From Hyphomonadaceae bacterium BL14 (lineage in GTDB: Bacteria; Pseudomonadota; Alphaproteobacteria; Caulobacterales; Maricaulaceae), in NCBI GenBank assembly GCA_027627705.1, contig CP091242.1, positions 1,183,128 to 1,247,127 of the forward strand: a DNA stretch of 64,000 bases, in the 5' to 3' direction. A program made the translations under genes and the position numbers. Positions 1 to 64,000 of the stretch are shown one piece after another; position 1 is the first letter of the stretch; every line of letters begins with the position of its first letter. Under the pieces are notes generated by a model. The model saw nothing but the letters and a program-made list of their open reading frames with translations, was not told where the DNA came from and made no database searches.

Positions 1-484
1 GGCCGAAAATATTGATGGCGACCTTCAAGGTCTCCTTGCCGTCATCGACATCATCGACCGTGCCGACAAAGCCCATGAACGAACCGTCCGTCACGCGCAC
101 GCTCTCGCCAATATCAAAGGAGATGGTGGAGCGCGGCCGCTCGGCGTCGTCCTCCATCTGGCCCATGATCCGCTTGATCTCGGATTCGGGCACCGGCAGC
201 GGGCGCTTGCCCGAGCCCAGGAACCCGCTGACACGCGGCGTGTTCTTGACGAGGTGGTAGGCCTCGTCGGTCATATCCATTTTCACCAGCACATAGCCGG
301 GGAAGTATTTGCGCTCTGCGTTCACCTTGCGGCCGCGGCGCACCTCGACGACGTCTTCGGTCGGTACGATGATTTCCTCGAACCGGTCTTCAAGCCCTTT
401 GAGGACCGCTTCGGACCGGATCGCCTCGGCCACCTTCTTTTCGAAGTTGGAATAGGCGTTGACGATGTACCATTTGGCGGACAT
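1..484 (-). CDS. nusG: Transcription termination/antitermination factor NusG (3' end outside window)
   Basis: The N-terminal about 161 residues of NusG are present, beginning MSAKWYIVNAYSNFEKKV; the C-terminal KOW domain is mostly off the left edge. The NGN domain is recognisable from the WYIVNAYSNFE start and from FPGYVLVKMDM, and the start of the KOW region (VRVTDGSFMGFVGTVD) is visible. NusG binds RNA polymerase, supports elongation and couples to Rho and the ribosome. It lies 6 bp after secE on the same strand, the conserved secE-nusG pair that normally precedes rplK. The ATG at 484 is the only sensible start. Assignment is very secure; only the truncation by the window edge limits it. 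Confidence 0.96.
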   Translation of the reverse strand, partial: MSAKWYIVNAYSNFEKKVAEAIRSEAVLKGLEDRFEEIIVPTEDVVEVRRGRKVNAERKYFPGYVLVKMDMTDEAYHLVKNTPRVSGFLGSGKRPLPVPESEIKRIMGQMEDDAERPRSTISFDIGESVRVTDGSFMGFVGTVDDVDDGKETLKVAINIFG

Positions 485-490
485 GCGGCG

Positions 491-781
491 TCAGGCTCCA
501 AGACCGAGCAGATTTCGAACAATAAAGCCGAGCGCACTGTCGACCGCGAAGAAGAACAAGGCGGCGATGACCGTCATGATCAGCACCATGATGGTGGAGA
601 TCAGGGTCTCGCGCCGGCCCGTCCATGTGACCTTGCGGCCTTCCTGACGCACTTCGGCAAAGAAGCGCAGCGGGTTGAACGGCTTCTTGGGCGCCGGCGC
701 AGCCGCCGTGCCGCCCGAAGTCCCGCTTCGGCCGCTGGCGGCCGGTTTCGCCGGCGGGCGGTTTTTCGTGTCTCGCGCCAT
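491..781 (-). CDS. secE: Preprotein translocase subunit SecE
   Basis: A 96-residue protein with a Pro/Ala/Gly-rich N-terminus of about 35 residues and the SecE core (FFAEVRQEGRKVTW followed by one membrane helix around residues 60-85). SecE is the essential small subunit of the SecYEG translocon in the inner membrane. The single-helix form matches SecE of most bacteria; the disordered N-terminal extension is common in alphaproteobacteria. It lies between tRNA-Trp and nusG on the same strand and is probably co-transcribed with both. Confidence 0.95.
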   Translation of the reverse strand: MARDTKNRPPAKPAASGRSGTSGGTAAAPAPKKPFNPLRFFAEVRQEGRKVTWTGRRETLISTIMVLIMTVIAALFFFAVDSALGFIVRNLLGLGA

Positions 782-834
782 GGCGTCAGACCATCTTTCT
801 CAATCGCTGTCACCAGACGCACGACTGGCGCGCC

Positions 835-910
835 TGGCAGGGGCGGAGGGGCTCGAACCCCCGGCCTGCGGTTTTGGAGACCGCCGCTCTACCAGCTGAG
901 CTACACCCCT
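835..910 (-). tRNA. trnW: tRNA-Trp (anticodon CCA)
   Basis: The reverse strand folds as a 76-nt cloverleaf. The acceptor stem is 904-910 with 839-845 (one G-T pair), the anticodon loop reads CTCCAAA with anticodon CCA, the T-loop is GTTCGAG, and a CCA tail is encoded at 835-837. tRNA-Trp immediately upstream of secE-nusG is a widespread bacterial arrangement, which supports the identity. Confidence 0.97.
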
Positions 911-966
911 GTGTCGCACGCAGGCTTAACGCGGCGCATTGACGCCCGCCTTCGCCAGAGCCGGTG

Positions 967-994
967 CTTTTACATCGCCTGCAGCCAGATGCAA
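967..994 (-). promoter_or_regulatory. Candidate sigma-70-type promoter for tRNA-Trp-secE-nusG
   Basis: On the minus strand TTGCAT (989-994) and TAAAAG (967-972) are separated by 16 nt, placing a start about 50 nt before the tRNA. Each hexamer matches consensus at four of six positions. No experimental support; alternatives nearby cannot be excluded. Confidence 0.35.
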
Positions 995-1042
995 ACAGGG
1001 TGCTGCAAAATTTCTGCACCCGTCTGGCCTGGCTCAGGCCTT

Positions 1043-1079
1043 AAAAAAAGAAAACGGCGGCGGGCAATGCCCGCCGCCG
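1043..1079 (-). terminator. Rho-independent terminator of the TonB-dependent receptor gene
   Basis: A perfect 11-bp GC stem (1055-1065 with 1069-1079, 3-nt loop) is followed on the minus strand by a U-rich tract (1043-1054). It lies 35 nt downstream of the receptor stop codon and is the clearest terminator in the left part of the window. Confidence 0.85.
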
Positions 1080-1113
1080 CAGTCTTCATAGGCGTCCTGA
1101 AGACGCGCCGCAA

Positions 1114-3999
1114 TCAATAACGCAGGTTGATGCGGGCGAACAGGTAACGGCCGACCTGATCGTAGCCGGTCAGCGAGTTGGCATTGTTCGCGAGCGAACC
1201 ACCCACGAGCGGCGGCTCTTCGTCGAGGATGTTGTTCACGCCGAGAGTCAGGCGCGTATTCTCCAGGACGTCGAACTGGGCCGACACGTCAAAATAGCTG
1301 ATCGCGTCGAGCACGTTGCCATTGTTGACCAGACCACGGTCGGTGGTGCCCGGCGTGCCGTTCTGCAGCGTGTAGTCCATCTCGCTGAAGTAACGCCAGC
1401 GCACGGACGCCGACCACCAGCTGCCCATGTCATAGCTCAGGCGGGCGGTGTGACGCCAGTCGGAGGTGGCGCAAGCCGGGTTGATGACGCCGACGCAGTC
1501 ATAGGCGGCGGCATCGTTGATGCCCGGCAGCGGATCGATGGTCTGCTCGAGCGCGATCGAGCCGTTGAACAGGGCGCTCAGATTGCCCCCGATCAGCGGC
1601 GCTTCACCGGCCCACGCGACGTTGAAGTCCACGCCACGCCAGATCAGATTGCCGAAGTTGGCGGTCTGGTTGCGGACAACACCATTGCCCGGCTCACCCG
1701 CCGTGCCCGACCACAGGTCACCCGAAACCGGGTTACGCTGGATCAGGCCGCACAGCCCGGCATCGCCCGTCAGGCCGCAACCGCGCAGGATGTTGGAGGC
1801 ACCAACCGTACCGATGCGGTCCGCGATCTGGATGTCGTAATAGTCGACCGTCACGCTGAGGCTGTCGAACGGCTGGAACACCACACCGAACGTCCACGTA
1901 TCAGCCGATTCCGGGCTCAGGCTCGTATTGCCACCCGTGATCTGGTTGTACTGGTCGGCCGGGCTCTTGTTGATATTGCCGTACTGGGCCGCAGACACGC
2001 CGGTCAGGGCGCATTGGGCGGCCGTGAACTGTGGTGTCGCCGTGGCGCAGGGATCCTCACCCGCCCACAGACCGCCCGAGGTCGGCGAGAACAGTTCGCC
2101 AACATTGGGGGCGCGGATGGCGCGGTTGAAACCGCCGCGGACACGCAGCTCGGAAACGGGAGCCCACGAACCCAGGATCTTGTAGGTCGTGGCACCGCCG
2201 GAGGTGTTATAGTTGGAATAGCGGTAGCCCAGCTCCAGATACACTTCCTCTGCGAAAGCAGCACCCTGGACGAGCGGCACGATCGCTTCACCGAAGGCTT
2301 CGTACACGTCGTACTCACCGCCGATATTCGGCGTCTGACCACCACGGCCGGTATACCCACCAGCCTGGATTTCACTGTCAGACAGGGTCTGATAGCTTTC
2401 GCGACGATATTCGGCACCCGCCACAACAGCAATCGGGTCCGACGCCGCCGGCAGGGTGAACGGCAGGTTGCCGGTCACAAAGGTGTTGGCGGTGATCAGC
2501 TCGGTGCGGCCGGTCAGAACGCCGGTGCCGCCGAGGGCTTGCGCCGCCGCCGGGGTGACGCCATTCGGCACAAAAGGATTGTAAGGGATGCAACCGGCGA
2601 ACGAGCCCGTCGGGCAGCCCAGCAGGGCAGCACGGGTGCGCGAGCGCAGGAAGTCGTTCTGGGTGATCTCGCTGGACGAGGTCGAGGCATAGGTGAAGGA
2701 GGCGTCATACGACCAGCCGCCACCCAGATCGCCCTCGGTACCCGCGGTCCAGCGCCAGGCCGACGAATCGATCGTCGAGGTGCGCGGGCCGCCCTCATTG
2801 TTACGCTTGCCAACCAAAAGAGTGATATCGGCACCGGTTGGGTTCGGCGTGATGTTGAGATCGGTGCACAGCGAATTGATCAGCGGATCGGTGCATTCAA
2901 AGCCAATTTGGTCGGTAAAGAACGTTCCGGACTCAGCAATCTGCACGGTCGTGTTCGTGTTCGCGAACGCCACATCCAGATAGGGCCGGAACATGGCGTT
3001 GATTTCATAGTTGAAGAACGCGCCAAACGTCCAGCGCTCGTCCGGGCGCTGATAGAAGTTGACCGGAGCGTAGTTGTAGAGCTCGCCAATGCCACGCCGC
3101 CATGTTCCGGCCTGATCAAAGTTGATGAAAGAGAAGTTCAGGTTGCCGTCCGGGCTGCTGCCAATAGCCAGGAAGTTCGGAACAATCGACGTCGACGAAC
3201 CGCCACATGCCGTAGCGCTGGCGAGCAGCGCGCACGACGAATAGTCGCGGTCGCCCTGCATCAGCTCTTCGTTCTTGCGGTAGGTCACATAACCGCTGGC
3301 ATGGCCACGGCCGTCGGCAAACGAGCCGCCGATGGCGAAATCGATGTCATAGGCCCGGCCGTCAATGCCGCTGGAGCCCGTCGGGAAATCAAACCCGGCG
3401 GTCGTCTGCAGGCCCTGCATGTATTCGTTGTCGTTGTTGTGCTGATAGCCGGAGACGCCGGCATTGATCGACACGCCTTCGAAATTGCGGTCGATGATGA
3501 AGTTCACAACACCGGCCACGGCGTCCGCGCCGTACACCGCCGAGGCGCCGCCGGTCAGGACTTCCACGCGCTGGATCAGCGCGGCGGGGATCTGGTTGAG
3601 GTCAGGAGCCTGGGTGCGGATGCCGCCCGGCTGCAGACGGCGTCCGTTGACCAGGACCAGGGTCCGGTTGGTGCCGAGGCCGCGCAGGTTGACCGAGGCG
3701 GTGCCGGTGGACGGGTTTACGGAGAACGCGTCGAGCGACGGGGTCACCTGCGGCAGGGTGCGCAGCAGGTCTTCCACGCGCGTGGTGCCCGAGAGGCGGA
3801 ACTCTTCGGCGTCAACCTGGGTGACCGGGCTGACCGACACGAGGTTGGGGTTCGCAATACGCGTACCGGTGACGCGGATGACGTCGCTGGTCTGCGGCTG
3901 CGCGGCTTCCTCTTCCTGCGCGAGCGCAGGCGCGGTGGCGGTGAGGCCCCCGATGAGCGTGCTTGCCAGCAGGCAAGACTTCAACATGCTTCGCTTCAC
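1114..3999 (-). CDS. TonB-dependent outer-membrane receptor
   Basis: A 961-residue outer-membrane receptor. The signal peptide (residues 1-27, ending APALAQ) is followed by a TonB-box-like stretch (SDVIRVTGTRI), a plug domain (RVEDLLRTLPQV, NLRGLGTNRTLVLVNGRR, GGASAVYGADAVAGVVNFI) and a large beta-barrel ending in an aromatic residue (LFARINLRY), as needed for Bam insertion. It uses TonB energy to import a ligand that cannot be deduced here; the length and style match the large receptors of Caulobacter/Maricaulis-type bacteria that take up oligosaccharides or metal chelates. The start is GTG at 3999 with GGGGAG about 8 nt upstream; an ATG four codons in would still keep the signal peptide. 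It is monocistronic, with a terminator at 1043-1079, and lies between tuf and tRNA-Trp. Confidence 0.93.
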   Translation of the reverse strand: MKRSMLKSCLLASTLIGGLTATAPALAQEEEAAQPQTSDVIRVTGTRIANPNLVSVSPVTQVDAEEFRLSGTTRVEDLLRTLPQVTPSLDAFSVNPSTGTASVNLRGLGTNRTLVLVNGRRLQPGGIRTQAPDLNQIPAALIQRVEVLTGGASAVYGADAVAGVVNFIIDRNFEGVSINAGVSGYQHNNDNEYMQGLQTTAGFDFPTGSSGIDGRAYDIDFAIGGSFADGRGHASGYVTYRKNEELMQGDRDYSSCALLASATACGGSSTSIVPNFLAIGSSPDGNLNFSFINFDQAGTWRRGIGELYNYAPVNFYQRPDERWTFGAFFNYEINAMFRPYLDVAFANTNTTVQIAESGTFFTDQIGFECTDPLINSLCTDLNITPNPTGADITLLVGKRNNEGGPRTSTIDSSAWRWTAGTEGDLGGGWSYDASFTYASTSSSEITQNDFLRSRTRAALLGCPTGSFAGCIPYNPFVPNGVTPAAAQALGGTGVLTGRTELITANTFVTGNLPFTLPAASDPIAVVAGAEYRRESYQTLSDSEIQAGGYTGRGGQTPNIGGEYDVYEAFGEAIVPLVQGAAFAEEVYLELGYRYSNYNTSGGATTYKILGSWAPVSELRVRGGFNRAIRAPNVGELFSPTSGGLWAGEDPCATATPQFTAAQCALTGVSAAQYGNINKSPADQYNQITGGNTSLSPESADTWTFGVVFQPFDSLSVTVDYYDIQIADRIGTVGASNILRGCGLTGDAGLCGLIQRNPVSGDLWSGTAGEPGNGVVRNQTANFGNLIWRGVDFNVAWAGEAPLIGGNLSALFNGSIALEQTIDPLPGINDAAAYDCVGVINPACATSDWRHTARLSYDMGSWWSASVRWRYFSEMDYTLQNGTPGTTDRGLVNNGNVLDAISYFDVSAQFDVLENTRLTLGVNNILDEEPPLVGGSLANNANSLTGYDQVGRYLFARINLRY

Positions 4000-4367
4000 T
4001 TTTATTCTCCCCGAATGAGTAGCGGTTTCCTGACAACGGCGGCCCGGAAAGCTGATCCGGAGCGCGCGCGGCCTTTCGAGACGGGAGATCCCGTCACCGG
4101 CGCAACGCTAGTTGTCGCCCGACTGTCACGTCAACCTTGCCAGAGTGTCATACTTCGAGAATGCCCGTCATTTTTCAAAGCTGTGGCGCAGGTGCACCAC
4201 TTCCTTTCAGCCGCCGCCCCAGCCGCGCCCGCCGGCACCGGCACCGCTGCAGATCAAGCATCACAGCAAATGCCGTGTCATTGCTGCGTTTTAAGCCGTC
4301 AGCACGCACCGGGATTTGCCATACGAGCCAAAGAAAGCGGCGGTCCGCAATAAAGTTGGTATACTCT
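4000..4367. other. Intergenic region upstream of the receptor gene
   Basis: No gene is supported in these 368 bases. They hold the receptor's ribosome-binding site and a candidate promoter (4105-4134). Several GTCA words occur between 4115 and 4171 at irregular spacing. The remainder shows no recognisable structure. Confidence 0.5.
4105..4134 (-). promoter_or_regulatory. Candidate promoter of the TonB-dependent receptor
   Basis: On the minus strand TTGACG (4129-4134, five of six to consensus) is 18 nt from TAGCGT (4105-4110, three of six). The predicted transcript would have a leader of about 100 nt. The weak -10 box keeps confidence low. Confidence 0.33.
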
Positions 4368-5261
4368 TTAGCGGCTGCTCGGGCTCAATTCGCCGTGCAG
4401 CCACCAGCCCACGGGCCGTCCTGCGCTGTCGTGCACCGATTCAGGGCCACCTGTGGATAATCCGGCGGCCCGCGCGGCCTCTGCCAGCGCGCGCGCCGCG
4501 GTTTCATCCAGAGAGGCGTCCGTCATCAATGTCAGCCGCGCGCTATGCGCCGAGACCTCGTCCAGTACGGTCTGCGCATTCTCAATGAGGTAAGGCGGCG
4601 GGAAGCGGTCTTTCTTGTTGAGTATTTCCGCCAGGAAGCTCATCGCCCAGTGCGTTGTCTCGTCGAGCGTACGGGCGGCCTCCTCGGCGAACAGGCGGCG
4701 CACACGCTCCAGCACCGGCGACTCATCCTGCCCGCGCGCACGGGCCTCGCCCAGTGCGCGCACCTGGGCCGCCAGCCCGTCTGGCGCGATCAGACTGGCC
4801 GCGCGGGCGATTCGCGTGCGGGCCGCCGCCACCGCTTCGCCATCGCGCGCATGGGCCAGCACGCCCAGCTGCCCGCCGGGCGCCAGCACGCGCGCCGCTT
4901 CACGCAGCGCCGCCCGGGTGTCGGCATATTCCAGTCCAAACTGGGAAATGGCGGCATCGAAGACGTCCGACTCGAACGGCAGAGCCTCCAGGGCGGCACC
5001 GGCCACCAGGCGTGCGCCCGCGACCGGCGCCAGCGCCTGGGCGTAATCCGCGCCGGTCACCGTAAAGCCATGGGAATGCGCAACAGCCAGCCGGGTCAGC
5101 GCGCCCGCCCCGCAGGCCAGATCCAGCACCCGCGCACCTGGCGCCAGCGCGTCGAAAAAGCCTTTCCAGACAAAGCCCGTGTCGAAGGGCTGGCCGCCGG
5201 CGAAACAGCTATGGGTCTGGCCCGACGCCCAGTACCGGCTCCAGGTCTCGCGTCCGTCCAT
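4368..5261 (-). CDS. Class I SAM-dependent methyltransferase
   Basis: A 297-residue soluble protein with the class I methyltransferase fold. Motif I, VLDLACGAGALTRLAV, is at about residues 46-61, the acidic ribose-binding position follows in VTGADYAQA, and motif IV/post-I is FDAAISQFGLEYADTRAALREAARVLAPGGQLGVLAH, typical of the Methyltransf_11/25 group. The substrate cannot be read from sequence. It is in the same direction as tuf and the receptor but separated from both, with no obvious operon partner. Confidence 0.8.
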   Translation of the reverse strand: MDGRETWSRYWASGQTHSCFAGGQPFDTGFVWKGFFDALAPGARVLDLACGAGALTRLAVAHSHGFTVTGADYAQALAPVAGARLVAGAALEALPFESDVFDAAISQFGLEYADTRAALREAARVLAPGGQLGVLAHARDGEAVAAARTRIARAASLIAPDGLAAQVRALGEARARGQDESPVLERVRRLFAEEAARTLDETTHWAMSFLAEILNKKDRFPPPYLIENAQTVLDEVSAHSARLTLMTDASLDETAARALAEAARAAGLSTGGPESVHDSAGRPVGWWLHGELSPSSR

Positions 5262-5342
5262 GAAGAGGCTCTCCGATTGGTACCGGCGTGAGCCTAGCGC
5301 CCCGGCCTGCCCGCGTCAGCGTCAACATGCCCCCCAACGCAG

Positions 5343-5371
5343 CGCGGCCCGGCTTTGTGGGCCGGGCCGCG
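5343..5371 (-). terminator. Hairpin downstream of tuf, possible terminator
   Basis: An 11-bp GC-rich perfect stem (5343-5353 with 5361-5371, 7-nt loop) sits 27 nt after the tuf stop codon. No U tract follows on the minus strand, so it may act as an mRNA 3'-end stabiliser or Rho-assisted terminator. Confidence 0.5.
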
Positions 5372-5397
5372 TCGCATAGCGTCAGGGACGGTGCCGA

Positions 5398-6573
<1,176 letters not shown>

Positions 6574-6703
6574 TGTCTTTAGACCCTCACGCTGGAGCTG
6601 TGCATGGACGTCCTGCTTGCCGGGCGCCCTTGAAAACTGAGGGCGGGGCATAGCGCCCGCGCGGCGCGCTTGCAAGTGTCAAACGCGGCCCCGCCCTGCG
6701 GGC

Positions 6704-8101
6704 TCAGGCCGGCACGATATCCATGGCCATGGTCAGGCGCGCCTGCTCGCCGCCAAACGGAACGGTGCCGTGCCACATATAGGACGGGAACAGGACCAGC
6801 ATGCCCGGTTCGGGCTTCACCCAGTGCTGGGCACTCTGGGCCGGCGTGACAGGAATGCCCGCCTCGCCAAAGCGGATCCAGCCCTCGCGCCCGCCCGCCG
6901 AAACCGCATCCGGCAGCTCCACATAGAAGGCCGAGGATATCCAGCCGTCCGGGTGGACGTGATCGGTATGAAATCCGCCCGGCGTCAGCCAGACCGACCA
7001 GACGCCGTGAATGCGCCAGCGCCCCGCGCGGCGCCGCCGCAAGGGATCACCCCCCTCCCCCAGCCCCTCGATATAGGCGTCCACCAGCGGGTCCAGCGCC
7101 TGGCGGAACGCCTGGATGGCGGGGGTTTGCACCGACAAGATATCCGGACGCTGACTGCCATGTCGCACCGATTGGCCAAACGGGTGGGTGCGATAGGGAT
7201 GGGCCGCTTTCAGCTCGGCGGCGAGGTCGGCCAGATACGCCGCCTGGCTGGTCCAGCCCGGCGGCGGGGCGATGGTCTGCGGGCGCACCAGCGCGTGATA
7301 GTCATAGAGCCCGTCAAAGCGCCGGTCGCCGCTCATGCGCCAGGCCATGGCCTGCAGATTGACCGCGTTCTGATTGTCCGGTGCCAGCGCCACAAGGCGC
7401 TGCGCGGACGCTTGCGCGGCTTCGCCATCTCCGGTGGCCAGGCAGACATGGGTCCAGGCCTCCAGCGCGGTGAGGCCTTCGGGCGCAATCTGCAGCGCCT
7501 GGCGCGCCCGCGCACGTGCGCTGTCCAGCTGCCCGGCGCGGGTGAGCAGATAGACTGCTGCACATTGCAGCACGAGCTGGCGCGGCTCGCGCACCGCCAG
7601 CGCCTCCATCTGCGCGCACGCGCCCTCAAGATCGCCCATGTAATCGAGCGCGCGCGCCCGCACATATTCCAGCGGCCCGAAACCCGGGCGGGCCGCGATG
7701 TCACGCTCCAGCCCGTCCAGCGCCTGTGCCTGATCGCCGGTGCGCATCCAGATCAGCTGGCAGCGCTCCAGCTGGGCGTCCACCATCGCCGCATTGATAG
7801 CGCACGCCGCGTCATAGGCCTCCGCCGCGGCATCAAGCGCGCCCAGCTGCATCAGCGCGCGCGCCAGCACAACCCGCGTCTCGCCCGCCTTCAGCCCCAG
7901 CGCGATGGCCCGGCGTGCATTGGCGGCGCTGGCCTCGTGACGCCCGCAATCGCCCTGGCTGGCGGCCAGGTTGTGCAGCGCCACCGGATTGTCCGGATAC
8001 GCGGCTGCCGCCAGTTCATGCACCGCCAGCGCCTCTTCCAGACGCTTTTGCGCCTTGAGCGCATCGGCGCGCGCGCACAGGGCCTGCAAGGATTCGGGCA
8101 T
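6704..8101 (-). CDS. TPR-repeat protein with C-terminal 2-oxoglutarate/Fe(II) oxygenase-type domain
   Basis: A 465-residue protein. Residues 1 to about 250 are tandem tetratricopeptide-like helical repeats (for example LHNLAASQGDCGRHEASAANARRAIAL). The C-terminal about 200 residues resemble the putative 2OG-Fe(II) oxygenase family 5: a jelly-roll with GGFHTDHVHPDGWISSAFYVELPD holding probable metal ligands, and GMLVLFPSYMWHGTVPFGGEQARLTMAMD holding the distal His and the Arg that would bind 2-oxoglutarate. The likely reaction is hydroxylation of a protein or small molecule bound by the TPR domain; the substrate is unknown. The start at 8101 is chosen because GGGAGG lies 7 nt upstream. It is adjacent to tRNA-Gly, with no operon partner. 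Confidence 0.78.
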   Translation of the reverse strand: MPESLQALCARADALKAQKRLEEALAVHELAAAAYPDNPVALHNLAASQGDCGRHEASAANARRAIALGLKAGETRVVLARALMQLGALDAAAEAYDAACAINAAMVDAQLERCQLIWMRTGDQAQALDGLERDIAARPGFGPLEYVRARALDYMGDLEGACAQMEALAVREPRQLVLQCAAVYLLTRAGQLDSARARARQALQIAPEGLTALEAWTHVCLATGDGEAAQASAQRLVALAPDNQNAVNLQAMAWRMSGDRRFDGLYDYHALVRPQTIAPPPGWTSQAAYLADLAAELKAAHPYRTHPFGQSVRHGSQRPDILSVQTPAIQAFRQALDPLVDAYIEGLGEGGDPLRRRRAGRWRIHGVWSVWLTPGGFHTDHVHPDGWISSAFYVELPDAVSAGGREGWIRFGEAGIPVTPAQSAQHWVKPEPGMLVLFPSYMWHGTVPFGGEQARLTMAMDIVPA

Positions 8102-8206
8102 GCGGCATCCTCCCACAACCACGCCAGCGAGCCGCGCGCGGAAGGCGGCGTCAAGGGCCGGGGCGCAGAGTTCGCGCCCGTCAAATCATCAAGTGGGGAG
8201 AAAACC

Positions 8207-8280
8207 TGGAGCGGGTGGACGGGATCGAACCGACATATTCAGCTTGGAAGGCTGACGTTCTACCATTGAACTACACCCGC
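8207..8280 (-). tRNA. trnG: tRNA-Gly (anticodon TCC)
   Basis: The reverse strand folds into a 74-nt cloverleaf. The acceptor stem is 8274-8280 with 8211-8217, the anticodon loop is CTTCCAA with anticodon TCC, the T-loop is GTTCGAT, and CCA is encoded at 8207-8209. Confidence 0.97.
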
Positions 8281-8341
8281 GCGGGACCGGTTTGATACAA
8301 GCTGATGGCGCGCGCGTCGAGACCTTCGGCGCCAAGCATGC

Positions 8342-9112
8342 TCAGGCGCGCGCCGTGATCGGCTGGGGTCCGGTCCAGGCCGCCAGCGTCTCGCGGTAGA
8401 GCGGATCGGGCGTGATCGACAGGGCCGCGCGCGCGCCGTCCAGCGGCAGGGCGAACAGGTCTGACAAATCCTGCACCGGCATCGGCCTGGCCGCACGCGC
8501 CATGGCGGCGGCGTTGCGCATCATGCGCCCCACAGGCCAGCTCATGATTTCCGAGCGGATGCGCAGACCCGCCATGGCCCCCAGCAAACGGGAGCCGCGC
8601 GAGCCGGTCTGCACGCCTGTGAACACCAGCAGCAGCGCCTCGCCCAGCGGATTGCGGCCATAGCCGGTGAGCACGTGGTACAAATCATGGGTCAGGCTCA
8701 TCGACCACATATAGGCGCTGAACTGCGGGTAATCGCGGTCCAGCATCTCGTAATGGCCGGGGTTTACCGCCACCGCGGCCTCGTGCACGCCCAGCGGATC
8801 GAGGCCTTCGCTATCGAGATATTGCAGATAGGCCGCCGCGAACGTGCCCGGCCCGTGGGCCTCCAGTTGCGCACGGCCGGTGAGCGCATCGGCGAGGCTC
8901 TGGCGGTTGGCGATTACGCCGCGGCCATACTCGCTGTCGCAAAAGCGCCGGAAGCTGTCTTCGCCCGTGCGCCCCTGGGCCGCCGAAAAGAAGCGGAAGA
9001 CGTGACGGGTGTCTTCAGGATCATTGATCAGATCGCGAAACGCGCCGAGCGCCGCCAGCGGCCGCAAGGGCTGGAACGGAAAGGCGCAGTCGCCGGTTGA
9101 AGACGCGGCCAT
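8342..9112 (-). CDS. Coq4-family ubiquinone biosynthesis protein
   Basis: A 256-residue protein of the Coq4 family. The diagnostic metal-binding motif HDxxH(x)11E is present exactly (HDLYHVLTGYGRNPLGE), within the helical Coq4 fold. In eukaryotes Coq4 organises the CoQ synthome and has been linked to C1 decarboxylation/hydroxylation of the CoQ ring; alphaproteobacterial homologues are thought to serve the same pathway, which is inference for this gene. It stands alone, divergent from bacterioferritin, with a perfect palindrome about 60 bp upstream of its start. Confidence 0.85.
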   Translation of the reverse strand: MAASSTGDCAFPFQPLRPLAALGAFRDLINDPEDTRHVFRFFSAAQGRTGEDSFRRFCDSEYGRGVIANRQSLADALTGRAQLEAHGPGTFAAAYLQYLDSEGLDPLGVHEAAVAVNPGHYEMLDRDYPQFSAYMWSMSLTHDLYHVLTGYGRNPLGEALLLVFTGVQTGSRGSRLLGAMAGLRIRSEIMSWPVGRMMRNAAAMARAARPMPVQDLSDLFALPLDGARAALSITPDPLYRETLAAWTGPQPITARA

Positions 9113-9170
9113 GTCGGCCTCCTTCGATGATCAGGCACGAAGCATGAGCATAACCCGGCCGGAGACAAAA

Positions 9171-9185
9171 GTGAACGCCGTTCAC
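9171..9185. promoter_or_regulatory. Perfect 15-bp palindrome, candidate operator upstream of coq4
   Basis: GTGAAC-gcc-GTTCAC lies 59 bp before the coq4 start codon in the coq4/bfr divergent region. The symmetry and length suit a TetR/GntR-type dimer. No cognate regulator is adjacent. Confidence 0.4.
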
Positions 9186-9319
9186 ATTGGCTGTGCCGCC
9201 ACGCCGCGACCGAGCGGTTCACTGGCCGCCTCAGCCTTGCCCGCGCCACCGGCTGCAAACGCGTCTCAGTTGAGGCGCGCGAATGCCTCTCAGTGACTTG
9301 TCAAATATCTTTCAATCAC

Positions 9320-9347
9320 TTGGCCGACACAGAATCGATGCTACATT
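9320..9347 (+). promoter_or_regulatory. Candidate promoter of bacterioferritin
   Basis: TTGGCC (9320-9325) and TACATT (9342-9347) are 16 nt apart, 37 nt before the ATG of bfr. Both hexamers match consensus at four of six positions. No clear Fur or Irr box was recognised. Confidence 0.33.
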
Positions 9348-9383
9348 AGCCGACAATCTGTTTTCTGAACCGGAGCCGAATCA

Positions 9384-9863
9384 ATGAAGGGCGATCCCAA
9401 GGTCATCGAGCACCTGAACAAGGCGCTGAAGCTGGAGCTGACCACGGTCAACCAGTACTTCCTGCATGCGCGCATGCTGAAAGATTGGGGCTTTTCGCGC
9501 CTGGCCAAGGTGGAATACGAAGAATCCATCGATGAGATGAAGCACGCCGATGCGCTGATCGAGCGCATCCTGTTCCTGGAAGGCCTGCCCAATGTGCAGG
9601 ATCTGGGCAAGGTGCTGATCGGCGAGACGGTCAAGGAAATCCTGGAATGCGATCTGGAGGCCGAGCGCCGCGCGCATCCGATCTACAAGGACGCCGTCGC
9701 CTATTGCGAAAGCGCCGGGGACTATGTCTCGCGCCAGCTGTTTGATTCCATCCTGAAGTCCGAGGAAGAGCATATCGACTTCCTTGAGACCCAGCTGGGC
9801 CTGATCGAGAAAATCGGCGAAGACCGCTACATGCAGTCCCAGATGGGCGGCCACGACGACTGA
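9384..9863 (+). CDS. bfr: Bacterioferritin
   Basis: A 159-residue four-helix bacterioferritin, which forms a 24-subunit shell that oxidises Fe(II) and stores ferric mineral in the cytoplasm. The dinuclear ferroxidase ligands are all in place: E18, E51, H54, E94, E127 and H130. The haem-bridging Met is at residue 52. Length is standard. It is divergent from coq4 and convergent with glutathione reductase; no bacterioferritin-associated ferredoxin gene is adjacent. Confidence 0.97.
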
Positions 9864-9902
9864 CGGGCCGCCTTCAGGCCCGCCATTCCGGCATCCCTTC
9901 AG

Positions 9903-9926
9903 GCGCGGCGGATCATTCCGCCGCGC
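9903..9926. terminator. Hairpin at the bfr/gor convergent junction
   Basis: A perfect 10-bp stem (9903-9912 with 9917-9926) with 4-nt loop overlaps the gor stop codon (9913-9915) and lies 40 nt past bfr. It could end both converging transcripts, although neither side has a strong U tract. Confidence 0.4.
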
Positions 9927-11304
9927 TCAATGTCGGATCCGTCCACTTTTCGCGCATCGTCACCAGCTCTTCGGCGACCGTGGGATGCACCGCGCAGGCC
10001 GCGTCGAACTGGGCCTTGGTGAGCTTGGCTTTCACCGCAATGCCCACTGCCTGGATGATCTCCGGCGCGTCATCGCCCACGATGTGCACGCCCACCACCA
10101 CCTGATCCTCGGCGCGGACCACCAGCTTCATCAGCATCCAGTCCGGCTTGGCGGTCAGCATCCCCTTCATCGGGCGAAACTTGCTCTTGTAGATATCGAT
10201 CTTGCCATGCGCGCGCCGCGCATCTGCCTCGCTCAGGCCCACACTGCCCACGGGCGGCTGGGTGAAGACGGCTGACGCAATATCGCTGTGGTCAAAGGCA
10301 GTAGGCCGGTCGTGAAAGACCGTCTGGACAAAGGCCATCGCCTCGCGAATTGCGACAGGCGTGAGGTTCACCCGGTTGGTCACATCGCCCACGGCGTAGA
10401 TGTGGTCAACGCTGGTGCGCGAGTATTCATCGACCTTGATCGCGCCGCTTTCCAGCACCTCGACCCCGGCCGCCTCCAGGCCCAGCCCGGCGGTATAGGG
10501 ATCGCGCCCGGTCGCCAGCACCACCGCGTCGGATTCCAGCGTGTCGCCAGTGTCCAGATGGACGGTGTGGAAGCCTTCGCGTTCAGACGGCTCGATGGAC
10601 GTGAACACCGCATGGGTGATCACACGCACGCCGCAATCTTGCAGCTGTTCATGGACGAAGGCACGCACGTCATCGTCAAACCCGCGCAGCACCGTGTCGC
10701 CGCGATAGACCAGGCAGGTTTTCACCCCCAGCCCTGCGAACACCTGGGCAAATTCGCACGCGATATACCCGCCCCCGGCGATCACCAGATGTTCGGGCAG
10801 TTTGTCGAGATGAAACAATTCATTGGACGTGATTGCATGCTCTGCGCCGGCCACGCCCTCGGGCCGGTTGGGCACCCCGCCCGTGGCGATCAGAATGGTG
10901 CGCGCCGTGACGGTGCGCCCTGATTTGACCAGGCGGATCTCGTGGGGACCGGCCAGCTCGGCGCGGTCCTCGATCAGCTCCACCCCGGCATTGGCGAGAT
11001 TCTTCGCGTAGATGCCCGACAGGCGATCCACCTCGCCCAGCATGGCATCGCGAAACACCGGCCAGTCAAACTGCGACTCGCCGATGCGCCAGCCATAGCC
11101 TTCAGCCTGCCGGAAGGTTTTGGCGAAGCCCGAGGCGTAGACCATGAATTTCTTGGGAACGCAGCCGCGGATGACGCAGGTCCCGCCCGGCCGGTATTCC
11201 TCGGCCACCGCCGTCCTGGCGCCGGACAGGCTGGCGAGGCGCGATGCGCGCACCCCGCCAGACCCGGCGCCGATGGTGAAAAGGTCGTAATCGAAATCGG
11301 CCAT
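9913..11304 (-). CDS. gor: Glutathione-disulfide reductase
   Basis: A 463-residue flavoprotein disulfide reductase that reduces GSSG with NADPH. The FAD-binding motif GAGSGGVRAS is near residue 12, the redox pair is C43 and C48 in GGTCVIRGCVPKK (the glutathione-reductase form), an NADPH-binding GGGYIACEFA follows, then ATGRDPYT and the C-terminal active-site HPTVAEE. It has its own start (ATG 11304) with no operon partner. Glutathione synthesis (gshA) is encoded later in the window. Confidence 0.95.
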   Translation of the reverse strand: MADFDYDLFTIGAGSGGVRASRLASLSGARTAVAEEYRPGGTCVIRGCVPKKFMVYASGFAKTFRQAEGYGWRIGESQFDWPVFRDAMLGEVDRLSGIYAKNLANAGVELIEDRAELAGPHEIRLVKSGRTVTARTILIATGGVPNRPEGVAGAEHAITSNELFHLDKLPEHLVIAGGGYIACEFAQVFAGLGVKTCLVYRGDTVLRGFDDDVRAFVHEQLQDCGVRVITHAVFTSIEPSEREGFHTVHLDTGDTLESDAVVLATGRDPYTAGLGLEAAGVEVLESGAIKVDEYSRTSVDHIYAVGDVTNRVNLTPVAIREAMAFVQTVFHDRPTAFDHSDIASAVFTQPPVGSVGLSEADARRAHGKIDIYKSKFRPMKGMLTAKPDWMLMKLVVRAEDQVVVGVHIVGDDAPEIIQAVGIAVKAKLTKAQFDAACAVHPTVAEELVTMREKWTDPTLSAAE

Positions 11305-11395
11305 GGGGCATCCAGTGCTGCGTCAGTGTCCTGTGGGGACTAACTGACGGCCCGGAGCCCGCTGGTCAATTCACGCGTCTGCGACCGATTGCCGT

Positions 11396-12850
11396 TTACG
11401 AGGCGTGCGCGCGCGGCTTGCTGCGGTTCTGACCGCCGCCCTGGCCGCCCTGGCCGCCCCGGCTTCCGCCCTGACCGCCACGATTGCCGCCACCCTGACC
11501 GCCACGGCTTCCGCCCTGGCCGCCCCGATTGCCGCCGCCCTGGCCGCCGCGGTTTCCACCGCCCTGACCGCTGCGCTCGCCGCCCTGGGCACCCTGAGCG
11601 CCGCGTTCACCGCGTTCACCGCCGCCGGAGCCGGCAGCGCGCGGACGTCCGCCGCCGCCACCACCACCGCCGCCACGCTTCTGCTGCGGACGTGCCGGAC
11701 GTGCAGCAGACCCGCGGGCCATCGGCGGCGCTTCATTGAGCCCGGCAATGGGTTTGCCGGTCAGCTTTTCGATGTCCTTCAGGAGGCCCCGCTCATCGGG
11801 TGCCACGAGCGACACGGCCCGGCCCGTCGCGCCGGCGCGCGCGGTGCGGCCGATGCGATGGACATAGCTCTCGGCCACATTGGGCAGCTCGTAATTGACC
11901 ACCAGCTCGATGCCGTCGACATCGATGCCGCGCGCGGCGATGTCCGTGGCCACCAGAACCGGGGCCGCGCCGGAGCGGAATGCCGCCAGAGCGCGCTCGC
12001 GCTGGCCTTGGGTCTTGTTGCCGTGGATGGCCGCGGCCTTGTGGCCGTACTCCACCAGGCGCTTGGTGACCTTGTCGGCACCGCGCTTGGTGCGCGTGAA
12101 GATGATCGCCCGGCGGCCCGCTTCCGGGGCCAGCAGATCGATCAGCGCGTCCGGCTTGGCGCCGCCGTCCACGTAGAACACGTTCTGGGTGATGGCCTCG
12201 ATCGGACGCGAGGGTGCCGAGACCGAAATCGTGGCCGGATCGTCCAGGAAATCGTCCGCCAGCTGGCGGATGGCCTGGGGCATGGTGGCCGAGAACATCA
12301 CCGTGGTGCGCGGACGCGCCGCAGCCTGCAGGATGCGGCGGATCGCCGGCATGAAGCCGAGATCGAGCATCTGGTCGGCTTCGTCCAGAACCACCGTGCG
12401 CGTCAGGTCCAGGCGCAGCTTGCCCGCCTGCATGTGATCGAGCAGACGGCCGGGCGTGGCCACCAGCACGTCAACGCCGCGCGCCAGGGCGCGGATTTGC
12501 GGGCCGGCCTTGGCGCCGCCATAGACGACGGTGTGGGTGAGGCCGGTGAACTTGCCATAGGCGGCGACCGACACGCCGATCTGGGCGGCCAGTTCGCGCG
12601 TCGGCGCCAGGATCAGCGCACGGCACGACAGGCCCGGCGCTTTCTTGTTGTCCGCCAGAAGACGGGTCAGCAGCGGCAGCACGAAGGCCGCCGTCTTGCC
12701 GGTGCCGGTCTGGGCCAGGCCGACCATGTCGCGCCCGGTCAGAAACAACGGGATGGCGCGCGCCTGGATCGGGGTCGGGGTGTCATACCCTTCAGCAGTA
12801 ACGGCACGCAAAACGGGCTCGGCCAGACCGAGCTGGGAGAAAGTGGTCAA
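11396..12850 (-). CDS. DEAD-box ATP-dependent RNA helicase with Gly/Arg-rich tail
   Basis: A helicase of about 484 residues of the RhlE/CsdA-like group, acting in RNA remodelling and ribosome assembly. Visible motifs: Q motif (TPTPIQARAIP), motif I AQTGTGKTAA, Ia PTRELAAQ, II DEAD, III SAT, V ATDIAARGIDVD and VI HRIGRTAR. The last about 90 residues are low-complexity GGQGG/NRGG/SRGG repeats, an RGG-type RNA-binding tail. I place the start at a TTG (12850): AGAAGGA lies 9 nt upstream and homology starts at TTFSQLGL. An ATG at 12898 would add 16 unconserved residues. Confidence 0.92.
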   Translation of the reverse strand: MTTFSQLGLAEPVLRAVTAEGYDTPTPIQARAIPLFLTGRDMVGLAQTGTGKTAAFVLPLLTRLLADNKKAPGLSCRALILAPTRELAAQIGVSVAAYGKFTGLTHTVVYGGAKAGPQIRALARGVDVLVATPGRLLDHMQAGKLRLDLTRTVVLDEADQMLDLGFMPAIRRILQAAARPRTTVMFSATMPQAIRQLADDFLDDPATISVSAPSRPIEAITQNVFYVDGGAKPDALIDLLAPEAGRRAIIFTRTKRGADKVTKRLVEYGHKAAAIHGNKTQGQRERALAAFRSGAAPVLVATDIAARGIDVDGIELVVNYELPNVAESYVHRIGRTARAGATGRAVSLVAPDERGLLKDIEKLTGKPIAGLNEAPPMARGSAARPARPQQKRGGGGGGGGGRPRAAGSGGGERGERGAQGAQGGERSGQGGGNRGGQGGGNRGGQGGSRGGQGGGNRGGQGGSRGGQGGQGGGQNRSKPRAHAS

Positions 12851-13122
12851 AACAGATATTCCTTCTGGCCCGGGAGCGCGCATGCGCCAGCCGGCCATTC
12901 AAACAGTTATGGGAAAGCGTCCGCGCAGATCAGCCGCCGTCGACGGGCCTTATGGCCCTCGCCCGGACTGAATCATGGCGGCCCATGGCCGCCTTGCCGA
13001 TCCGATCGAAGCACGTGGGCGGTTTCAGCCGCCTCTACGCCCGCGCTTCATGCGATGAGCGCTCTATGACCGGGTTTGAAGGCGAAAGCAAGGCGATAGA
13101 TGGAATGGGGATGCGCGCGTCT

Positions 13123-13246
13123 CTGTCTTCCCCGCTTGCAGGGAGGGCGATCGCATTTGGACCAGGCGGGTTGGCTCATCCGGCCTCGCGGTGAATGGCT
13201 CAGGCCGCCGCCTTGTTTTACTCTTCCGCTTGTGGGGAGAAGACAG
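13123..13246. repeat. Inverted-repeat-bounded element, 124 bp
   Basis: CTGTCTTC at 13123-13130 faces GAAGACAG at 13239-13246, and the adjoining CCCC/GGGG bases extend the pairing. The interior is GC-rich with no reading frame of interest. It resembles degenerate REP-type palindromes of GC-rich genomes. Confidence 0.4.
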
Positions 13247-13311
13247 TCCATTTTCCAGCGCAATGCGACCCCGTCTCCCCGTCATTCCTTGCTGAGCCGT
13301 TTTCGCCAGCG

Positions 13312-13394
13312 TCGCAGTCTGTCTAAGGACGACCGAGCCTGCGCCCGGTCACCGCACGGCGGCGGCCCGGAGGGCCGTTCTTGACAGACTGCGA
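13312..13394. repeat. Inverted-repeat-bounded element, 83 bp
   Basis: A 12-bp perfect inverted repeat (TCGCAGTCTGTC at 13312-13323 with its complement at 13383-13394) encloses 59 nt that contain a small GGCCC/GGGCC hairpin. It could be a structured RNA or a palindromic repeat unit; no flanking promoter or U tract is clear. Confidence 0.4.
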
Positions 13395-13530
13395 TCGCCT
13401 TGCGTGATCCTCCAGCATGGAGCGATGGGGAGGCCTGACGTCCGGGGAGCGCCTCAAGCTGGAGCCGGCAACGGCCCTTGCCTCAAGTCAGAGGCCCACC
13501 CTGCCATTGCAGTGAAGGGGATCGGCCGCC

Positions 13531-13995
13531 CTAGAACGTCAGCACCGCCGCGTTGGGATCCAGCAAGCGCGCCGCCATGGCGTCGGGCGAGGCGGGCGTG
13601 ACGCCGTCCAGCAGGACCGACGCGTCGGCGCCCAGGCCCGGCAGATAGATGGCGCACACCTCCACCGTCACACCATGCTCGCTCATCAGGGTCTGCATCA
13701 GGCCCTGCGGGCTGGCGCCGCGCGGCGCCTGGCCGTCCGTGGCGCTGGCGGGCGCGTCGCGCAGGGCGATATCGCCGGCCGGTCCGCACAGCATGACATG
13801 CGCCTGCGCGCCCTGGCGCACGGAGGCGGCGGTCAGCACCATGGCCATCAGCTGGGTCTGCGGATCGGCAGCGGTGACAATGGTCACCAGCTGGCGCGGG
13901 GCCTCAGCGGACCCCGCTGCGTCCTGTGTGTCAGCGCTGGCGCAGGCGGCGGCAGGGATCGCGGCGAGCGCGATTGCGAAAACGAGATGTTTCAT
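13531..13995 (-). CDS. DsrE-like family protein with export signal
   Basis: A 154-residue protein. An N-terminal signal (MKHLVFAIALAAIPAAACASA) could be cleaved by signal peptidase I or give a lipoprotein (the lipobox is poor). The mature part has DsrE/DsrF-like features: a beta-strand VTIVTAADPQTQLMAMVL, then HVMLCGPAGDIAL, and a late strand with VEVCAIYLPGLG. DsrE-like proteins handle sulfur or act in small periplasmic redox roles; the exact role is unknown. GGAGG 6 nt before ATG 13995 fixes the start. It is divergent from the bd-oxidase operon, with two candidate operators between them. Confidence 0.7.
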   Translation of the reverse strand: MKHLVFAIALAAIPAAACASADTQDAAGSAEAPRQLVTIVTAADPQTQLMAMVLTAASVRQGAQAHVMLCGPAGDIALRDAPASATDGQAPRGASPQGLMQTLMSEHGVTVEVCAIYLPGLGADASVLLDGVTPASPDAMAARLLDPNAAVLTF

Positions 13996-14023
13996 GAAAT
14001 CCTCCGGGAGGTGGGCGAACACG

Positions 14024-14039
14024 CTACATGTACTAGTAG
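14024..14039. promoter_or_regulatory. Imperfect palindrome in the dsrE-like/cydA divergent region
   Basis: CTACATGTACTAGTAG is symmetric at 12 of 16 positions (CTAC...GTAG outer, GTAC centre). It lies 29 bp before the DsrE-like start codon. Purely a pattern observation. Confidence 0.25.
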
Positions 14040-14090
14040 GCAGCGCCACGATCTGCGCCAATCGACCGCATGACCGGGCGCAATTAATGT

Positions 14091-14105
14091 GGTATTTGCA
14101 TTACC
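14091..14105. promoter_or_regulatory. Degenerate NsrR-like operator upstream of cydA
   Basis: GGTATTT-G-CATTACC has the 1-nt-spaced symmetry of NsrR sites (half-site core GTATTT/AAATAC) with mismatches in the right arm. It is 52 bp before the cydA start. It is weaker than the site at 17357-17379. Confidence 0.3.
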
Positions 14106-14156
14106 TCTTTTAGTCAATATGCCTGTCCCGCACGGCCAGGCGTGGAGGTCATCGCC

Positions 14157-15548
14157 ATGGACTCAGCTGACGCACTGATGCTTTCGCGGATCCAGTTCGC
14201 GGCCAATATCAGCTTCCACATCCTGTTTCCCACGGTCACCATTGCGTTGGGCTGGGTGCTGGTCTTCTTCAAGATGCGCTATGCGGCAACGCGCAATGAA
14301 TGGTGGATGCAGGCCTATTTCTTCTGGGTGAAAGTGTTCGCCTTGTCATTTGCGCTCGGCGTAGTGTCGGGCATCACAATGTCCTTTCAGTTCGGCACCA
14401 ACTGGCCCGGCTTCATGGAACGGGTGGGCAATATCGCGGGACCGCTCCTGGCCTATGAAGTGCTGACGGCCTTCTTCCTGGAAGCGGTGTTCTTGGGGAT
14501 CATGCTGTTTGCCTTCCGCCGGGTTCCAGGGTGGCTGCACACTTCCGCCACGGTCGCGGTTGCCGTCGGCACGACGCTGTCGGCCTTCTGGATAATCGTA
14601 TTGAACAGCTGGATGCATACGCCCCAGGGTTTTGAGATGCGCGACGGCGTGGCGCACGTGCTCAGCTGGATCGAGATCATCTTCAACCCGTCCATGCCAT
14701 ACCGGCTGAGCCACATGCTGCTGGCCTCGGGCTTGACCGTCGCCTTTCTGATCGCGGGCCTGTCGGCCCTGCGCTGGCTCTTGGGCGACCGCAAGGAGGA
14801 GGTTGGCAAGTCACTCAAGATCGGTCTGTGGCTGGGCGCAATCCTGATCCCTGCCCAGATAGTTTTGGGCGATCTTCACGGCCTCAACACGCTGGAACAC
14901 CAGCCCGCGAAAGTCGCGGCCATGGAAGCCAATTGGGAGACGCGCGGGAACGTGCCGCTGATCCTGTTCGCCTTGCCGGACGAAGAGGCCCGTGAAAACC
15001 GGTTCGAACTGGGCGTGCCCAGCGGCGCCAGCCTGATCCTCAAACATCATGCCGATGGCGTCGTGCCCGGCCTCAATGATTTCATCACCGAGGATGGCGA
15101 CATTCTGCATCCGCCGGTGGCTCCGGTATTCTGGGCGTTCCGCATCATGGTGGGGATCGGGTTCTTGATGCTGATTTTCGCTTATGCCGGGCTATGGTTC
15201 AGCCGGGGGCGCCGTCACATCGAGGGCATGCCGCGCATCCTGCTCTGGGGGCTGGTCGGGATGAGCATTTCGGGATGGGTGGCGACGCTCGCAGGATGGT
15301 ACACAACCGAGATCGGACGCCAGCCTTGGCTGGTGCACGGCGTGCTGACCACGCACGATGCAGTCGGCCCGGTCGGCCCCTCCATGGTGCTGTCCTCCCT
15401 GCTGGCTTACCTGGCCGTCTATGCCGTCCTTCTGACCGCCTATGGGGGGGTGCTGATCTATCTGGTGCGCAGCGCCGCAGCCGGCGCCGATTCCGAACCC
15501 CGGTCGCAAGCCGGATCGCGCCCCTTCCAGACAACAGCAGCGGAGTGA
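14157..15548 (+). CDS. cydA: Cytochrome bd-type quinol oxidase subunit I (CioA-like)
   Basis: A 463-residue polytopic membrane protein that oxidises quinol and reduces O2 to water. Features: N-terminal LSRIQFAANISFHILFP with the conserved His of the first helix, GTNWPGFMERVG, the Q-loop start GLNTLEHQPAKVAAMEANW, and GRQPWLVHGVL. The Q-loop is short and of the CioA (cyanide-insensitive) style, reading LILFALPDEEARENRF. GGAGG 8 nt upstream sets ATG 14157; a GTG at 14142 is less likely. It is followed 4 bp later by cydB. The bd oxidases are resistant to NO and cyanide, which fits the neighbouring NsrR-like regulator. Confidence 0.93.
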   Translation: MDSADALMLSRIQFAANISFHILFPTVTIALGWVLVFFKMRYAATRNEWWMQAYFFWVKVFALSFALGVVSGITMSFQFGTNWPGFMERVGNIAGPLLAYEVLTAFFLEAVFLGIMLFAFRRVPGWLHTSATVAVAVGTTLSAFWIIVLNSWMHTPQGFEMRDGVAHVLSWIEIIFNPSMPYRLSHMLLASGLTVAFLIAGLSALRWLLGDRKEEVGKSLKIGLWLGAILIPAQIVLGDLHGLNTLEHQPAKVAAMEANWETRGNVPLILFALPDEEARENRFELGVPSGASLILKHHADGVVPGLNDFITEDGDILHPPVAPVFWAFRIMVGIGFLMLIFAYAGLWFSRGRRHIEGMPRILLWGLVGMSISGWVATLAGWYTTEIGRQPWLVHGVLTTHDAVGPVGPSMVLSSLLAYLAVYAVLLTAYGGVLIYLVRSAAAGADSEPRSQAGSRPFQTTAAE

Positions 15549-15552
15549 TCCC

Positions 15553-16563
15553 ATGAGCTGGTTTGCCGATCCTGAAATCTGGCTGCCGGTCGCGTTCGCC
15601 GCGCTGATGGGCCTGGCCATCATGATCTATGTGGTGCTGGACGGTTACGATCTGGGGATCGGACTGCTGATGCCGCTGGTCAGCGATGCGGAGAAGGATC
15701 GCATGATCGCCTCCATCGGACCATTCTGGGACGCCAACGAGACATGGCTGGTGCTGGCTGTCGGCCTGCTGCTGGTTGCATTTCCCCTCGCCCACGGCGT
15801 CATCCTCACAGCTCTTTACTTGCCGGTGGCGGTCATGCTGATCGGCCTGATCATCCGCGGCGTATCATTCGAGTTTCGCGTCAAGGCGCCAGCTGGCCAC
15901 AAGCGATCATGGAATACGGCCTTCTTCGCAGGCTCGCTGATGACCGCCAGCTCACAGGGCTACATGCTTGGCCTGTATGTCATGGGTCTGGAACATACCT
16001 GGCTCAACACGGGCTTCGCCCTGCTGTGCGCCGCGCTGTTGATGATCGGTTACAGCCTGATCGGCGCCACCTGGCTTATCTACAAGACGGATGCGGACCT
16101 GCAACGCAAAGCTGTCGCGTGGGCCCGGCGCGGGGTCTGGGGCGTGGCTGTGGCCATCGCCACAATTTCTGCCGTAACGCCGCTGGCGAGTCCGCGCATC
16201 TGGGACAAATGGTTCACCCTTCCGCAACTGATCTTTCTGGCCCCGCTGCCGATTTTATCGGCCGTGCTGTTGATCGCGCTGGCCATGGTGTTACGGCGCA
16301 TGCCGATGGCGGATGACCGGCTGGCTTGGTCCCCATTCGCTCTGGTGAGCGGACTGGTCGTGCTGGCATTCATTGGCCTAGCCTATAGCTTCTACCCGTA
16401 TGTTGTGCCTGAAAGGATGACACTTTACGAAGCTGCGGCGGCGCCGGGGAGCCTGGCCATCATGCTGGTCGGCGCCGTGGTCGTGGTCCCTGTCATTATC
16501 GGGTATTCGGTGCTGTCCTACTGGGTGTTTCGTGGCAAGGCCACCGATCTGCGCTATGATTAG
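15553..16563 (+). CDS. cydB: Cytochrome bd-type quinol oxidase subunit II
   Basis: A 336-residue integral membrane protein pairing with CydA. CydB/CioB hallmarks are MIYVVLDGYDLGIGLLMPLV near the N-terminus, the FWDANETWLVLAVGLLLVAFP motif near residue 58, RGVSFEFRVKAP and SQGYMLGLYVMGL. It starts 4 bp after cydA and is clearly the second gene of the operon. No cydX-type small subunit was recognised downstream; a strong terminator follows. Confidence 0.94.
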   Translation: MSWFADPEIWLPVAFAALMGLAIMIYVVLDGYDLGIGLLMPLVSDAEKDRMIASIGPFWDANETWLVLAVGLLLVAFPLAHGVILTALYLPVAVMLIGLIIRGVSFEFRVKAPAGHKRSWNTAFFAGSLMTASSQGYMLGLYVMGLEHTWLNTGFALLCAALLMIGYSLIGATWLIYKTDADLQRKAVAWARRGVWGVAVAIATISAVTPLASPRIWDKWFTLPQLIFLAPLPILSAVLLIALAMVLRRMPMADDRLAWSPFALVSGLVVLAFIGLAYSFYPYVVPERMTLYEAAAAPGSLAIMLVGAVVVVPVIIGYSVLSYWVFRGKATDLRYD

Positions 16564-16578
16564 AGACAGCCTCATTGA

Positions 16579-16609
16579 AACAGGGCGGGCGCCGGGCGCC
16601 CGCCCTGTT
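16579..16609. terminator. Strong hairpin between cydB and the peroxiredoxin gene
   Basis: A perfect 13-bp stem (16579-16591 with 16597-16609) with 5-nt loop. It sits 15 nt after cydB and 39 nt after the converging peroxiredoxin stop, flanked by A/T-rich ends on both sides, so it may serve both transcripts. Confidence 0.7.
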
Positions 16610-16647
16610 CAGAAATGACCTCTCACGTCAGAGCGTGAGCGCGGTCG

Positions 16648-17292
16648 TCACAGCTCGCGGGTGGAGAAGTACCAGTCGGTGGTGTCATAGCCTTCCGAGG
16701 CCCGCGCTTCGGCCGCAGCCGAAGTTGCCGGCGGCGGCACGATCACCCGGTCGCCCGGCTTCCAGCCTTCAGGCGTAGCCACTTTCTCGCGATCTGACGT
16801 CTGCAGCGCCTGCACAAGGCGGACAAACTCCTCAATCGAGCGGCCATTGGACATGGGATAATACACCATGGCCCGCAAAACCCCCTCGGGGTCGATCAGG
16901 AATGTGGCGCGCACCGCCGCCGTGTCCGAGGCGCCCGGCTGCACCATGCCATAGGCATGGGCGACATTCATGGACAGGTCGGCGATGATCGGAAAACCGA
17001 TCTCCACGCCGAATTTCTCCTTGATGTTGCGCACCCAGGCGATGTGGGCGTAATGGCTGTCGATGGACAGGCCCAGAAGCTCCACATTCAGCGCCGAGAA
17101 CCGGTCCTGGGCCTTGGCGAAGGCGATGAATTCGGTGGTGCACACCGGGGTGAAGTCCGCCGGGTGCGAGAACAGAATCAGCCATTTGCCCTTGTAGTCG
17201 GCGAGGGTTTTGCGGCCGTGGGTGGTCGGCGCGTCAAAGGCCGGGGCCGGCTCGTTCAGACGGGGCAATTGCACGGGGGCGAAGTCAGTCAT
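16648..17292 (-). CDS. 1-Cys peroxiredoxin (Prx6 group)
   Basis: A 214-residue thiol peroxidase reducing hydroperoxides and peroxynitrite. The peroxidatic C51 lies in HPADFTPVCTTEF and is the only cysteine in the protein, so it is a 1-Cys enzyme needing an external thiol. The long C-terminal arm (GWKPGDRVIVPPP onward) is typical of the Prx6 subfamily. The start at 17292 has AAGGA 7 nt upstream; an in-frame ATG at 17313 is possible. An NsrR-type operator lies 65-87 bp upstream, suggesting nitrosative-stress control. Confidence 0.9.
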   Translation of the reverse strand: MTDFAPVQLPRLNEPAPAFDAPTTHGRKTLADYKGKWLILFSHPADFTPVCTTEFIAFAKAQDRFSALNVELLGLSIDSHYAHIAWVRNIKEKFGVEIGFPIIADLSMNVAHAYGMVQPGASDTAAVRATFLIDPEGVLRAMVYYPMSNGRSIEEFVRLVQALQTSDREKVATPEGWKPGDRVIVPPPATSAAAEARASEGYDTTDWYFSTREL

Positions 17293-17356
17293 GTCTTCAT
17301 CCTTTACAGACATCGCGCCGAACCAGTGCGGCGCGTTGACAGGACCATCGCATAAA

Positions 17357-17379
17357 AAGTCGTATTTAAAATACTAATT
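17357..17379. promoter_or_regulatory. NsrR-type operator upstream of the peroxiredoxin gene
   Basis: The perfect core GTATTT-A-AAATAC (17362-17374) sits in a 23-bp site whose 11-bp halves match each other at 9 of 11 positions with a 1-bp spacer. This is the geometry known for NsrR sites (two 11-bp halves, core GCATTT or GTATTT). An NsrR-like gene ends 38 bp upstream. Confidence 0.65.
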
Positions 17380-17416
17380 AAAGGGATGGAGGATATAGAT
17401 CGTCCCTATAGGCCTG

Positions 17417-17899
17417 TCACGGCCTGGGCTGAACCGGCGGCGCACCGGCCGGTTCGGGCACGCCATCCCGGGCTGCCAGACGGTCGAGCAATACCGACCG
17501 GTTGCTGGCGATATCGGCAATAGTCACCTGGTCCAGCTCGGCGAGAAAGGCTTGCATCGCCCGCTTCATTGCCGCCGAGAGCCGGCAAACACCGATCAGG
17601 GGGCAGGTGTTGGTATCGCTGTTGAAGCACTCCACCAGCTCAATGGGACCTTCAGTGTGGCGCACCACGTCCCCGACGGTGATGGTGTCAGCCCCGCGCG
17701 ACAGCTTCACACCGCCGCCCCGGCCACGCACGACCTCCAGATAGCCCTCGCGCGCCAGGGTATTGGCCGCTTTGAGCAGGTGGTGGCGCGAAATCCCGTG
17801 GGCACGCGCAACCTGCTCCATTTGAACATGATCTGGCGCACGCAACGCTGCGAACTGGAGGATTCTAAGGGCGTAGTTGGAAAATTGAGTGAGCTTCAT
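17417..17899 (-). CDS. nsrR: Rrf2-family [2Fe-2S] regulator, NsrR-like
   Basis: A 160-residue winged-helix regulator starting MKLTQFSNYALRILQFAA, the standard Rrf2 N-terminus, with recognition helix around VARAHGISRHHLLKAAN. Three cysteines, C91, C99 and C105 (in VECFNSDTNTCPLIGVC), match the NsrR cluster-ligand arrangement; NO damage to the cluster relieves repression. It is immediately upstream of, and co-oriented with, the peroxiredoxin gene, with an NsrR-type site between. Regulation of cydAB is inferred from a weaker site. IscR is unlikely given the cysteine spacing and lack of isc genes. Confidence 0.82.
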   Translation of the reverse strand: MKLTQFSNYALRILQFAALRAPDHVQMEQVARAHGISRHHLLKAANTLAREGYLEVVRGRGGGVKLSRGADTITVGDVVRHTEGPIELVECFNSDTNTCPLIGVCRLSAAMKRAMQAFLAELDQVTIADIASNRSVLLDRLAARDGVPEPAGAPPVQPRP

Positions 17900-18010
17900 T
17901 GCACTTCCCCGCGCGTCAGTTTGTCATACCCTAGAGCGCTTTCATCCCGGTTGGGACCATGATTGCCTGTCGCGCCGCCTGGGTACCGCCACCCGCAGGA
18001 AAGTCCGCCC

Positions 18011-18286
18011 ATGCCCCCGTTGATCCGCTTCATCCTGCGCCATGGCCTGATCGGCTTTTGTATCGGGATTGCGTTCACCACGCTGATCCTGGTGCTGGAT
18101 GTGGGCGCGATCCGCACGCTCACCCGCGCCAGCACCGAAGGGACGGTCTTGCGCCTGATGCTCGCCTTCCTGATCTCGTCCACCTTCATCAGCGTCCAGA
18201 TCGGAATCGCCGTCATGTTCCCGCCCAGCCGCAAGGCCGATCCGATGGCCCCGCCCGAGCCGGGCGATCAGGACGACAACCGGTGA
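18011..18286 (+). CDS. Small two-helix membrane protein of unknown function
   Basis: A 91-residue protein with two membrane segments (LIRFILRHGLIGFCIGIAFTTLILVL and MLAFLISSTFISVQIGIAVMF) and a hydrophilic Pro/Asp-rich tail. AGGAAAG lies about 7 nt before ATG 18011. I do not recognise the family. It precedes the cNMP-domain flavoprotein by about 100 bp on the same strand and may share its transcript. Confidence 0.6.
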   Translation: MPPLIRFILRHGLIGFCIGIAFTTLILVLDVGAIRTLTRASTEGTVLRLMLAFLISSTFISVQIGIAVMFPPSRKADPMAPPEPGDQDDNR

Positions 18287-18389
18287 CGATCGCCGCCAGC
18301 GCCCCTGCCCCCGATTGCCCTCTGGAACTCCACCTCCTGCCCGGCCATATTCACCGCTAACGGCGCTTTCGCCGCAGCGGGAGCGGACG

Positions 18390-20081
18390 ATGGCGGCGGC
18401 GACAGAACCCACAACAACCCCGGACATCAATTTCACCTTCAATGACGAGCAGCTTGCCCGCCTGATGGCCTGGGGCGAGGTGCGCCGCCATGAGGAGGGT
18501 GGGGTGCTGTCCGCCTTTGGCGAGCGCTGCGTGGACATGCTCGTCACCTTGAGCGGGGAGACCCACATCTTCATTGATTCCCCCACCGGCCCGGTACGGC
18601 GCGGGTGGATGGAGCGGGGCCAGTTCGCAGGTGATATCGCGGTGCTGACCGGCGCGGCGGTGATGGCGCGCACGGTCATGGGCAAGGGCGGCGAGGTGTT
18701 GCATATCCCCTTTGCGCGCTTCCAGCGCCTGCTGGTGGAAGACAGCGAGCTGTCCGACATTTTCGTGCGCGCCCTCACCGCGCGGCGCGCGTTTGCGGTC
18801 TCCACGCGGTTTGGCGCGCTGATCGTCATCGGCGCGCGCTATGACCGCCAGCTCTTCGCCTTGCGCGATTTCCTGACCCGCCAGGGCGCGCCCCATACCT
18901 GGCTGGACCCCGACACGGACCCGCTGGCCGAGCCGGTGATGGACGCGATGGCGCTGACGTCCGCCGATCTGCCCGCCGTGGTGCTGGGTGCCGCGCAGGT
19001 CATGCGCCAGCTCGATGTGGAGGCGCTGGCCGCCGCGCTGGGCTATGGCGTCCTGCCCGAGGAGGGCGAGGTGGATGTTGTCGTGGTCGGTGCCGGGCCG
19101 GCGGGCCTCGCCGCCTCGGTCTATGCCGGGTCCGAAGGCCTGTCAGTGGTGGTGCTGGATGCCGAGGCGCCGGGCGGACAGGCCGGGTCCTCCTCCAAGA
19201 TTGAAAACTATCTTGGCTTTCCCACCGGCGTATCAGGCCGCGAGCTCGCCGAGCGCGCCGCCGTCCAAGCCCAGAAATTCGGTGTGAGCCTGGCCGCGCC
19301 GGTGCGTGCCGCCGCGCTCGAGACACGCTCCGATGGCCGCTACGGCCTGCGCATGCGTGACGGGCGCAGCCTCATTGCCCGCGCCGTGGTCATCGCCACC
19401 GGCGCACAATACCGCCGTCTGCCCCTGGAAGGCCTCGAGGCGCTGGAAGGCGCCGGCATCTATTACGGTGCCTCGGCGCTGGAGGGCCAGCTATGCGCCG
19501 GCGCGGAAGTGTGCGTGGTGGGCGCGGGCAATTCAGCCGGTCAGGGCGCGGTCTTCCTGGCGCGCACCGCAAAGCGCGTGCACGTCATCTACCGCCGCCC
19601 CGACCTGCGCGAGACCATGTCGGAGTACCTGGTGCGTCGCCTGGAAGAGACGCCCAACATCACCCTCCACCCGGAGGCCGAAATCTCCGCCCTGCATTCC
19701 AATGACGCCGCCCGCCCTGAAGATTTGCGCCTGACCGCCATCACCCTCGACACCCCTGCCGGCCCGGCGCGCCTCGAAACCCCCTTCGCCTTCCTGTTTA
19801 TCGGCGCGGCGCCCTTCACCGGCTGGCTGCCTGAACCTGTGGCGCGCGACACGCGCGGTTTCGTCAAAACCGGTGCCGCGCTGGCGCAGAACGAGCTCGC
19901 CGCCGCCGGCTGGCACCGCCAGCGCCCGCCCAGCCCTTACGAGACCAGCCTGGAACGCGTCTACGCCGTGGGCGATGTGCGCGCCGGCTCGGTCAAACGC
20001 GTCGCCAGCGCCGTGGGCGAAGGCTCGGTCACAGTCAGCGATATCCACGCCGCACTGGCGGAGATGGCGGCGGGCGGGTGA
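18390..20081 (+). CDS. cNMP-binding-domain fused FAD/NAD(P) oxidoreductase, thioredoxin-reductase-like without CxxC
   Basis: A 563-residue fusion. Residues about 15-135 form a cyclic-nucleotide-binding-type beta-barrel (LMAWGEVRRHEEGGVLSAFGE, GQFAGDIAVLTG). Residues about 228-560 form a low-Mr thioredoxin-reductase fold: FAD motif VVGAGPAGLAAS at 232-243, GGQAGSSSKIENYLGFP, NAD(P) motif VVGAGNSAGQ near 377, and C-terminal VYAVGDVRAGSVKRVASAVGEG. The redox CxxC expected at residues 357-363 is replaced by GASALEG, so it cannot reduce thioredoxin the usual way and may be a ferredoxin/flavodoxin-type reductase or a ligand-gated NAD(P)H oxidoreductase. GGGAG 7 nt upstream sets the start. Confidence 0.85.
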   Translation: MAAATEPTTTPDINFTFNDEQLARLMAWGEVRRHEEGGVLSAFGERCVDMLVTLSGETHIFIDSPTGPVRRGWMERGQFAGDIAVLTGAAVMARTVMGKGGEVLHIPFARFQRLLVEDSELSDIFVRALTARRAFAVSTRFGALIVIGARYDRQLFALRDFLTRQGAPHTWLDPDTDPLAEPVMDAMALTSADLPAVVLGAAQVMRQLDVEALAAALGYGVLPEEGEVDVVVVGAGPAGLAASVYAGSEGLSVVVLDAEAPGGQAGSSSKIENYLGFPTGVSGRELAERAAVQAQKFGVSLAAPVRAAALETRSDGRYGLRMRDGRSLIARAVVIATGAQYRRLPLEGLEALEGAGIYYGASALEGQLCAGAEVCVVGAGNSAGQGAVFLARTAKRVHVIYRRPDLRETMSEYLVRRLEETPNITLHPEAEISALHSNDAARPEDLRLTAITLDTPAGPARLETPFAFLFIGAAPFTGWLPEPVARDTRGFVKTGAALAQNELAAAGWHRQRPPSPYETSLERVYAVGDVRAGSVKRVASAVGEGSVTVSDIHAALAEMAAGG

Positions 20082-20130
20082 TGGGCTGCGTGTGACGGGC
20101 GTTTGAGCCCCACGCGCTTACCCCCGCGCC

Positions 20131-20787
20131 CTACTCCTCCATCAGCGCGTCGACGAACCCGTCCAGCCAGGGATGGCGCGTGCGGCGCAGGCGTTCGGCG
20201 TGGAGGATCTGGTTGAGCTTTTCCAGCGCACGGGCGAAATCGTCATTGACCACCACATAGTCGTACTCGCTCCAGTGGGCGATTTCCGACTTGGCGCGCT
20301 CCATGCGGCCATTGATGATCGCGTCTGAGTCCTGGGCGCGCTTCTTGAGGCGCTCGCGCAGCAGCGTCAGCGAGGGCGGCAGGATGAAGATGCGCACCAC
20401 GTCATCGGGCGCCTGCTCGGTCAGCTTGCGCGCGCCCTGCCAGTCAATGTCGAACACCACGTCGCGGCCATCATCCAGCGCATCCTCCACCGGCCCGCGC
20501 GGCGTGCCGTAGTAATGGTCGAACACCTTGGCCCATTCATAGAACGCACCCGCGAACGCCTGCTTGAGGAATGTGTCTTCATCGGTGAAGTGATAATCGA
20601 CGCCGTCGCGCTCGCCCGGCCGGGGGCTGCGCGTGGTGGTGGACACCGACAGGACCAGATCCGGGTTCTGGGCGATCAGGCGCTGGGACAGCGTCGTCTT
20701 GCCGGCGCCGGACGGGCTGGACAGCACCAGCATCAGCCCGCGCCGCTGGCCGCGATAAGCCGGTCCCGTCAGGTGATCGCCGGTCAT
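20131..20787 (-). CDS. gmk: Guanylate kinase
   Basis: A 218-residue kinase phosphorylating GMP to GDP with ATP. The P-loop SSPSGAGKTTL is near residue 23, the GMP-binding region is VSTTTRSPRPGERDGVDYHF, and DIDWQGARKL plus RIFILPPS are conserved. It follows yicC by 6 bp on the same strand; gmk next to yicC is a common bacterial pair. Downstream it converges with the flavoprotein gene. Confidence 0.96.
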   Translation of the reverse strand: MTGDHLTGPAYRGQRRGLMLVLSSPSGAGKTTLSQRLIAQNPDLVLSVSTTTRSPRPGERDGVDYHFTDEDTFLKQAFAGAFYEWAKVFDHYYGTPRGPVEDALDDGRDVVFDIDWQGARKLTEQAPDDVVRIFILPPSLTLLRERLKKRAQDSDAIINGRMERAKSEIAHWSEYDYVVVNDDFARALEKLNQILHAERLRRTRHPWLDGFVDALMEE

Positions 20788-20793
20788 GCCCCT

Positions 20794-21681
20794 TTACTCC
20801 ACATTCTGGACCTGCTCGCGCAGGCGGTCCACGGCGGCCTTGAGCGCGAGCCCGATCCGCGTCAGCGCCGGATCGCCTGATTTCGAGCACAGCGTATTGG
20901 CTTCCCGGTTGAACTCCTGGGACAGGAAATCGAGCTTGCGGCCCGACGGGCTGCCGCCCTTGATCAGGGCGCGCGCGCTGTCGATATGGGCGGCGAGCCG
21001 GTCCAGCTCCTCGCGGATGTCGGCCTTCACCGCCAGCATGGCCGCTTCCTGGGCAAGGCGCTCGGGATCGAGCCCGCCCGGCAGGAGCTCGGCGAATTTC
21101 GCCTCGATACGCGCCTTGATGGCGGCGGGGCGGGCCGCATCCAGCGCGGCGGCCTCGCGCGTCAGCGTCTCGATCTCATCGAGATGCCCTGTCAGCACCG
21201 CGCCCATGGCCACGCCTTCTGCCTCGCGTGCGTCCTGCAGCATGGCCAGCGCGGCGTCGGCGCAAGTCAGCGCATCGGCGATCAGCGCTTCGTCCGGACC
21301 GGCCTGGGCCTCGGCGTCGTCGGCCAGGATCACACCCTTGAGCGCCATCAGCTCGCCTGCGCTCGCCGGCTCGGCCAGTCCCTGATCGCTCAGCGCCTTC
21401 GCAGCGCGGGCATAGGCGTCCAGGCGCGCTTCATCCACCCGTACGCCTGCGTCCCCGGCGGTGCGCGTCAGTGTCACGGTCAGCGTCACCGAACCGCGCT
21501 GGAAGCGGGCGCGCGTCCTGTCGCGCAGCGGGATTTCCAGTGCATCCAGGCCCGCGGGCACCCGCAGGCGGAAATCGAGCCCCTTGCCATTGACCGAGCG
21601 CGCCTCGACGCTCAGCACGCCATAGGGCCCTTGCGCCTCGGCCCGGCCAAAGCCGGTCATGCCCGACAGGGGCGCGCTCAT
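20794..21681 (-). CDS. yicC: YicC/YloC-family endoribonuclease
   Basis: A 295-residue protein starting MSAPLSGMTGFGRAE, the family N-terminal signature, with EARSVNGKGLDFRLRVP and the C-terminal DUF1732 part GRKLDFLSQEFNREANTLCSKSGD. YicC-family proteins are reported to be endoribonucleases acting in RNA turnover. The start codon overlaps the mltG stop (ATGA), so it is translationally coupled, and gmk follows 6 bp later. Confidence 0.93.
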   Translation of the reverse strand: MSAPLSGMTGFGRAEAQGPYGVLSVEARSVNGKGLDFRLRVPAGLDALEIPLRDRTRARFQRGSVTLTVTLTRTAGDAGVRVDEARLDAYARAAKALSDQGLAEPASAGELMALKGVILADDAEAQAGPDEALIADALTCADAALAMLQDAREAEGVAMGAVLTGHLDEIETLTREAAALDAARPAAIKARIEAKFAELLPGGLDPERLAQEAAMLAVKADIREELDRLAAHIDSARALIKGGSPSGRKLDFLSQEFNREANTLCSKSGDPALTRIGLALKAAVDRLREQVQNVE

Positions 21682-22727
21682 CGACGGCCGCCCGCGCGCT
21701 CGCGCTCAATGCGCCGCCAGGCCGCCACATTGCGGTTATGCTCGGCATAGGTCGCCGAGAAAGCATGCCCGCCCGTGCCGTCCGCCACAAAGAACAGATA
21801 ATCGCTCTGCGGCGGATTGATCACCGCCAGGATCGCGTCCCGGCCCGGATTGGCGATGGGCGTCGGGGTCAACCCGTTGATATGATAGGTATTGTAGGGA
21901 TTGTTCGTATTGTCCAGCTCCGACCGGCGGATGCCCCGGCCCAGCGGCTCGCCCTGGGTGATGCCGTAAATGATGGTCGGATCGCTCTGAAGACGCATGC
22001 CCCGGCGCAGACGGTTGACGAACACCGACGCCACCAGCGGACGCTCGGACGGCACGCTGGTTTCCTTCTCCACGATGGAGGCGATGATGATCGCCTCTTC
22101 CGGCGTGGCGTAGGGCAAATTGTCGGCGCGGTTCGGCCACGCCTGCGCCATCAGATCATCCTGCGCCGCTTCCATCCGGTCGATCACGGCCTGCCGCGGC
22201 GTACCGCGGTCCACCATATAGGTTTCCGGCAGCAGCGCGCCTTCAGCCGGGATGCGGGTGATCTCGCCGGTCAAAACGTCAGAAGCTTCCACGATCCGCA
22301 CGATCATGGCGGTGGTCAGGCCTTCGGCCGCAGTGACCGGATGCATCAGCGTGCGCCCCTCGCGCAGCAGCGCGTAGACCTCGCGCATGGAGGCAGCTTG
22401 CGGAATACGGTACTCGCCCGCCCGCAAATCCCGCTCGCCCTGGTCGATCTGCACCATCAGGCGGAACAGGCGGCCATCCTCAACCACGCCCTCGCGCTCG
22501 AGCTGGCTCGCAATGGCGATGAGCCCGGCACCGCGCGGCAACATCAGCGTGGTCTCGGTGGCAGACGGCCCGGGCGCTTCAAATTGCTGATTGACCCAGA
22601 CCCAGCCGGCATAACCTGCACCCGCCGCAATCAGCACCATCGCGAGCAGCGTAGCCGCCAGCCAGACCAGCACGCGTGCGAACCCGCCCGGTTTGCGTTT
22701 GGAAGTCGGCGTGGAACTCTTGCCCAT
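21678..22727 (-). CDS. mltG: Endolytic murein transglycosylase MltG
   Basis: A 349-residue single-pass inner-membrane protein (membrane segment around residues 17-40) that cleaves nascent glycan strands and sets their length. The YceG/MltG domain shows the catalytic Glu in IIASIVEKETSVPSERP, the motif RGMRLQSDPTIIYG, and the terminal LFFVADGTGGHAFSATYAEHNRNV. The ATG at 22727 is preceded by a G-rich sequence; an upstream ATG at 22787 overlaps fabF and is unlikely. It lies 16 bp after fabF, the frequent fabF-mltG order. Confidence 0.94.
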   Translation of the reverse strand: MGKSSTPTSKRKPGGFARVLVWLAATLLAMVLIAAGAGYAGWVWVNQQFEAPGPSATETTLMLPRGAGLIAIASQLEREGVVEDGRLFRLMVQIDQGERDLRAGEYRIPQAASMREVYALLREGRTLMHPVTAAEGLTTAMIVRIVEASDVLTGEITRIPAEGALLPETYMVDRGTPRQAVIDRMEAAQDDLMAQAWPNRADNLPYATPEEAIIIASIVEKETSVPSERPLVASVFVNRLRRGMRLQSDPTIIYGITQGEPLGRGIRRSELDNTNNPYNTYHINGLTPTPIANPGRDAILAVINPPQSDYLFFVADGTGGHAFSATYAEHNRNVAAWRRIERERAGGRR

Positions 22728-22743
22728 CGGATGGCCCCCCGGC

Positions 22744-24033
22744 CTATCCGGCCCGCTTGAACACGACCGACGCATTGGTGCCGCCAAACCCGAAGGAGTT
22801 GGACAGCACGGCGTCGAGATGCTTCTTCACCGCCGTGTGGGGTGCCAGATTGATCGGGCTGTCCACCGACGGATTATCAAGATTGAGGGTAGGCGGGCAG
22901 ATGCCGTCGCGCATGGCCAGAATGGAGAACACCGCCTCCACCGCCCCGGCCGCGCCCAGCAAGTGTCCGATCGCCGATTTGGTCGAGCTCATCACCAGAT
23001 CGCCCGCGGCATCGCCGAACAGGCGCTCGACGGCGCCCAGCTCGATCTCGTCACCCTTGGGAGTGGAGGTGCCGTGGGCGTTGACGTAGCCGATGGCCGA
23101 CGGTTCAAGCCCGGCACGGGCCAGCGCCGCCTTCATGGCGCGATAGCCGCCATCGCCATCCTCGGCGGGTGCCGTGATGTGATGGGCGTCGCCTGACAGG
23201 CCGTAGCCAGCCACTTCGGCATAAAGGGTCGCGCCGCGGGCCTTGGCCGCTTCATATTCTTCCAGGATGACCACGCCGGCACCCTCGCCCATGACAAAAC
23301 CGTCGCGGTCCTTGTCCCACGGGCGCGAGGCCTTTTGAGGCGTGTCGTTGAAGCCCGAGGACAGCGCGCGCGCCGCCCCGAACCCGGCAAAGCCCAGGCG
23401 CGTGATGGCGCTTTCGGCACCGCCAGCCACCATCATGTCCGCATCGCCATAGGCAATCAGACGGGCCGCATCGCCGATGGCGTGGGCCCCGGTGGAACAG
23501 GCTGTGACCACGGCGTGATTGGGGCCTTTGAGGCCATGGCGGATCGACACATGGCCAGAGACCAGATTGATCAGCATGGCCGGAATCACAAACGGCGACA
23601 GCTTGCGCGGGCCGCGTTCGTGCAAGGTGATGGAGGCGTCGTAAATCGTCTGCAGCCCGCCAATGCCCGACCCGATCAGCACGCCGGCGCGCTCGCGCGC
23701 CGCGTCATCGGCCGGTTCCCAGCCAGATGACTTCAACGCCTCATCCGCCGCGGCGATGCCGTAGAGGATGAAATCGTCGATACGTTTCTGTTCGCGCGGA
23801 TGCAGGACGGCATCAGGATCAAACACGCCGGGCATGTCCGGCGATCCGCCTGCGCGCCCATCGGCGCGGGGGATGATGCCCGCCACATGGCTGGACAGAT
23901 CCTCAACCTCGAAATGCCCGATGCGGGACAGACCCGAATGGCCGGCGATCAGCCGGGACCACACATGGTCCACCCCGCATCCCAGCGGCGTGACGAGACC
24001 GAGACCTGTGACGACAACGCGGCGTCTGGACAT
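22744..24033 (-). CDS. fabF: Beta-ketoacyl-ACP synthase II
   Basis: A 429-residue condensing enzyme elongating acyl-ACP with malonyl-ACP. The N-terminus RRVVVTGLGLVTPLGCGVDHVW is typical; the nucleophile Cys is in VTACSTGAHAIGDA and the two His are in VNAHGTSTPKGD and KSAIGHLLGAAGAVEA. It ends SFGFGGTNASVVFKR. I use ATG 24033; an in-frame TTG two codons upstream is less likely. It is 20 bp after acpP in the fabD-fabG-acpP-fabF cluster. Confidence 0.96.
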   Translation of the reverse strand: MSRRRVVVTGLGLVTPLGCGVDHVWSRLIAGHSGLSRIGHFEVEDLSSHVAGIIPRADGRAGGSPDMPGVFDPDAVLHPREQKRIDDFILYGIAAADEALKSSGWEPADDAARERAGVLIGSGIGGLQTIYDASITLHERGPRKLSPFVIPAMLINLVSGHVSIRHGLKGPNHAVVTACSTGAHAIGDAARLIAYGDADMMVAGGAESAITRLGFAGFGAARALSSGFNDTPQKASRPWDKDRDGFVMGEGAGVVILEEYEAAKARGATLYAEVAGYGLSGDAHHITAPAEDGDGGYRAMKAALARAGLEPSAIGYVNAHGTSTPKGDEIELGAVERLFGDAAGDLVMSSTKSAIGHLLGAAGAVEAVFSILAMRDGICPPTLNLDNPSVDSPINLAPHTAVKKHLDAVLSNSFGFGGTNASVVFKRAG

Positions 24034-24053
24034 GCTCAAGGGCTCGTCCGGGA

Positions 24054-24293
24054 CTATTTGCCGAGTTTTTCGGAGATGAATTTCACCGCGTCGCCGACCG
24101 TCTGGATGGTCTCGGCGGCGTCATCGGGGATCTCGACGTCAAATTCTTCTTCGAACGCCATCACGAGCTCGACATTGTCGAGGGAGTCGGCACCCAGATC
24201 GTCGATGAACGAGGCCTTTTCGACGACCTTGTCTTCTTCGACATCGAGATGCTCGACAACAATTTTCTTAACGCGATCAAAAACGTCGGACAT
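24054..24293 (-). CDS. acpP: Acyl carrier protein
   Basis: A 79-residue, very acidic protein carrying growing acyl chains. The phosphopantetheine attachment site is S37 in [14 protein letters not shown]. Length and sequence are canonical. It lies between fabG and fabF; the 182-bp gap to fabG probably holds its own promoter. Confidence 0.98.
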
Positions 24294-24475
24294 ATCGGAC
24301 CCTTTTCATATGCATGCGGGCGACCCGGCGGGGCCCGCGGAACTGAACCGTCGCCAAGGCGGGGTCCAGAGAGCGGACCTCGTCGGCGGAAGCGTGCGGG
24401 CAGATAGCACGCCTGATCTGACCTACGCCAGAGCGGGGCGCGATGGCAAGCCGCGTGTATGTTGCGCGCAGGCGC

Positions 24476-25213
24476 CTAGATCATCGCCATCCCGCCGTTC
24501 ACGTGCAGGGTCTGGCCTGTGACATAGGCCGCTTCCTCACTCGCGAGGTAGACGCAAGCGGCTGCAATATCAGCGCCCTTGCCCAGCTGCCCGGCGGGAA
24601 TGGTATTGAGAATCGCGGACTTCTGATCCTCGGTCAGGGCGTCGGTCATGGGCGATTCGATAAAGCCCGGAGCCACGCAATTCGCCGTCACGTTGCGTGA
24701 TGCAACCTCCATGGCGAGTGATTTGGTGAAACCGATCATGCCCGCCTTGGACGCGGCGTAATTGGTCTGGCCGGCATTGCCGGTCACGCCCACCACCGAT
24801 GTGATGCCGATAATCCGGCCCCAGCGCTGCTTCATCATCCCGCGCAGGCACGCCTTGGACAGGCGGTAGTGAGCCTCCAGATTGACCCGGATCACCAGGT
24901 CCCAGTCCTCGTCCTTCATGCGCATCAAGAGCTGGTCGCGCGTGATCCCGGCGTTGGAGATCAGGATATCCAGCCCACCCAGCGCTTCGGCAGCCTGCTT
25001 GGGCAGGGCGTCCACCGCCTGGGCCTCAGCCAGATTGCACGGCGTGATCGCCGTGCGCTCGCCCAGCTCGTCAGCCAGCTCGCGCAGCTTCTCTTCCCTT
25101 GTGCCTGACAGCGCCACATGGGCACCCGCGCCGTGCAGGGCGCGGGCGATTTCGGAGCCGAGCCCGCCAGTGGCTCCCGTGACCAGGGCTTTCTTTCCAG
25201 TCAGATCGAACAT
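24476..25213 (-). CDS. fabG: 3-oxoacyl-ACP reductase
   Basis: A 245-residue short-chain dehydrogenase that reduces 3-oxoacyl-ACP with NADPH. Visible are the TGATGGLGSEIA cofactor loop, ILISNAGITRDQLLMRMKDEDWD, the catalytic Ser and YxxxK (TNYAASKAGMIGFTKSLA), and the ending YVTGQTLHVNGGMAMI, all typical for FabG. It starts 5 bp after fabD and is followed by acpP. Confidence 0.96.
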   Translation of the reverse strand: MFDLTGKKALVTGATGGLGSEIARALHGAGAHVALSGTREEKLRELADELGERTAITPCNLAEAQAVDALPKQAAEALGGLDILISNAGITRDQLLMRMKDEDWDLVIRVNLEAHYRLSKACLRGMMKQRWGRIIGITSVVGVTGNAGQTNYAASKAGMIGFTKSLAMEVASRNVTANCVAPGFIESPMTDALTEDQKSAILNTIPAGQLGKGADIAAACVYLASEEAAYVTGQTLHVNGGMAMI

Positions 25214-25218
25214 GTCGC

Positions 25219-26160
25219 TTATCCTTTCAGGGAGGCGGCGAACGCCTCGAGCTCTTCGGGGCCCGCAAGGGCGACGCCCTCAGCCTCGGGGATGTGACGG
25301 CGCAGCATGGTGACCAGCACCTTGGCGCCGGCTTCTGCAAACCGGGTAACGCCCTGACCATGCATGACATCAATGCTTTCGCGCCAGCGCACCCGGCCCG
25401 TGACCTGCTCGACCAGATGGGCGCGGATGGTTTCGGGATCGGTCACGGGCGCTGCCGTGACATTGGCAATGAGCGGCACGGACGGCGCGGCGATCGACAC
25501 GTGTTTGAGCGCGATCTTCATGGCGTCGGCGGCCGGCGACATCATCGGACAATGGAAGGGCGCGGACACGGGCAGCATCATGGTGCGGCGCACGCCGTGC
25601 TCCTTGGCCGCCTCCAGCGCAGCCTCCACCGCCGCCGCGGCGCCGGAGATGACGATCTGGCCGGGCGCATTGTCATTGGCGATCGCCACGACGCCGTGGG
25701 CCTGACCGGCGGCGACGGCAGCTTCCGCCTGATCCATCCCGGCGCCCAGCATGGCGGCCATGGCACCCTCACCCACCGGCACGGCCTGCTGCATGGCCCG
25801 GCCGCGCAGGCGCAACAGCCGCGCCGCATCGGGCAGCGAGATCGCGCCCGCCGCACACAGGGCGGTGTACTCGCCCAGGCTATGGCCCGCCACGAAGCGC
25901 GCGGTGCTGACATCCACGCCGAACTCGGCTTTCAGCGCCCGCATGGCCGCAATGGACACCGCCATGATCGCCGGCTGGGCGTTTTCAGTCAGCGTCAGAG
26001 TGTCCATCGGGCCATCGGCCATCAGGCCCGACAGGCTTTCGCCCAGCGCCTCGTCCACCGCCTCGAAGACCTCGCGTGCGGCCGGATAGGCGTCCTTGAG
26101 CGCCTGGCCCATGCCGATGGCCTGGCTGCCCTGGCCGGGAAATATGAATGCAAGCGCCAT
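25219..26160 (-). CDS. fabD: Malonyl-CoA:ACP transacylase
   Basis: A 313-residue enzyme loading malonate on ACP. It begins MALAFIFPGQGSQAIGMG; the catalytic Ser is in FVAGHSLGEYTAL and the His in VSAPFHCPMMSPA. It is the first gene of the minus-strand fatty-acid cluster, divergent from the antitoxin-like gene. Confidence 0.96.
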   Translation of the reverse strand: MALAFIFPGQGSQAIGMGQALKDAYPAAREVFEAVDEALGESLSGLMADGPMDTLTLTENAQPAIMAVSIAAMRALKAEFGVDVSTARFVAGHSLGEYTALCAAGAISLPDAARLLRLRGRAMQQAVPVGEGAMAAMLGAGMDQAEAAVAAGQAHGVVAIANDNAPGQIVISGAAAAVEAALEAAKEHGVRRTMMLPVSAPFHCPMMSPAADAMKIALKHVSIAAPSVPLIANVTAAPVTDPETIRAHLVEQVTGRVRWRESIDVMHGQGVTRFAEAGAKVLVTMLRRHIPEAEGVALAGPEELEAFAASLKG

Positions 26161-26294
26161 TCGCGGCGTCCTCCCTTGCAGTATTGTTCTGTGGGAGCGG
26201 CATAAACCGGGCGGCGGGACGCTGGCAAGGCGGGTGGGGCGTGGCGATCTTGTCGAAATCGGCTAATTTGGATCAAACACGTCAGAAGTCCGCC

Positions 26295-26636
26295 ATGCGC
26301 ACCTTCACCGCCGCCGACGCCAAGAACCGGTTCGGGGAATTGCTCGACGCGGCCCGGCGCGAACCGGTGAGTATCGAACGCCACGGACGGCCCGTCGCGG
26401 TGATGATCTCGCGCGAGGAATATGCCGCCTACGCTGACGCTTATGATGCGCTTCTGCGCGACCGGATCAAACAGGCCGAGGACGACATCCGGCAAGGTGA
26501 TGTGGTCGGCGGGGATGAGCTTCTCTCATTGCTGCGCGCCAAAATTGACCGCGGTATGGCTGATTTTGAGGCCGGGCGAACCTTCAGCCATCAAGCGGTG
26601 TTCGCCGAGATTGGTGAGACAATTAGCAAACGCTGA
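26295..26636 (+). CDS. Phd/YefM-type antitoxin-like protein, no adjacent toxin
   Basis: A 113-residue protein. Residues 1-45 match the Phd/YefM DNA-binding fold (FTAADAKNRFGELLDAARREPVSIERHGRPVAVMISREEY). The C-terminal half (about 50-113) is helical and charged with SLLRAKIDRGMADFEAGRTFSHQAVFAEI, resembling tails of small antitoxins. The next gene is a ribosomal protein operon and the previous one is fabD, so no toxin partner is present. It could be a solitary repressor or a relic. Confidence 0.7.
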   Translation: MRTFTAADAKNRFGELLDAARREPVSIERHGRPVAVMISREEYAAYADAYDALLRDRIKQAEDDIRQGDVVGGDELLSLLRAKIDRGMADFEAGRTFSHQAVFAEIGETISKR

Positions 26637-26687
26637 GAACGCTCGGACCACCCCGTCCGGCTGACCCCTGACCACCGCCTCCCGCGC

Positions 26688-26716
26688 TTGCCTCGCTGCG
26701 CCCTTTCCCGTATACG
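26688..26716 (+). promoter_or_regulatory. Promoter of the rpsF-rpsR-rplI operon
   Basis: TTGCCT (26688-26693) and TATACG (26711-26716) are exactly 17 nt apart. Transcription would start near 26723, giving a leader of about 135 nt that contains two stable hairpins. Confidence 0.5.
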
Positions 26717-26755
26717 CGCCGCTTCACCGGCTGCGGTCCCATGGCCATAGCCCGG

Positions 26756-26819
26756 CTTGCGCATGGCGCAAGGCGGGGTCATCGGGAGCCGACGCGGGAC
26801 GGTCCGGCCCTTCGGACCG
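26756..26819 (+). promoter_or_regulatory. Structured leader of the rpsF operon, candidate S6:S18 autoregulatory element
   Basis: Two hairpins lie in the predicted 5' leader: CTTGCGC/GCGCAAG (26756-26762 with 26766-26772) and CGGTCCG/CGGACCG (26800-26806 with 26813-26819). Many bacteria regulate this operon through S6:S18 binding to leader RNA. I could not confirm the CCG bulge of that motif. Confidence 0.35.
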
Positions 26820-26857
26820 CGCTCGCGCCGCAGCCCATCAGAAGGGACGAAAGTCTT

Positions 26858-27331
26858 ATGCAGAAATACGAACACGTGTTCATCGCGCGCCCGGACGTGT
26901 CTCCGGCGCAGATGGAAACCGCGATCGAGGAAATCAAAACCCTCGTCGAGGAAAAGGGCGGCAAGGTCAACAAGACCGAATACTGGGGCCTGCGCACGCT
27001 GGCCTACCGCCTGAACAAGAGCCGCAAGGGCCATTACGGCTATATCGACATGGAAGCGGGCAATGATGTGCTCGACGCGCTGGAATACCGCCAGCGCTAT
27101 GCCGAAGACATCATGCGCTACATGACCGTGAAGGTCGACGAGCTGAACGCCGAGCCCACCGCAGTGATGCGCAAGGGCGATGACCGCAAGCGCCGCGAAG
27201 GCGGACGCGAGGGTGGCCGTGACGGTGGACGCGATGGCGGCCGTGATGGCGGCTTCCGCGGTGACCGCGATGGCGGCTTCCGGGGTGGTGATGGCGGCCG
27301 CGATGGCGGCTTCCGCGGCGACCGGCGCTAG
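26858..27331 (+). CDS. rpsF: 30S ribosomal protein S6 with Gly/Arg/Asp-rich tail
   Basis: A 157-residue S6. The core (MQKYEHVFIARPDVSPAQMETAIEEIK ... YWGLRTLAYRLNKSRKGHY) fills about residues 1-105. The C-terminal about 45 residues are tandem RDGG and FRGDRDGG units, longer than the standard S6 tail. AAGGGA about 12 nt upstream of ATG 26858 supports this start. It is first in the rpsF-rpsR-rplI operon. Confidence 0.95.
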   Translation: MQKYEHVFIARPDVSPAQMETAIEEIKTLVEEKGGKVNKTEYWGLRTLAYRLNKSRKGHYGYIDMEAGNDVLDALEYRQRYAEDIMRYMTVKVDELNAEPTAVMRKGDDRKRREGGREGGRDGGRDGGRDGGFRGDRDGGFRGGDGGRDGGFRGDRR

Positions 27332-27343
27332 GAGAACACACAC

Positions 27344-27598
27344 ATGACCGATATGACCGTTTCCAACGTGCCTGCGCGCCGCGCCTTCCAGCGCCGCCGC
27401 AAGGTATGTCCGTTCTCTGGCGAGGCTTCGCCGAAGATCGACTACAAGGACGTGAAGCTGCTTCAGCGCTACATGTCCGAGCGCGGCAAGATCGTGCCCG
27501 CGCGCATCACGGCGGTATCCGCCAAGAAGCAGCGTGAACTCGCCCGCGCCATCAAGCGCGCCCGCGTTCTCGCCCTTCTGCCCTACGCAGTCGATTAA
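27344..27598 (+). CDS. rpsR: 30S ribosomal protein S18
   Basis: An 84-residue S18 with the conserved core [62 protein letters not shown]. It binds the platform of 30S next to S6. It starts 12 bp after rpsF with GGAGA upstream, and rplI follows 14 bp later. Confidence 0.98.
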
Positions 27599-27612
27599 GG
27601 GAGAACGGGATC

Positions 27613-28230
27613 ATGCAAGTCGTTCTTCTCGAGCGTGTCGAAAAGCTGGGTGTCATCGGCGACGTTGTCGCCGTCAAGCCGGGCTTCGCACGCAATTTCC
27701 TCCTGCCCCAGGGCAAAGCCCTGCGGGCGACCGCAGCCAATCTGGAACGCTTCGAGCGCGAGCGCGAAGTTCTGGTCAAGCTCAATGAAGAGCGCGCCTC
27801 CAAGGCCCGCGATTCCGGTTCGCATCTGGACGGTGCCAGCTTCGTGCTGATCCGTCAGGCGTCCGAGAGCGGCCAGCTCTACGGTTCGGTGTCCACACGT
27901 GACATCGCCGATGCGGCAACCTCCGACGCCCTGACCGTCACGCGCGGCATGGTGGACCTGAAAGCCCCGATCAAGGCGCTGGGCCTGCACGACGTCCGCG
28001 TCATGCTGCACCCGGAAGTCTCGGTGACCATCACGATCAACGTGGCGCGCACCGCCGACGAAGCCGAGCGTCAGGCCAAGGGCGAAGACGTCATCGCCTC
28101 TGCGGCCGAAGAAGACCGCGCTCTGGCGGACGCCCAGGCCGCCGTCCTGATGGAATCGGGCGTTGAAGGTCAGGATGATGACCGCGACGACGAGCCGTCG
28201 GACGAAGCCGGGGACGAGGACCAGGCCTGA
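27613..28230 (+). CDS. rplI: 50S ribosomal protein L9
   Basis: A 205-residue L9. The N-terminal RNA-binding domain ([37 protein letters not shown]) is canonical and the C-terminal domain is complete to about residue 150, followed by an acidic extension of about 45 residues common in alphaproteobacteria. Last gene of the operon, with a clear terminator 26 nt after the stop. Confidence 0.97.
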
Positions 28231-28256
28231 GGCCTGCCCGCGTCCAGTCGAACAGG

Positions 28257-28287
28257 CGGGCGGCTCCCACAAGGGCCGCCCGTTTTT
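28257..28287 (+). terminator. Rho-independent terminator of the rpsF operon
   Basis: An 8-bp GC stem (28257-28264 with 28275-28282) is followed directly by TTTTT (28283-28287). Confidence 0.85.
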
Positions 28288-28385
28288 CGTTCAGGCCCGA
28301 TGATCCGTCTGTCTTGACCCGGACCTGCGTCCCGTGTTTTTGCAGTGCAGCAAAATGACTGCCGTCCCGAGAGTGAGCCACATAG

Positions 28386-29186
28386 ATGACCCGCGTGCGT
28401 GTTGACTTGTCCGGCCAGTGCGCCGTTATCACCGGCTCGACCTCCGGTATCGGCGCCGCGCTGGCCGAAGGTCTTGCAGCCAATGGCTGCGATATCGTGC
28501 TGAACGGTCTGGGCGACCCTCAGGAGATCGAAGCGCTGCGTGCGCGTCTGGCCGATACATACAAGGTCCGCGCGCTCTACCACCCCGCCAACATGCTGCA
28601 CGCGCATGAGATCGCAGACCTGATCGGGTTTGCTCACAAAGCGTTCGGCCGCCTCGATATCCTGGTCAATAATGCCGGCATCCAGCATGTGGCCAGGATC
28701 GAGGAGTTCCCGGCGGACAAGTGGGACGCGATCCTGGCCATCAATCTGTCAAGCGTGTTCCACGCCTGCCGGCATGCCATTCCCTTGATGACCGGGCAGG
28801 GGCGCGGGCGGATCGTCAATATCGCCTCGGCCCACGCCCTGGCCGCCTCGCCATTCAAATCGGCCTATGTGGCGGCCAAGCACGGTGTGATGGGTCTGAC
28901 CAAGACGATCGCCCTGGAAGTCGCCGAGCGCGCCATCACCTGCAACGCCATCAATCCGGGCTATGTGCGCACGCCGCTGGTGGACAGCCAGATCGCCGAC
29001 ACCGCCCGCGAGCGTGGCATCAGTGAAGAGGCGGTGGTGCGCGACGTGATGCTGCACGCCCAGCCGACACGCCAGTTCGTGCAATACAACGAGCTCCTCG
29101 GCGCGCTGCTCTACCTGGTGTCTGATGATGGCGCCAGCGCCAACGGGACGTCGATCAATGTCGAAGGTGGCTGGCTGGCGAAGTAA
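28386..29186 (+). CDS. bdhA: 3-hydroxybutyrate dehydrogenase (SDR family)
   Basis: A 266-residue short-chain dehydrogenase interconverting 3-hydroxybutyrate and acetoacetate with NAD. The cofactor loop is TGSTSGIGAALAEGLA, NNAGIQHVARIEEFPADKWDAILAINLSS is characteristic of hydroxybutyrate dehydrogenases, and the catalytic YxxxK is in SAYVAAKHGVMGLTK. The C-terminus (TPLVDSQI ... ASANGTSINVEGGW) agrees. It is monocistronic and its stop is 3 bp from the converging Rieske gene. Likely role: turnover of polyhydroxybutyrate. Confidence 0.88.
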   Translation: MTRVRVDLSGQCAVITGSTSGIGAALAEGLAANGCDIVLNGLGDPQEIEALRARLADTYKVRALYHPANMLHAHEIADLIGFAHKAFGRLDILVNNAGIQHVARIEEFPADKWDAILAINLSSVFHACRHAIPLMTGQGRGRIVNIASAHALAASPFKSAYVAAKHGVMGLTKTIALEVAERAITCNAINPGYVRTPLVDSQIADTARERGISEEAVVRDVMLHAQPTRQFVQYNELLGALLYLVSDDGASANGTSINVEGGWLAK

Positions 29187-29189
29187 AGC

Positions 29190-29909
29190 CTACACCCTGC
29201 CCCGCATTGCCGCATCCAGACGCCCCGCCAGCGCGCCCCGGCCTGCCAGCGCCAGCCCTGCCGCCGGCGGCCCAGACCGCCGCCACAGCGCGCGCAGGCG
29301 GTCCACCTGGCCGGGTTGCGCGGGCGTATCTGCGGCCAGGTAGGCCAACTCCCAAAGCCCCAACCTGAGAACTCCGTGCGCCATGACCGGTACCGCGCTG
29401 GGCGCGCCCTCGCCCGCCGGCATCGTCAGCGTTTCGGTCCATGCCATGACCGGCGCTGCGTCCGGTGCATCAGCAAGATGCGGTGCGCCGGTTTCAGGGT
29501 CAGGTGCGTCGGGCAGGACCGGCGCATCGGCGGGACCGTCAGGGATCCAGACCCAGATCAGGCCCTGGCGCTCCTCCACCGGATAGCGGCGCACCCGGAT
29601 ACGGGCGATATCGCTTTGCTGACCCTCGACCATGGAGGGAATGGCCGCGCAGCGCCCGTCCGCGCCAAAGCGCCAGCCATGATAGGGGCATTCCAGCTCG
29701 CGCCCGCCCTCTACCAGACGCCCCGCCGAGAACGGCACGCCGCGATGGGGGCACAGATCACGCACGGCACAGGCGCGTCCCGCCTCGTCACGCCAGAGCA
29801 CGACCGGCTGATCGGCGATGATGCGGCCGTCCATAACCCCGGCTTTGAGCGCCCGTGATGGCAGCACCGCCAGCCAGCGCTGCGGCAGGGATGACTCTTG
29901 CGCGCTCAT
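29190..29909 (-). CDS. Rieske [2Fe-2S] domain protein, ring-hydroxylase-like but short
   Basis: A 239-residue protein. The Rieske cluster ligands C53, H55, C74 and H77 (CPHRG and CPYHGW) are intact, within the N-terminal domain of aromatic-ring-hydroxylating oxygenases. Residues after about 130 are short and Ala/Pro-rich and lack a recognisable mononuclear-iron (two His, one Asp) catalytic domain, whereas full alpha subunits have about 350 residues. It may be a truncated oxygenase or an electron-transfer protein. GGGGGA 8 nt upstream supports ATG 29909. Confidence 0.78.
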   Translation of the reverse strand: MSAQESSLPQRWLAVLPSRALKAGVMDGRIIADQPVVLWRDEAGRACAVRDLCPHRGVPFSAGRLVEGGRELECPYHGWRFGADGRCAAIPSMVEGQQSDIARIRVRRYPVEERQGLIWVWIPDGPADAPVLPDAPDPETGAPHLADAPDAAPVMAWTETLTMPAGEGAPSAVPVMAHGVLRLGLWELAYLAADTPAQPGQVDRLRALWRRSGPPAAGLALAGRGALAGRLDAAMRGRV

Positions 29910-30001
29910 CAAAACCATCCCCCGGCGGGCAGGCCCTGTGCGGCCCGGTAGCGCACCGCGTAACACCGCGGGCGCGCCGTGTCAGCCCGGCGGTTCACGT
30001 G

Positions 30002-30691
30002 TCAGGCTTCTGGGTTGAGCGCGTAGCCGGCCGAACGCACCGTACGGATTGGATCGGTTCCGCCCACCTTGTTGAGCGCCTTGCGCAGCCGGCCGATATG
30101 CACGTCCACGGTGCGGGTCTCCACATACACGTCCGAACCCCAGACAGCGTCCAGCAATTGCTCGCGCGAGAACACGCGGCCGGGATGCTGCATGAAGTAA
30201 TCCAGCAGCCGGAACTCGGTGGGGCCCAGATGGATTTCCTGTCCGCTGCGCACCACCTTGTGGGCCACCCGGTCCATGGTGATATCGCCAGCCTGGACCG
30301 TGTCTTCGGCCAGGCCCGGCCGGATACGCCGCAGCACCGCACGCACCCGCGCAAACAGCTCCTTCATCAGGAACGGCTTGACGATGTAGTCGTCCGCGCC
30401 CGTGTCGAGGCCCCGGATCCGGTCGGTCTCCTCACCGCGCGCGGTGAGCATGATGATCGGCAGATTGCGGCTTTCCTGGCGGCTGCGCAGGCGCCGGCAC
30501 ACCTCGATGCCGGAGATTTTCGGCAGCATCCAGTCGAGCACCACCACATCGGGCTGACGCTCTTCCACCAGCATCAACGCCTCCTCGCCATCGGCGGCGA
30601 CGGAGACCCGGAAGCCCTCTTTCTTCAGATTATACTGCAAGAGTTCGGACAGAGCGTCCTCATCCTCGACGACCAGGACATGCGGCTGCAT
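30002..30691 (-). CDS. phoB: Phosphate regulon response regulator PhoB
   Basis: A 229-residue OmpR-family regulator. The receiver domain has the phospho-acceptor D53 (VVVLDWMLPKISG), the acidic pair ED near residue 10, and K in DDYIVKPF; the winged-helix DNA-binding domain ends in DVHIGRLRKALNKVG, typical of PhoB. Phosphorylated by PhoR under phosphate limitation, it activates Pho-box promoters. It is last in phoR-pstC-pstA-pstB-phoU-phoB, 11 bp after phoU. Confidence 0.96.
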   Translation of the reverse strand: MQPHVLVVEDEDALSELLQYNLKKEGFRVSVAADGEEALMLVEERQPDVVVLDWMLPKISGIEVCRRLRSRQESRNLPIIMLTARGEETDRIRGLDTGADDYIVKPFLMKELFARVRAVLRRIRPGLAEDTVQAGDITMDRVAHKVVRSGQEIHLGPTEFRLLDYFMQHPGRVFSREQLLDAVWGSDVYVETRTVDVHIGRLRKALNKVGGTDPIRTVRSAGYALNPEA

Positions 30692-30702
30692 TACGGCCCC
30701 CT

Positions 30703-31413
30703 TCAGTGAGACATTTCAGGACGTGGTCCGCGCGGGCGCTCTGACGCCAGTTCGCGGCCCGTCACCAGATAGTGGATCACCTCGGCAATATTCGTGGCGT
30801 GGTCGCCGATGCGCTCAAGGTTCTTGGCGATGAACAGAAGATGTGCGCCCGGCCCGATCATGGACGGCTCGTTGCTCATGGCGCGCACCAGCTCGCGGAA
30901 CAGTGCATTGTAATGCTCGTCCACATCATCATCGCGCTCCCACACGGCCACAGCGCGCGCGGTTTCGCCGGTGGCGTAGGCGTCGAGCACTTCATGCATA
31001 TGGCTCAGCACCAGCTTGCCCATCCGGTCTACAGACGCGCCAAACGCGGTAGGCTCGCTGTCATTGAGCGTGGGCACGCGCCGGGCGATCGACTTGGCCA
31101 GATCACCGACGCGCTCCAGATCGGACACGATCTTCAGCGCCGCAATGCACACCCGCAAATCCTGGGCGATGGGGTGGCGCAGGGCCAGAAGCCGGATGAT
31201 CTTCTTCTCGATGTCGCGCTGCATGGCGTCGACCTGAACATCACGCGCGACGACATCGGCTGCCAGATCGCCGTCGCGGGTGGCGGCCGCTTCGAGCGCG
31301 TCCGACACCAGACTCTCGGCAAGCCCGCCCATGGCGGCGACATCGGCCGAGAGCTGTTCAAGCTCCTCGGAGAAGGCTTTGACGATATGCGGCGCCTTGA
31401 CCTGGTTGGTCAT
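30703..31413 (-). CDS. phoU: Phosphate signalling protein PhoU
   Basis: A 236-residue all-helical protein with two PhoU repeats, each carrying the metal-binding pattern (DLERVGDLAKSIARR and NLERIGDHATNIAEVI). PhoU links the Pst transporter with PhoR and represses the regulon when phosphate is high. It lies between pstB and phoB. Confidence 0.96.
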   Translation of the reverse strand: MTNQVKAPHIVKAFSEELEQLSADVAAMGGLAESLVSDALEAAATRDGDLAADVVARDVQVDAMQRDIEKKIIRLLALRHPIAQDLRVCIAALKIVSDLERVGDLAKSIARRVPTLNDSEPTAFGASVDRMGKLVLSHMHEVLDAYATGETARAVAVWERDDDVDEHYNALFRELVRAMSNEPSMIGPGAHLLFIAKNLERIGDHATNIAEVIHYLVTGRELASERPRGPRPEMSH

Positions 31414-31469
31414 GAGCGAAGCCTTTCAATGGCCAGTTCCAAAGTCGGTTGCGAAACGCTGCGTACGGC

Positions 31470-32285
31470 CTAGCCGAAGCGCCCCGTGATATAGTCCTGC
31501 GTGCGCTGGTCACGCGGGTTGGTGAAAATCTCCTCGGTCGGCCCGTACTCCACGAGCGCGCCGAGGTGGAAGAAGGCGGTCATCTGCGACACCCGCGCGG
31601 CCTGGGCCATGGAGTGGGTGACGATGATCAGGGCATAGTTCTGGCGCAGTTCGTCGATGAGCTCTTCGATGCGCGCCGTGGCGATAGGGTCCAGCGCCGA
31701 GCACGGCTCGTCCATCAGGATCACTTCCGGGTTCACCGCGATGGCGCGCGCAATCACCAGGCGCTGCTGCTGGCCGCCTGACAGCGAGGTGCCCGGCTGG
31801 TGCAGACGGTCAGCGACTTCCTTCCACAGGCCCGCCTTGGTCAGGCTGGTCTCCACGATGGCTGCCAGCTCGTCCTTGTTGGCGGCCAGGCCATGGATGC
31901 GCGGGCCATAGGCAACATTCTCGAAAATCGTCTTCGGGAACGGGTTGGGCTTCTGGAACACCATGCCGACGCGCGCGCGCAGCAACACCGGGTCGATCGA
32001 GCGGTCATTGATCTCCTCGCCATCGATCCGGATCGAGCCGCTCACCCGGGCGGTATCGATCGTATCGTTCATCCGGTTGATGCAGCGCAGGAAGGTGGAC
32101 TTGCCGCAGCCCGACGGACCGATGCACGCCGTCACGGAGCGGTCAGGCATGTCGATGTTCACCCGGTCCAGGGCCAGGGCACCGCTATAGCGCACAGACA
32201 GGTCACGCGCGGCGACCTTGATGTCCATGCCCGGCGGGGCAGGATGATACACCGTGGACGGTGCGGGACGGGTGTCGTGGGCCAT
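31470..32285 (-). CDS. pstB: Phosphate ABC transporter ATP-binding protein PstB
   Basis: A 271-residue ABC ATPase. Walker A is [13 protein letters not shown], the signature [14 protein letters not shown], Walker [14 protein letters not shown], and the H-loop [29 protein letters not shown] is diagnostic for PstB. It starts 2 bp after pstA with AGGTGG five nt upstream of ATG 32285. Confidence 0.97.
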
Positions 32286-32287
32286 GG

Positions 32288-34027
32288 CTACCACCTGCGT
32301 TCGAACCGGCGGCGCAGATAGATCGCAACCGCATTGAGACTGACCATCAGGACCAGAAGGACAAGGATCGCGGCAGCGGTGCGCGCTTCAAATGCGCGCT
32401 CTGCGGCCGACGACCAGAGAAAGATTTGCACCGGCATGACGGTGGATGGCTCGGTAAAGCCGGACAGGCCCAGCGTCGGCGCGTCGGCGATAAAGGCCAC
32501 CATGCCGATCATCAGAAGCGGCGCGGTCTCGCCCAGCGCCTGGGCCAGGCCGATGATCGAGCCGGTCAGAATGCCCGGCGCGGCCAGCGGCAGCACATGG
32601 TGGAACACCGCTTGCGTCTTCGACGCGCCCACGCCCAGCGCCGCCTCGCGGATGGACGGCGGCACGGCTTTCAGCGCCGCGCGCGAGGAGATAATCACCG
32701 TGGGCAACGTCATCAGCGCCAGCACCACGCCGCCCACCAGAGGGGCCGACCGGGGCATGCCGAACGTGTTGATGAACACCGCCAGGCCCAGAAGGCCGAA
32801 GACGATGGACGGCACCGCAGCCAGATTGTTGATGTTCACCTCGATGAAATCGGAAATGCGGTTCTTCGGCGCAAACTCTTCCAGATAGATCGCCGCGCCG
32901 ACCCCGATGGGGACCGCCAGCAGCATGGTGACGAACATCGTCAGCACCGAGCCGATCAGCGCGCCCAGCACACCGGCAATCTCCGGCTCGCGGCTGTCGG
33001 CATAGGTGAACAGCTCGGTATTGAAGCCGCTGGCCGCCAGGCCGCGCTCGCGCAAGGCATCAGCCATGGCGATCTGGCGGTCGCTGATCAGCCGCCCGGC
33101 CTGGGGCGTCTCCAGGGTCCACAGCGTCCACTCGGTCACGCGTTCAGCCGGCGACGGGGCGCTGATCACAGTCTCGCCTGTGGCTCCGGTCCGGTCGGCG
33201 CTGATCTGGGTCACGCGGATCACCTCGCCGCCCGCCTTGATGAGCAGGCTGGGGATTTGCGGGTCCAGCACCACCGCCGCGTCATCGTCCAGCCGTTCTA
33301 GAAGCAGCCCGGCCTGGACGCGGGCGCGCCGCGCCTCGGATTCGTAAATGGCGCGGATATCGCGATCGATAGCGTCGGCCATGGCGGCTTCGGCACGGCC
33401 CGCGCGCTGTTCCAGCTCACGAGCGCGCGCACGCGCGACCTCACGCACATCGTCCACGAAAGCGTCAAACACCGGCCCGTCCGCCGACAGGGTCACGGCG
33501 CGGCCCTCTCCCCGCACGATGCGCAGCGGCGACGGGCCCGGCGCGGTGGATTCACGGACGGTCGTCCCCTGGAGATAGAGGTCCGCACTGTCATCGATCG
33601 GGAAGGTGAACCGCACCGTCTGGCCGACCAGAGACGGGTCCTGAACCACCTGATTGAGCAGCCGCGCCGCGTTGATCGAGCTGTACAGCCCGAACAGATC
33701 ACGCAGTTGCTCGCGCGATTGCATGTCCGGGAACTCGCCGCGCAGGGCGGTCTGGATCGCGGCATTATACCCGCCGCGGCGCAGCGAGGCCTCGCTCATA
33801 TCGCCGCGCGGATCGATCAGCGCGCGGTCCAGCTCCACGTCCACCGTCACGCGCCAGGTGGTCATGGCCGGAACCGACTGGATGATGATCGAACCGACCA
33901 GCAAGAACAGGAAGGCCACAGCCAGCGTGATCGCTGCCATGCCGTAAAAGCGGAAGCGCTGCTCGGACCGGTGACGGCGGGCCAGGCGGGCTTCGACAGC
34001 GGTGCGGATCGGGGCGGGGCTATTCAT
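32288..34027 (-). CDS. pstA: Phosphate ABC transporter permease PstA, long N-terminal domain
   Basis: A 579-residue permease, about twice the length of E. coli PstA. The C-terminal about 230 residues hold the permease core ([65 protein letters not shown] with the EAA loop). After one N-terminal membrane helix comes a large soluble, probably periplasmic region of about 300 residues, as in alphaproteobacterial PstA with a DUF3333-type extension. The ATG overlaps the pstC stop by 8 nt; a GTG three codons upstream is possible. Confidence 0.93.
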
Positions 34028-35711
34028 AGCGTTCACGGAAGCGTTGCACCACGCGCAGCGCGATGATGTTGAGCAACAGGGTCATTGTGAACAGCACCAG
34101 GCCCAGCGCGAACGCAGCCAGCGTCTTGGAGCTGTCAAACTCCTGGTCGCCGGTCAGCAGGGTGACGATCTGGACGGTGATGGTGGTCACCGATTCCAGC
34201 GGGTTGGCGGTCAGATTGGCACCCTGGCCTGCGGCCATCACGACGATCATCGTCTCGCCAATGGCGCGCGACACGCCCAGCAGCACCGCGCCCACCACGC
34301 CCGGCAAGGCCGCAGGCAGAACGACATGGCGGATCGCTTCGGACTTGGTGGCGCCCATGGCGTAGGCCCCGTCGCGCAAGGTTTGCGGCACGGCGTTGAT
34401 CACATCATCTGACAGCGACGAAATGAACGGGATGATCATCACCCCCATGACCAGACCGGCCGACAGGGCGCTCTGGGTGACAGCGTCTTCATAGCCGAGG
34501 AACAGCGCAAAATCGCGCAGGAACGGACCGACCGTCAGAAGCGCGAAAAAGCCGTAGACCACGGTGGGCACGCCCGCGAGCACCTCAAGGACCGGCTTGG
34601 CCACGGCGCGCACACGCGGCGTGGCGTATTCGGACATGTAAATCGCTGAAAACAGCCCCACCGGTACGGCCACCAGCATCGCGATGGCCGTGATCAGCGC
34701 GGTCCCGGCGAACAGCGGCACGGCCCCGAACGCCCCCGACTGGCCGATCTGGTCGGCGCGGATGGCGATTTGCGGGCTCCATTGCAGGCCGAACAGAAAA
34801 TCATGCAGGCGCCAGTCAATGGCCGCGAAAAAGCGAAGTGATTCAAATAGAAGCGAGAATACGATGCCCAAGGTGGTCAGGATCGCGATCAGCGAGGCGA
34901 TCATCAGCAGCGCACTGATCACCGACTCCACGCGGTTGCGCGCCCGGAAGGACGCTGTCACCCGCGAGCGGGCCCAGGCGAGCCCGCCGACCGCCAGCGC
35001 CATGACAAGCCCGGCGGCGGCAAGGCGGAACATGTCTTCCACCGGGCGCATCGCCAGCGCCGCGGCGCGCAGTTCAGGCGTATTGCGGCTGGCCAGCCCT
35101 GCTCCGAACGCGATGGCCCGTGCATCGGCCAGGAAGAGCTGGCGGCGTTCGCGCGGACTGATCCAGTATTCGAACCCGGCGCGCGCACGGATGCCCGCCT
35201 CGCTGGACGGCGCGCGCGAGGCGACCGCACGCACGATCTCGCTGCGGCGTTGATCCAGCTGCGCACCGACCTCCGTGAGGCGGGTGGTCTGGCGCGCCAG
35301 CGCGCTTTGAAAGTCTTGCGGGTCCAGGCCGCTATCGCGTGCCCGGGCGATCGCGTCGCGCGCCTCCAGCGCATCGGACTCGGCATCGGCAGCCTCGGCC
35401 AGCAGATCCAGGTAGGCCGCGTCGCTGTCCAGTTGCCGGTCAAACTCGGCGATCAACGGTGCTGCTTCGCGCTCCAGCTGGGTCATGGCCAGCGTATTCA
35501 CCAGCCCGGCACCAAACACGCCATAGGCCGCCAGCACCAGCAGCGCCGGACCGCCCGTCCACAAGGCGATGTAATACCCGTAGTAATTGGGAAGCGAGTG
35601 CAGCCGGTCGCGGGCACCGGAACGCGCGGCGAGCGCCCGGCGCCGGCCGATCAGAAAGCCGAATGCCGTGAGCACCAGGAGCGTCAGCGCCAGGAGGACC
35701 GAAATCTGCAT
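34020..35711 (-). CDS. pstC: Phosphate ABC transporter permease PstC, long N-terminal domain
   Basis: A 563-residue permease. The C-terminal core includes LVAVPVGLFSAIYMSEYATPRVRAVAKP, GVPTVVYGFFALLTVGPFLRD and YAMGATKSEAIRHVVLPAALPGVVG (EAA loop). The N-terminal half has membrane helices and a long coiled-coil-like, Ala/Arg/Asp-rich stretch (about residues 80-220) not found in E. coli PstC. ATG 35711 starts directly with a hydrophobic helix. It partners PstA and PstB; no pstS substrate-binding gene is in the cluster. Confidence 0.93.
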   Translation of the reverse strand: MQISVLLALTLLVLTAFGFLIGRRRALAARSGARDRLHSLPNYYGYYIALWTGGPALLVLAAYGVFGAGLVNTLAMTQLEREAAPLIAEFDRQLDSDAAYLDLLAEAADAESDALEARDAIARARDSGLDPQDFQSALARQTTRLTEVGAQLDQRRSEIVRAVASRAPSSEAGIRARAGFEYWISPRERRQLFLADARAIAFGAGLASRNTPELRAAALAMRPVEDMFRLAAAGLVMALAVGGLAWARSRVTASFRARNRVESVISALLMIASLIAILTTLGIVFSLLFESLRFFAAIDWRLHDFLFGLQWSPQIAIRADQIGQSGAFGAVPLFAGTALITAIAMLVAVPVGLFSAIYMSEYATPRVRAVAKPVLEVLAGVPTVVYGFFALLTVGPFLRDFALFLGYEDAVTQSALSAGLVMGVMIIPFISSLSDDVINAVPQTLRDGAYAMGATKSEAIRHVVLPAALPGVVGAVLLGVSRAIGETMIVVMAAGQGANLTANPLESVTTITVQIVTLLTGDQEFDSSKTLAAFALGLVLFTMTLLLNIIALRVVQRFRERYE

Positions 35712-35826
35712 CTCTGTTCCGGGCCCGCCTGCGATAAAACCGTCATGGTCATCGCAGCGGGCGGTCCTTCGCCACAATGAGCGGCGGACCATGCGCGGAC
35801 TCAGTCACCTGATTATGACACTTGCC

Positions 35827-37290
35827 CTACACTTTTGTGACAGTGTCAGCGGTGTTGTCCACCAGCCCGGACTCCGGCGCTGGCGGCTGGCTGGTGGCCG
35901 CGATCTCGGCATTGGCCCTGGCCGGTGCCAGCGCCAGAAACACAGAGAAGATCGACCCTGCGCCCGGCGCACTTTCCACAGTGAAACCGCCGCGGTGCCG
36001 GCTGACGATATGCTTGACGATCGCCAGGCCCAGGCCGGTCCCGGCCGTGGGTCCGCTCTTCTGGCCGTCCACGCGGAAGAAGCGCTCGGACAGACGTGGC
36101 AGGTATCGCCGCTCGATGCCGGGTCCGGCGTCGCGGACCCGCACGACCGCAAAACGCGCATCGGGGTCCAGTGGCGGCGCACTGAGCGTCAGGCGCCCGG
36201 ATTGCGGATCCATGCGTTCAGGCAGGTGCTCGGCACCATCACGGGTGCGCGATGCCTCCACCCACACCCTCACCACAGCGCCGTCAGGCGAGTATTTGAT
36301 GGCATTCTCCACGAGGTTCTCGACGACTTCGTAAATCTGGTCATGATCCCCGCGCACAGGCGTCGCGGCCTCCGCCAGAGTCACCTCCAGCGTGATGGCG
36401 CGCTTTTCCGCGACCAGTCCCAGCACTTCGGCCACATCGCGCACCAGAGCATTCAACTCCACCACGCCGGTCGGCACGACGTGCTCGTTCATCTCCACCC
36501 GGCTCAGCGACAAAAGATCATCGATCAGGCGGCGCATGCGCTCGGTCTGCTCCATCATGATCGCCAGGAAGCGCTCGCGCGCCTCGGGATCATCGCGCGC
36601 CGGACCCTGAAGGGTTTCGAGAAAGCCTGACAGCGAGGCCAGCGGCGTGCGCAGCTCATGGCTGGCATTGGCGAGGAAGTCGGCCCGCATGCGTTCGGCG
36701 CGTTTCGACGATGTATCATCGGCCAGCACCAGCATGGCGCGAAACGGCATGGGACCAGGTGTATTGAGGCGGATCGGCTCGACGAACGCGCGCACATGGC
36801 TCTCCAGCGGTGCCAGGGTCGCATACTCCACCGCGGCACCGCGCTCCCCGCGCAAAGCCGCGCTGACGGCTTCGAGCACGCGCGGCTGGCGCAGGGCGGT
36901 GGACAGAAGGCCGCGCTCGGCGCCTAGGCCCAGAAACGCCCGGGCGGACGGATTGGCGCGTTCGATCCGCCCACCCGGTCCGATCAGCAGCACAGGAATT
37001 GGCAGGCGCTCCAGCATCGCCTCACAGGCATCCGCCTCCACCGGGCGGAGGTCGGCAGCGGAGGCCGGGCTGGGGTTGGGCTCGGCAGCGGTCAGCGCTG
37101 TCAGATAATACACAGCCGCCAGGCCTGCCAATGCGAGCGACCCGGCCAGAAACACGCCCGGCTGGAGTTCACCCGCGACGGTCAGTACCGCCATCACCAG
37201 CACTGCCAGCGACGCGGTCAGTGCGATATCGCGCCGGCGCGGGCGGTCCATGGTTTTGCGGGGGGTGCGATTCGTGCGCTCTTCAGCCAT
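35827..37290 (-). CDS. phoR: Phosphate regulon sensor histidine kinase PhoR
   Basis: A 487-residue membrane kinase. Two membrane helices lie near residues 20-65, a PAS-like domain at about 90-200 (MLERLPIPVLLIGPGGRIERANPSA), the dimerisation/phospho-acceptor His in FLANASHELRTPLASL, the N-box VENLVENAIKYSPDG and the G-box RDAGPGI plus TGLGLAIVKHI. It phosphorylates PhoB. I use ATG 37290 (MAEERT); upstream in-frame ATGs at 37305 and 37371 exist without better ribosome-binding sites. It is the first gene of the pho cluster. Confidence 0.93.
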   Translation of the reverse strand: MAEERTNRTPRKTMDRPRRRDIALTASLAVLVMAVLTVAGELQPGVFLAGSLALAGLAAVYYLTALTAAEPNPSPASAADLRPVEADACEAMLERLPIPVLLIGPGGRIERANPSARAFLGLGAERGLLSTALRQPRVLEAVSAALRGERGAAVEYATLAPLESHVRAFVEPIRLNTPGPMPFRAMLVLADDTSSKRAERMRADFLANASHELRTPLASLSGFLETLQGPARDDPEARERFLAIMMEQTERMRRLIDDLLSLSRVEMNEHVVPTGVVELNALVRDVAEVLGLVAEKRAITLEVTLAEAATPVRGDHDQIYEVVENLVENAIKYSPDGAVVRVWVEASRTRDGAEHLPERMDPQSGRLTLSAPPLDPDARFAVVRVRDAGPGIERRYLPRLSERFFRVDGQKSGPTAGTGLGLAIVKHIVSRHRGGFTVESAPGAGSIFSVFLALAPARANAEIAATSQPPAPESGLVDNTADTVTKV

Positions 37291-37369
37291 GGCAATTGGT
37301 ATCATGAGAATGTGACGGGTGCGAAACAGGTGCCGGCGCGCCGCGCACTTCGCATCCGTCCCTGACTTC

Positions 37370-37387
37370 ATGACCGCCGCCTGACCC
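37370..37387 (-). promoter_or_regulatory. Pho-box-like direct repeat upstream of phoR
   Basis: On the minus strand GGGTCAG-4 nt-CGGTCAT gives two GTCA-centred 7-mers with the 11-bp period of a Pho box (consensus CTGTCAT repeats), about 80 bp before phoR. The second repeat is good, the first weak. Autoregulation of the pho cluster by PhoB would be expected. Confidence 0.33.
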
Positions 37388-37442
37388 CGGCATGAATTTT
37401 TCGTAATTCGAGCAATTTTTGTCGTTTTTCGATAAGTTTTGA

Positions 37443-37470
37443 TTGACTTTCATGAGTACGCGGGTAGGAA
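37443..37470 (+). promoter_or_regulatory. Candidate promoter of the RND efflux operon
   Basis: TTGACT (37443-37448) and TAGGAA (37465-37470) are separated by 16 nt and preceded by about 45 nt rich in A/T, which could act as an UP element. The first gene starts 44 nt after the -10 box. Confidence 0.35.
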
Positions 37471-37513
37471 AGCCGTGTTGATCCTGTTCCGGTTTGTCAG
37501 AGAGTTTTGAGCC

Positions 37514-38887
37514 TTGATCATTCGCTCCACCCCCCTTCTCGCCGCCGTGATGGTCTCCGCCTGTGCCGGGACGCCCATGGGGGGCGCCAGCCTGCCCGGC
37601 GGTGCCCCCTCCAGCTTTGCGGCCTTGCCGCAAGACGCCGCCGCCGCGCCCCAGGACTGGATTGTCTCGCTTGAAGACCCGGTGCTGACCGCTCTTGTGG
37701 GCGAAGCCATGGACTCCAATCCTTCCCTGCGCGCCGCGCGTGCCGGTCTGGATGCCGCGCGCGCCGCATCACGCGCCGCCAGCGGCACCCGCCTGCCCTC
37801 GGCCGATGCCCGTCTGGGCGTCACGGAAGCCGACAGCCCGCTTCAGTCAGGAACCAGCTATTCAGCCGCACTTGAAGCGAGCTGGACCGCCGATGTCTGG
37901 GGCCGTCTCGGCGACCAGGCCCGTGCCAGCGCCCTGTCCGCCGAAGCCGCCAGCGCCGACTGGCGCGGCGCACGCCTGTCCGTTGCGGCCAATGTCGCCC
38001 AGGCCTGGTACGGCCTGATTGATGCGCGCCAGCAATACCTGCTGGCCCAAAGAGATGTGGAGACACGCACCCGTCAGCTGGAAAGCGTGGAACGCCGTTT
38101 CCAGCGCGGCGTTGTACGCTCGTCCGACCTGCGCACCGCCCGCTCGGCACTGGCGTCAAGCGAAGCGGCACTGGCCTCGCGTGAACGCGCCCGTGACGCT
38201 GCAGCGCGCGCCCTGGAAACCCTGCTGGGCCGCTATCCCGCCAACGCCCTGGCGATGGACGGCACCTTGCCCGATCTGGGGCCGGTGACCGATCCGGGCT
38301 CGCCACAAAGCCTGTTGCAGCGCCGCCCGGATGTCGTCGCCGCCGAGGCGCGCATGCAGGCAGCCGGTTTCTCTGCCGAGGCCGCGCGCAAGGCGCTTTA
38401 TCCCGGCCTCACCTTGCGCGCCGAACTGCGTGATGCGGGTGCCAATCCCGGCGATATCCTCGACGCCCGGAATCTGGCCAGCACCGTCTCGGCCTCCATC
38501 CTCGCGCCCCTGTTCCGCGGCGGCCAGCTGCGCGCCGAACGCGACCGTCAGGTGGCGCTGGCCGAACAGGCCTCGGCCCGTCTGGTGGAAACCGTGCTGA
38601 CGGCCCTGCGCGAGGTGGAAAACGCGCTCGACGCCGATGCGCGTCTGGCGCGGCGCGTGGACGCACTGGCCTCGGCCAGCGCCGAGGCCCAGGCCGCGCT
38701 GGAGCTGGTTGAACAGCAATATACCTCGGGCATCGCCACGATCTTTGAACTGATCGACGCCCAGACCCGCGTCATCCAGGCGCAATCCCAACTGATCACG
38801 GCCCGGCGCGAACGCGTCGACAATCGCATTGCCCTTCATCTGGCCATCGCCGGCGGCTTTGAAGCCGGCACCCGCGGCGCGGGTTAG
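37514..38887 (+). CDS. RND efflux outer-membrane lipoprotein (TolC/NodT family)
   Basis: A 457-residue outer-membrane factor. The N-terminus MIIRSTPLLAAVMVSACAG carries a lipobox with C17, marking a NodT-type lipoprotein. Two repeated OEP domains follow, with long Ala-rich helices; QSLLQRRPDVVAAEARMQAAGF is a typical NodT motif and QYTSGIATIFELIDAQTRVIQAQ closes the second repeat. A TTG start (37514) is needed to give a complete signal peptide; no ATG fits. First gene of a tripartite operon with the two genes that follow. Confidence 0.9.
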   Translation: MIIRSTPLLAAVMVSACAGTPMGGASLPGGAPSSFAALPQDAAAAPQDWIVSLEDPVLTALVGEAMDSNPSLRAARAGLDAARAASRAASGTRLPSADARLGVTEADSPLQSGTSYSAALEASWTADVWGRLGDQARASALSAEAASADWRGARLSVAANVAQAWYGLIDARQQYLLAQRDVETRTRQLESVERRFQRGVVRSSDLRTARSALASSEAALASRERARDAAARALETLLGRYPANALAMDGTLPDLGPVTDPGSPQSLLQRRPDVVAAEARMQAAGFSAEAARKALYPGLTLRAELRDAGANPGDILDARNLASTVSASILAPLFRGGQLRAERDRQVALAEQASARLVETVLTALREVENALDADARLARRVDALASASAEAQAALELVEQQYTSGIATIFELIDAQTRVIQAQSQLITARRERVDNRIALHLAIAGGFEAGTRGAG

Positions 38888-38961
38888 ACGACACACGTAT
38901 TTTTCGGCCCGCAAGAGGCCTGCCGGACGCGTGACGTCCGCACGACAAGACGAGGTTGGTC

Positions 38962-40227
38962 ATGAATAAATTTGTTGGACGCACACTGCTCTTCATCGGG
39001 CCGATAGGGCTGCTGCTCGTCGTCGCCGTCATAGCGTTCGGCGCGCTCATCGCCAACGCGCCCCAGGCTGAACGCGCTGAACAGGATGTCCGCGCCGCTG
39101 CGGTCTTCGTCACCGAGGCCGAGGCGCAACCGGTGCGCCTCACCGTGCGCACACAAGGCTCGGTCACCGCGCTCACGGAAATTGATCTCACTGCCCAGGT
39201 GGCAGGCCGGGTCGCCTTCGTGAACCCGAACTTTGTTCAGGGCGGCTTCTTCGAGGCCGGTGAAGTGCTGGTGCAGCTGGAAGACGCCGATTACCGTCTT
39301 GCCGTCACCCGCGCGGAAGCCCAGGTCAGCCAGCGCCGCCAGGCCCTGATCCGCGAACAGGCCGAATCCGAGCTGGCCCGTCAGGAATGGGAAGCCGTCG
39401 GCCGGGGCGAAGCCACGCCGCTGGCCCTGCGCGAGCCGCAACTGGCCGACGCCCGGGCCCAGCTCGCCGCAGCTGAAGCCAGCCTGGCCGAAGCGCGCCT
39501 GAACCTGTCACGCACCCGCATTTCCGCACCGTTTGCCGGCCGCGTGCGCGACAAGATGGTCGACCAGGGCCAGTTCGTCGGACCGGGCGCGCGCCTGGGC
39601 CGCGTGTTCGCCACCGATATCGCCGAGGTCCGCCTGCCGCTGAGCGATCGCGAAATCGCCCTGCTCAACATGCCTACGGCCTTCCGCGCGAGCGAGGACA
39701 CGCCCGGCCCGCGCGTGACTCTGACCGCGGTGAGTGCCGGTGTGGTGCGGGAGTGGCAGGGCGAGGTCGTGCGCACCGATGCTGCCATCGATCCCCAGAC
39801 CCGCACGCTGAGCGTTTTCGTCCAGGTGCGTGACCCCTATGGTGTCGCTGCAGAAGCCGCCGGTGCCCCGCTGGCCATGGGCCTGTTCGTGGAAGCGCGC
39901 ATCGAAGGCCGGGAGATTCCCAGCGCCTTCGTGCTGCCGCGCAGCTCCCTGCGCGGAACGGATCAGATTTTCGTGGCCGAGCGGGACGGGACCCTGTCCA
40001 TCCGCCAGGTGACGGTCATTGATTCCAGCGCCGAACGCGTCGTGGTGGCCAGCGGCATTCAGCCGGGTGACCGGGTGATCACCTCCACGGTGCGCGCACC
40101 GGCGTCGGGCATGGCCTTGACGGCCATGGGCCCGGATGGCCAACCGCTGGATCAAGACACGCCCGCTGCTGCGCAGCCGGAGGCACCGTCCACGGACGGG
40201 CCCGGCGTCGCCGCGATTGACGGCTAA
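38962..40227 (+). CDS. RND efflux membrane fusion protein
   Basis: A 421-residue periplasmic adaptor. An N-terminal membrane anchor (residues 9-32) is followed by the lipoyl halves (TVRTQGSVTALTEIDLTAQVAGRV and RISAPFAGRVRDKMVDQGQFV), an alpha-hairpin rich in Ala/Glu between them, and the beta-barrel (FVEARIEGREIPSAFVLPRSSL). It bridges the inner-membrane pump and the outer-membrane factor. Start ATG 38962 has CGAGG upstream. Middle gene of the operon. Confidence 0.92.
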   Translation: MNKFVGRTLLFIGPIGLLLVVAVIAFGALIANAPQAERAEQDVRAAAVFVTEAEAQPVRLTVRTQGSVTALTEIDLTAQVAGRVAFVNPNFVQGGFFEAGEVLVQLEDADYRLAVTRAEAQVSQRRQALIREQAESELARQEWEAVGRGEATPLALREPQLADARAQLAAAEASLAEARLNLSRTRISAPFAGRVRDKMVDQGQFVGPGARLGRVFATDIAEVRLPLSDREIALLNMPTAFRASEDTPGPRVTLTAVSAGVVREWQGEVVRTDAAIDPQTRTLSVFVQVRDPYGVAAEAAGAPLAMGLFVEARIEGREIPSAFVLPRSSLRGTDQIFVAERDGTLSIRQVTVIDSSAERVVVASGIQPGDRVITSTVRAPASGMALTAMGPDGQPLDQDTPAAAQPEAPSTDGPGVAAIDG

Positions 40228-40250
40228 ACGGAAAGCTGGAGGACACGATC

Positions 40251-43200
40251 ATGGTTCAACGTCCCGAAGAACGTGAACACCGCGGCATTCTCGCCTGGTG
40301 GGCGCGCAATTCCGTCGCCGCCAATCTGTTGATGATCATCGCCTTTGTCGGCGGCATTATCGGCTTCATCCAGCTCCAGCGCGAGGTCTTCCCGTCGGGC
40401 TCCTTCAACGGCGCCACGGTGTCGGTGGCCTGGCCGGGCGCCGCGCCGCAGGAGGTAGAGGAGCAGATCATCCTGCGCATTGAGGAGGCGGTGGCCAATC
40501 TGTCGGGCGTCCACCGCATCACCTCCAGCGCACGCGAAGGGCGCGGCTTCGTCAATATCGAGGGCCAGCGCAATCTCAACGGCGATGAATTCGTCAATGA
40601 AATCAAGCTGCGCGTGGACTCGATCAATAATCTGCCCGCTGACGCCTTCCGCCCGGTGGTCAGCCGCTGGGAAAACCAGCAGCAGATGTACATGATCGCC
40701 CTGCACGGCGATGTGGAGCGGCGCGAGTTGCAGCGCCTGGCGCGTGAGATCCGCGACGAAATCGGCTCACAGGTCGGCGAGGCCTCGATCGTCAACACCA
40801 TGGCCTATCTCGGCGAAGAGGTGGCCATCGAAGTGTCCGAAGAGGCACTGCGCCGCTATGGCCTGACCTTCAACGAGGTCGCCCAGGCCGTGCGCGCGAC
40901 ATCGCTCAATGCCTCCGCCGGGGCCGTACGTACCGCCCAGGGCCGCATCCAGCTGACCTCGCGCCAGCTGGCCGACACCGCCGAGGAGTTTGGCGACATC
41001 ATCGTGCGCCAGACGCCGGACGGCTCCACCATCCGCGTGCGGGACGTGGCGCAGGTCACCGACGGGCTGGTGGATGTCGATTTTTCCGGCACGTTCAACG
41101 GCCAGACCATGGTGCTCATTGATGTGCGCACCACCGGCGATGTCGACGTGGTGCGCCTATCTGAGCAGATGCAGGCCTATGTCGAACGCAAGCGCGACGA
41201 TCTTCCCACAACCGTGACCCTGTCGAACTGGTTCGACATGTCCGATGTCTACCACTCGCGCATGGACACGATTTCCAACTCCGCGATGATCGGCCTGCTG
41301 CTTGTGCTGATTGTGCTGGTCCTGTTCCTGCGCCCGATCGTGGCCTTCTGGGTCACGGTGGGCATCGCCACGGCGTTCGCCGGCGGCCTGCTCTTGCTGC
41401 CCATGCTGGGCGTCACACTCAACATGCTCTCGCTGTTCGCCTTCCTGATCGTGATCGGGGTGGTGGTCGATGACGCGATCATTGTGGGTGAAAACATCCA
41501 TAACCGGGTCGAACGCGGCGAGCGCGGCCTGACCGCGGCGGTGGTCGGCGTGCAGATGGTGGCCAAGCCCGTCGTCTTCGCGGTCATCACCACCATGATG
41601 GCGTTCGCGCCCTGGATGCTGCTGACCGGGCCGGAAGTGCAATTCACCCGGCAGATCTCGCTGGTGGTGATCGCCGCCCTCGCCTTCTCGCTGATCGAAT
41701 CTCTCGTGATCCTGCCCGCGCACCTGTCGCACATGGGTCCCCAGCGCATGACCGGCTTCTTCGGCCCGTTCCTGCGTGTGCAGGAATCCATCGCCAACGG
41801 GCTCGTCACGTTTGCGCGCAATGTCTACGCGCCGATCCTGGCTCTGGCCATCAAGGCGCGGTACTTCACGGTGCTCGCCTTCATCATGATGTTCACCCTG
41901 GCCATCGTGCTGATGAATACCGGCTATGTACCCTTCCGCTTCATGCCCGAAGTCGAGGACGAGCTGGTCCAGGCACAGATCGAGCTGCCCGAGGGTGCGC
42001 CCTGGAGCCGGCTTGAAGAGGTGCGCAACCAGCTCGAAGACGCCACCGTGGCGCTGAGAGCCCATTATGCCGAGCGCTATCCCGGCTTTGACATGGTCGT
42101 GGGCAGCGCTGTGATCGCCAACGGCTCCAGCGTCCAGGCCTGGATCCAGATGGCCAGCCCGGAAGACCGGCCCGAACCCATCCCGATGTCTGAAATCACC
42201 CAGACCCTGCGCGACGCCATGGGCCCGGTGCCGGACGCGGAGTCCATCGAGTTCAACTTCACCATTTCCGAGAACGTCTCGGGCATCCAGTTCGCCATCA
42301 ACCACCCCGATCTGGACGTGCTGCGCCTGGCCGCTGCGGACCTGAAGGCGCAGCTGCGCACCTATTCGGCGACCTATGACATCGTGGACAATCTGCAGAC
42401 CTCCGCCGAGGAAATGCGCTTCAGCCTGCGTCCCGATGCGCGCGCTCTGGGCCTGACGCTGAACGATGTCACGAGCCAGGTGCGCCAGGCCTTCTACGGG
42501 ATAGAAGTCCAGCGCCTGCCGCGCGGCGGCGAGGATGTGCGCGTGATGGTGCGCTACCCGCGCGAGCTGCGCGACAGCCTCGATGCGGTGCGCGATCTGC
42601 GCATCCGCACCCCCGACGGGCGCGAGATTCCGCTGGCCGCCGTGGCCGACGTGGAGTTCGCCCCCGGCATCAACCGCATCAACCGGCGCGAACGCCAGCG
42701 CACCGTGACCGTCAGCGCCGATCTCAGCGATGAGGACGCAGCCGGCGAGATTCGCCGCGACCTGCGCGAAAACTTCTTCCCCGCCTGGCGCGAGCGCTAT
42801 CCCGGCGTCTCTGAAGGCGCGCTGGGCGACGCCGAAGGCCAAGCGCAGTTCATGCAGGAGATCGTGATCCTGCAGGTGCTGATGCTGGGCTCCATGTATG
42901 TGCTGCTGGCCATCGCCTTCCGCTCCTACGCCCAGCCCTTGCTGATCATGACCGCGATCCCGTTCGCCTTCGCCGGGGCCGTATTCGGGCATCTCTTCTT
43001 CGGCATGCCCATCGCCATGTTCTCTTTCTTCGGGATAGGCGCTGCGGCCGGGGTCGTGATCAACGACAACCTGGTGCTCGTGGACTTCGTCAACCGGTTG
43101 CGAGAACGCGGCGTGGGTGCCTTCCAGGCCCTTGTCGACGCAGGCGTGCAGCGTTTCCGTCCGATCCTGCTGACCACCGTGACGACCTTCCTGGGCATTC

Positions 43201-43517
43201 TGCCGATGATGGCCGAACGCTCCACCCAGGCCCAGTTCCTCAAGCCCATGGTGGTCGCGATCGGGTTTGGCGTGGTGTTCGCCCTGTTCCTGACCCTGTT
43301 CTTCGTGCCCGCGCTCTACGCCATGGGTGTCGACATCAAGCGCGGGGTGACGGGCCTGTGGCGCGGCGAACGCATACCGGGCATCGGTGCCGGCTGGGAA
43401 GGCCGGATCAGCGGCGCTGAAGGCGTGGACGTCGCCGACACCCCGGAGGAATCGCGCGAGCGGACCCGTCCGGGTCACGATCAGGACCCCGCCGGCGTCC
43501 CCCGCCCGGCCGAGTAA
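40251..43517 (+). CDS. RND efflux pump inner-membrane transporter
   Basis: A 1088-residue AcrB/MexB-superfamily pump. It has the 12-helix layout with two large periplasmic loops; first helix WWARNSVAANLLMIIAFVGGIIGF, porter region beginning VSVAWPGAAPQEVEEQI, helix-4 motif VIGVVVDDAIIVGENI with the proton-relay Asp pair, and helix-10 to 12 segment GAAAGVVINDNLVLVDFVNRLRERG. The divergent, somewhat long sequence with a hydrophilic C-terminal tail suggests a subfamily other than classical HAE1. Substrates cannot be predicted. Third gene of the operon. Confidence 0.92.
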   Translation: MVQRPEEREHRGILAWWARNSVAANLLMIIAFVGGIIGFIQLQREVFPSGSFNGATVSVAWPGAAPQEVEEQIILRIEEAVANLSGVHRITSSAREGRGFVNIEGQRNLNGDEFVNEIKLRVDSINNLPADAFRPVVSRWENQQQMYMIALHGDVERRELQRLAREIRDEIGSQVGEASIVNTMAYLGEEVAIEVSEEALRRYGLTFNEVAQAVRATSLNASAGAVRTAQGRIQLTSRQLADTAEEFGDIIVRQTPDGSTIRVRDVAQVTDGLVDVDFSGTFNGQTMVLIDVRTTGDVDVVRLSEQMQAYVERKRDDLPTTVTLSNWFDMSDVYHSRMDTISNSAMIGLLLVLIVLVLFLRPIVAFWVTVGIATAFAGGLLLLPMLGVTLNMLSLFAFLIVIGVVVDDAIIVGENIHNRVERGERGLTAAVVGVQMVAKPVVFAVITTMMAFAPWMLLTGPEVQFTRQISLVVIAALAFSLIESLVILPAHLSHMGPQRMTGFFGPFLRVQESIANGLVTFARNVYAPILALAIKARYFTVLAFIMMFTLAIVLMNTGYVPFRFMPEVEDELVQAQIELPEGAPWSRLEEVRNQLEDATVALRAHYAERYPGFDMVVGSAVIANGSSVQAWIQMASPEDRPEPIPMSEITQTLRDAMGPVPDAESIEFNFTISENVSGIQFAINHPDLDVLRLAAADLKAQLRTYSATYDIVDNLQTSAEEMRFSLRPDARALGLTLNDVTSQVRQAFYGIEVQRLPRGGEDVRVMVRYPRELRDSLDAVRDLRIRTPDGREIPLAAVADVEFAPGINRINRRERQRTVTVSADLSDEDAAGEIRRDLRENFFPAWRERYPGVSEGALGDAEGQAQFMQEIVILQVLMLGSMYVLLAIAFRSYAQPLLIMTAIPFAFAGAVFGHLFFGMPIAMFSFFGIGAAAGVVINDNLVLVDFVNRLRERGVGAFQALVDAGVQRFRPILLTTVTTFLGILPMMAERSTQAQFLKPMVVAIGFGVVFALFLTLFFVPALYAMGVDIKRGVTGLWRGERIPGIGAGWEGRISGAEGVDVADTPEESRERTRPGHDQDPAGVPRPAE

Positions 43518-43529
43518 CGCAGCCGTGAC

Positions 43530-43569
43530 CGCTACAGCCAGTTCCCCTTGCCGGGCCTGCGCTGTAGCG
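43530..43569. terminator. Inverted repeat after the RND operon
   Basis: CGCTACAGC (43530-43538) faces GCTGTAGCG (43561-43569) with a 22-nt loop, just after the pump gene and before the M13 peptidase. No U tract, so the terminator role is uncertain; an operator is the alternative. Confidence 0.3.
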
Positions 43570-43632
43570 TTCCGCGTGCTGGAATGACAGTGCCCCTTGA
43601 AGGGCGCGATAACAGCCTTCGGGAGATATGAT

Positions 43633-45669
43633 ATGATGAAATGGCTCATGGCCGGTGCGGCCAGCCTGGCGCTCTGCGCGGGCAGTGCCGCGTTCGCTCA
43701 GGACGCGCCGCGCTTCGGTGATTACGGGTTTGACGAGGCGGGCATGAACCGCTCGGTCCACCCGGGCGATGACTTCTTCGCCTACGCCAATGGCGTCTGG
43801 GCGGACACCACGGACATCCCGTCCGACCGCGCGCGCTACGGCATGTTCGATCTGCTGTCGCTGGAGGTGGAGCAGCAGGTGCGCGCCATCATCCTGGACG
43901 CCGCCGAGCGCGGCGGGCCGGCCGGCTCCAACGAGCAGATGATCGCGGACCTGTTCGCCAGCTGGATGAACGCTGACGCCATCGAGGACGCCGGCCTGGA
44001 TCCGGCGATGCCCTATCTGGAGGCCATCGCCGCGATCGCCAGTCATGAGGACGCCGCCGCCCTGATGGCCCAGCGTGCCTACTCGGCACCCTATTCGGTG
44101 GGCATCAGCGCCGACCCGGAAAACCCTGAAGCCTATATCATGCGGTCGGGCCAGTCGGGCCTGGGCCTGCCCACGCGCGACTACTACCTGCTCGATACCG
44201 GCCGCTTCCCCGAATACCGCGAGGCGTATCTGGCCTATATCGCCCGCATTTTCGAGCTGGCCGGCCTGCCCGGCGGCGAGGCGCGCGCGCAGCAGATCCT
44301 GGCGCTGGAAACCGCTTTGGCCGAGGTGCACTGGACCCGCGAGGATTCGCGCGACGTCACCAAGACCAATAACCGCATGACCACGGCCGAGTTTGCCGCG
44401 CTCGCCCCCTCGCTGCGTCTCGACCAGGCGCTGGCCGCACGCGATCTGCCTGCAGACGCGCAGATCATCGTCTCCCAGCCCAGCGCCATCACCGGCGCGG
44501 GCGAGGTGTTCGCCAATACGGATGTGGACGTGATCCAGTCCTGGCTCGGCTTCCACTTCCTGTCGAGCCGCGCCAGCTGGCTGCCGGCGGCGTTTGATGA
44601 AGCCAATTTCGACTTCTTCTCGCGCACCCTGTCGGGCACGCAGGAACAGCGCACCCGCGAGCTGCGCGGCGTTCAGCTGGTCAATGGCGCGCTCGGCCAC
44701 CTGGTGGGCCAGGTCTATATCGAGCGCCACTATCCGCCCGAAGCCAGCCGCCAGATGGACCAGCTGATCGTCAATCTGATCGACGGTTTCCGTGGCCGCC
44801 TGGAGCGTCTGGAGTGGATGGACGAGGAGACCCGCGCCGAGGCGCTGGTCAAGCTGGAAGGCTTCGAGCCGCGCATCGGCTATCCTGAGGTCTGGAACGA
44901 GTTCGACGGCCTCGAGCTCAGCGCCGGCGACTATTTCGGCAACCGCATGCGCATGAGCGATTTTGCCTGGGCCGAGCAGCTGCGCCGCTTCCCCGATCCG
45001 GTGGACCGCCGCCTGTGGGGATGGCCGCCGCAAATCGTCAACGCCAGCTATAGCCCGCTGCAGAACCAGATCACCTTCCCGGCGGGCATTCTGCAGGCGC
45101 CCTTCTTCGACATGAACGCCGATGCGGCCATGAATTACGGTGCCATCGGCGCGGTGATCGGCCACGAGATCGGCCACGGCTTTGACGATAACGGCCGCCG
45201 CTTCGACGCCGAAGGCCGCATCCGCGACTGGTGGACCGAAGAAACCAACGCCAATTTCGTCGAGCGGTCCGACCGTCTGGTGGAACAGTACAACCAGTTC
45301 TGCCCGTTCGAGGCCGAATGCGTGAACGGCCGGGTGTCGCTGGGCGAGAATATCGGCGATCTGGGCGGCATGCAGATGGCCTATGAGGCCTACCGCAATT
45401 ACGTCGCCGCCACCTACCCCGATGGCGAAGCGCCGGTGATCAACGGCATGACCGGCGATCAGCGCTTCTTCCTGGCCTGGGCCCAGGTCTGGCGCACCCT
45501 GTTCCGCGATGACGCCCTGCGCGCCCAGCTCGCCCGCGGGCCCCACTCGCCGGGCATGTACCGGGTCAACGGCGTGGTGCGCAATCTCGACGCCTGGTAC
45601 GACGCCTTCGGCATCACCGAAGAGCACGCCCTCTACCTGCCGCCCGAACAGCGCGTGCGCATCTGGTAG
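43633..45669 (+). CDS. M13-family zinc metallopeptidase (neprilysin-like), exported
   Basis: A 678-residue secreted or periplasmic endopeptidase. The signal peptide ends SAAFAQ. M13_N covers about residues 35-420 (starting VHPGDDFFAYANGVW) and the catalytic M13 domain follows with VIGHEIGHGFDDNGRRFD (the zinc-binding HExxH), ENIGDLGGMQMAYEAY (third ligand Glu), the VNASYSPLQNQITFPAGILQ substrate-binding strand, and the C-terminal Trp. GGGAG 7 nt upstream of ATG 43633 sets the start. It is monocistronic with a strong terminator. Confidence 0.95.
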   Translation: MMKWLMAGAASLALCAGSAAFAQDAPRFGDYGFDEAGMNRSVHPGDDFFAYANGVWADTTDIPSDRARYGMFDLLSLEVEQQVRAIILDAAERGGPAGSNEQMIADLFASWMNADAIEDAGLDPAMPYLEAIAAIASHEDAAALMAQRAYSAPYSVGISADPENPEAYIMRSGQSGLGLPTRDYYLLDTGRFPEYREAYLAYIARIFELAGLPGGEARAQQILALETALAEVHWTREDSRDVTKTNNRMTTAEFAALAPSLRLDQALAARDLPADAQIIVSQPSAITGAGEVFANTDVDVIQSWLGFHFLSSRASWLPAAFDEANFDFFSRTLSGTQEQRTRELRGVQLVNGALGHLVGQVYIERHYPPEASRQMDQLIVNLIDGFRGRLERLEWMDEETRAEALVKLEGFEPRIGYPEVWNEFDGLELSAGDYFGNRMRMSDFAWAEQLRRFPDPVDRRLWGWPPQIVNASYSPLQNQITFPAGILQAPFFDMNADAAMNYGAIGAVIGHEIGHGFDDNGRRFDAEGRIRDWWTEETNANFVERSDRLVEQYNQFCPFEAECVNGRVSLGENIGDLGGMQMAYEAYRNYVAATYPDGEAPVINGMTGDQRFFLAWAQVWRTLFRDDALRAQLARGPHSPGMYRVNGVVRNLDAWYDAFGITEEHALYLPPEQRVRIW

Positions 45670-45691
45670 GCAGTTTGCCTGACCTCACCTG

Positions 45692-45723
45692 AAAAGGCCC
45701 GGCCCTCGCGCCGGGCCTTTTTT
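45692..45723 (+). terminator. Rho-independent terminator of the M13 peptidase gene
   Basis: An 11-bp stem AAAAGGCCCGG/CCGGGCCTTTT (45692-45702 with 45711-45721) followed by further T residues, 22 nt after the stop codon. Confidence 0.9.
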
Positions 45724-45753
45724 GCGTTTGGGGGCGGGGGACAGGTCATCCCA

Positions 45754-45892
45754 CCTTGTTTTCCCGGGCGACCCCGGACTTGATCCGGGGGAGGCCCGGG
45801 ACCCATCCACCAATCCTGTCCAGCGCTTGAGCGGCTCAGATGGAGCGGGATGGCTCCCGGATAGAAGCTGCGCGGCTTCCGGGAAAACAGGG
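45754..45892. repeat. 139-bp structured palindromic repeat, copy 1
   Basis: Terminal arms CCTTGTTTTCCCGG (45754-45767) and CCGGGAAAACAGGG (45879-45892) are inverted repeats. Internally CCCGGGACCCATCC pairs with GGATGGCTCCCGG and a smaller GAAGC/GCTTC hairpin follows. Copy 2 at 46190-46328 has the same length and architecture. Confidence 0.75.
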
Positions 45893-45993
45893 GGTGGGGT
45901 TAGAGGGAGGCGGTGTGGAACAGGCCAAAATGAAATCGTTACCGGCCCGCGCCCGTTTCTGCCATAGTCCCCATCAACCCCAAGGAGCCCCCC

Positions 45994-46179
45994 ATGACCC
46001 ATCTCGCCCGCATCACCACCGCCGCCCTCGTCGCCGCCAGCACGCTGGCGCTCACCGCCTGCAACACCATCCAGGGCCTCGGCCGCGACGTCACGCGCAC
46101 CGGCGAAGCGCTGGAAGACATCACCACCGATGCGTCTGATGTGATTGACACTGCGCCGGAGGTTCAGGCGGCGCCTTAA
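45994..46179 (+). CDS. Entericidin A/B-family small lipoprotein
   Basis: A 61-residue lipoprotein. The signal MTHLARITTAALVAASTLALTAC has the lipobox LTAC, and the mature part NTIQGLGRDVTRTGEALEDI matches the entericidin EcnA/EcnB family. These small lipoproteins are linked to envelope stress and stationary phase. AAGGAG lies about 8 nt upstream. It is isolated between two copies of the 139-bp repeat. Confidence 0.85.
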   Translation: MTHLARITTAALVAASTLALTACNTIQGLGRDVTRTGEALEDITTDASDVIDTAPEVQAAP

Positions 46180-46189
46180 TCGCCACACA

Positions 46190-46328
46190 CCTTGTTTTCC
46201 CGGGCGCCCCGGCCTTGATCCGGGGGAGGCCCGGGACCCATCCACCAGTCCCCTCCACCGCCGAGGCGGTTGAGATTTATCGGGATGGGTCCCGGATATT
46301 TGCTGACGCAAATTCCGGGAAAACAGGG
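46190..46328. repeat. 139-bp structured palindromic repeat, copy 2
   Basis: Same termini (46190-46203 and 46315-46328) and length as copy 1. CCGGGACCCATCC pairs perfectly with GGATGGGTCCCGG, and the inner hairpin is TTTGC/GCAAA where copy 1 has GAAGC/GCTTC: both arms changed together, so the fold is conserved rather than the sequence. Confidence 0.75.
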
Positions 46329-46373
46329 AGGGAATTAATTCAAACCAAACTGTCTTCGCCGGCCGCCCCCTTT

Positions 46374-46445
46374 GCGTTTTCCCGGCGAAAGCCGGGACCC
46401 AGATACGCCGTTACAACTGGGCCCCGGCTTTCGCCGGGGAAACGC
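46374..46445. repeat. 72-bp long hairpin related to the 139-bp repeat
   Basis: Arms of 29 bp (46374-46402 with 46417-46445) pair with only two mismatches around a 14-nt loop. It shares the GTTTTCCCGG and GCCGGGACCCA themes of the neighbouring repeats. Confidence 0.7.
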
Positions 46446-46479
46446 GGGTAGAGAGCTGTGGCGCTCAAATGATCAACCG

Positions 46480-46573
46480 CCCTCACCCTACCCTCTCCCC
46501 CATGAAATGGGGGGTGAGGCCGCCAAGTCTGGTCCGGGGGACCAGACGACCGGACGAACGATAAAGGTGAGGG
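46480..46573. repeat. REP-type composite palindrome (CCCTCACC family)
   Basis: CCCTCACC (46480-46487) faces GGTGAGGG (46566-46573); inside are CTCTCCCCC/GGGGGG and a perfect GTCTGGTCC/GGACCAGAC hairpin. Related units occur at 47051-47089, at the casposon flanks and in rsmE (63931-63951). Confidence 0.65.
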
Positions 46574-46666
46574 GGTGGCGGTGCAGCCAGACGCGGCGAG
46601 CGCCAGACAAGCCCAAAACCCACAAACCCCTTTCCCCTCAAACGCGAGATTGGCACACTCGCCGTC

Positions 46667-47044
46667 ATGGCCCAGCCCAAGCCCATCGCCCATGCGCGCC
46701 GGCTAAGACGCGATCAGACCCGCTTCGAGCGGCGCCTCTGGTCGCTCCTGCGCCAGCGGCCCGAGGGGCTGAAATTCCGCCGCCAGCATCCCGCCTGCGG
46801 CTTCATCGCTGATTTCGCCTGCGTGGAGGCGCGCCTGATCATCGAGCTCGATGGCAGCCAGCACGCCGATCAGGCCGAAGCCGACGCCCGGCGCACCGCC
46901 ATCCTGGAGGCGGCTGGCTGGCAGGTGATGCGCTTCTGGAATCTGGCGCTGGACGAAGCCCCGCTCATGGCCGCCGACCACATCATTGAAACGGCGCGGA
47001 TGCGCATTCGGGCGTTTCACTGGGAGCGGCAGAGCCCGGACTGA
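46667..47044 (+). CDS. DUF559 (Vsr-like fold) protein
   Basis: A 125-residue protein with the DUF559 pattern: RRLRRDQTRFERRLWSLLR, GLKFRRQHPACGFIADFAC, LIIELDGSQHADQAEADARRTAILEAAGWQVMRFWN. The fold is related to the very-short-patch-repair endonuclease family, with the Asp and Glu of FIADF and IELDG as candidate metal ligands. Biological role unknown. It sits between REP repeats with no operon partner. Confidence 0.85.
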   Translation: MAQPKPIAHARRLRRDQTRFERRLWSLLRQRPEGLKFRRQHPACGFIADFACVEARLIIELDGSQHADQAEADARRTAILEAAGWQVMRFWNLALDEAPLMAADHIIETARMRIRAFHWERQSPD

Positions 47045-47050
47045 CCCGAG

Positions 47051-47089
47051 CCCCCTCACCTTACCTCTCCCCCATGAATGGGGGAGAGG
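47051..47089. repeat. REP-type palindrome (CCCTCACCTTACCTCTCCCC family)
   Basis: CCTCTCCCCC (47064-47073) pairs with GGGGGAGAGG (47080-47089) around a 6-nt loop, preceded by CCCCCTCACCTTA. This is an intact reference for the unit into which the casposon has inserted about 80 bp to the right. Confidence 0.75.
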
Positions 47090-47165
47090 AGGCCCCACGC
47101 CTCGTTCAATCCGTTGAAGCCAGGCGCTTGCATGTCCAGCTAAAGCTCACGCGTCAAAGACCCCT

Positions 47166-47182
47166 CTCCCCTCCCCGAGGGG
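47166..47182. repeat. Left target-site duplication of the casposon
   Basis: CTCCCCTCCCCGAGGGG, 17 bp, identical to 55684-55700. Because G and C runs adjoin it, the true duplication may be 14-17 bp. Confidence 0.75.
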
Positions 47183-47209
47183 GGGGTATAGATAAGTCTT
47201 ACGATAATT
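47183..47209. repeat. Left terminal inverted repeat of the casposon
   Basis: Starts GGGGTATAGATAA; compared with the right end read inward, the first 13 positions are identical and positions 15-16 (TC) and 22-27 (ATAATT) match at the same offsets, 21 of 27 in all. Confidence 0.7.
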
Positions 47210-47276
47210 GCGTCCGCGGTGGTTTTGAGGAACAATTCGGCCTTTTGCTTCCGTGATCCGTTTAAGGGGGGTGCAG

Positions 47277-48209
47277 ATGGATGAAAAAGAAGCTCTGGAG
47301 GCGAAAAAACAATCAGAGGATGAGTATGCAGCGCAAATCTGGCAATGCATCAAACGCTTTCGCCATGACAGCGAGGACTCGGAATTTAGTCAGCATGGTC
47401 ACTTATTAGACGTCGTGCAAAATGCTGCAAAAAAATATGCGTTAAAAACGAATCCAGAGCTCGATGATTTAATTAATGATGTCGAAAAATTAGCGCTTGC
47501 TGTCAATATTATTTCTGGTTCTTGCAACAGCACTGATCCACTATTCTATGAACCGAACAAAACAGGTATTTTCTGGCGTCACAGACCAGATATACTATTA
47601 GATTCTATGAAATCAGCACCTCCGAATTTTTCCAAAACAGATATTGAGTATGCGGCAGAATTGTATGTGTCTCAGGATATAATTATACCAGATTTAGAAC
47701 TATTACTGATTGATATTCTCGTGGCCATGGAACTTTCGGCATTTGCGGCGCAGATGGCTCAGCCTGAAAAGTATTCTGTTGATGGCTCTAGGGAGAGCGC
47801 GCTAAAAGCCAATCATCCCGCATTGATTTTCATTATTGGGAGGACAGCCACATTGCTATTTGTTCTTATTGTTTCGGCTGTATCGATATTTTTTGGAACG
47901 ATAATAAGTGAATGGATACCAATAATATTTATTGGATTGTCTATTATTTATTTTTTAGCGGATTTATTTATTTCAATATTATCGTTGCCAGGTGCTATTT
48001 CAATGTACTACATGAGGCGAAAATCAACCTTAAAATTATTAAATTCAATGAATGCGGTCTATTTAAATATACCTTCCCATGGCCCGGTGAGTGCGGCAAA
48101 CCTGCGCAGGCTTCTAGAGCGGTCCAGTGATTTGGGAGCGTGCTGGTCGAGTATGATATTTGTAATTTTAGACAAGATGCAAAACCTTAGTTCCGTAAGG
48201 GCGACCTGA
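47277..48209 (+). CDS. Casposon cargo: membrane protein of unknown function
   Basis: A 310-residue AT-rich gene. Residues 1-185 are soluble and mostly helical and acidic; two close membrane segments follow (about 187-235: LIFIIGRTATLLFVLIVSAV and IIFIGLSIIYFLADLFISIL), then about 70 cytosolic residues. I recognise no family. The ATG at 47277 has a G-rich Shine-Dalgarno region upstream; a GTG at 47253 is also in frame. Codon use differs sharply from flanking chromosomal genes, indicating separate acquisition. It converges with the next gene. Confidence 0.7.
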   Translation: MDEKEALEAKKQSEDEYAAQIWQCIKRFRHDSEDSEFSQHGHLLDVVQNAAKKYALKTNPELDDLINDVEKLALAVNIISGSCNSTDPLFYEPNKTGIFWRHRPDILLDSMKSAPPNFSKTDIEYAAELYVSQDIIIPDLELLLIDILVAMELSAFAAQMAQPEKYSVDGSRESALKANHPALIFIIGRTATLLFVLIVSAVSIFFGTIISEWIPIIFIGLSIIYFLADLFISILSLPGAISMYYMRRKSTLKLLNSMNAVYLNIPSHGPVSAANLRRLLERSSDLGACWSSMIFVILDKMQNLSSVRAT

Positions 48210-48292
48210 GACCCTCGGCCTCTCGTTTATTGTGAGAGTCTGTCGTTGACCTCTACCTTTTGATTGCCAGAACTCTGTCTAAAATCCATTTA

Positions 48293-48982
48293 TTATCCCG
48301 GATTTTCACCAACCTCTAACAAGTATGCTTCATATGGCTCGATACATATACCAATTTCACCGAAGTGAGACTGCAGCCTAACAATCAGTTCTGCGCCAAG
48401 GCGCGCGCCGTGAAATATATTGGGTTTGATTGTATCCTCATATAAATCATCATCTTTTGGCCAAACCTGAAGGACCACTCCGCAATTGCCGTGTGAAATA
48501 TTACTTAAGTACCAGTACACAGTACGATAAAAATGCTCGGCATCGATTGAGCAAAACTGCTTGTAAATGTTAAAGTCTTTAATCGCGCCTTCCATTTCTG
48601 CTCTGTATATAATAGATTTCCGATCATTCCTGAAATTCTCAATCGTCTCATTTTCGGCATGTATAGTTAAAATCGAATTTTTATCACCTATTTTATTAAG
48701 ATGTTTTATATCATGTTCCGCATCATAACGCTGAATTGACCAATAATTATCTTTAATAACAATATTTATTATTTTTACATAATATTCAAAACACGAACGA
48801 GATATAATTTCAACGCCCCACCTTGATTTTGCGTCAAAAGCGGCGATCATTGATTTCAGCAATTCAAAAAAGATGATTGATAGTCCGGCGGCGGCACGAT
48901 CTTTTTCATGCCTTATATGCTGAGGCTGAAAATATGAAGAATCAGCCACAATTTTTTTAATCAAATCAATTTCTCTTTCCAT
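48293..48982 (-). CDS. Casposon cargo: DUF5677-like helical protein
   Basis: A 229-residue, AT-rich, largely alpha-helical protein. The segment RSCFEYYVKIINIV in the first half and YWYLSNISHGNCG in the second half resemble the DUF5677/HEPN-like group, where a conserved Ser-x-x-xHx motif could form a nuclease-like site; this resemblance is weak. No membrane segment or signal. Base composition is foreign to the chromosome. Function unknown; a defence-like role is possible but not shown. Confidence 0.6.
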   Translation of the reverse strand: MEREIDLIKKIVADSSYFQPQHIRHEKDRAAAGLSIIFFELLKSMIAAFDAKSRWGVEIISRSCFEYYVKIINIVIKDNYWSIQRYDAEHDIKHLNKIGDKNSILTIHAENETIENFRNDRKSIIYRAEMEGAIKDFNIYKQFCSIDAEHFYRTVYWYLSNISHGNCGVVLQVWPKDDDLYEDTIKPNIFHGARLGAELIVRLQSHFGEIGICIEPYEAYLLEVGENPG

Positions 48983-49029
48983 ATTCTGCTATCCGTTTCT
49001 TTGGGCGCGGGAGCCATTTTTATTTCATA

Positions 49030-49146
49030 TTAGATTTTTTGAATGCGGAATCTGAAGTGCTCGATATAATCCCTAGTGCGCCGCCGTATCTCTGCGCGGA
49101 TTACATCGTGCTCCGGACCGCTTCCTAACAGTATGAGTTTGGTCAT
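49030..49146 (-). CDS. Small open reading frame coupled to polB
   Basis: A 38-codon frame beginning MTKLILLGSGPEHDVIRAEI and ending FRFRIQKI. Its ATG overlaps the polB stop as ATGA, the usual sign of translational coupling. It is Arg-rich with no recognised domain, and runs into AT-rich DNA, so it may be the remnant of a longer gene cut by recombination. Confidence 0.45.
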   Translation of the reverse strand: MTKLILLGSGPEHDVIRAEIRRRTRDYIEHFRFRIQKI

Positions 49147-51875
49147 GCTGCTTCTCCGCTTTCCAGCTGAATTTGTACAGTGGCCGTCGGATCAAGCCGC
49201 TCCCCAAACTCCCCAACCCCGTTCGCCTCCTTACCGATCAGGATGACGTGGTCGGCCTGGACATGCCGCCTCACCGTCTCACCAGCATCCCAGCGATCCC
49301 CGTTTTCAAACTTGCTCTCAGGGCTCAGGTGATAGGTCGCTAGGGCGTCTGCATAGGTCTTGAGCGCTTCCACGGACACCGGCTCACCCGTCTCCCGGTC
49401 AAAAGCCTGCCGCGCAGCTAGCCCAGGATCGCTCTCGAATGGGGCAACCGGTTTCGGTGCCGCTTCCTTTCGGGGTCTGCCACGCTTGTTCGGGTCGGCA
49501 TTCGTATCATCGGGCATGGGCCGCTGGGTGGCCGCAAGGGCGGTGAAGCTCACCAGGAACCCGAAAGGCTTGATCTGATCGGGGTAGCTCTTGTGCGCGT
49601 TGTGCGGGTCCATCCACTTCAGGAGATGCGGACTGGTTGCGCCATAGCGCTGCGCGGCGGGTTTCGTGAGGGCGGGGTGGTAGTCCAGGCGCACCCGCTC
49701 TGGACGACCTCCCAGGGCCGCTGAGAGGATGAAGTACCAGTGATCATACTGCCAGCGAGTGACGCCGAGTTTTGACCAGGACGCGACCGGATCGGGCACG
49801 CCAGGGGCGGGGTCGGCCTCTCCGTACGGCGCTCTCAAATGCCCCAGCCCATGAGCCGACGCTTTGCGGATGACCGGGCGGCCCTCACTATCGATATTGA
49901 AAAGAGCATAGCGCTTTGCGGAAATCGCGAAGGCATATAGCGGCTGAAATTCGCCATTACCGTTCGCAGCGTAGTTCACGTCCTCCATTTGCAGGATCGA
50001 GCCCGGCTTGCGGTACGGGTTCAAAGGCTCAAACCAGGCCACAACGCGCTTTACACGGGTTTCGAATTCATCGCGGCCCATGCCTTCAGGCCGGGCGATG
50101 GCCAGGCTATCGGTATCGCAGAATGCCCATTGCAGCCCTTGGGCAAGGGTTTCACGTTCGGCCAGGGCCAGCATCAAGCGAGCGGCTCCGGTAATGAGCG
50201 TGCCCAATAGCGGGTGAAAAAACCGGCCAGGGTCTTCTAATGCGGTGCTTTGCAATAGGCCTTCAAAGCCATTGGGGCCGTAAATCTCCAAAGGTTCCGG
50301 CTTTGGCGCATTGTCGCGCTGAACCTCGATATAAATGCCATAAGAGGTCGAATTAGCGAGTATCTTGATCGCCAATTCATTGGGGTCTTTTGCCGCCTTG
50401 GCCTCATCGCGCAGGTCTATCAGGCGGGTAAAGGCGTCGCTTTCCAGCGGATCAATTGCGTATTCGGGATTTCCAAAAAGCCGAATTGCCTTCAATTCGC
50501 TTTGCGGCTTTCCGGGGTAAAAGCTGATGGCCTCGACAATGCGCGGCGTTTTACCCGTCAAAACCTTTGCCGCGATTACATCGGCCAGCGTGTACCAAAT
50601 CGCCCCGCGATAGCTGAGGTAATTGAGCCCAATGGTGTAATTTGCATGCGGGCTGGCGTCGTATTTCGCGCGGACCGGTACGAGGCCGCCATCGGGCTGG
50701 ATTTGCACCAGCGTGGTGAGCGCCTGCCATGTCTCGCGGGCCTGAAAATCCTCTCGCGTGACGCTTTCCAGAAAGGCTCGCGTTTCCTGTGTGGTGTCAG
50801 CGGACGTGAAGCCCTCAGCTATCACGAACGGCCAAAGCCCCATGAGCGCGTTGACGGTCGGATACATGGATTTGAAGTCGGTATACCGCACTTCGACCGG
50901 CACGCGCCGGATGCGCACTTCGGCGCGCCCACCATAAAAGGTGCTCATGATCAGCCCGAACATGTCGCCGGGCACGTCCTGGCAGGCCTGGAGCGGGGCA
51001 ATGCTCATTTCATCAAGATAGGCCTTTCCGATACTCGCCTCACTGATGATCTTGTGAGCCGGAACGGCCAGGGCGTGCTTTTCGTACAGGGCCGTGAGGG
51101 CCGCGTAGCACTCCCAAGTGGCCTGGACGTCATCGCGGGCATAATCGAGATAATCAGGCGTGAGCGGCCCGCCATGGGCCTCACTGGCTATCTTGCGCGT
51201 AGGCACGTCCAAGGCCGCGCACAGGCTCTCAAGTGAGTGGCTGCGCGAAGTGAGCGCCGCGCTAAGCGTTTTCACGTCCACAAAGCATCCTTTGTGGTGA
51301 TCGACCTTCAAGCCGCGCTTGCGCATGCCACGCGGGGTCGGCTGATCCCAAAAGGATGAAAACTGGATAAGGCTTGCCCGCCGGGACAGGTGCTTCACCT
51401 GGACGCGCGGACGGTTACGGCTGGCGACAAGCTGGAACGAGAACCCGCCTCGCATGCTGCCGCGTGCCGGTCCATGGTGAATGGCCACGCGCGAGATATC
51501 GAACGGCAAATTGAAGCCGGCAATGACCCCGCCGAGGTCATACCCATATTTCAAAAGCACATGCTCGCTGAAGTCGGCCAGGGTGCGCACCCGGAAACCG
51601 CGCGGCTCACAATACGTGCGAAGGTCTGTCAGCTCGTCATCGGGCAAGTAGGGCGGGTAGAACGCCCCTTCTTCGATCAGCACGCCGGATTTGCGGACTT
51701 GATAGAAGCCAACGCGAAGCGCCTGGGATGGATCGATGTTCGTCTCGGTGTCGAATACCAGGACATAAGGCGAAGGCTCATCCAGGGCCGCCCCTCGCTT
51801 TCGCTTTGCGAGGGGCTGCGAGCCGGGCTTTCGGGTGTAAGCGCGCAGCCCAATGGTATCGGGGCCGCTAGTCAT
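49143..51875 (-). CDS. Family-B DNA polymerase of the casposon
   Basis: A 910-residue polymerase with proofreading. Exo I is D42-E44 (FDTET), Exo II GFNLPFDISR (N122, D126), Exo III YARDD (Y245, D249). Polymerase motif A is D333FKSMYP, motif B K504xxxNSTSYG, motif C C586DTDS with D587 and D589, and the following KRY lies near 654-656. All catalytic residues are present, so it should be active. The about 220 C-terminal residues have no motif I recognise. The start overlaps the HNH stop (ATGA). It would replicate or repair the element; whether it is protein-primed cannot be decided from sequence reading. Confidence 0.92.
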   Translation of the reverse strand: MTSGPDTIGLRAYTRKPGSQPLAKRKRGAALDEPSPYVLVFDTETNIDPSQALRVGFYQVRKSGVLIEEGAFYPPYLPDDELTDLRTYCEPRGFRVRTLADFSEHVLLKYGYDLGGVIAGFNLPFDISRVAIHHGPARGSMRGGFSFQLVASRNRPRVQVKHLSRRASLIQFSSFWDQPTPRGMRKRGLKVDHHKGCFVDVKTLSAALTSRSHSLESLCAALDVPTRKIASEAHGGPLTPDYLDYARDDVQATWECYAALTALYEKHALAVPAHKIISEASIGKAYLDEMSIAPLQACQDVPGDMFGLIMSTFYGGRAEVRIRRVPVEVRYTDFKSMYPTVNALMGLWPFVIAEGFTSADTTQETRAFLESVTREDFQARETWQALTTLVQIQPDGGLVPVRAKYDASPHANYTIGLNYLSYRGAIWYTLADVIAAKVLTGKTPRIVEAISFYPGKPQSELKAIRLFGNPEYAIDPLESDAFTRLIDLRDEAKAAKDPNELAIKILANSTSYGIYIEVQRDNAPKPEPLEIYGPNGFEGLLQSTALEDPGRFFHPLLGTLITGAARLMLALAERETLAQGLQWAFCDTDSLAIARPEGMGRDEFETRVKRVVAWFEPLNPYRKPGSILQMEDVNYAANGNGEFQPLYAFAISAKRYALFNIDSEGRPVIRKASAHGLGHLRAPYGEADPAPGVPDPVASWSKLGVTRWQYDHWYFILSAALGGRPERVRLDYHPALTKPAAQRYGATSPHLLKWMDPHNAHKSYPDQIKPFGFLVSFTALAATQRPMPDDTNADPNKRGRPRKEAAPKPVAPFESDPGLAARQAFDRETGEPVSVEALKTYADALATYHLSPESKFENGDRWDAGETVRRHVQADHVILIGKEANGVGEFGERLDPTATVQIQLESGEAA

Positions 51876-52246
51876 TGTGCGCCCTCCGGATAGTAAGGCA
51901 GGACGTGTTCGGCTTGCTCAAGAAGCCATCGGCCAAATTCGGCCAGAGTTCCACCAATTCGGGTGAGCCATTCGGACAGAGCCAAAAGGTAACGCCCGAT
52001 GATTTCCATCGGCGGGTTCTTCGTGACCGGTGCGTAGGAAAAATCCTTTTCGGTGTCGCTTTGTTCGCGATGGCAATTGGAGCAAAGCACACCGCCGTCA
52101 TCGTGAAACTTGCGCGGAGCGATGTGCGCAAATTCCATGGCCGCCGGATGATCTGCATACCCGCATGCCAGGCAGATGGGGTTTCGGGTTCTCAGGCGGC
52201 GAAAATCCTTTTCGCGGCGTTCTTCTTCAGAGGTCGGTGTCGTCAT
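51872..52246 (-). CDS. HNH endonuclease
   Basis: A 124-residue HNH nuclease. Zinc-binding pairs C25-C28 (CLAC) and C55-C58 (CSNC) bracket the catalytic H41 (EFAHIAP), and N57-H59 complete the HNH motif. HNH nucleases are a recurrent gene in casposons. It lies between the HTH gene and polB and overlaps polB by 4 nt. Confidence 0.88.
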   Translation of the reverse strand: MTTPTSEEERREKDFRRLRTRNPICLACGYADHPAAMEFAHIAPRKFHDDGGVLCSNCHREQSDTEKDFSYAPVTKNPPMEIIGRYLLALSEWLTRIGGTLAEFGRWLLEQAEHVLPYYPEGAQ

Positions 52247-52259
52247 GGGTCAAGTTCCT

Positions 52260-52835
52260 TTAGCTGACGATTTGATAGATTTCGTGGAACGGCACTTCGT
52301 TCACGGCCGCGATGCGGTGAAGTGCGTTCGGGTCTGTTTCGAAGGGATAGAAGCGGCCGTGAATATCGGTGACGCCCTCGCCGCGAAGGTCGGCGATGAG
52401 GTCTATGTCGTTCGTGCGGGTGAACCGGCCCTGGCGATCCCAGGCGCGCCCAGCTTTCGAAGCCGGATCGAAGCCGCGAACGAAAATCTTGTGGACCTGG
52501 CCCTCGGACTGGACGCCGATACGCCGCTCGCGCGGATCGTAAATGCGCCACACCCGGCCTTTGCGGCTGACCATGTTGTGAAGTTTGAGAAAGCGCCGCA
52601 GCGCGCGCTCTGACGTGCCAGCGTCTCTGGCCGCACCGCGGAGGCTTGCTCCATCGCGCATGAAGCGGATGGCGGCTTCGATCTCACGGCTGGACTGGGG
52701 CAGGCGTCCGGCATTCGACGCCAGCGGCTCGCCTTTGCGCGGATGGCCGCGCGCCTGTGAGGGTGTCAGCCCACGGGCTAGGCCCCGCTCAACGCGGCGG
52801 CGGTACTCGGCTGCATAGTCACGAACGCGGGGCAT
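52260..52835 (-). CDS. Putative HTH DNA-binding protein of the casposon
   Basis: A 191-residue basic protein. Around residues 50-90 REIEAAIRFMRDGASLRGAARDAGTSERALRRFLK has the shape of a helix-turn-helix. The C-terminal half (VHKIFVRGFDPASKAGRAWDRQGRFTRTNDIDLI) is a compact domain I do not recognise. HTH proteins accompany polB and cas1 in known casposons and may regulate or assist transposition. First gene of the HTH-HNH-polB operon; a 7-bp-arm palindrome lies about 90 bp upstream. Confidence 0.72.
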   Translation of the reverse strand: MPRVRDYAAEYRRRVERGLARGLTPSQARGHPRKGEPLASNAGRLPQSSREIEAAIRFMRDGASLRGAARDAGTSERALRRFLKLHNMVSRKGRVWRIYDPRERRIGVQSEGQVHKIFVRGFDPASKAGRAWDRQGRFTRTNDIDLIADLRGEGVTDIHGRFYPFETDPNALHRIAAVNEVPFHEIYQIVS

Positions 52836-52925
52836 GGAACACTCTCAAGATCACCGGCGATTGTCGCGGGTGTGCTAAGAGGGTCGGGTTGCCACACTGA
52901 AAGGTCAATAAGCCCTTGAATCTAT

Positions 52926-52943
52926 TATTCTATAATTAGAATA
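52926..52943. promoter_or_regulatory. AT-rich palindrome between casposon genes
   Basis: TATTCTA-TAAT-TAGAATA is a perfect palindrome with 7-bp arms, 91 bp upstream of the HTH gene start and just past the end of the next gene. It is a candidate operator for the HTH protein, or a weak terminator. Confidence 0.35.
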
Positions 52944-52947
52944 GCAG

Positions 52948-53628
52948 CTATTTCGAATGAACCTTTTTGAATTCCAAAAGATATTTCTGAAATGTTTTAT
53001 CGCCAAAACCTCGAACGGAATTTGTATCGATCCCAAATTCGACGTTTATCGATTTGCGCATTCGCTGAATTCGGATGTGATCGGACTTTTGCCAAAAGTC
53101 GGGCTCAGATTCAGTATGAAGGGCGATGGCCCAGTTTATCGTTTCTGCATGAGAAATCGGACCTGGCCGTTTTGGCGATAAATCAAATTGCGGGTAGCGC
53201 TCGGGATTGACGATGCGAATTCGGTTGAAGGCGATGTTGTCGAGCCTCGCCTTACCTTCATGCCATTCGACGACCGGATTCTCCCAGAATGCTGGGTCAA
53301 TTCGCCTCGGCATTCGAGCGGGCGATGGCGTTACAGGGTAGCCGTACCCGTAAAGCTCCTCGTTGAAGAGTTCGTCGAGAATTCGTTCTTCAAATCGGTT
53401 ACGTAGCTCTTTTCTGAGGTTTAGATTACGTTGCACCTCAAGTGCTCCGTTGGCTATGGCGCTAAGGCCGTCCAAGAATGACTTGGGCCCCTTACCAGCA
53501 ATCTCGGGTTTCCAGGCATCCAAGGTGGCGCGTTCTGCGACTTCCTCGGCCAGAGCGAGAGTTTCCCACGCGTTTTGTAACGAAACTCCTCGCTCCCAAA
53601 GGTCTTTTGGTTTTAGAATCTCGTTCAC
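52948..53628 (-). CDS. Casposon protein of unknown function, divergent from cas1
   Basis: A 226-residue soluble protein starting (GTG) MNEILKPKDLWERGVSLQNAWETLALAEEVAERATL, helical in the first half and basic at the end. No family recognised. The gene is divergent from cas1 with only 22 bp between start codons, so their promoters and ribosome-binding sites must overlap, which suggests linked control. Base composition is intermediate between core and arms. Confidence 0.65.
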   Translation of the reverse strand: MNEILKPKDLWERGVSLQNAWETLALAEEVAERATLDAWKPEIAGKGPKSFLDGLSAIANGALEVQRNLNLRKELRNRFEERILDELFNEELYGYGYPVTPSPARMPRRIDPAFWENPVVEWHEGKARLDNIAFNRIRIVNPERYPQFDLSPKRPGPISHAETINWAIALHTESEPDFWQKSDHIRIQRMRKSINVEFGIDTNSVRGFGDKTFQKYLLEFKKVHSK

Positions 53629-53650
53629 GCGGCAATGTTCCGGGGGCTAG

Positions 53651-54742
53651 ATGAATATCCAGACACGCACGTTAGCTGAGTCTGACGCGGATGCGGAGCT
53701 ATGGGCCGAACGCTGCCAGTATTGGCAGGCCGCGCACGAAGCCTCAATCTCGATCCGCAAGCGCCGCGAGCGCCAGAGCGCGCCGCTCATGCTGACTGGC
53801 CACGGGTTATCGATCCGTGTTGATCGCGGCGCGCTCATGATCAAGGACGGGCTCACCCACTTCCCCCAGGACAAGCGCGAGCACCGCTTCTTTAAAGGCG
53901 GCCTCGATATCCCGCCGCGCATTGTCATTGTCGATGGTAATGGCGAAATCACGCTCGACGCGCTCGATTGGCTGGACTCACAAGACACCCCGCTCATTCG
54001 TCTGAGATGGGATGGCCGCATTCAATCGATCATGGGCAAGCCGCGCTACGCCAGCGATCCTGAAAAAATCGCATGGCAGAGACAGACACGCTCGATTGAA
54101 GCGGCGCGCGCCGCATTCGGGGCGGACCTGATCGCGCAGAAAATCAAAGGCACGCTCGATAATCTCGAAACCTGCTTTCCCGCCTCAGACATTCGCGGGC
54201 GCGCCATGGCGTGCGCAGAAGAAGCGCTGACGATTCTTGAGCGCAGCCCGCCGCAAACCGTGTCTGAATTGCTTGGCTTAGAGGGCAAAGTCTCGCGGGC
54301 ATACTTCCGGACATGGCGCACAACGCCGATCCGCTGGAAAGCACGCGATCAGAACGCGATCCCGCAAGATTGGATGACCTACCAATCACGCTCATCGCTC
54401 CGGGCGAAAAAAGTCCCCAGCAACCGGCGGGCAACGCATCCGGTCAACGCGATGCTGAATTACGCCTATGGCATGCTCGAAATCCGCACCCGCATCGCGA
54501 TCATCGCAGACGGCTTTGATCCCACAATCGGGATTGTTCATGGTGACACGCGCGCAGATCGCGATACATTCGTGTTCGACCGTATGGAGCCGGGCAGGCC
54601 GGAAGCTGAGCGGCGGGTGCTGGCCTTACTCAACGAGCATGAATTCAGCACCAAGGATTTTGGCGTGAGTGAGAACGGGACGTGCAGGATCAACCCGCAA
54701 GCGTGTCAGCTTCTAGGATTAGATGCACAGGTGCTGCGGTAA
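53651..54742 (+). CDS. cas1: Stand-alone Cas1 endonuclease/integrase (casposase)
   Basis: A 363-residue Cas1. The N-terminal beta-domain reads LTGHGLSIRVDRGALMIKDG and IPPRIVIVDGNGEITLDALDWL (about residues 48-108). The helical catalytic domain contains E211 (LLGLEGKVSRAYF), H297 (GIVHGDTRADRDT) and D310 (FVFDRMEPGRP). The H-to-D spacing of 13 is the same as in E. coli Cas1, and NAMLNYAYGMLEIRTRIAIIADGFDP is a classical Cas1 segment. An extra N-terminal helix of about 45 residues is present. No cas2, other cas gene or repeat array is nearby, so the likely role is transposon integration rather than CRISPR adaptation. Confidence 0.93.
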   Translation: MNIQTRTLAESDADAELWAERCQYWQAAHEASISIRKRRERQSAPLMLTGHGLSIRVDRGALMIKDGLTHFPQDKREHRFFKGGLDIPPRIVIVDGNGEITLDALDWLDSQDTPLIRLRWDGRIQSIMGKPRYASDPEKIAWQRQTRSIEAARAAFGADLIAQKIKGTLDNLETCFPASDIRGRAMACAEEALTILERSPPQTVSELLGLEGKVSRAYFRTWRTTPIRWKARDQNAIPQDWMTYQSRSSLRAKKVPSNRRATHPVNAMLNYAYGMLEIRTRIAIIADGFDPTIGIVHGDTRADRDTFVFDRMEPGRPEAERRVLALLNEHEFSTKDFGVSENGTCRINPQACQLLGLDAQVLR

Positions 54743-54782
54743 TGATCCGTTCTGAATTTCACGCTCATCACGGAGCCCCTGC

Positions 54783-55007
54783 ATGATCCGCCAATCTCTC
54801 ATAGCCCCCGGGTTGCTGGCGTCCGCATGCGGTGGTGCACCCGAAAGCGCGTGGCCAGCACGTGAAGATGGAGCGCTTCGCATCGCTGCCTGGAATATCG
54901 AGCATCTCACCGCTAAGCTTGGGGCGAGCAAAATTTCTCTATCCTGTAGTGAATTTAATGTATGTTATATTGGTTTAAATTTCAGATCCCCTGATCTGGG
55001 TTATTAA
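54783..55007 (+). pseudogene. Truncated endonuclease/exonuclease/phosphatase-family lipoprotein gene
   Basis: A 74-codon frame. The first about 48 residues are GC-rich and look like the start of an EEP-family lipoprotein: signal SLIAPGLLASAC with lipobox, then LRIAAWNIEHLTA, the first EEP motif. After LTAKLGA the sequence turns abruptly AT-rich and unrelated, so more than 200 residues of the domain are missing. The breakpoint is near 54,925, marking a recombination joint inside the casposon. Confidence 0.65.
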
Positions 55008-55008
55008 A

Positions 55009-55593
55009 ATGAAAGATAAGGAAAGTCGAATTGAGGTTCTTCATTGGATAGCTACTTTTGTAGCAATATTTGCTGTCGGTTTGACGGCCTTCCAAGTGAG
55101 CCAGACCTTCCGTGTTTTGCGCGAAGGTCAAGTTATTGCCTCAATTGCGGCCTCGTGTTCAGAGCATATCGCAATAACTTCGCGCATAAACCGTCGCTTA
55201 ACAAGCGCAGCTTCCAGGTTTCATTCAGCGCGCGCTTCAGAAAATTTACAAGTTGCTCTAGAATTGAGCGCCAGAGACGGAGAGCAGCTTTTTCAAATAT
55301 TTAATGAGGTGGCGCACCCAACATATAGTCAATTAGTTATATTTTCAAAAGACTCTGATCGCGCCGAATTGGGTCAATGGTGGAATTCATACAGAGAGAG
55401 TTTTTATAATTTACAGAGAATTAATGGAATATTTATTATTCAAGTGGAGGCGATGGGTATAAGATCGACAGTGGCCACATCTGATCTTTTGGGTGTGGGT
55501 TCATATGATGATGAAATTGATGAATCTGCAACAATTATGCATCAATATACAGGGTTTATATATGACTACTGTAGGCGATCTGTGGCGATATAG
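55009..55593 (+). CDS. Casposon cargo: single-helix membrane protein of unknown function
   Basis: A 194-residue AT-rich gene. One membrane segment (VLHWIATFVAIFAVGLTAFQV, residues 10-30) is followed by a helical soluble domain with scattered Ser and charged residues. I do not recognise the family; the layout resembles small membrane-anchored proteins of unknown role often found in accessory islands. It starts on an ATG with A-rich upstream sequence. It is the last gene before the right terminal repeat. Confidence 0.62.
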   Translation: MKDKESRIEVLHWIATFVAIFAVGLTAFQVSQTFRVLREGQVIASIAASCSEHIAITSRINRRLTSAASRFHSARASENLQVALELSARDGEQLFQIFNEVAHPTYSQLVIFSKDSDRAELGQWWNSYRESFYNLQRINGIFIIQVEAMGIRSTVATSDLLGVGSYDDEIDESATIMHQYTGFIYDYCRRSVAI

Positions 55594-55656
55594 AGCCTTT
55601 TTGTTGTGCGCGCTAACGATTTTCCAATTAGATTGCGATTTATTTTAAGCGCCCAA

Positions 55657-55683
55657 AATTATTTCCGGATTTATCTATACCCC
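55657..55683. repeat. Right terminal inverted repeat of the casposon
   Basis: Read inward from the right end it starts GGGGTATAGATAA and matches the left end at 21 of 27 positions. Confidence 0.7.
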
Positions 55684-55757
55684 CTCCCCTCCCCGAGGGG
55701 AGAGGTAAGGTGAGGGGTGTGCGGCGGCCCAGCCAGACGCGGCTGCGCCAGATGTAG
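55684..55757. repeat. Right target-site duplication and remaining half of the interrupted REP unit
   Basis: Positions 55684-55700 repeat the left TSD exactly. They are followed by AGAGGTAAGGTGAGGGG and a CAGCCAGACGCGG segment also seen at 46584-46596, showing that this is the distal half of a REP unit whose proximal half lies at 47163-47182. Confidence 0.72.
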
Positions 55758-55937
55758 CGGAGAGCCCCCCTTATCCGCCCCCGCCCCGCGCAGGTATAGG
55801 CTGCGCGTCATGACTCATGGAGCTCCCACCCCGTTGGCGCCGGGCGCAACACGGCCTCTGCAAGGCCTGGCGCACCAGCGGGAGGGTGGTGATAACAGTA
55901 ATAAGAACCGCGCCCGCCCCCGACTCTCACCAAACTC

Positions 55938-56624
55938 TCACTCACTCTCACCCCCGCCCCCGTCTTCAAGCTCCACAGGGTCCAACAGGTCCGGCGCGTT
56001 CTCCCGCACCGCATTGACCCGTCGGCTGACCGGGCGGGCGTGCAGGGATGCGTCGGCCAGGGGCTCGAAAAAGGGTTGCGGGGCCGTGTCCGGGTCCAGC
56101 CAGGCGCTGAACGCGCTGCGCTCCAGAATCACCGGCACGCGGTCATGCAGCCAGGCGGTGTCCGGCCCCGCCGCGCGCGTCAGGATCGCAAAGCTGTCGA
56201 TGCGGTCGGCCCCCTCGCCCCAGCGCTCCCAAAGCCCGGCGAACACCATCGGCGCGCCGCTTGTGCGGGTGATGTACCAGGGCTGCTTGCCGTCGGGCCC
56301 GGCCTGCCATTCAAAAAACCCGTCGGCCGGCACCAGCGCCCGGCGGCGCTTCAGGGCGGTGCGGAAGGTGGGCTTTTCGGCCGCGGTTTCACTGCGGGCA
56401 TTGATCAGCGGCTTGGTGCCCGCCGGCCCGGTCTTTGACCAGTGCGGCACCAGCCCCCAGCGGATCGCCGACAGGCGCGCCGCCCCGTCTGCGCCCCGGC
56501 GCACGACGGGGAGCGCCTGTGTCGGTGCGGCGTTCCAGTTGGGCGCCAGATTGGGCCGGTCTTCTGTTTCGAACAGCGCACCCATCTGGTCGAGGGTCAG
56601 ACTTATCACATATCGTCCACACAT
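55938..56624 (-). CDS. SRAP-domain protein (HMCES/YedK family)
   Basis: A 228-residue protein that forms a covalent adduct with abasic sites in single-stranded DNA. It begins MCGRYVI, so Met removal exposes catalytic C2. Conserved elements: NARSET, ADGFFEWQ (catalytic Glu) and WLHDRVPVIL (catalytic His). Start ATG 56624 is fixed by the need for Cys at position 2. It is divergent from the Nudix gene with 42 bp between them. Confidence 0.93.
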   Translation of the reverse strand: MCGRYVISLTLDQMGALFETEDRPNLAPNWNAAPTQALPVVRRGADGAARLSAIRWGLVPHWSKTGPAGTKPLINARSETAAEKPTFRTALKRRRALVPADGFFEWQAGPDGKQPWYITRTSGAPMVFAGLWERWGEGADRIDSFAILTRAAGPDTAWLHDRVPVILERSAFSAWLDPDTAPQPFFEPLADASLHARPVSRRVNAVRENAPDLLDPVELEDGGGGESE

Positions 56625-56666
56625 GACCGGTTCGTCCTTTTCCCGCCCACTCAAGGAGGCCCGACC

Positions 56667-57089
56667 ATGAGCGTCAAGGCGCGCCCTGTGGTCAGCGTCG
56701 GTGCCGTGGTGTGGCGCGGCGATGACGTGCTGCTGATCCGGCGTGCGCGGGCACCGTTCCAGGGCCAGTGGTCCATCCCCGGCGGCAAGGTGGAGTATGG
56801 CGAAACCCTCGAAGACGCACTCCTGCGCGAAGTGCGCGAGGAGACCGGGGTGGAGATCACCCTGACCGGCCTCATCGGCGTCTACCAGTCCATCGAGCCG
56901 GAGACGCATTTCGTCATGATCGACTGGTGCGCCGACTGGATCAGCGGCGAGCCCTGCGCCGATGACGACGCGCTGGAGGCCTGCTTCGTCCCGTTTGACG
57001 CGGCGCTGGAGCGCATCGCCTGGGACACGACCCGCACCGCGCTGCACGATGCGGCAAGGCTGCGGGGCCGGGCGGCCGGCCCCGCCTGA
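56667..57089 (+). CDS. Nudix hydrolase
   Basis: A 140-residue hydrolase with a complete Nudix box (GGKVEYGETLEDALLREV continuing REETGVEI). It begins VSVGAVVWRGDDVLLIRRARAPFQGQWSIPGG, typical of ADP-ribose or nucleotide pyrophosphohydrolases; the substrate is not predictable. AAGGAGG is 7 nt upstream of ATG 56667. It converges with azoR, 6 bp from its stop. Confidence 0.92.
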   Translation: MSVKARPVVSVGAVVWRGDDVLLIRRARAPFQGQWSIPGGKVEYGETLEDALLREVREETGVEITLTGLIGVYQSIEPETHFVMIDWCADWISGEPCADDDALEACFVPFDAALERIAWDTTRTALHDAARLRGRAAGPA

Positions 57090-57095
57090 TCACCT

Positions 57096-57695
57096 TCAGG
57101 CCGCAGCCTGATCAGGCGCACTGTCCACTTGCTGCGCCACGGCTTCGCGATCCGCCGGCGTGCGGAACATCCAGCGCGACGCGTCGACGACGCGCACATC
57201 ACCGATCCCCAGAAAGCCGAGCACGTGGCGCAGATAGGGCGTGACGAAATCACTGTCGCTCCCGAGCGGCACGCCGGCCGTGGCCACCACCAGCCACGCG
57301 GTCTTGCCCGTCAGCAATCCCTCGGGTCCCGCTTCGCTATAGCGGAAGGTTTCCCGCGCGCGCGCCACCTGGTCGATCCAGGCTTTCAGCGGGGCAGGAA
57401 TGGCGAAATTATACATCGGCGCGCCGATGACGATCTGATCGGCAGCTTTGAGCTCCGCCACCAGCGCATCCGATCGGGCCAGCACAGACCTGTGCTCATC
57501 CGTGCGGGCTTCCGGCGCAGTGAAATTGGCCGCAACCCAGGGCGCATCCACGACACCGGCCGGATCGCGCGCCAGATCGCGCTCAACGATCACACCGTCC
57601 GGACCCGCGAGCCGCCTCGCGAGGTTGGCACCCAGTTCCCGGCTGACCGACGCCTCGGTGAGGGCGCTCGACGCCACATGAAGTACCTTGACCAT
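57096..57695 (-). CDS. azoR: FMN-dependent NADH-azoreductase
   Basis: A 199-residue flavodoxin-fold protein. The N-terminal MVKVLHVASSALTEASVSRELG phosphate-binding loop, MYNFAIPAPLKAWIDQVARARETFRYSEAGPEGLLTGKTAWLVVATAG and the final dimer region are typical of AzoR. It reduces quinones and azo compounds with NADH. No regulator is adjacent; it is followed by an exported peptidase in the same direction after a gap. Confidence 0.93.
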   Translation of the reverse strand: MVKVLHVASSALTEASVSRELGANLARRLAGPDGVIVERDLARDPAGVVDAPWVAANFTAPEARTDEHRSVLARSDALVAELKAADQIVIGAPMYNFAIPAPLKAWIDQVARARETFRYSEAGPEGLLTGKTAWLVVATAGVPLGSDSDFVTPYLRHVLGFLGIGDVRVVDASRWMFRTPADREAVAQQVDSAPDQAAA

Positions 57696-57805
57696 CTCTG
57701 TTTTCTCCCTTGTCCAGCCTTGTCAGGCCCAGACACGGGACATGGCGGCACCGCGTGCGCGGTTTAAGGCAGAGATCGCGCAGGACCGGATTTCCGGCTT
57801 GGAAA

Positions 57806-59254
57806 CTATTGAGACGCCTCGCCATCCGCCGCGTCGGCCTCCGGATCGGGACGGGCGCGGAAGTCGGCGTCGCTGTCGGCGACCAGCCAGGTGAACATCG
57901 TCCAGGCCGCGACATTCTGGGCCATTTCTTCCGGCACGATCTTGTCGAACGTGTCGTTGGGCGTGTGGTGGAACTCGAAATAGTCCGTCCCGTCCTGATC
58001 CAGCCGTGCCATCGGCACGCCCATGGCCGCCAGCGGGATCATGTCCGGCCCGCCGCCCGAGCTGTTGCCGCCGCGCTCAATGCCCAGAAACGCCAGCTCG
58101 CCCTGCATGGCGTCGAAAAAGCTCACGGCATGCTCCCCCACGCCTGATGACAGACGCCAGACCGGGCGCGCGCCGAAATCGGACTCCGATCCGATGATGT
58201 GCTGGCCCACCGTACCGTCTTCCATGCGGGCACTGGCATAGGCGCGGGCGCCCACCAGGCCGACTTCCTCGGCCCCGAACAGCACCACGCGGATGGTCCG
58301 CCGCGGGCGCTGGCCTGATTCCATGATCAGGCGCGCCGCCGCCGTGACGATGCCCACGCCTGCCCCATCGTCCAGCGCACCGGTGCCGGTGTCCCAGCTG
58401 TCGAGGTGTGCGCCGATGATCACGATTTCCTCGGGCGCTTCAGATCCCACGATCTCGCCGATGACATTGCCGCTCGTCACCTGGCCACGCCATCCCGAAT
58501 GGGTGCGCAGCGCCACCCGGATGGTCTCGCCCGAGGCGTGGATGCGTTCGATCTGGTCGGCGTCCGGCGCCGAAACCGCCAGCGCCGGGATTTCCGGCAG
58601 GCGCTGGGCGGGGAAGCTCATCATGCCGGTATGGGCGAAGCGGTTGGACGATGTGCCCACCGACCGGATCAGCAGGCCCGCTGCGCCCCGGTTCTCCGCC
58701 TGGATCCAGCCTTGCGTGCGCTTGCGGTTGGCCCACCCATAGCCTTCGCCGCTGCGCCCGGCGGTCATGCGGTCATTGACGAAGACCAGCTTGCCTTCCA
58801 GCGCATCCTCCGCCCCGTCAAATTCCAGCAACTCATCGAAGCTGGAAAAGAACACGATCTCGGCCTCCACGCCGCCTTCCGGTGTCGCGGCCGCACCGCC
58901 CAGCGAGGTGGCGTAAAGCTCCTGCGGATAAGGGTGGGTGATGGCTACTTCCTCGAAGATGGAGTGGCCGCGCGTCCACAAATCCATCGGGAAATCCTCG
59001 ACCCGGACGTTTTCAAAGCCCAGCTCCGTCAGCATCTCCACGGCCCAGTCGCGCGCGCGTGCTTCCTGCGGCGTGCCGGCCAGGCGCGGCCCGATTTCGG
59101 TGGTCAGCGACTCAGTGATCTCATAGGCGAGGTTGCTCTCCAGCGCCGCCTCCGCCAGGGCGCGGGCCTGGGCGCGCGCCTCGTCGGGCAGTTCGGCTGC
59201 CTGGGCAGGAATGGACAGGAATACGGCCGCAGCCGCCGCAATCGCCAGGCGCAT
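57806..59254 (-). CDS. M28-family zinc peptidase, exported
   Basis: A 482-residue exported peptidase. The signal peptide is MRLAIAAAAAVFLSIPAQAAE. A PA domain insertion lies at about residues 130-260 (LEGKLVFVNDRMTAG, AAGLLIRSVG). The M28 di-zinc site is visible: GAHLDSWDTGTGALDDGAG, LFGAEEVGLVGARAY, GSESDFGA and the His in EFHHTPNDTFDK. It probably degrades peptides in the periplasm. ATG 59254 is chosen because GGGAG lies 10 nt upstream; ATG 59278 is in frame. Confidence 0.92.
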   Translation of the reverse strand: MRLAIAAAAAVFLSIPAQAAELPDEARAQARALAEAALESNLAYEITESLTTEIGPRLAGTPQEARARDWAVEMLTELGFENVRVEDFPMDLWTRGHSIFEEVAITHPYPQELYATSLGGAAATPEGGVEAEIVFFSSFDELLEFDGAEDALEGKLVFVNDRMTAGRSGEGYGWANRKRTQGWIQAENRGAAGLLIRSVGTSSNRFAHTGMMSFPAQRLPEIPALAVSAPDADQIERIHASGETIRVALRTHSGWRGQVTSGNVIGEIVGSEAPEEIVIIGAHLDSWDTGTGALDDGAGVGIVTAAARLIMESGQRPRRTIRVVLFGAEEVGLVGARAYASARMEDGTVGQHIIGSESDFGARPVWRLSSGVGEHAVSFFDAMQGELAFLGIERGGNSSGGGPDMIPLAAMGVPMARLDQDGTDYFEFHHTPNDTFDKIVPEEMAQNVAAWTMFTWLVADSDADFRARPDPEADAADGEASQ

Positions 59255-59358
59255 GACTGGATCTCCCAACAGTTTCATGACGCCATCGTAATGACATCGC
59301 CCCCGGCTGCAAACCGTGCGTGGTAGGCGCGACGCAGGACCCGCGCTATAACGCTGCC

Positions 59359-60297
59359 ATGAACGACGCACCTGACGCACCTGACGTCCCGGCCGAGACC
59401 GGCAGTGCAGCCCGCCGTAACGCCCCGGCGCGCCCGCGCGCCCGCTCCATGACGGCATCCAAGCCCGATCCCGACTATGGCCGCTTCACCCCCGCCTGGT
59501 TCGGTCAGGCAGCGCGGGGGCTGGCCTCCCGCCTGCCCGCCAACCGGACCGGACTGCGCCTGGCCAGTGCCCTGCGCCCGGCGGCGCTGGCGGGGCTGAA
59601 AGGCGATGCGGCCGACGTGCATGCCTTCGGGCTGTCGCTGCGCCTCTACCCGCGCGACAATCTCAGCGAAAAACGCGCCTTCCTCACGCCGCAATGCTTT
59701 GACCCGCACGAACTCGCCGCCGTGCGGACCGCCATGGGTCCGGGCAAGGTGTTCATCGATATCGGTGCCAATGCAGGTCTGTATGCGCTGGTCGCGGCCC
59801 ATGCCGGCGGTCCGGCCAGCCGGGTCATCGCCGTTGAGCCGCAGGGCCAGATGCGCCGGCGCATCGCCTTCAATGCCCGCCAGAACGGTTTGGCGAATAT
59901 CGAGATTTCGGGCATGGCGCTGGCCGATTACGAGGGCGAGGACGTGCTGCGCTATGTGCCGGGCAATCTCGGCGGTGCGGCTTTGGCCGGCCTGCCCGCG
60001 CCCGGAGGCGAAGCGGTGCGCGTGACCACGCTGCCGCGCCTCATGGATGACATGCGTATCGACAAGGTCCACGCCGTCAAGATCGACGTGGAGGGCGGCG
60101 AGGCGGCCATCCTGCGCGCCTTTTTCGCGGGCGCAGACCGCGCGCGCTGGCCCGATATCATGATCCTGGAGCGGGCTGATCTGGCCGGCCGCACGGGTCC
60201 CGATGCCGCACAGCTGGCGCTGGGGCGGGGCTACCAGATCGTCGAGACCACCCGCATGAACCAGATTTTGCGCCTGACCCCGGACGGGGCCCACTAG
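59359..60297 (+). CDS. FkbM-family methyltransferase
   Basis: A 312-residue methyltransferase. Motif I VFIDIGANAGLYALVAAHAG and VIAVEPQGQMRRRIAFNARQNG, followed by VKIDVEGGEAAILRAF, are signatures of the FkbM family. Such enzymes O-methylate sugars or other metabolites and are common in polysaccharide and glycan loci. The N-terminal about 60 residues are low-complexity Ala/Pro/Arg. It is followed by the pirin gene after a short gap. Confidence 0.9.
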   Translation: MNDAPDAPDVPAETGSAARRNAPARPRARSMTASKPDPDYGRFTPAWFGQAARGLASRLPANRTGLRLASALRPAALAGLKGDAADVHAFGLSLRLYPRDNLSEKRAFLTPQCFDPHELAAVRTAMGPGKVFIDIGANAGLYALVAAHAGGPASRVIAVEPQGQMRRRIAFNARQNGLANIEISGMALADYEGEDVLRYVPGNLGGAALAGLPAPGGEAVRVTTLPRLMDDMRIDKVHAVKIDVEGGEAAILRAFFAGADRARWPDIMILERADLAGRTGPDAAQLALGRGYQIVETTRMNQILRLTPDGAH

Positions 60298-60312
60298 ACA
60301 CACCAGAACCAT

Positions 60313-60348
60313 AAGGGGCGGCGCACCATGAAGGGGCGGCGCACCATG
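60313..60348 (+). repeat. Perfect 18-bp tandem duplication of ribosome-binding site and start codon
   Basis: AAGGGGCGGCGCACCATG occurs twice head to tail (60313-60330 and 60331-60348), duplicating the Shine-Dalgarno region and the ATG of the pirin gene in frame. Confidence 0.9.
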
Positions 60349-61284
60349 GCCGAGCTTGATTTCATCCTGACAGGGCGGCGCAAGGATCTGGGCGGATTTT
60401 CCGTCTCCCGCGTCCTGCCGTCGGCCAAGCGCCGCCGGGTGGGGCCGTTCGTTTTCCTCGATGAAATGGGCCCCGCCACCTTCGCGCCCGACGAAGGCGT
60501 GGACGTGCGCCCGCACCCGCATATTGGCCTGGCCACCCTCACCTATCTGTTCCAGGGCGAGATGGACCATGCCGACTCGCTCGGCGTGCACCAGACCCTG
60601 ACGCCCGGTGCCGTGAATGTCATGGTCGCCGGACGCGGCATCTCCCACAGCGAGCGCACAGGCCCGAAGGCGCGCGCCGCCGGACACGCCCTGCACGGCA
60701 TCCAGGCCTGGATCGCCCTGCCGGACGAGGCCGAGGAGGTCGCCCCCGCCTTCCACCATCACGACCCGGAAGAGCTACCCCGGTTCGAGCGCGGCGGCGC
60801 GCAGATGCGGCTCATCCTGGGGACGGCTTGGGAGCATCGCTCGCCGGTCAAGACCTTCTCGCCCCTCATCTATATCCACGCCGATGCGCCCGCCGGTTCG
60901 GCCATCGACCTGCCCAAAGGCCATGGCGAACTGGCCGCCTATGTCGTGTCAGGCCTGATCGAAACCGGGGGCGAACCGGTGAGCGCAGGCCATCTGGCGG
61001 TGTTCGCGCCCGGCGAGGCGCCGGTGATCCGCGTGCGCGCCGACAGCCGGCTCATGATCCTGGGCGGCGCCAATATCGGCGAGCGCCATATCGACTGGAA
61101 TTTCGTCTCGTCGAGCAAGGCCCGCATCGAACAGGCCAAGACCGACTGGCGCGCCAGCATTGCCAGCGGCTTCAAGGCTGCCCCCTTCGCCCTCCCGCCG
61201 GGCGAACACGACTGGATCGCCCTGCCCGGCGACCCGCAGCCGGGGTTGCCGCCCGCGCAGACGGAAGATTGTCCGACGAGTTGA
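60346..61284 (+). CDS. Pirin-family bicupin protein
   Basis: A 312-residue bicupin. The N-terminal cupin has the metal ligands in VRPHPHIGLATLTYLFQGEMDHADSLG and VMVAGRGISHSER, diagnostic for pirin. Pirins are iron proteins with quercetinase or redox-sensor roles; the function here is unknown. The start is ambiguous: the ribosome-binding site and ATG are tandemly duplicated, so translation from 60328 would add six residues (MKGRRT). Confidence 0.92.
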   Translation: MAELDFILTGRRKDLGGFSVSRVLPSAKRRRVGPFVFLDEMGPATFAPDEGVDVRPHPHIGLATLTYLFQGEMDHADSLGVHQTLTPGAVNVMVAGRGISHSERTGPKARAAGHALHGIQAWIALPDEAEEVAPAFHHHDPEELPRFERGGAQMRLILGTAWEHRSPVKTFSPLIYIHADAPAGSAIDLPKGHGELAAYVVSGLIETGGEPVSAGHLAVFAPGEAPVIRVRADSRLMILGGANIGERHIDWNFVSSSKARIEQAKTDWRASIASGFKAAPFALPPGEHDWIALPGDPQPGLPPAQTEDCPTS

Positions 61285-61313
61285 GGGGGGGCGCTTGAAC
61301 ACATGAACAGCCC

Positions 61314-62189
61314 ATGGTTTGCACCTTTGCTTTGATCTTCGTCGCCGCCGCCGCGAGCGGCGCAGCCAAAGCGACGCCGACTGGGCCTGAGAGCCCTGAC
61401 ACCGACCCGGCAATCGCAGCCATCCTTCAGGCGGTCGACGCCACACAGCCCGCCTACCTGCTCCTCAATGAGAACCATGACGTGGACTGGCACCGCCATG
61501 TCTCGGCCTGCGTTCTGGCAGCCTTGGCGCCCACACGCGAAATGCTGTTCGCGGCGGAAGCGTTTCCAAGGCACCCGCCGCTGGCCGAGGCCGATCCTGC
61601 ATCTAGCGGCGGCTACACACGCTCGCACTATTTTCAGGACATCTGGCGGGTGCTGGATCATCACCAGATCGCGGCGTTCGGCTATGACGCGCGACGGGCC
61701 GATCATCTGACAGATGATGGCCTGGCGCAGCGCGGCCTGTCCGCACGACTGCCCAACCGGCGCGACCGGGTCGCGGCGGAGCGGCTGGAAGACCTGCGCC
61801 GCCAGCGCCAGCCTGAGCTGATCATGGTCCATGCCGGCCACGCGCACGTGTCTGAACGCTGGGGGGAGACCCAAGACGGCGCCCATGGCTGGCTCACGGC
61901 GCACCTGGCCAAATTGTCAGGCCGCGATCCCGTCACCGTCTATCAGATGCCGCCTCAAACCGCCCGCTGGTATCACGAGCGCAGCATCTTCATCCTTGAC
62001 CATGCGGCGTGCGCCGCCCTGCCCGAAGCGGCGGTCCTTTTGCGCACCGGGGAGGGTATGATCGGATGCGCGGAGCGTGCGCGGCTGCAACCAACCCAGG
62101 ATGTGGATTTTATCATTCTTGATGATGTGAACCGGGGCGAGACAGCGCGGGACCGGCCCGCGCTGTGCGATATCCCGCAGCGGCGCTAA
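61314..62189 (+). CDS. Exported protein of unknown function, possibly ChaN/Tiki-like
   Basis: A 291-residue protein with an N-terminal signal (MVCTFALIFVAAAASGAAKA). AYLLLNENHDVDWHRHVSACVLAALA and LIMVHAGHAHVSERWGE resemble the paired histidine motifs of the ChaN/TraB/EreA-type fold, in which early and late His/Glu residues bind metal or haem. The resemblance is suggestive only. Several cysteines occur in the C-terminal half. It follows pirin in the same direction and converges with gshA. Confidence 0.6.
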   Translation: MVCTFALIFVAAAASGAAKATPTGPESPDTDPAIAAILQAVDATQPAYLLLNENHDVDWHRHVSACVLAALAPTREMLFAAEAFPRHPPLAEADPASSGGYTRSHYFQDIWRVLDHHQIAAFGYDARRADHLTDDGLAQRGLSARLPNRRDRVAAERLEDLRRQRQPELIMVHAGHAHVSERWGETQDGAHGWLTAHLAKLSGRDPVTVYQMPPQTARWYHERSIFILDHAACAALPEAAVLLRTGEGMIGCAERARLQPTQDVDFIILDDVNRGETARDRPALCDIPQRR

Positions 62190-62198
62190 AGACCGCCC

Positions 62199-63572
62199 CT
62201 AATACGCCGCCTCTTCAAAAATCGCATCCAGCTTGCCGCCCCAGGGGCCGTGATAGCGCTCCAACAGGCGTTCGGCGGGGCTGAGGCCGGAGCGGGCGAT
62301 GTCGTCAAGATCATCGAGGAACAGCGCTTCGTGCTCGCCGTGGGCGTTAAGGCGGGCGCGTGCTTTGAGCCCTGAGCGGGCGATGGCCAGCACGTCCTTG
62401 GCGACGTCCTGCAAAGTGCGGGTGCGGAACGGGGTTTTCAGCGCAAAGCGCGCCGCGCCGATGCGCAGGCAGGCGCGTTCCTCGCGCGTCCAGTCCTTCA
62501 CATACTCCCACGCCGCGTCCAGCGCCGCATCGTCATAGAGCAGGCCCACCCAGAAAGCCGGCAGGGCGCACAGATTGCTCCACGGACCGCCATCGGCGCC
62601 GCGCTGCTCCAGGAAGGTTTTCAGGCGCACTTCAGGAAACAGGGTGGACAGGTGATCCTCCCAGTCGCTCAGGACCGGGATCACGCCCGGCAGTGCGGGC
62701 AGCTTGCCCTGCAGAAAGTCGCGGAAGGACTGGCCCGAGGCGTCGATATACCGGCCCTCGCGCTTGACGAAATACATCGGCGCATCCAGCGCCCAGTCCA
62801 CGTATTGCTCGTAGCCGAACCCCTCTTCGAAGGCGAAGGGCAGCATGCCGGTGCGGTTGGGGTCCACATCGGTCCAGACATGGGCGCGGTAGGACAGATA
62901 GCCGTTCGGGCGCCCGTCGGCGAAGGGGGAGTTGGCGAACAGGGCGGTGGCCACCGGCTGCAGCGCCAGCGAGACGCGCATTTTCTTGACCATGTCGGCT
63001 TCGCTGGAGAAATCGAGATTGGTCTGCACGGTGCACGAGCGGAACATCATCTGATGGCCGAGCCCGCCCACTTTCGGCATGTAGTCGCGCATGATCTGGT
63101 AGCGCGCCTTCGGCATCATCGGAATGTCGGCCAGCGCCGACACCGGCGTGAAGCCGAGGCCCAGGAAGCCCGCGCCGATCTCGTCGGCCACCTCGCGCAC
63201 CTCGCGCAAATGCCCGTTCACCTCGCGGCAGGTTTCGTGCAGCGTCTCCAGCGGGGCGCCCGACAGCTCAAACTGCCCGCCCGGCTCCAGCGTGATGGAG
63301 CCGTCCTGGCGTTTGAGCGCGACCGTCTTGCCGTCCTCTACGATAGGCTGCCAGCCAAAGCGGGTCAGGCCGTCGAGCATTTTGCGCACGCTGGCGCCGT
63401 CGCCCTCATAGGCCAGAGGCTGGCGGGTCTCGCGGGTGAAGCCGAATTTCTCGTGCTCGGTGCCGATGCGCCAGCGCTCACGCGGCTTCTCTCCCGAGGC
63501 CGAGTGCGCAATCAGCTGCGCCTTGCTCTCGATGGGATCGCCCTCGCCGCCGGGATTATAGGTTCCGCTCAT
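62199..63572 (-). CDS. gshA: Glutamate-cysteine ligase (plant/alphaproteobacterial type)
   Basis: A 457-residue ligase forming gamma-glutamylcysteine, the first step of glutathione synthesis. RWRIGTEHEKFGF, LEPGGQFELSGAPLETLHETC, QTNLDFSSEADMVKKMRVSLALQP and RAHVWTDVDPNRTGMLPF are characteristic of the GCS2/GshA group. Start ATG 63572 gives a normal N-terminus. It is co-oriented with and 105 bp downstream of rsmE. Confidence 0.95.
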   Translation of the reverse strand: MSGTYNPGGEGDPIESKAQLIAHSASGEKPRERWRIGTEHEKFGFTRETRQPLAYEGDGASVRKMLDGLTRFGWQPIVEDGKTVALKRQDGSITLEPGGQFELSGAPLETLHETCREVNGHLREVREVADEIGAGFLGLGFTPVSALADIPMMPKARYQIMRDYMPKVGGLGHQMMFRSCTVQTNLDFSSEADMVKKMRVSLALQPVATALFANSPFADGRPNGYLSYRAHVWTDVDPNRTGMLPFAFEEGFGYEQYVDWALDAPMYFVKREGRYIDASGQSFRDFLQGKLPALPGVIPVLSDWEDHLSTLFPEVRLKTFLEQRGADGGPWSNLCALPAFWVGLLYDDAALDAAWEYVKDWTREERACLRIGAARFALKTPFRTRTLQDVAKDVLAIARSGLKARARLNAHGEHEALFLDDLDDIARSGLSPAERLLERYHGPWGGKLDAIFEEAAY

Positions 63573-63677
63573 GGTCTGCGCCTCCGGCCCGCCTCGCATC
63601 TGGGCCGCACAGTTAGGCGGGCAAAGCCCATGCGGCAAGGGCGGATATCGCCTCGCGGCTCACAGGATCGCGAGCGC

Positions 63678-64000
63678 TCAGCCCCAATCACCCAGGATAG
63701 CCTGCCACAGGGCAAGGGCTGCAGCGGCCGCTGTGTCGGCGCGCAGAATGCGCGGCCCCAGGCTCACCGGCACGACGCCAGGCAACGCCCGCAACCGCTC
63801 ACGCTCCTCCGGCGCAAACCCGCCCTCCGGACCGATCAGGATGGACCAGTGTTGAGCCGTTCCTGTCTTGCGCCTCTCGCTGTGGTTTGAAGCTGGCGGA
63901 TCATCCGGACCACTGCGCCCCCCACCCCGGCCCTCCCCCGGTGGGGGAGGGAGAGCTGTTGACACCGATTCAGCTGTCTTTTGACCCAAAGTGCTGCCCA
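63678..64000 (-). CDS. rsmE: 16S rRNA (uracil1498-N3)-methyltransferase RsmE, C-terminal part, with repeat-derived insertion
   Basis: The last about 107 codons of a gene that continues past the right edge. [22 protein letters not shown] and [19 protein letters not shown] are the SAM-binding knot motifs of RsmE (SPOUT fold). Just upstream, about 40 codons ([22 protein letters not shown] and following) are encoded by a REP-type palindrome that reads through in frame. The knot core is intact, so the enzyme may still work. The N-terminal PUA-like domain is not in the window. Confidence 0.85.
63931..63951. repeat. REP-type palindrome inside rsmE
   Basis: CCCTCCCCC (63931-63939) pairs with GGGGGAGGG (63943-63951) around a 3-nt loop, flanked by CCCCCCACCCCGG. 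It belongs to the same G/C palindrome class as 47051-47089. Confidence 0.65.

What the first reader, a model, noticed from the sequence alone, without database searches (positions are those of the whole stretch)
47183..55683. A bacterial casposon with intact Cas1, family-B polymerase, HNH and putative HTH genes
A solo Cas1, a PolB, an HNH nuclease and a putative HTH protein lie together in an 8.5-kb segment with terminal inverted repeats and a flanking direct repeat, and without cas2, interference genes or CRISPR repeats. Casposons are best known from archaea; from memory, few bacterial examples were described, one in Henriciella (same broad group), so this copy would be a useful new and apparently complete member.
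Basis: partly seen in the sequence, partly recalled or inferred. Interest (0 to 1): 0.97.

Follow-up and report, generated by a model that had tools for sequence, protein, structure and literature searches.

The report
Bacterial casposon that targets DNA hairpins
A complete-looking Cas1-encoding transposon (a casposon) sits in this bacterium's chromosome between two copies of part of a hairpin-forming repeat, and 24 of 28 related elements compared also sit in hairpins, so its Cas1 is predicted to seek palindromes, which would give a natural link to the palindromic repeats of CRISPR immunity.

Summary
The finding holds. Window 47183-55683 is an 8,501-bp casposon: solo Cas1 (nearest solved structure: the Methanosarcina mazei casposase), family-B DNA polymerase, HNH nuclease, HTH-like protein and a further conserved protein (orf226), bounded by GGGGTATAGATAA inverted ends and a perfect 17-bp target duplication. 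A same-genus genome keeps the empty site, with the 17 bp present once. The genome has one Cas1 and no Cas2 hit.

Of 28 related elements with both ends and a duplication, 24 lie in a stem of at least 7 bp centred on the duplication, against 2.9% of random host positions. The stems differ between hosts (REP-like repeats, terminator-like hairpins), while the element end GGG(G)TATAG is shared. Two deep-branching or distant elements (L071, L118) lack it.

Bacterial casposons are also commoner than the passages I read suggest (21 of 398 genomes of the order match), and often carry anti-phage genes: the largest cargo frame matches a defence model in 10 of 19 elements, against 1 of 19 host frames.

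I read it as a new variant of a known kind: a bacterial casposon lineage predicted to integrate at palindromes. Activity is untested.

The parts
47166..47182 (+). left copy of the 17-bp target-site duplication CTCCCCTCCCCGAGGGG; these are 17 of the 25 bp of the hairpin CCTCTCCCCTCCCCGAGGGGAGAGG of the empty site
47183..47195 (+). left terminal inverted repeat GGGGTATAGATAA; weaker similarity for a further ~15 bp
   Evidence: shared end GGG(G)TATAG in relatives
47253..48209 (+). cargo ORF, 318 aa, no family over a cut-off; no match in the related loci compared
48293..48982 (-). cargo ORF, 229 aa, DUF5677 (PF18928)
   Evidence: E 5.7e-12
49143..51875 (-). family-B DNA polymerase, 910 aa
51872..52246 (-). 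HNH nuclease, 124 aa (CxxC...CxxCH motif by eye)
   Evidence: below cut-off; PHROG HNH, E 2e-8
52260..52835 (-). HTH-like protein, 191 aa, conserved next to HNH and PolB
   Evidence: HTH assigned by eye
52948..53628 (-). orf226, conserved gene between HTH and cas1; predicted helical N-terminus, beta part and possibly winged-helix C-terminus
53651..54742 (+). solo Cas1 (casposase), 363 aa
54743..55008 (+). stretch without a long frame; one frame, open over part of it, reads by eye like the start of an endonuclease/exonuclease/phosphatase protein: possible gene remnant
55009..55593 (+). cargo ORF, 194 aa, no family over a cut-off
55671..55683 (-). right terminal inverted repeat (TTATCTATACCCC on + strand)
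55684..55700 (+). right copy of the 17-bp target-site duplication

Best explanation
This is an 8,501-bp casposon lying between two copies of a 17-bp stretch of a hairpin-forming intergenic repeat, where its Cas1 is predicted to have joined the GGGGTATAG ends to the two strands on either side of the hairpin's tip, so that repair would have duplicated the 17 bp. Shown: gene content, ends, duplication, empty site in a relative, no Cas2 hit in the genome, Cas1 placement among bacterial casposases, and hairpin targets in 24 of 28 related elements. Inferred: Cas1 acts as a tetrameric integrase with a roughly 14-17 bp stagger, as the M. mazei enzyme does with 14 bp; PolB copies the element; HNH, the HTH-like protein and orf226 help to choose or process the target; the dyad of the target (as sequence or as extruded hairpin) is what is recognised. 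Cargo genes, often anti-phage systems in relatives, would pay for the ride.
For: Ends and 17-bp duplication; empty site in G012 and G001; one Cas1, no Cas2 hit in the genome; best solved match of Cas1 is 6opm (E 4e-20), the M. mazei casposase structure of PMC6977970, whose casposon end, TATATCCC-3', resembles the CTATACCCC-3' ends here and whose symmetrised target works as well as the natural one; trees; PolB fold; Cas1, PolB, HNH and HTH all matched in 37 of 80 related loci; stem of at least 7 bp at 24 of 28 duplications against 2.9% of 10,000 host positions, and at 18 of 20 against 3.7% of 6,000 intergenic positions; at loci with one end only, 8 of 18 against 2.2% (11 of 18 against 7.0% for 6 bp; the copy beside the element keeps only one full arm); one genome with two casposons of different end types, both in a CTCCCG-type hairpin; a 1.9-kb decayed derivative in G012 with its own hairpin duplication.
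Against: No activity, excision or circle was tested. Four of 28 targets lack a stem of 7 bp: L054 and L086 (inside the clade), L071 and L118. Of 18 one-ended loci, 10 lack it, among them four whose GGGGTATAG-like end shows no palindrome at all (L077, L081, L082, L093; these ends are themselves unverified). Close copies of the 38-bp target repeat were not found elsewhere in the window genome (up to 3 mismatches), so in this genome it is a diverged repeat. The boundary between target G and element G is fixed by an empty site only for the window element. The end repeat is short (13 bp perfect) beside the 25-602 bp given for the first casposons. The elements are related, so the binomial overstates the evidence.
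Confidence: 0.8

Rival explanations
1. Casposon, but the target is read as sequence (C-rich then G-rich, roughly CCCC-N10-GGGG) rather than as a dyad or hairpin; the palindrome is a by-product of symmetric end joining.
For: Many targets have C-runs and G-runs in the arms, and the element end itself begins with G4, so G-runs could match.
Against: L065 (CCTGCGCAAGCAGG) and L058 (CGCCCGTTCGGGCG) have no C4/G4 in the duplication, yet their stems are 9 and 12 bp and extend beyond it; five targets look by eye like whole intrinsic terminators.
Confidence: 0.2
2. No targeting: insertions survive only between genes, and intergenic DNA is rich in terminators and REP repeats.
For: Published family 3 casposons lie between genes, and hairpins are somewhat commoner in intergenic DNA here (3.7% against 2.9% of positions).
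Against: 18 of 20 against 3.7% in the intergenic control; with centres allowed within 4 bases, the best stem lies within 2 bases of the middle of the duplication in 19 of 20.
Confidence: 0.04
3. The hairpins belong to the element's own ends, not to the target.
For: A hairpin flanks both ends in most scored cases.
Against: Empty sites in G012 and G001 hold the hairpin without the element; hairpins differ between elements while the ends are conserved.
Confidence: 0.01
4. An immobile or domesticated casposon, kept for its cargo or as a fossil.
For: Single copy; among the other 40 genomes, an intact casposase in 3 (G009, G029, G034) and broken or partial ones in 2 (G012, G006); a possible gene remnant after cas1.
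Against: All core frames open, ends and duplication perfect, absent from the same site in two same-genus genomes.
Confidence: 0.15

Closest known systems
Family 3 (bacterial) casposons: Henriciella marina HenMar-C1, Nitrosomonas sp. AL212 NitAL212-C1, Streptomyces albulus StrAlb-C1, Ca. Acetothermum AceAut-C1 (Krupovic 2014, PMC4046053, passages read)
   Same: Bacterial host, solo Cas1 without added domains (as in HenMar-C1), PolB, HNH, HTH gene, inverted ends, target duplication; intergenic insertion is reported for family 3 (PMC6614799, passages).
   Different: Those four sequences were not retrieved, so direct kinship is inferred. The hairpin target is not described in the passages I read. 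The slot between HTH and cas1 holds orf226 here and in 21 of 39 related loci.
Family 2 casposons of Methanosarcina mazei and Aciduliprofundum boonei
   Same: Cas1 integrase, PolB, HNH, HTH genes; duplications of 14-15 bp (PMC6977970, PMC6614799, passages); similar end, TATATCCC-3' in M. mazei.
   Different: They target tRNA-gene 3' ends. A. boonei Cas1 is said to recognise the palindrome of the T-psi-C loop beside the duplication (PMC9939771, passage); here the palindrome is centred on the duplication. Family 2 Cas1 has a fused C-terminal HTH; this Cas1 (363 aa) has no matched C-terminal domain.
CRISPR adaptation module (Cas1-Cas2)
   Same: A Cas1 enzyme; an often partly palindromic repeat duplicated around each insert (PMC6452270, passages).
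   Different: No Cas2 hit in the genome, the insert is a whole transposon, the duplication is 12-17 bp instead of 25-50 bp (PMC6977970, passage).
Insertion sequences that use REP elements as targets (PMC1525189, title and abstract start in the listing only)
   Same: Insertion into repetitive extragenic palindromes.
   Different: Those are insertion sequences with their own transposases (recalled), not Cas1 elements.

Membership tests
Casposon | Cas1 not associated with CRISPR, with the active-site positions kept | tested here: met
   One Cas1 and no Cas2 hit in the genome; E211, H297, D310, E313 invariant in 25 homologues; that these match the catalytic residues is recalled and fits the 6opm alignment
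Casposon | Family-B DNA polymerase gene in the element | tested here: met
Casposon | Terminal inverted repeats | tested here: met
   13 bp perfect, weaker beyond; shorter than the 25-602 bp reported in PMC4046053
Casposon | Target-site duplication | tested here: met
   17 bp perfect; single in the empty site
Casposon | Cas1-driven transposition | not testable with these tools
   needs an integration assay; indirect sign: site empty in relatives
Family 3 casposons | Cas1 in the bacterial casposase clade, apart from CRISPR Cas1 | tested here: met
   100/98 clade, 96/95 split from the rows taken as CRISPR Cas1
Family 3 casposons | Groups with the four published members | not tested
   their sequences were not retrieved; Nitrosomonas (L114) and Streptomyces (L111) loci are in the tree
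Family 3 casposons | HNH gene and conserved HTH gene | tested here: met
   HNH by PHROG profile; the HTH-like gene conserved in position, its HTH nature by eye only
CRISPR-Cas | cas2 with cas1 | tested here: not met

The most novel reading that the evidence does not exclude
Bacterial casposases of this branch seek palindromes, so that casposons turn a host hairpin into repeat-insert-repeat units, including neighbours that share a single hairpin, and CRISPR's palindromic repeats descend from such duplicated hairpin targets rather than from casposon ends.
Probability: 0.25. Interest if true: 0.93.

Novelty: new variant of a known kind. Interest (0 to 1): 0.82.

Why it matters
It has been proposed that the first CRISPR repeats came from either the casposon's inverted ends or its duplicated target (PMC6452270, passages); the passages I read name no casposon whose duplicated target is itself a palindrome. 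Here is a bacterial lineage whose duplicated target is a hairpin in 24 of 28 elements scored, in hosts of several alphaproteobacterial families and at least one gammaproteobacterial genome (L060). That makes the 'duplicated target' idea testable with a small purified protein and short DNA, and offers bacterial casposases, with defined ends and targets, as tools. The frequent defence cargo suggests that these elements also move anti-phage systems between bacteria.

Tried and rejected

Twenty-four of the 28 pairs were chosen by the end motif and four (L068, L071, L087, L118) by inverted repeat plus duplication; none by palindromy. Several G-handle regions turned out to be the same contigs as named loci and were not counted twice.

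Papers not held: Beguin 2016, Krupovic 2017, and a DOI given from memory for Krupovic 2016. Supplementary figures of Krupovic 2014 were not seen and may show palindromic duplications in the published bacterial elements.
Full report
WHAT IS THERE. The window is part of a complete 3.03-Mb genome (G000:C1:1183128-1247127). At 47183-55683 lies an 8,501-bp insert of mixed base composition (39.7% G+C in the left cargo part, 58.6% in the core, 43.8% in the right part, 65-68% in the host flanks). Its ends are GGGGTATAGATAA inverted repeats, and it is flanked by the direct repeat CTCCCCTCCCCGAGGGG. In same-genus genome G012, the left flank (89.6% identity over 521 aligned positions) and the right flank (94.2% over 86) align to one unbroken stretch of L041 and overlap by exactly these 17 bases (5593-5609). 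A second same-genus genome, G001, also lacks the insert.

GENES. Core, read leftwards from cas1: Cas1 (+), then orf226, an HTH-like protein, HNH nuclease and PolB, all on the - strand. Cas1 matches Pfam Cas_Cas1 (E 1e-27), and its best solved match is 6opm (E 4e-20), the M. mazei casposase structure (PMC6977970). PolB has no Pfam or NCBIfam hit, but its AlphaFold2 model (pLDDT 88) matches family-B polymerases over most of its length. Of the 80 loci kept from a scan of species-level genomes (104 stretches encode a relative; the weak tail includes archaeal Cas1s of unknown kind), 37 show Cas1, PolB, HNH and HTH together; many of the others are short contigs. Of 39 loci with a readable gap between HTH and cas1, 11 have an orf226 relative by single-sequence search and 21 after two profile rounds that include the hits themselves. 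In others the slot holds a gene of 190-373 aa on the other strand; several begin with what looks by eye like an HTH and continue helically, recalling the published second HTH protein with HEAT repeats. In three (L066, L067, L113) no frame of 100 aa was found there. The orf226 model is confident (pLDDT 92) but has no clear fold match; its C-terminus may be a winged helix.

NOT A CRISPR SYSTEM. There is one Cas1 in the genome and no Cas2 hit (7 of 14 control genomes rang). In a 45-row tree the window Cas1 pairs with Alkalicaulis satelles (100/99) inside a bacterial casposase clade (100/98), with the M. mazei casposase as weakly supported sister (87/74) and the rows taken as CRISPR Cas1 beyond a 96/95 split. 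Five archaeal rows without a PolB match branch between; I do not know whether they are CRISPR or casposon Cas1. Long branches meet in that tree, among the CRISPR rows.

THE TARGET IS A HAIRPIN. The empty site reads CCTCTCCCCTCCCCGAGGGGAGAGG, a stem-loop. The sequence that adjoins it on the right (query from 55701) has four further diverged copies in this genome (80-88% identity over 40-59 bases), a related hairpin lies 75 bp upstream (47064-47089), and several copies lie in the G012 locus; a close copy of the whole 38-bp repeat was not found elsewhere in the window genome. The same kind of target recurs across the lineage. In 28 elements whose two ends could be placed by the end motif (24) or by inverted repeat plus duplication (4), 24 have a stem of at least 7 bp, at most one mismatch, centred within 4 bases of the middle of the duplication; 2.9% of 10,000 random host positions do (binomial 1.8e-33, which ignores relatedness). 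For the first 20 elements the figure was 18, with 3.7% of 6,000 intergenic positions. Exceptions: L054 and L086 have imperfect dyads; L071 (Microvirga) and L118 have none. Of 18 loci with one end only, where the copy beside the element keeps one full arm, 8 reach 7 bp against 2.2% of random positions, and 11 reach 6 bp against 7.0%; four (L077, L081, L082, L093) show nothing. The targets differ: by eye five look like intrinsic terminators with a T-run on the cas1 side (L055, L056, L057, L058, L067), others like REP-type repeats (L070, L075, L080). The ends are alike: GGG(G)TATAG, or GGGGATAAGG in a sister type. One genome (G520) holds one of each type, both in a CTCCCG-type hairpin. If four Gs are given to the element, as the window's empty site shows, the duplications are 14-17 bp for the first 20 and 12-17 bp for all 28, near the 14-15 bp of known casposases.

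REPEAT-INSERT-REPEAT. A search for a hairpin-sized gap between two outward-facing ends rang in 2 of 27 genomes (G043 and G058). For G043 the neighbouring element is a remnant without Cas1 or PolB in the next 19.9 kb. G012 carries a 1.9-kb decayed derivative at another site, with its own hairpin duplication.

HOW IT MAY WORK. The M. mazei enzyme works as a clamp-like tetramer that holds a 14-bp target between two dimers, joins an end that reads TATATCCC-3', and accepts a symmetrised target as well as the natural one (PMC6977970, passages). The ends here, CTATACCCC-3', are alike. I infer the same reaction, with the two joints placed on either side of the tip of a dyad. Whether the enzyme reads the symmetric sequence, a bent or extruded hairpin, or is guided by the HTH, HNH or orf226 proteins is open. 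A target centred on a dyad would suit a symmetric enzyme without the one-sided leader that A. boonei casposase needs.

HOW COMMON, AND WHAT IT CARRIES. 4 of 385 genomes drawn from the class, the window's own included, match at E 1e-40 or better, and 10 at 1e-20; the weaker six are probably CRISPR Cas1 (not checked). 21 of 398 of the order match at 1e-50 or better, broken copies included. Cargo differs from element to element. The largest cargo frame of each of 19 elements was scanned: 10 match a PADLOC model of known or candidate defence proteins at E 1e-10 or better, among them Septu PtuA, Lamassu LmuB, type I and type IIG restriction enzymes and PD-Lambda-4. Of the largest frame in the host DNA beside each of the same 19 (some may be spurious frames), 1 does, as an RTasPolA model. 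The window element's own cargo has no defence hit.

WHAT IS IN PRINT. Searches for casposon with palindrome, hairpin, terminator or REP, casposase with palindrome, family 3 and defence cargo, and the passages read, did not show a hairpin rule for bacterial casposons. They do report family 3 insertion between genes, the T-psi-C palindrome next to the A. boonei target, and the idea that CRISPR repeats may stem from a duplicated target. I read passages only, no whole paper; subscription papers and supplements were not seen.

Noticed in passing
L042 (G012:C1:1511000-1530000), about 8270-10200: 1.9-kb internally deleted casposon with a broken cas1, intact ends and its own hairpin duplication, in a same-genus genome.
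   Followed up: partly
L095 and L098 (Robiginitomaculum MAG Faavne_M6_B16): Two contigs share the same junction of the PolB C-terminal part to the Cas1 C-terminal part at 96% identity: looks like a non-autonomous derivative that multiplied.
   Followed up: partly
L138 (Bradyrhizobium sp. 2S1 plasmid pBsp2S1b): An unannotated, apparently broken casposase-like piece on a conjugative plasmid.
   Followed up: no
cargo of L051, L052, L055, L056, L059, L063, L075, L080, L084, L086: Casposon cargo matching anti-phage defence models (10 of 19 elements tested, 1 of 19 host controls).
   Followed up: partly
slot between HTH and cas1 in 39 loci: Often either orf226 (- strand) or an unrelated gene of 190-373 aa on the + strand (several HTH-like with helical tail, by eye) occupies the same slot, as if interchangeable.
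   Followed up: partly
window 46667-47044: DUF559 / MTES_1575 endonuclease-like gene beside the insertion; its DNA is also in the empty-site relative G012, so it is host DNA.
   Followed up: no
window 54743-55008: Possible remnant of an exonuclease/endonuclease/phosphatase gene just after cas1, where base composition drops.
   Followed up: no
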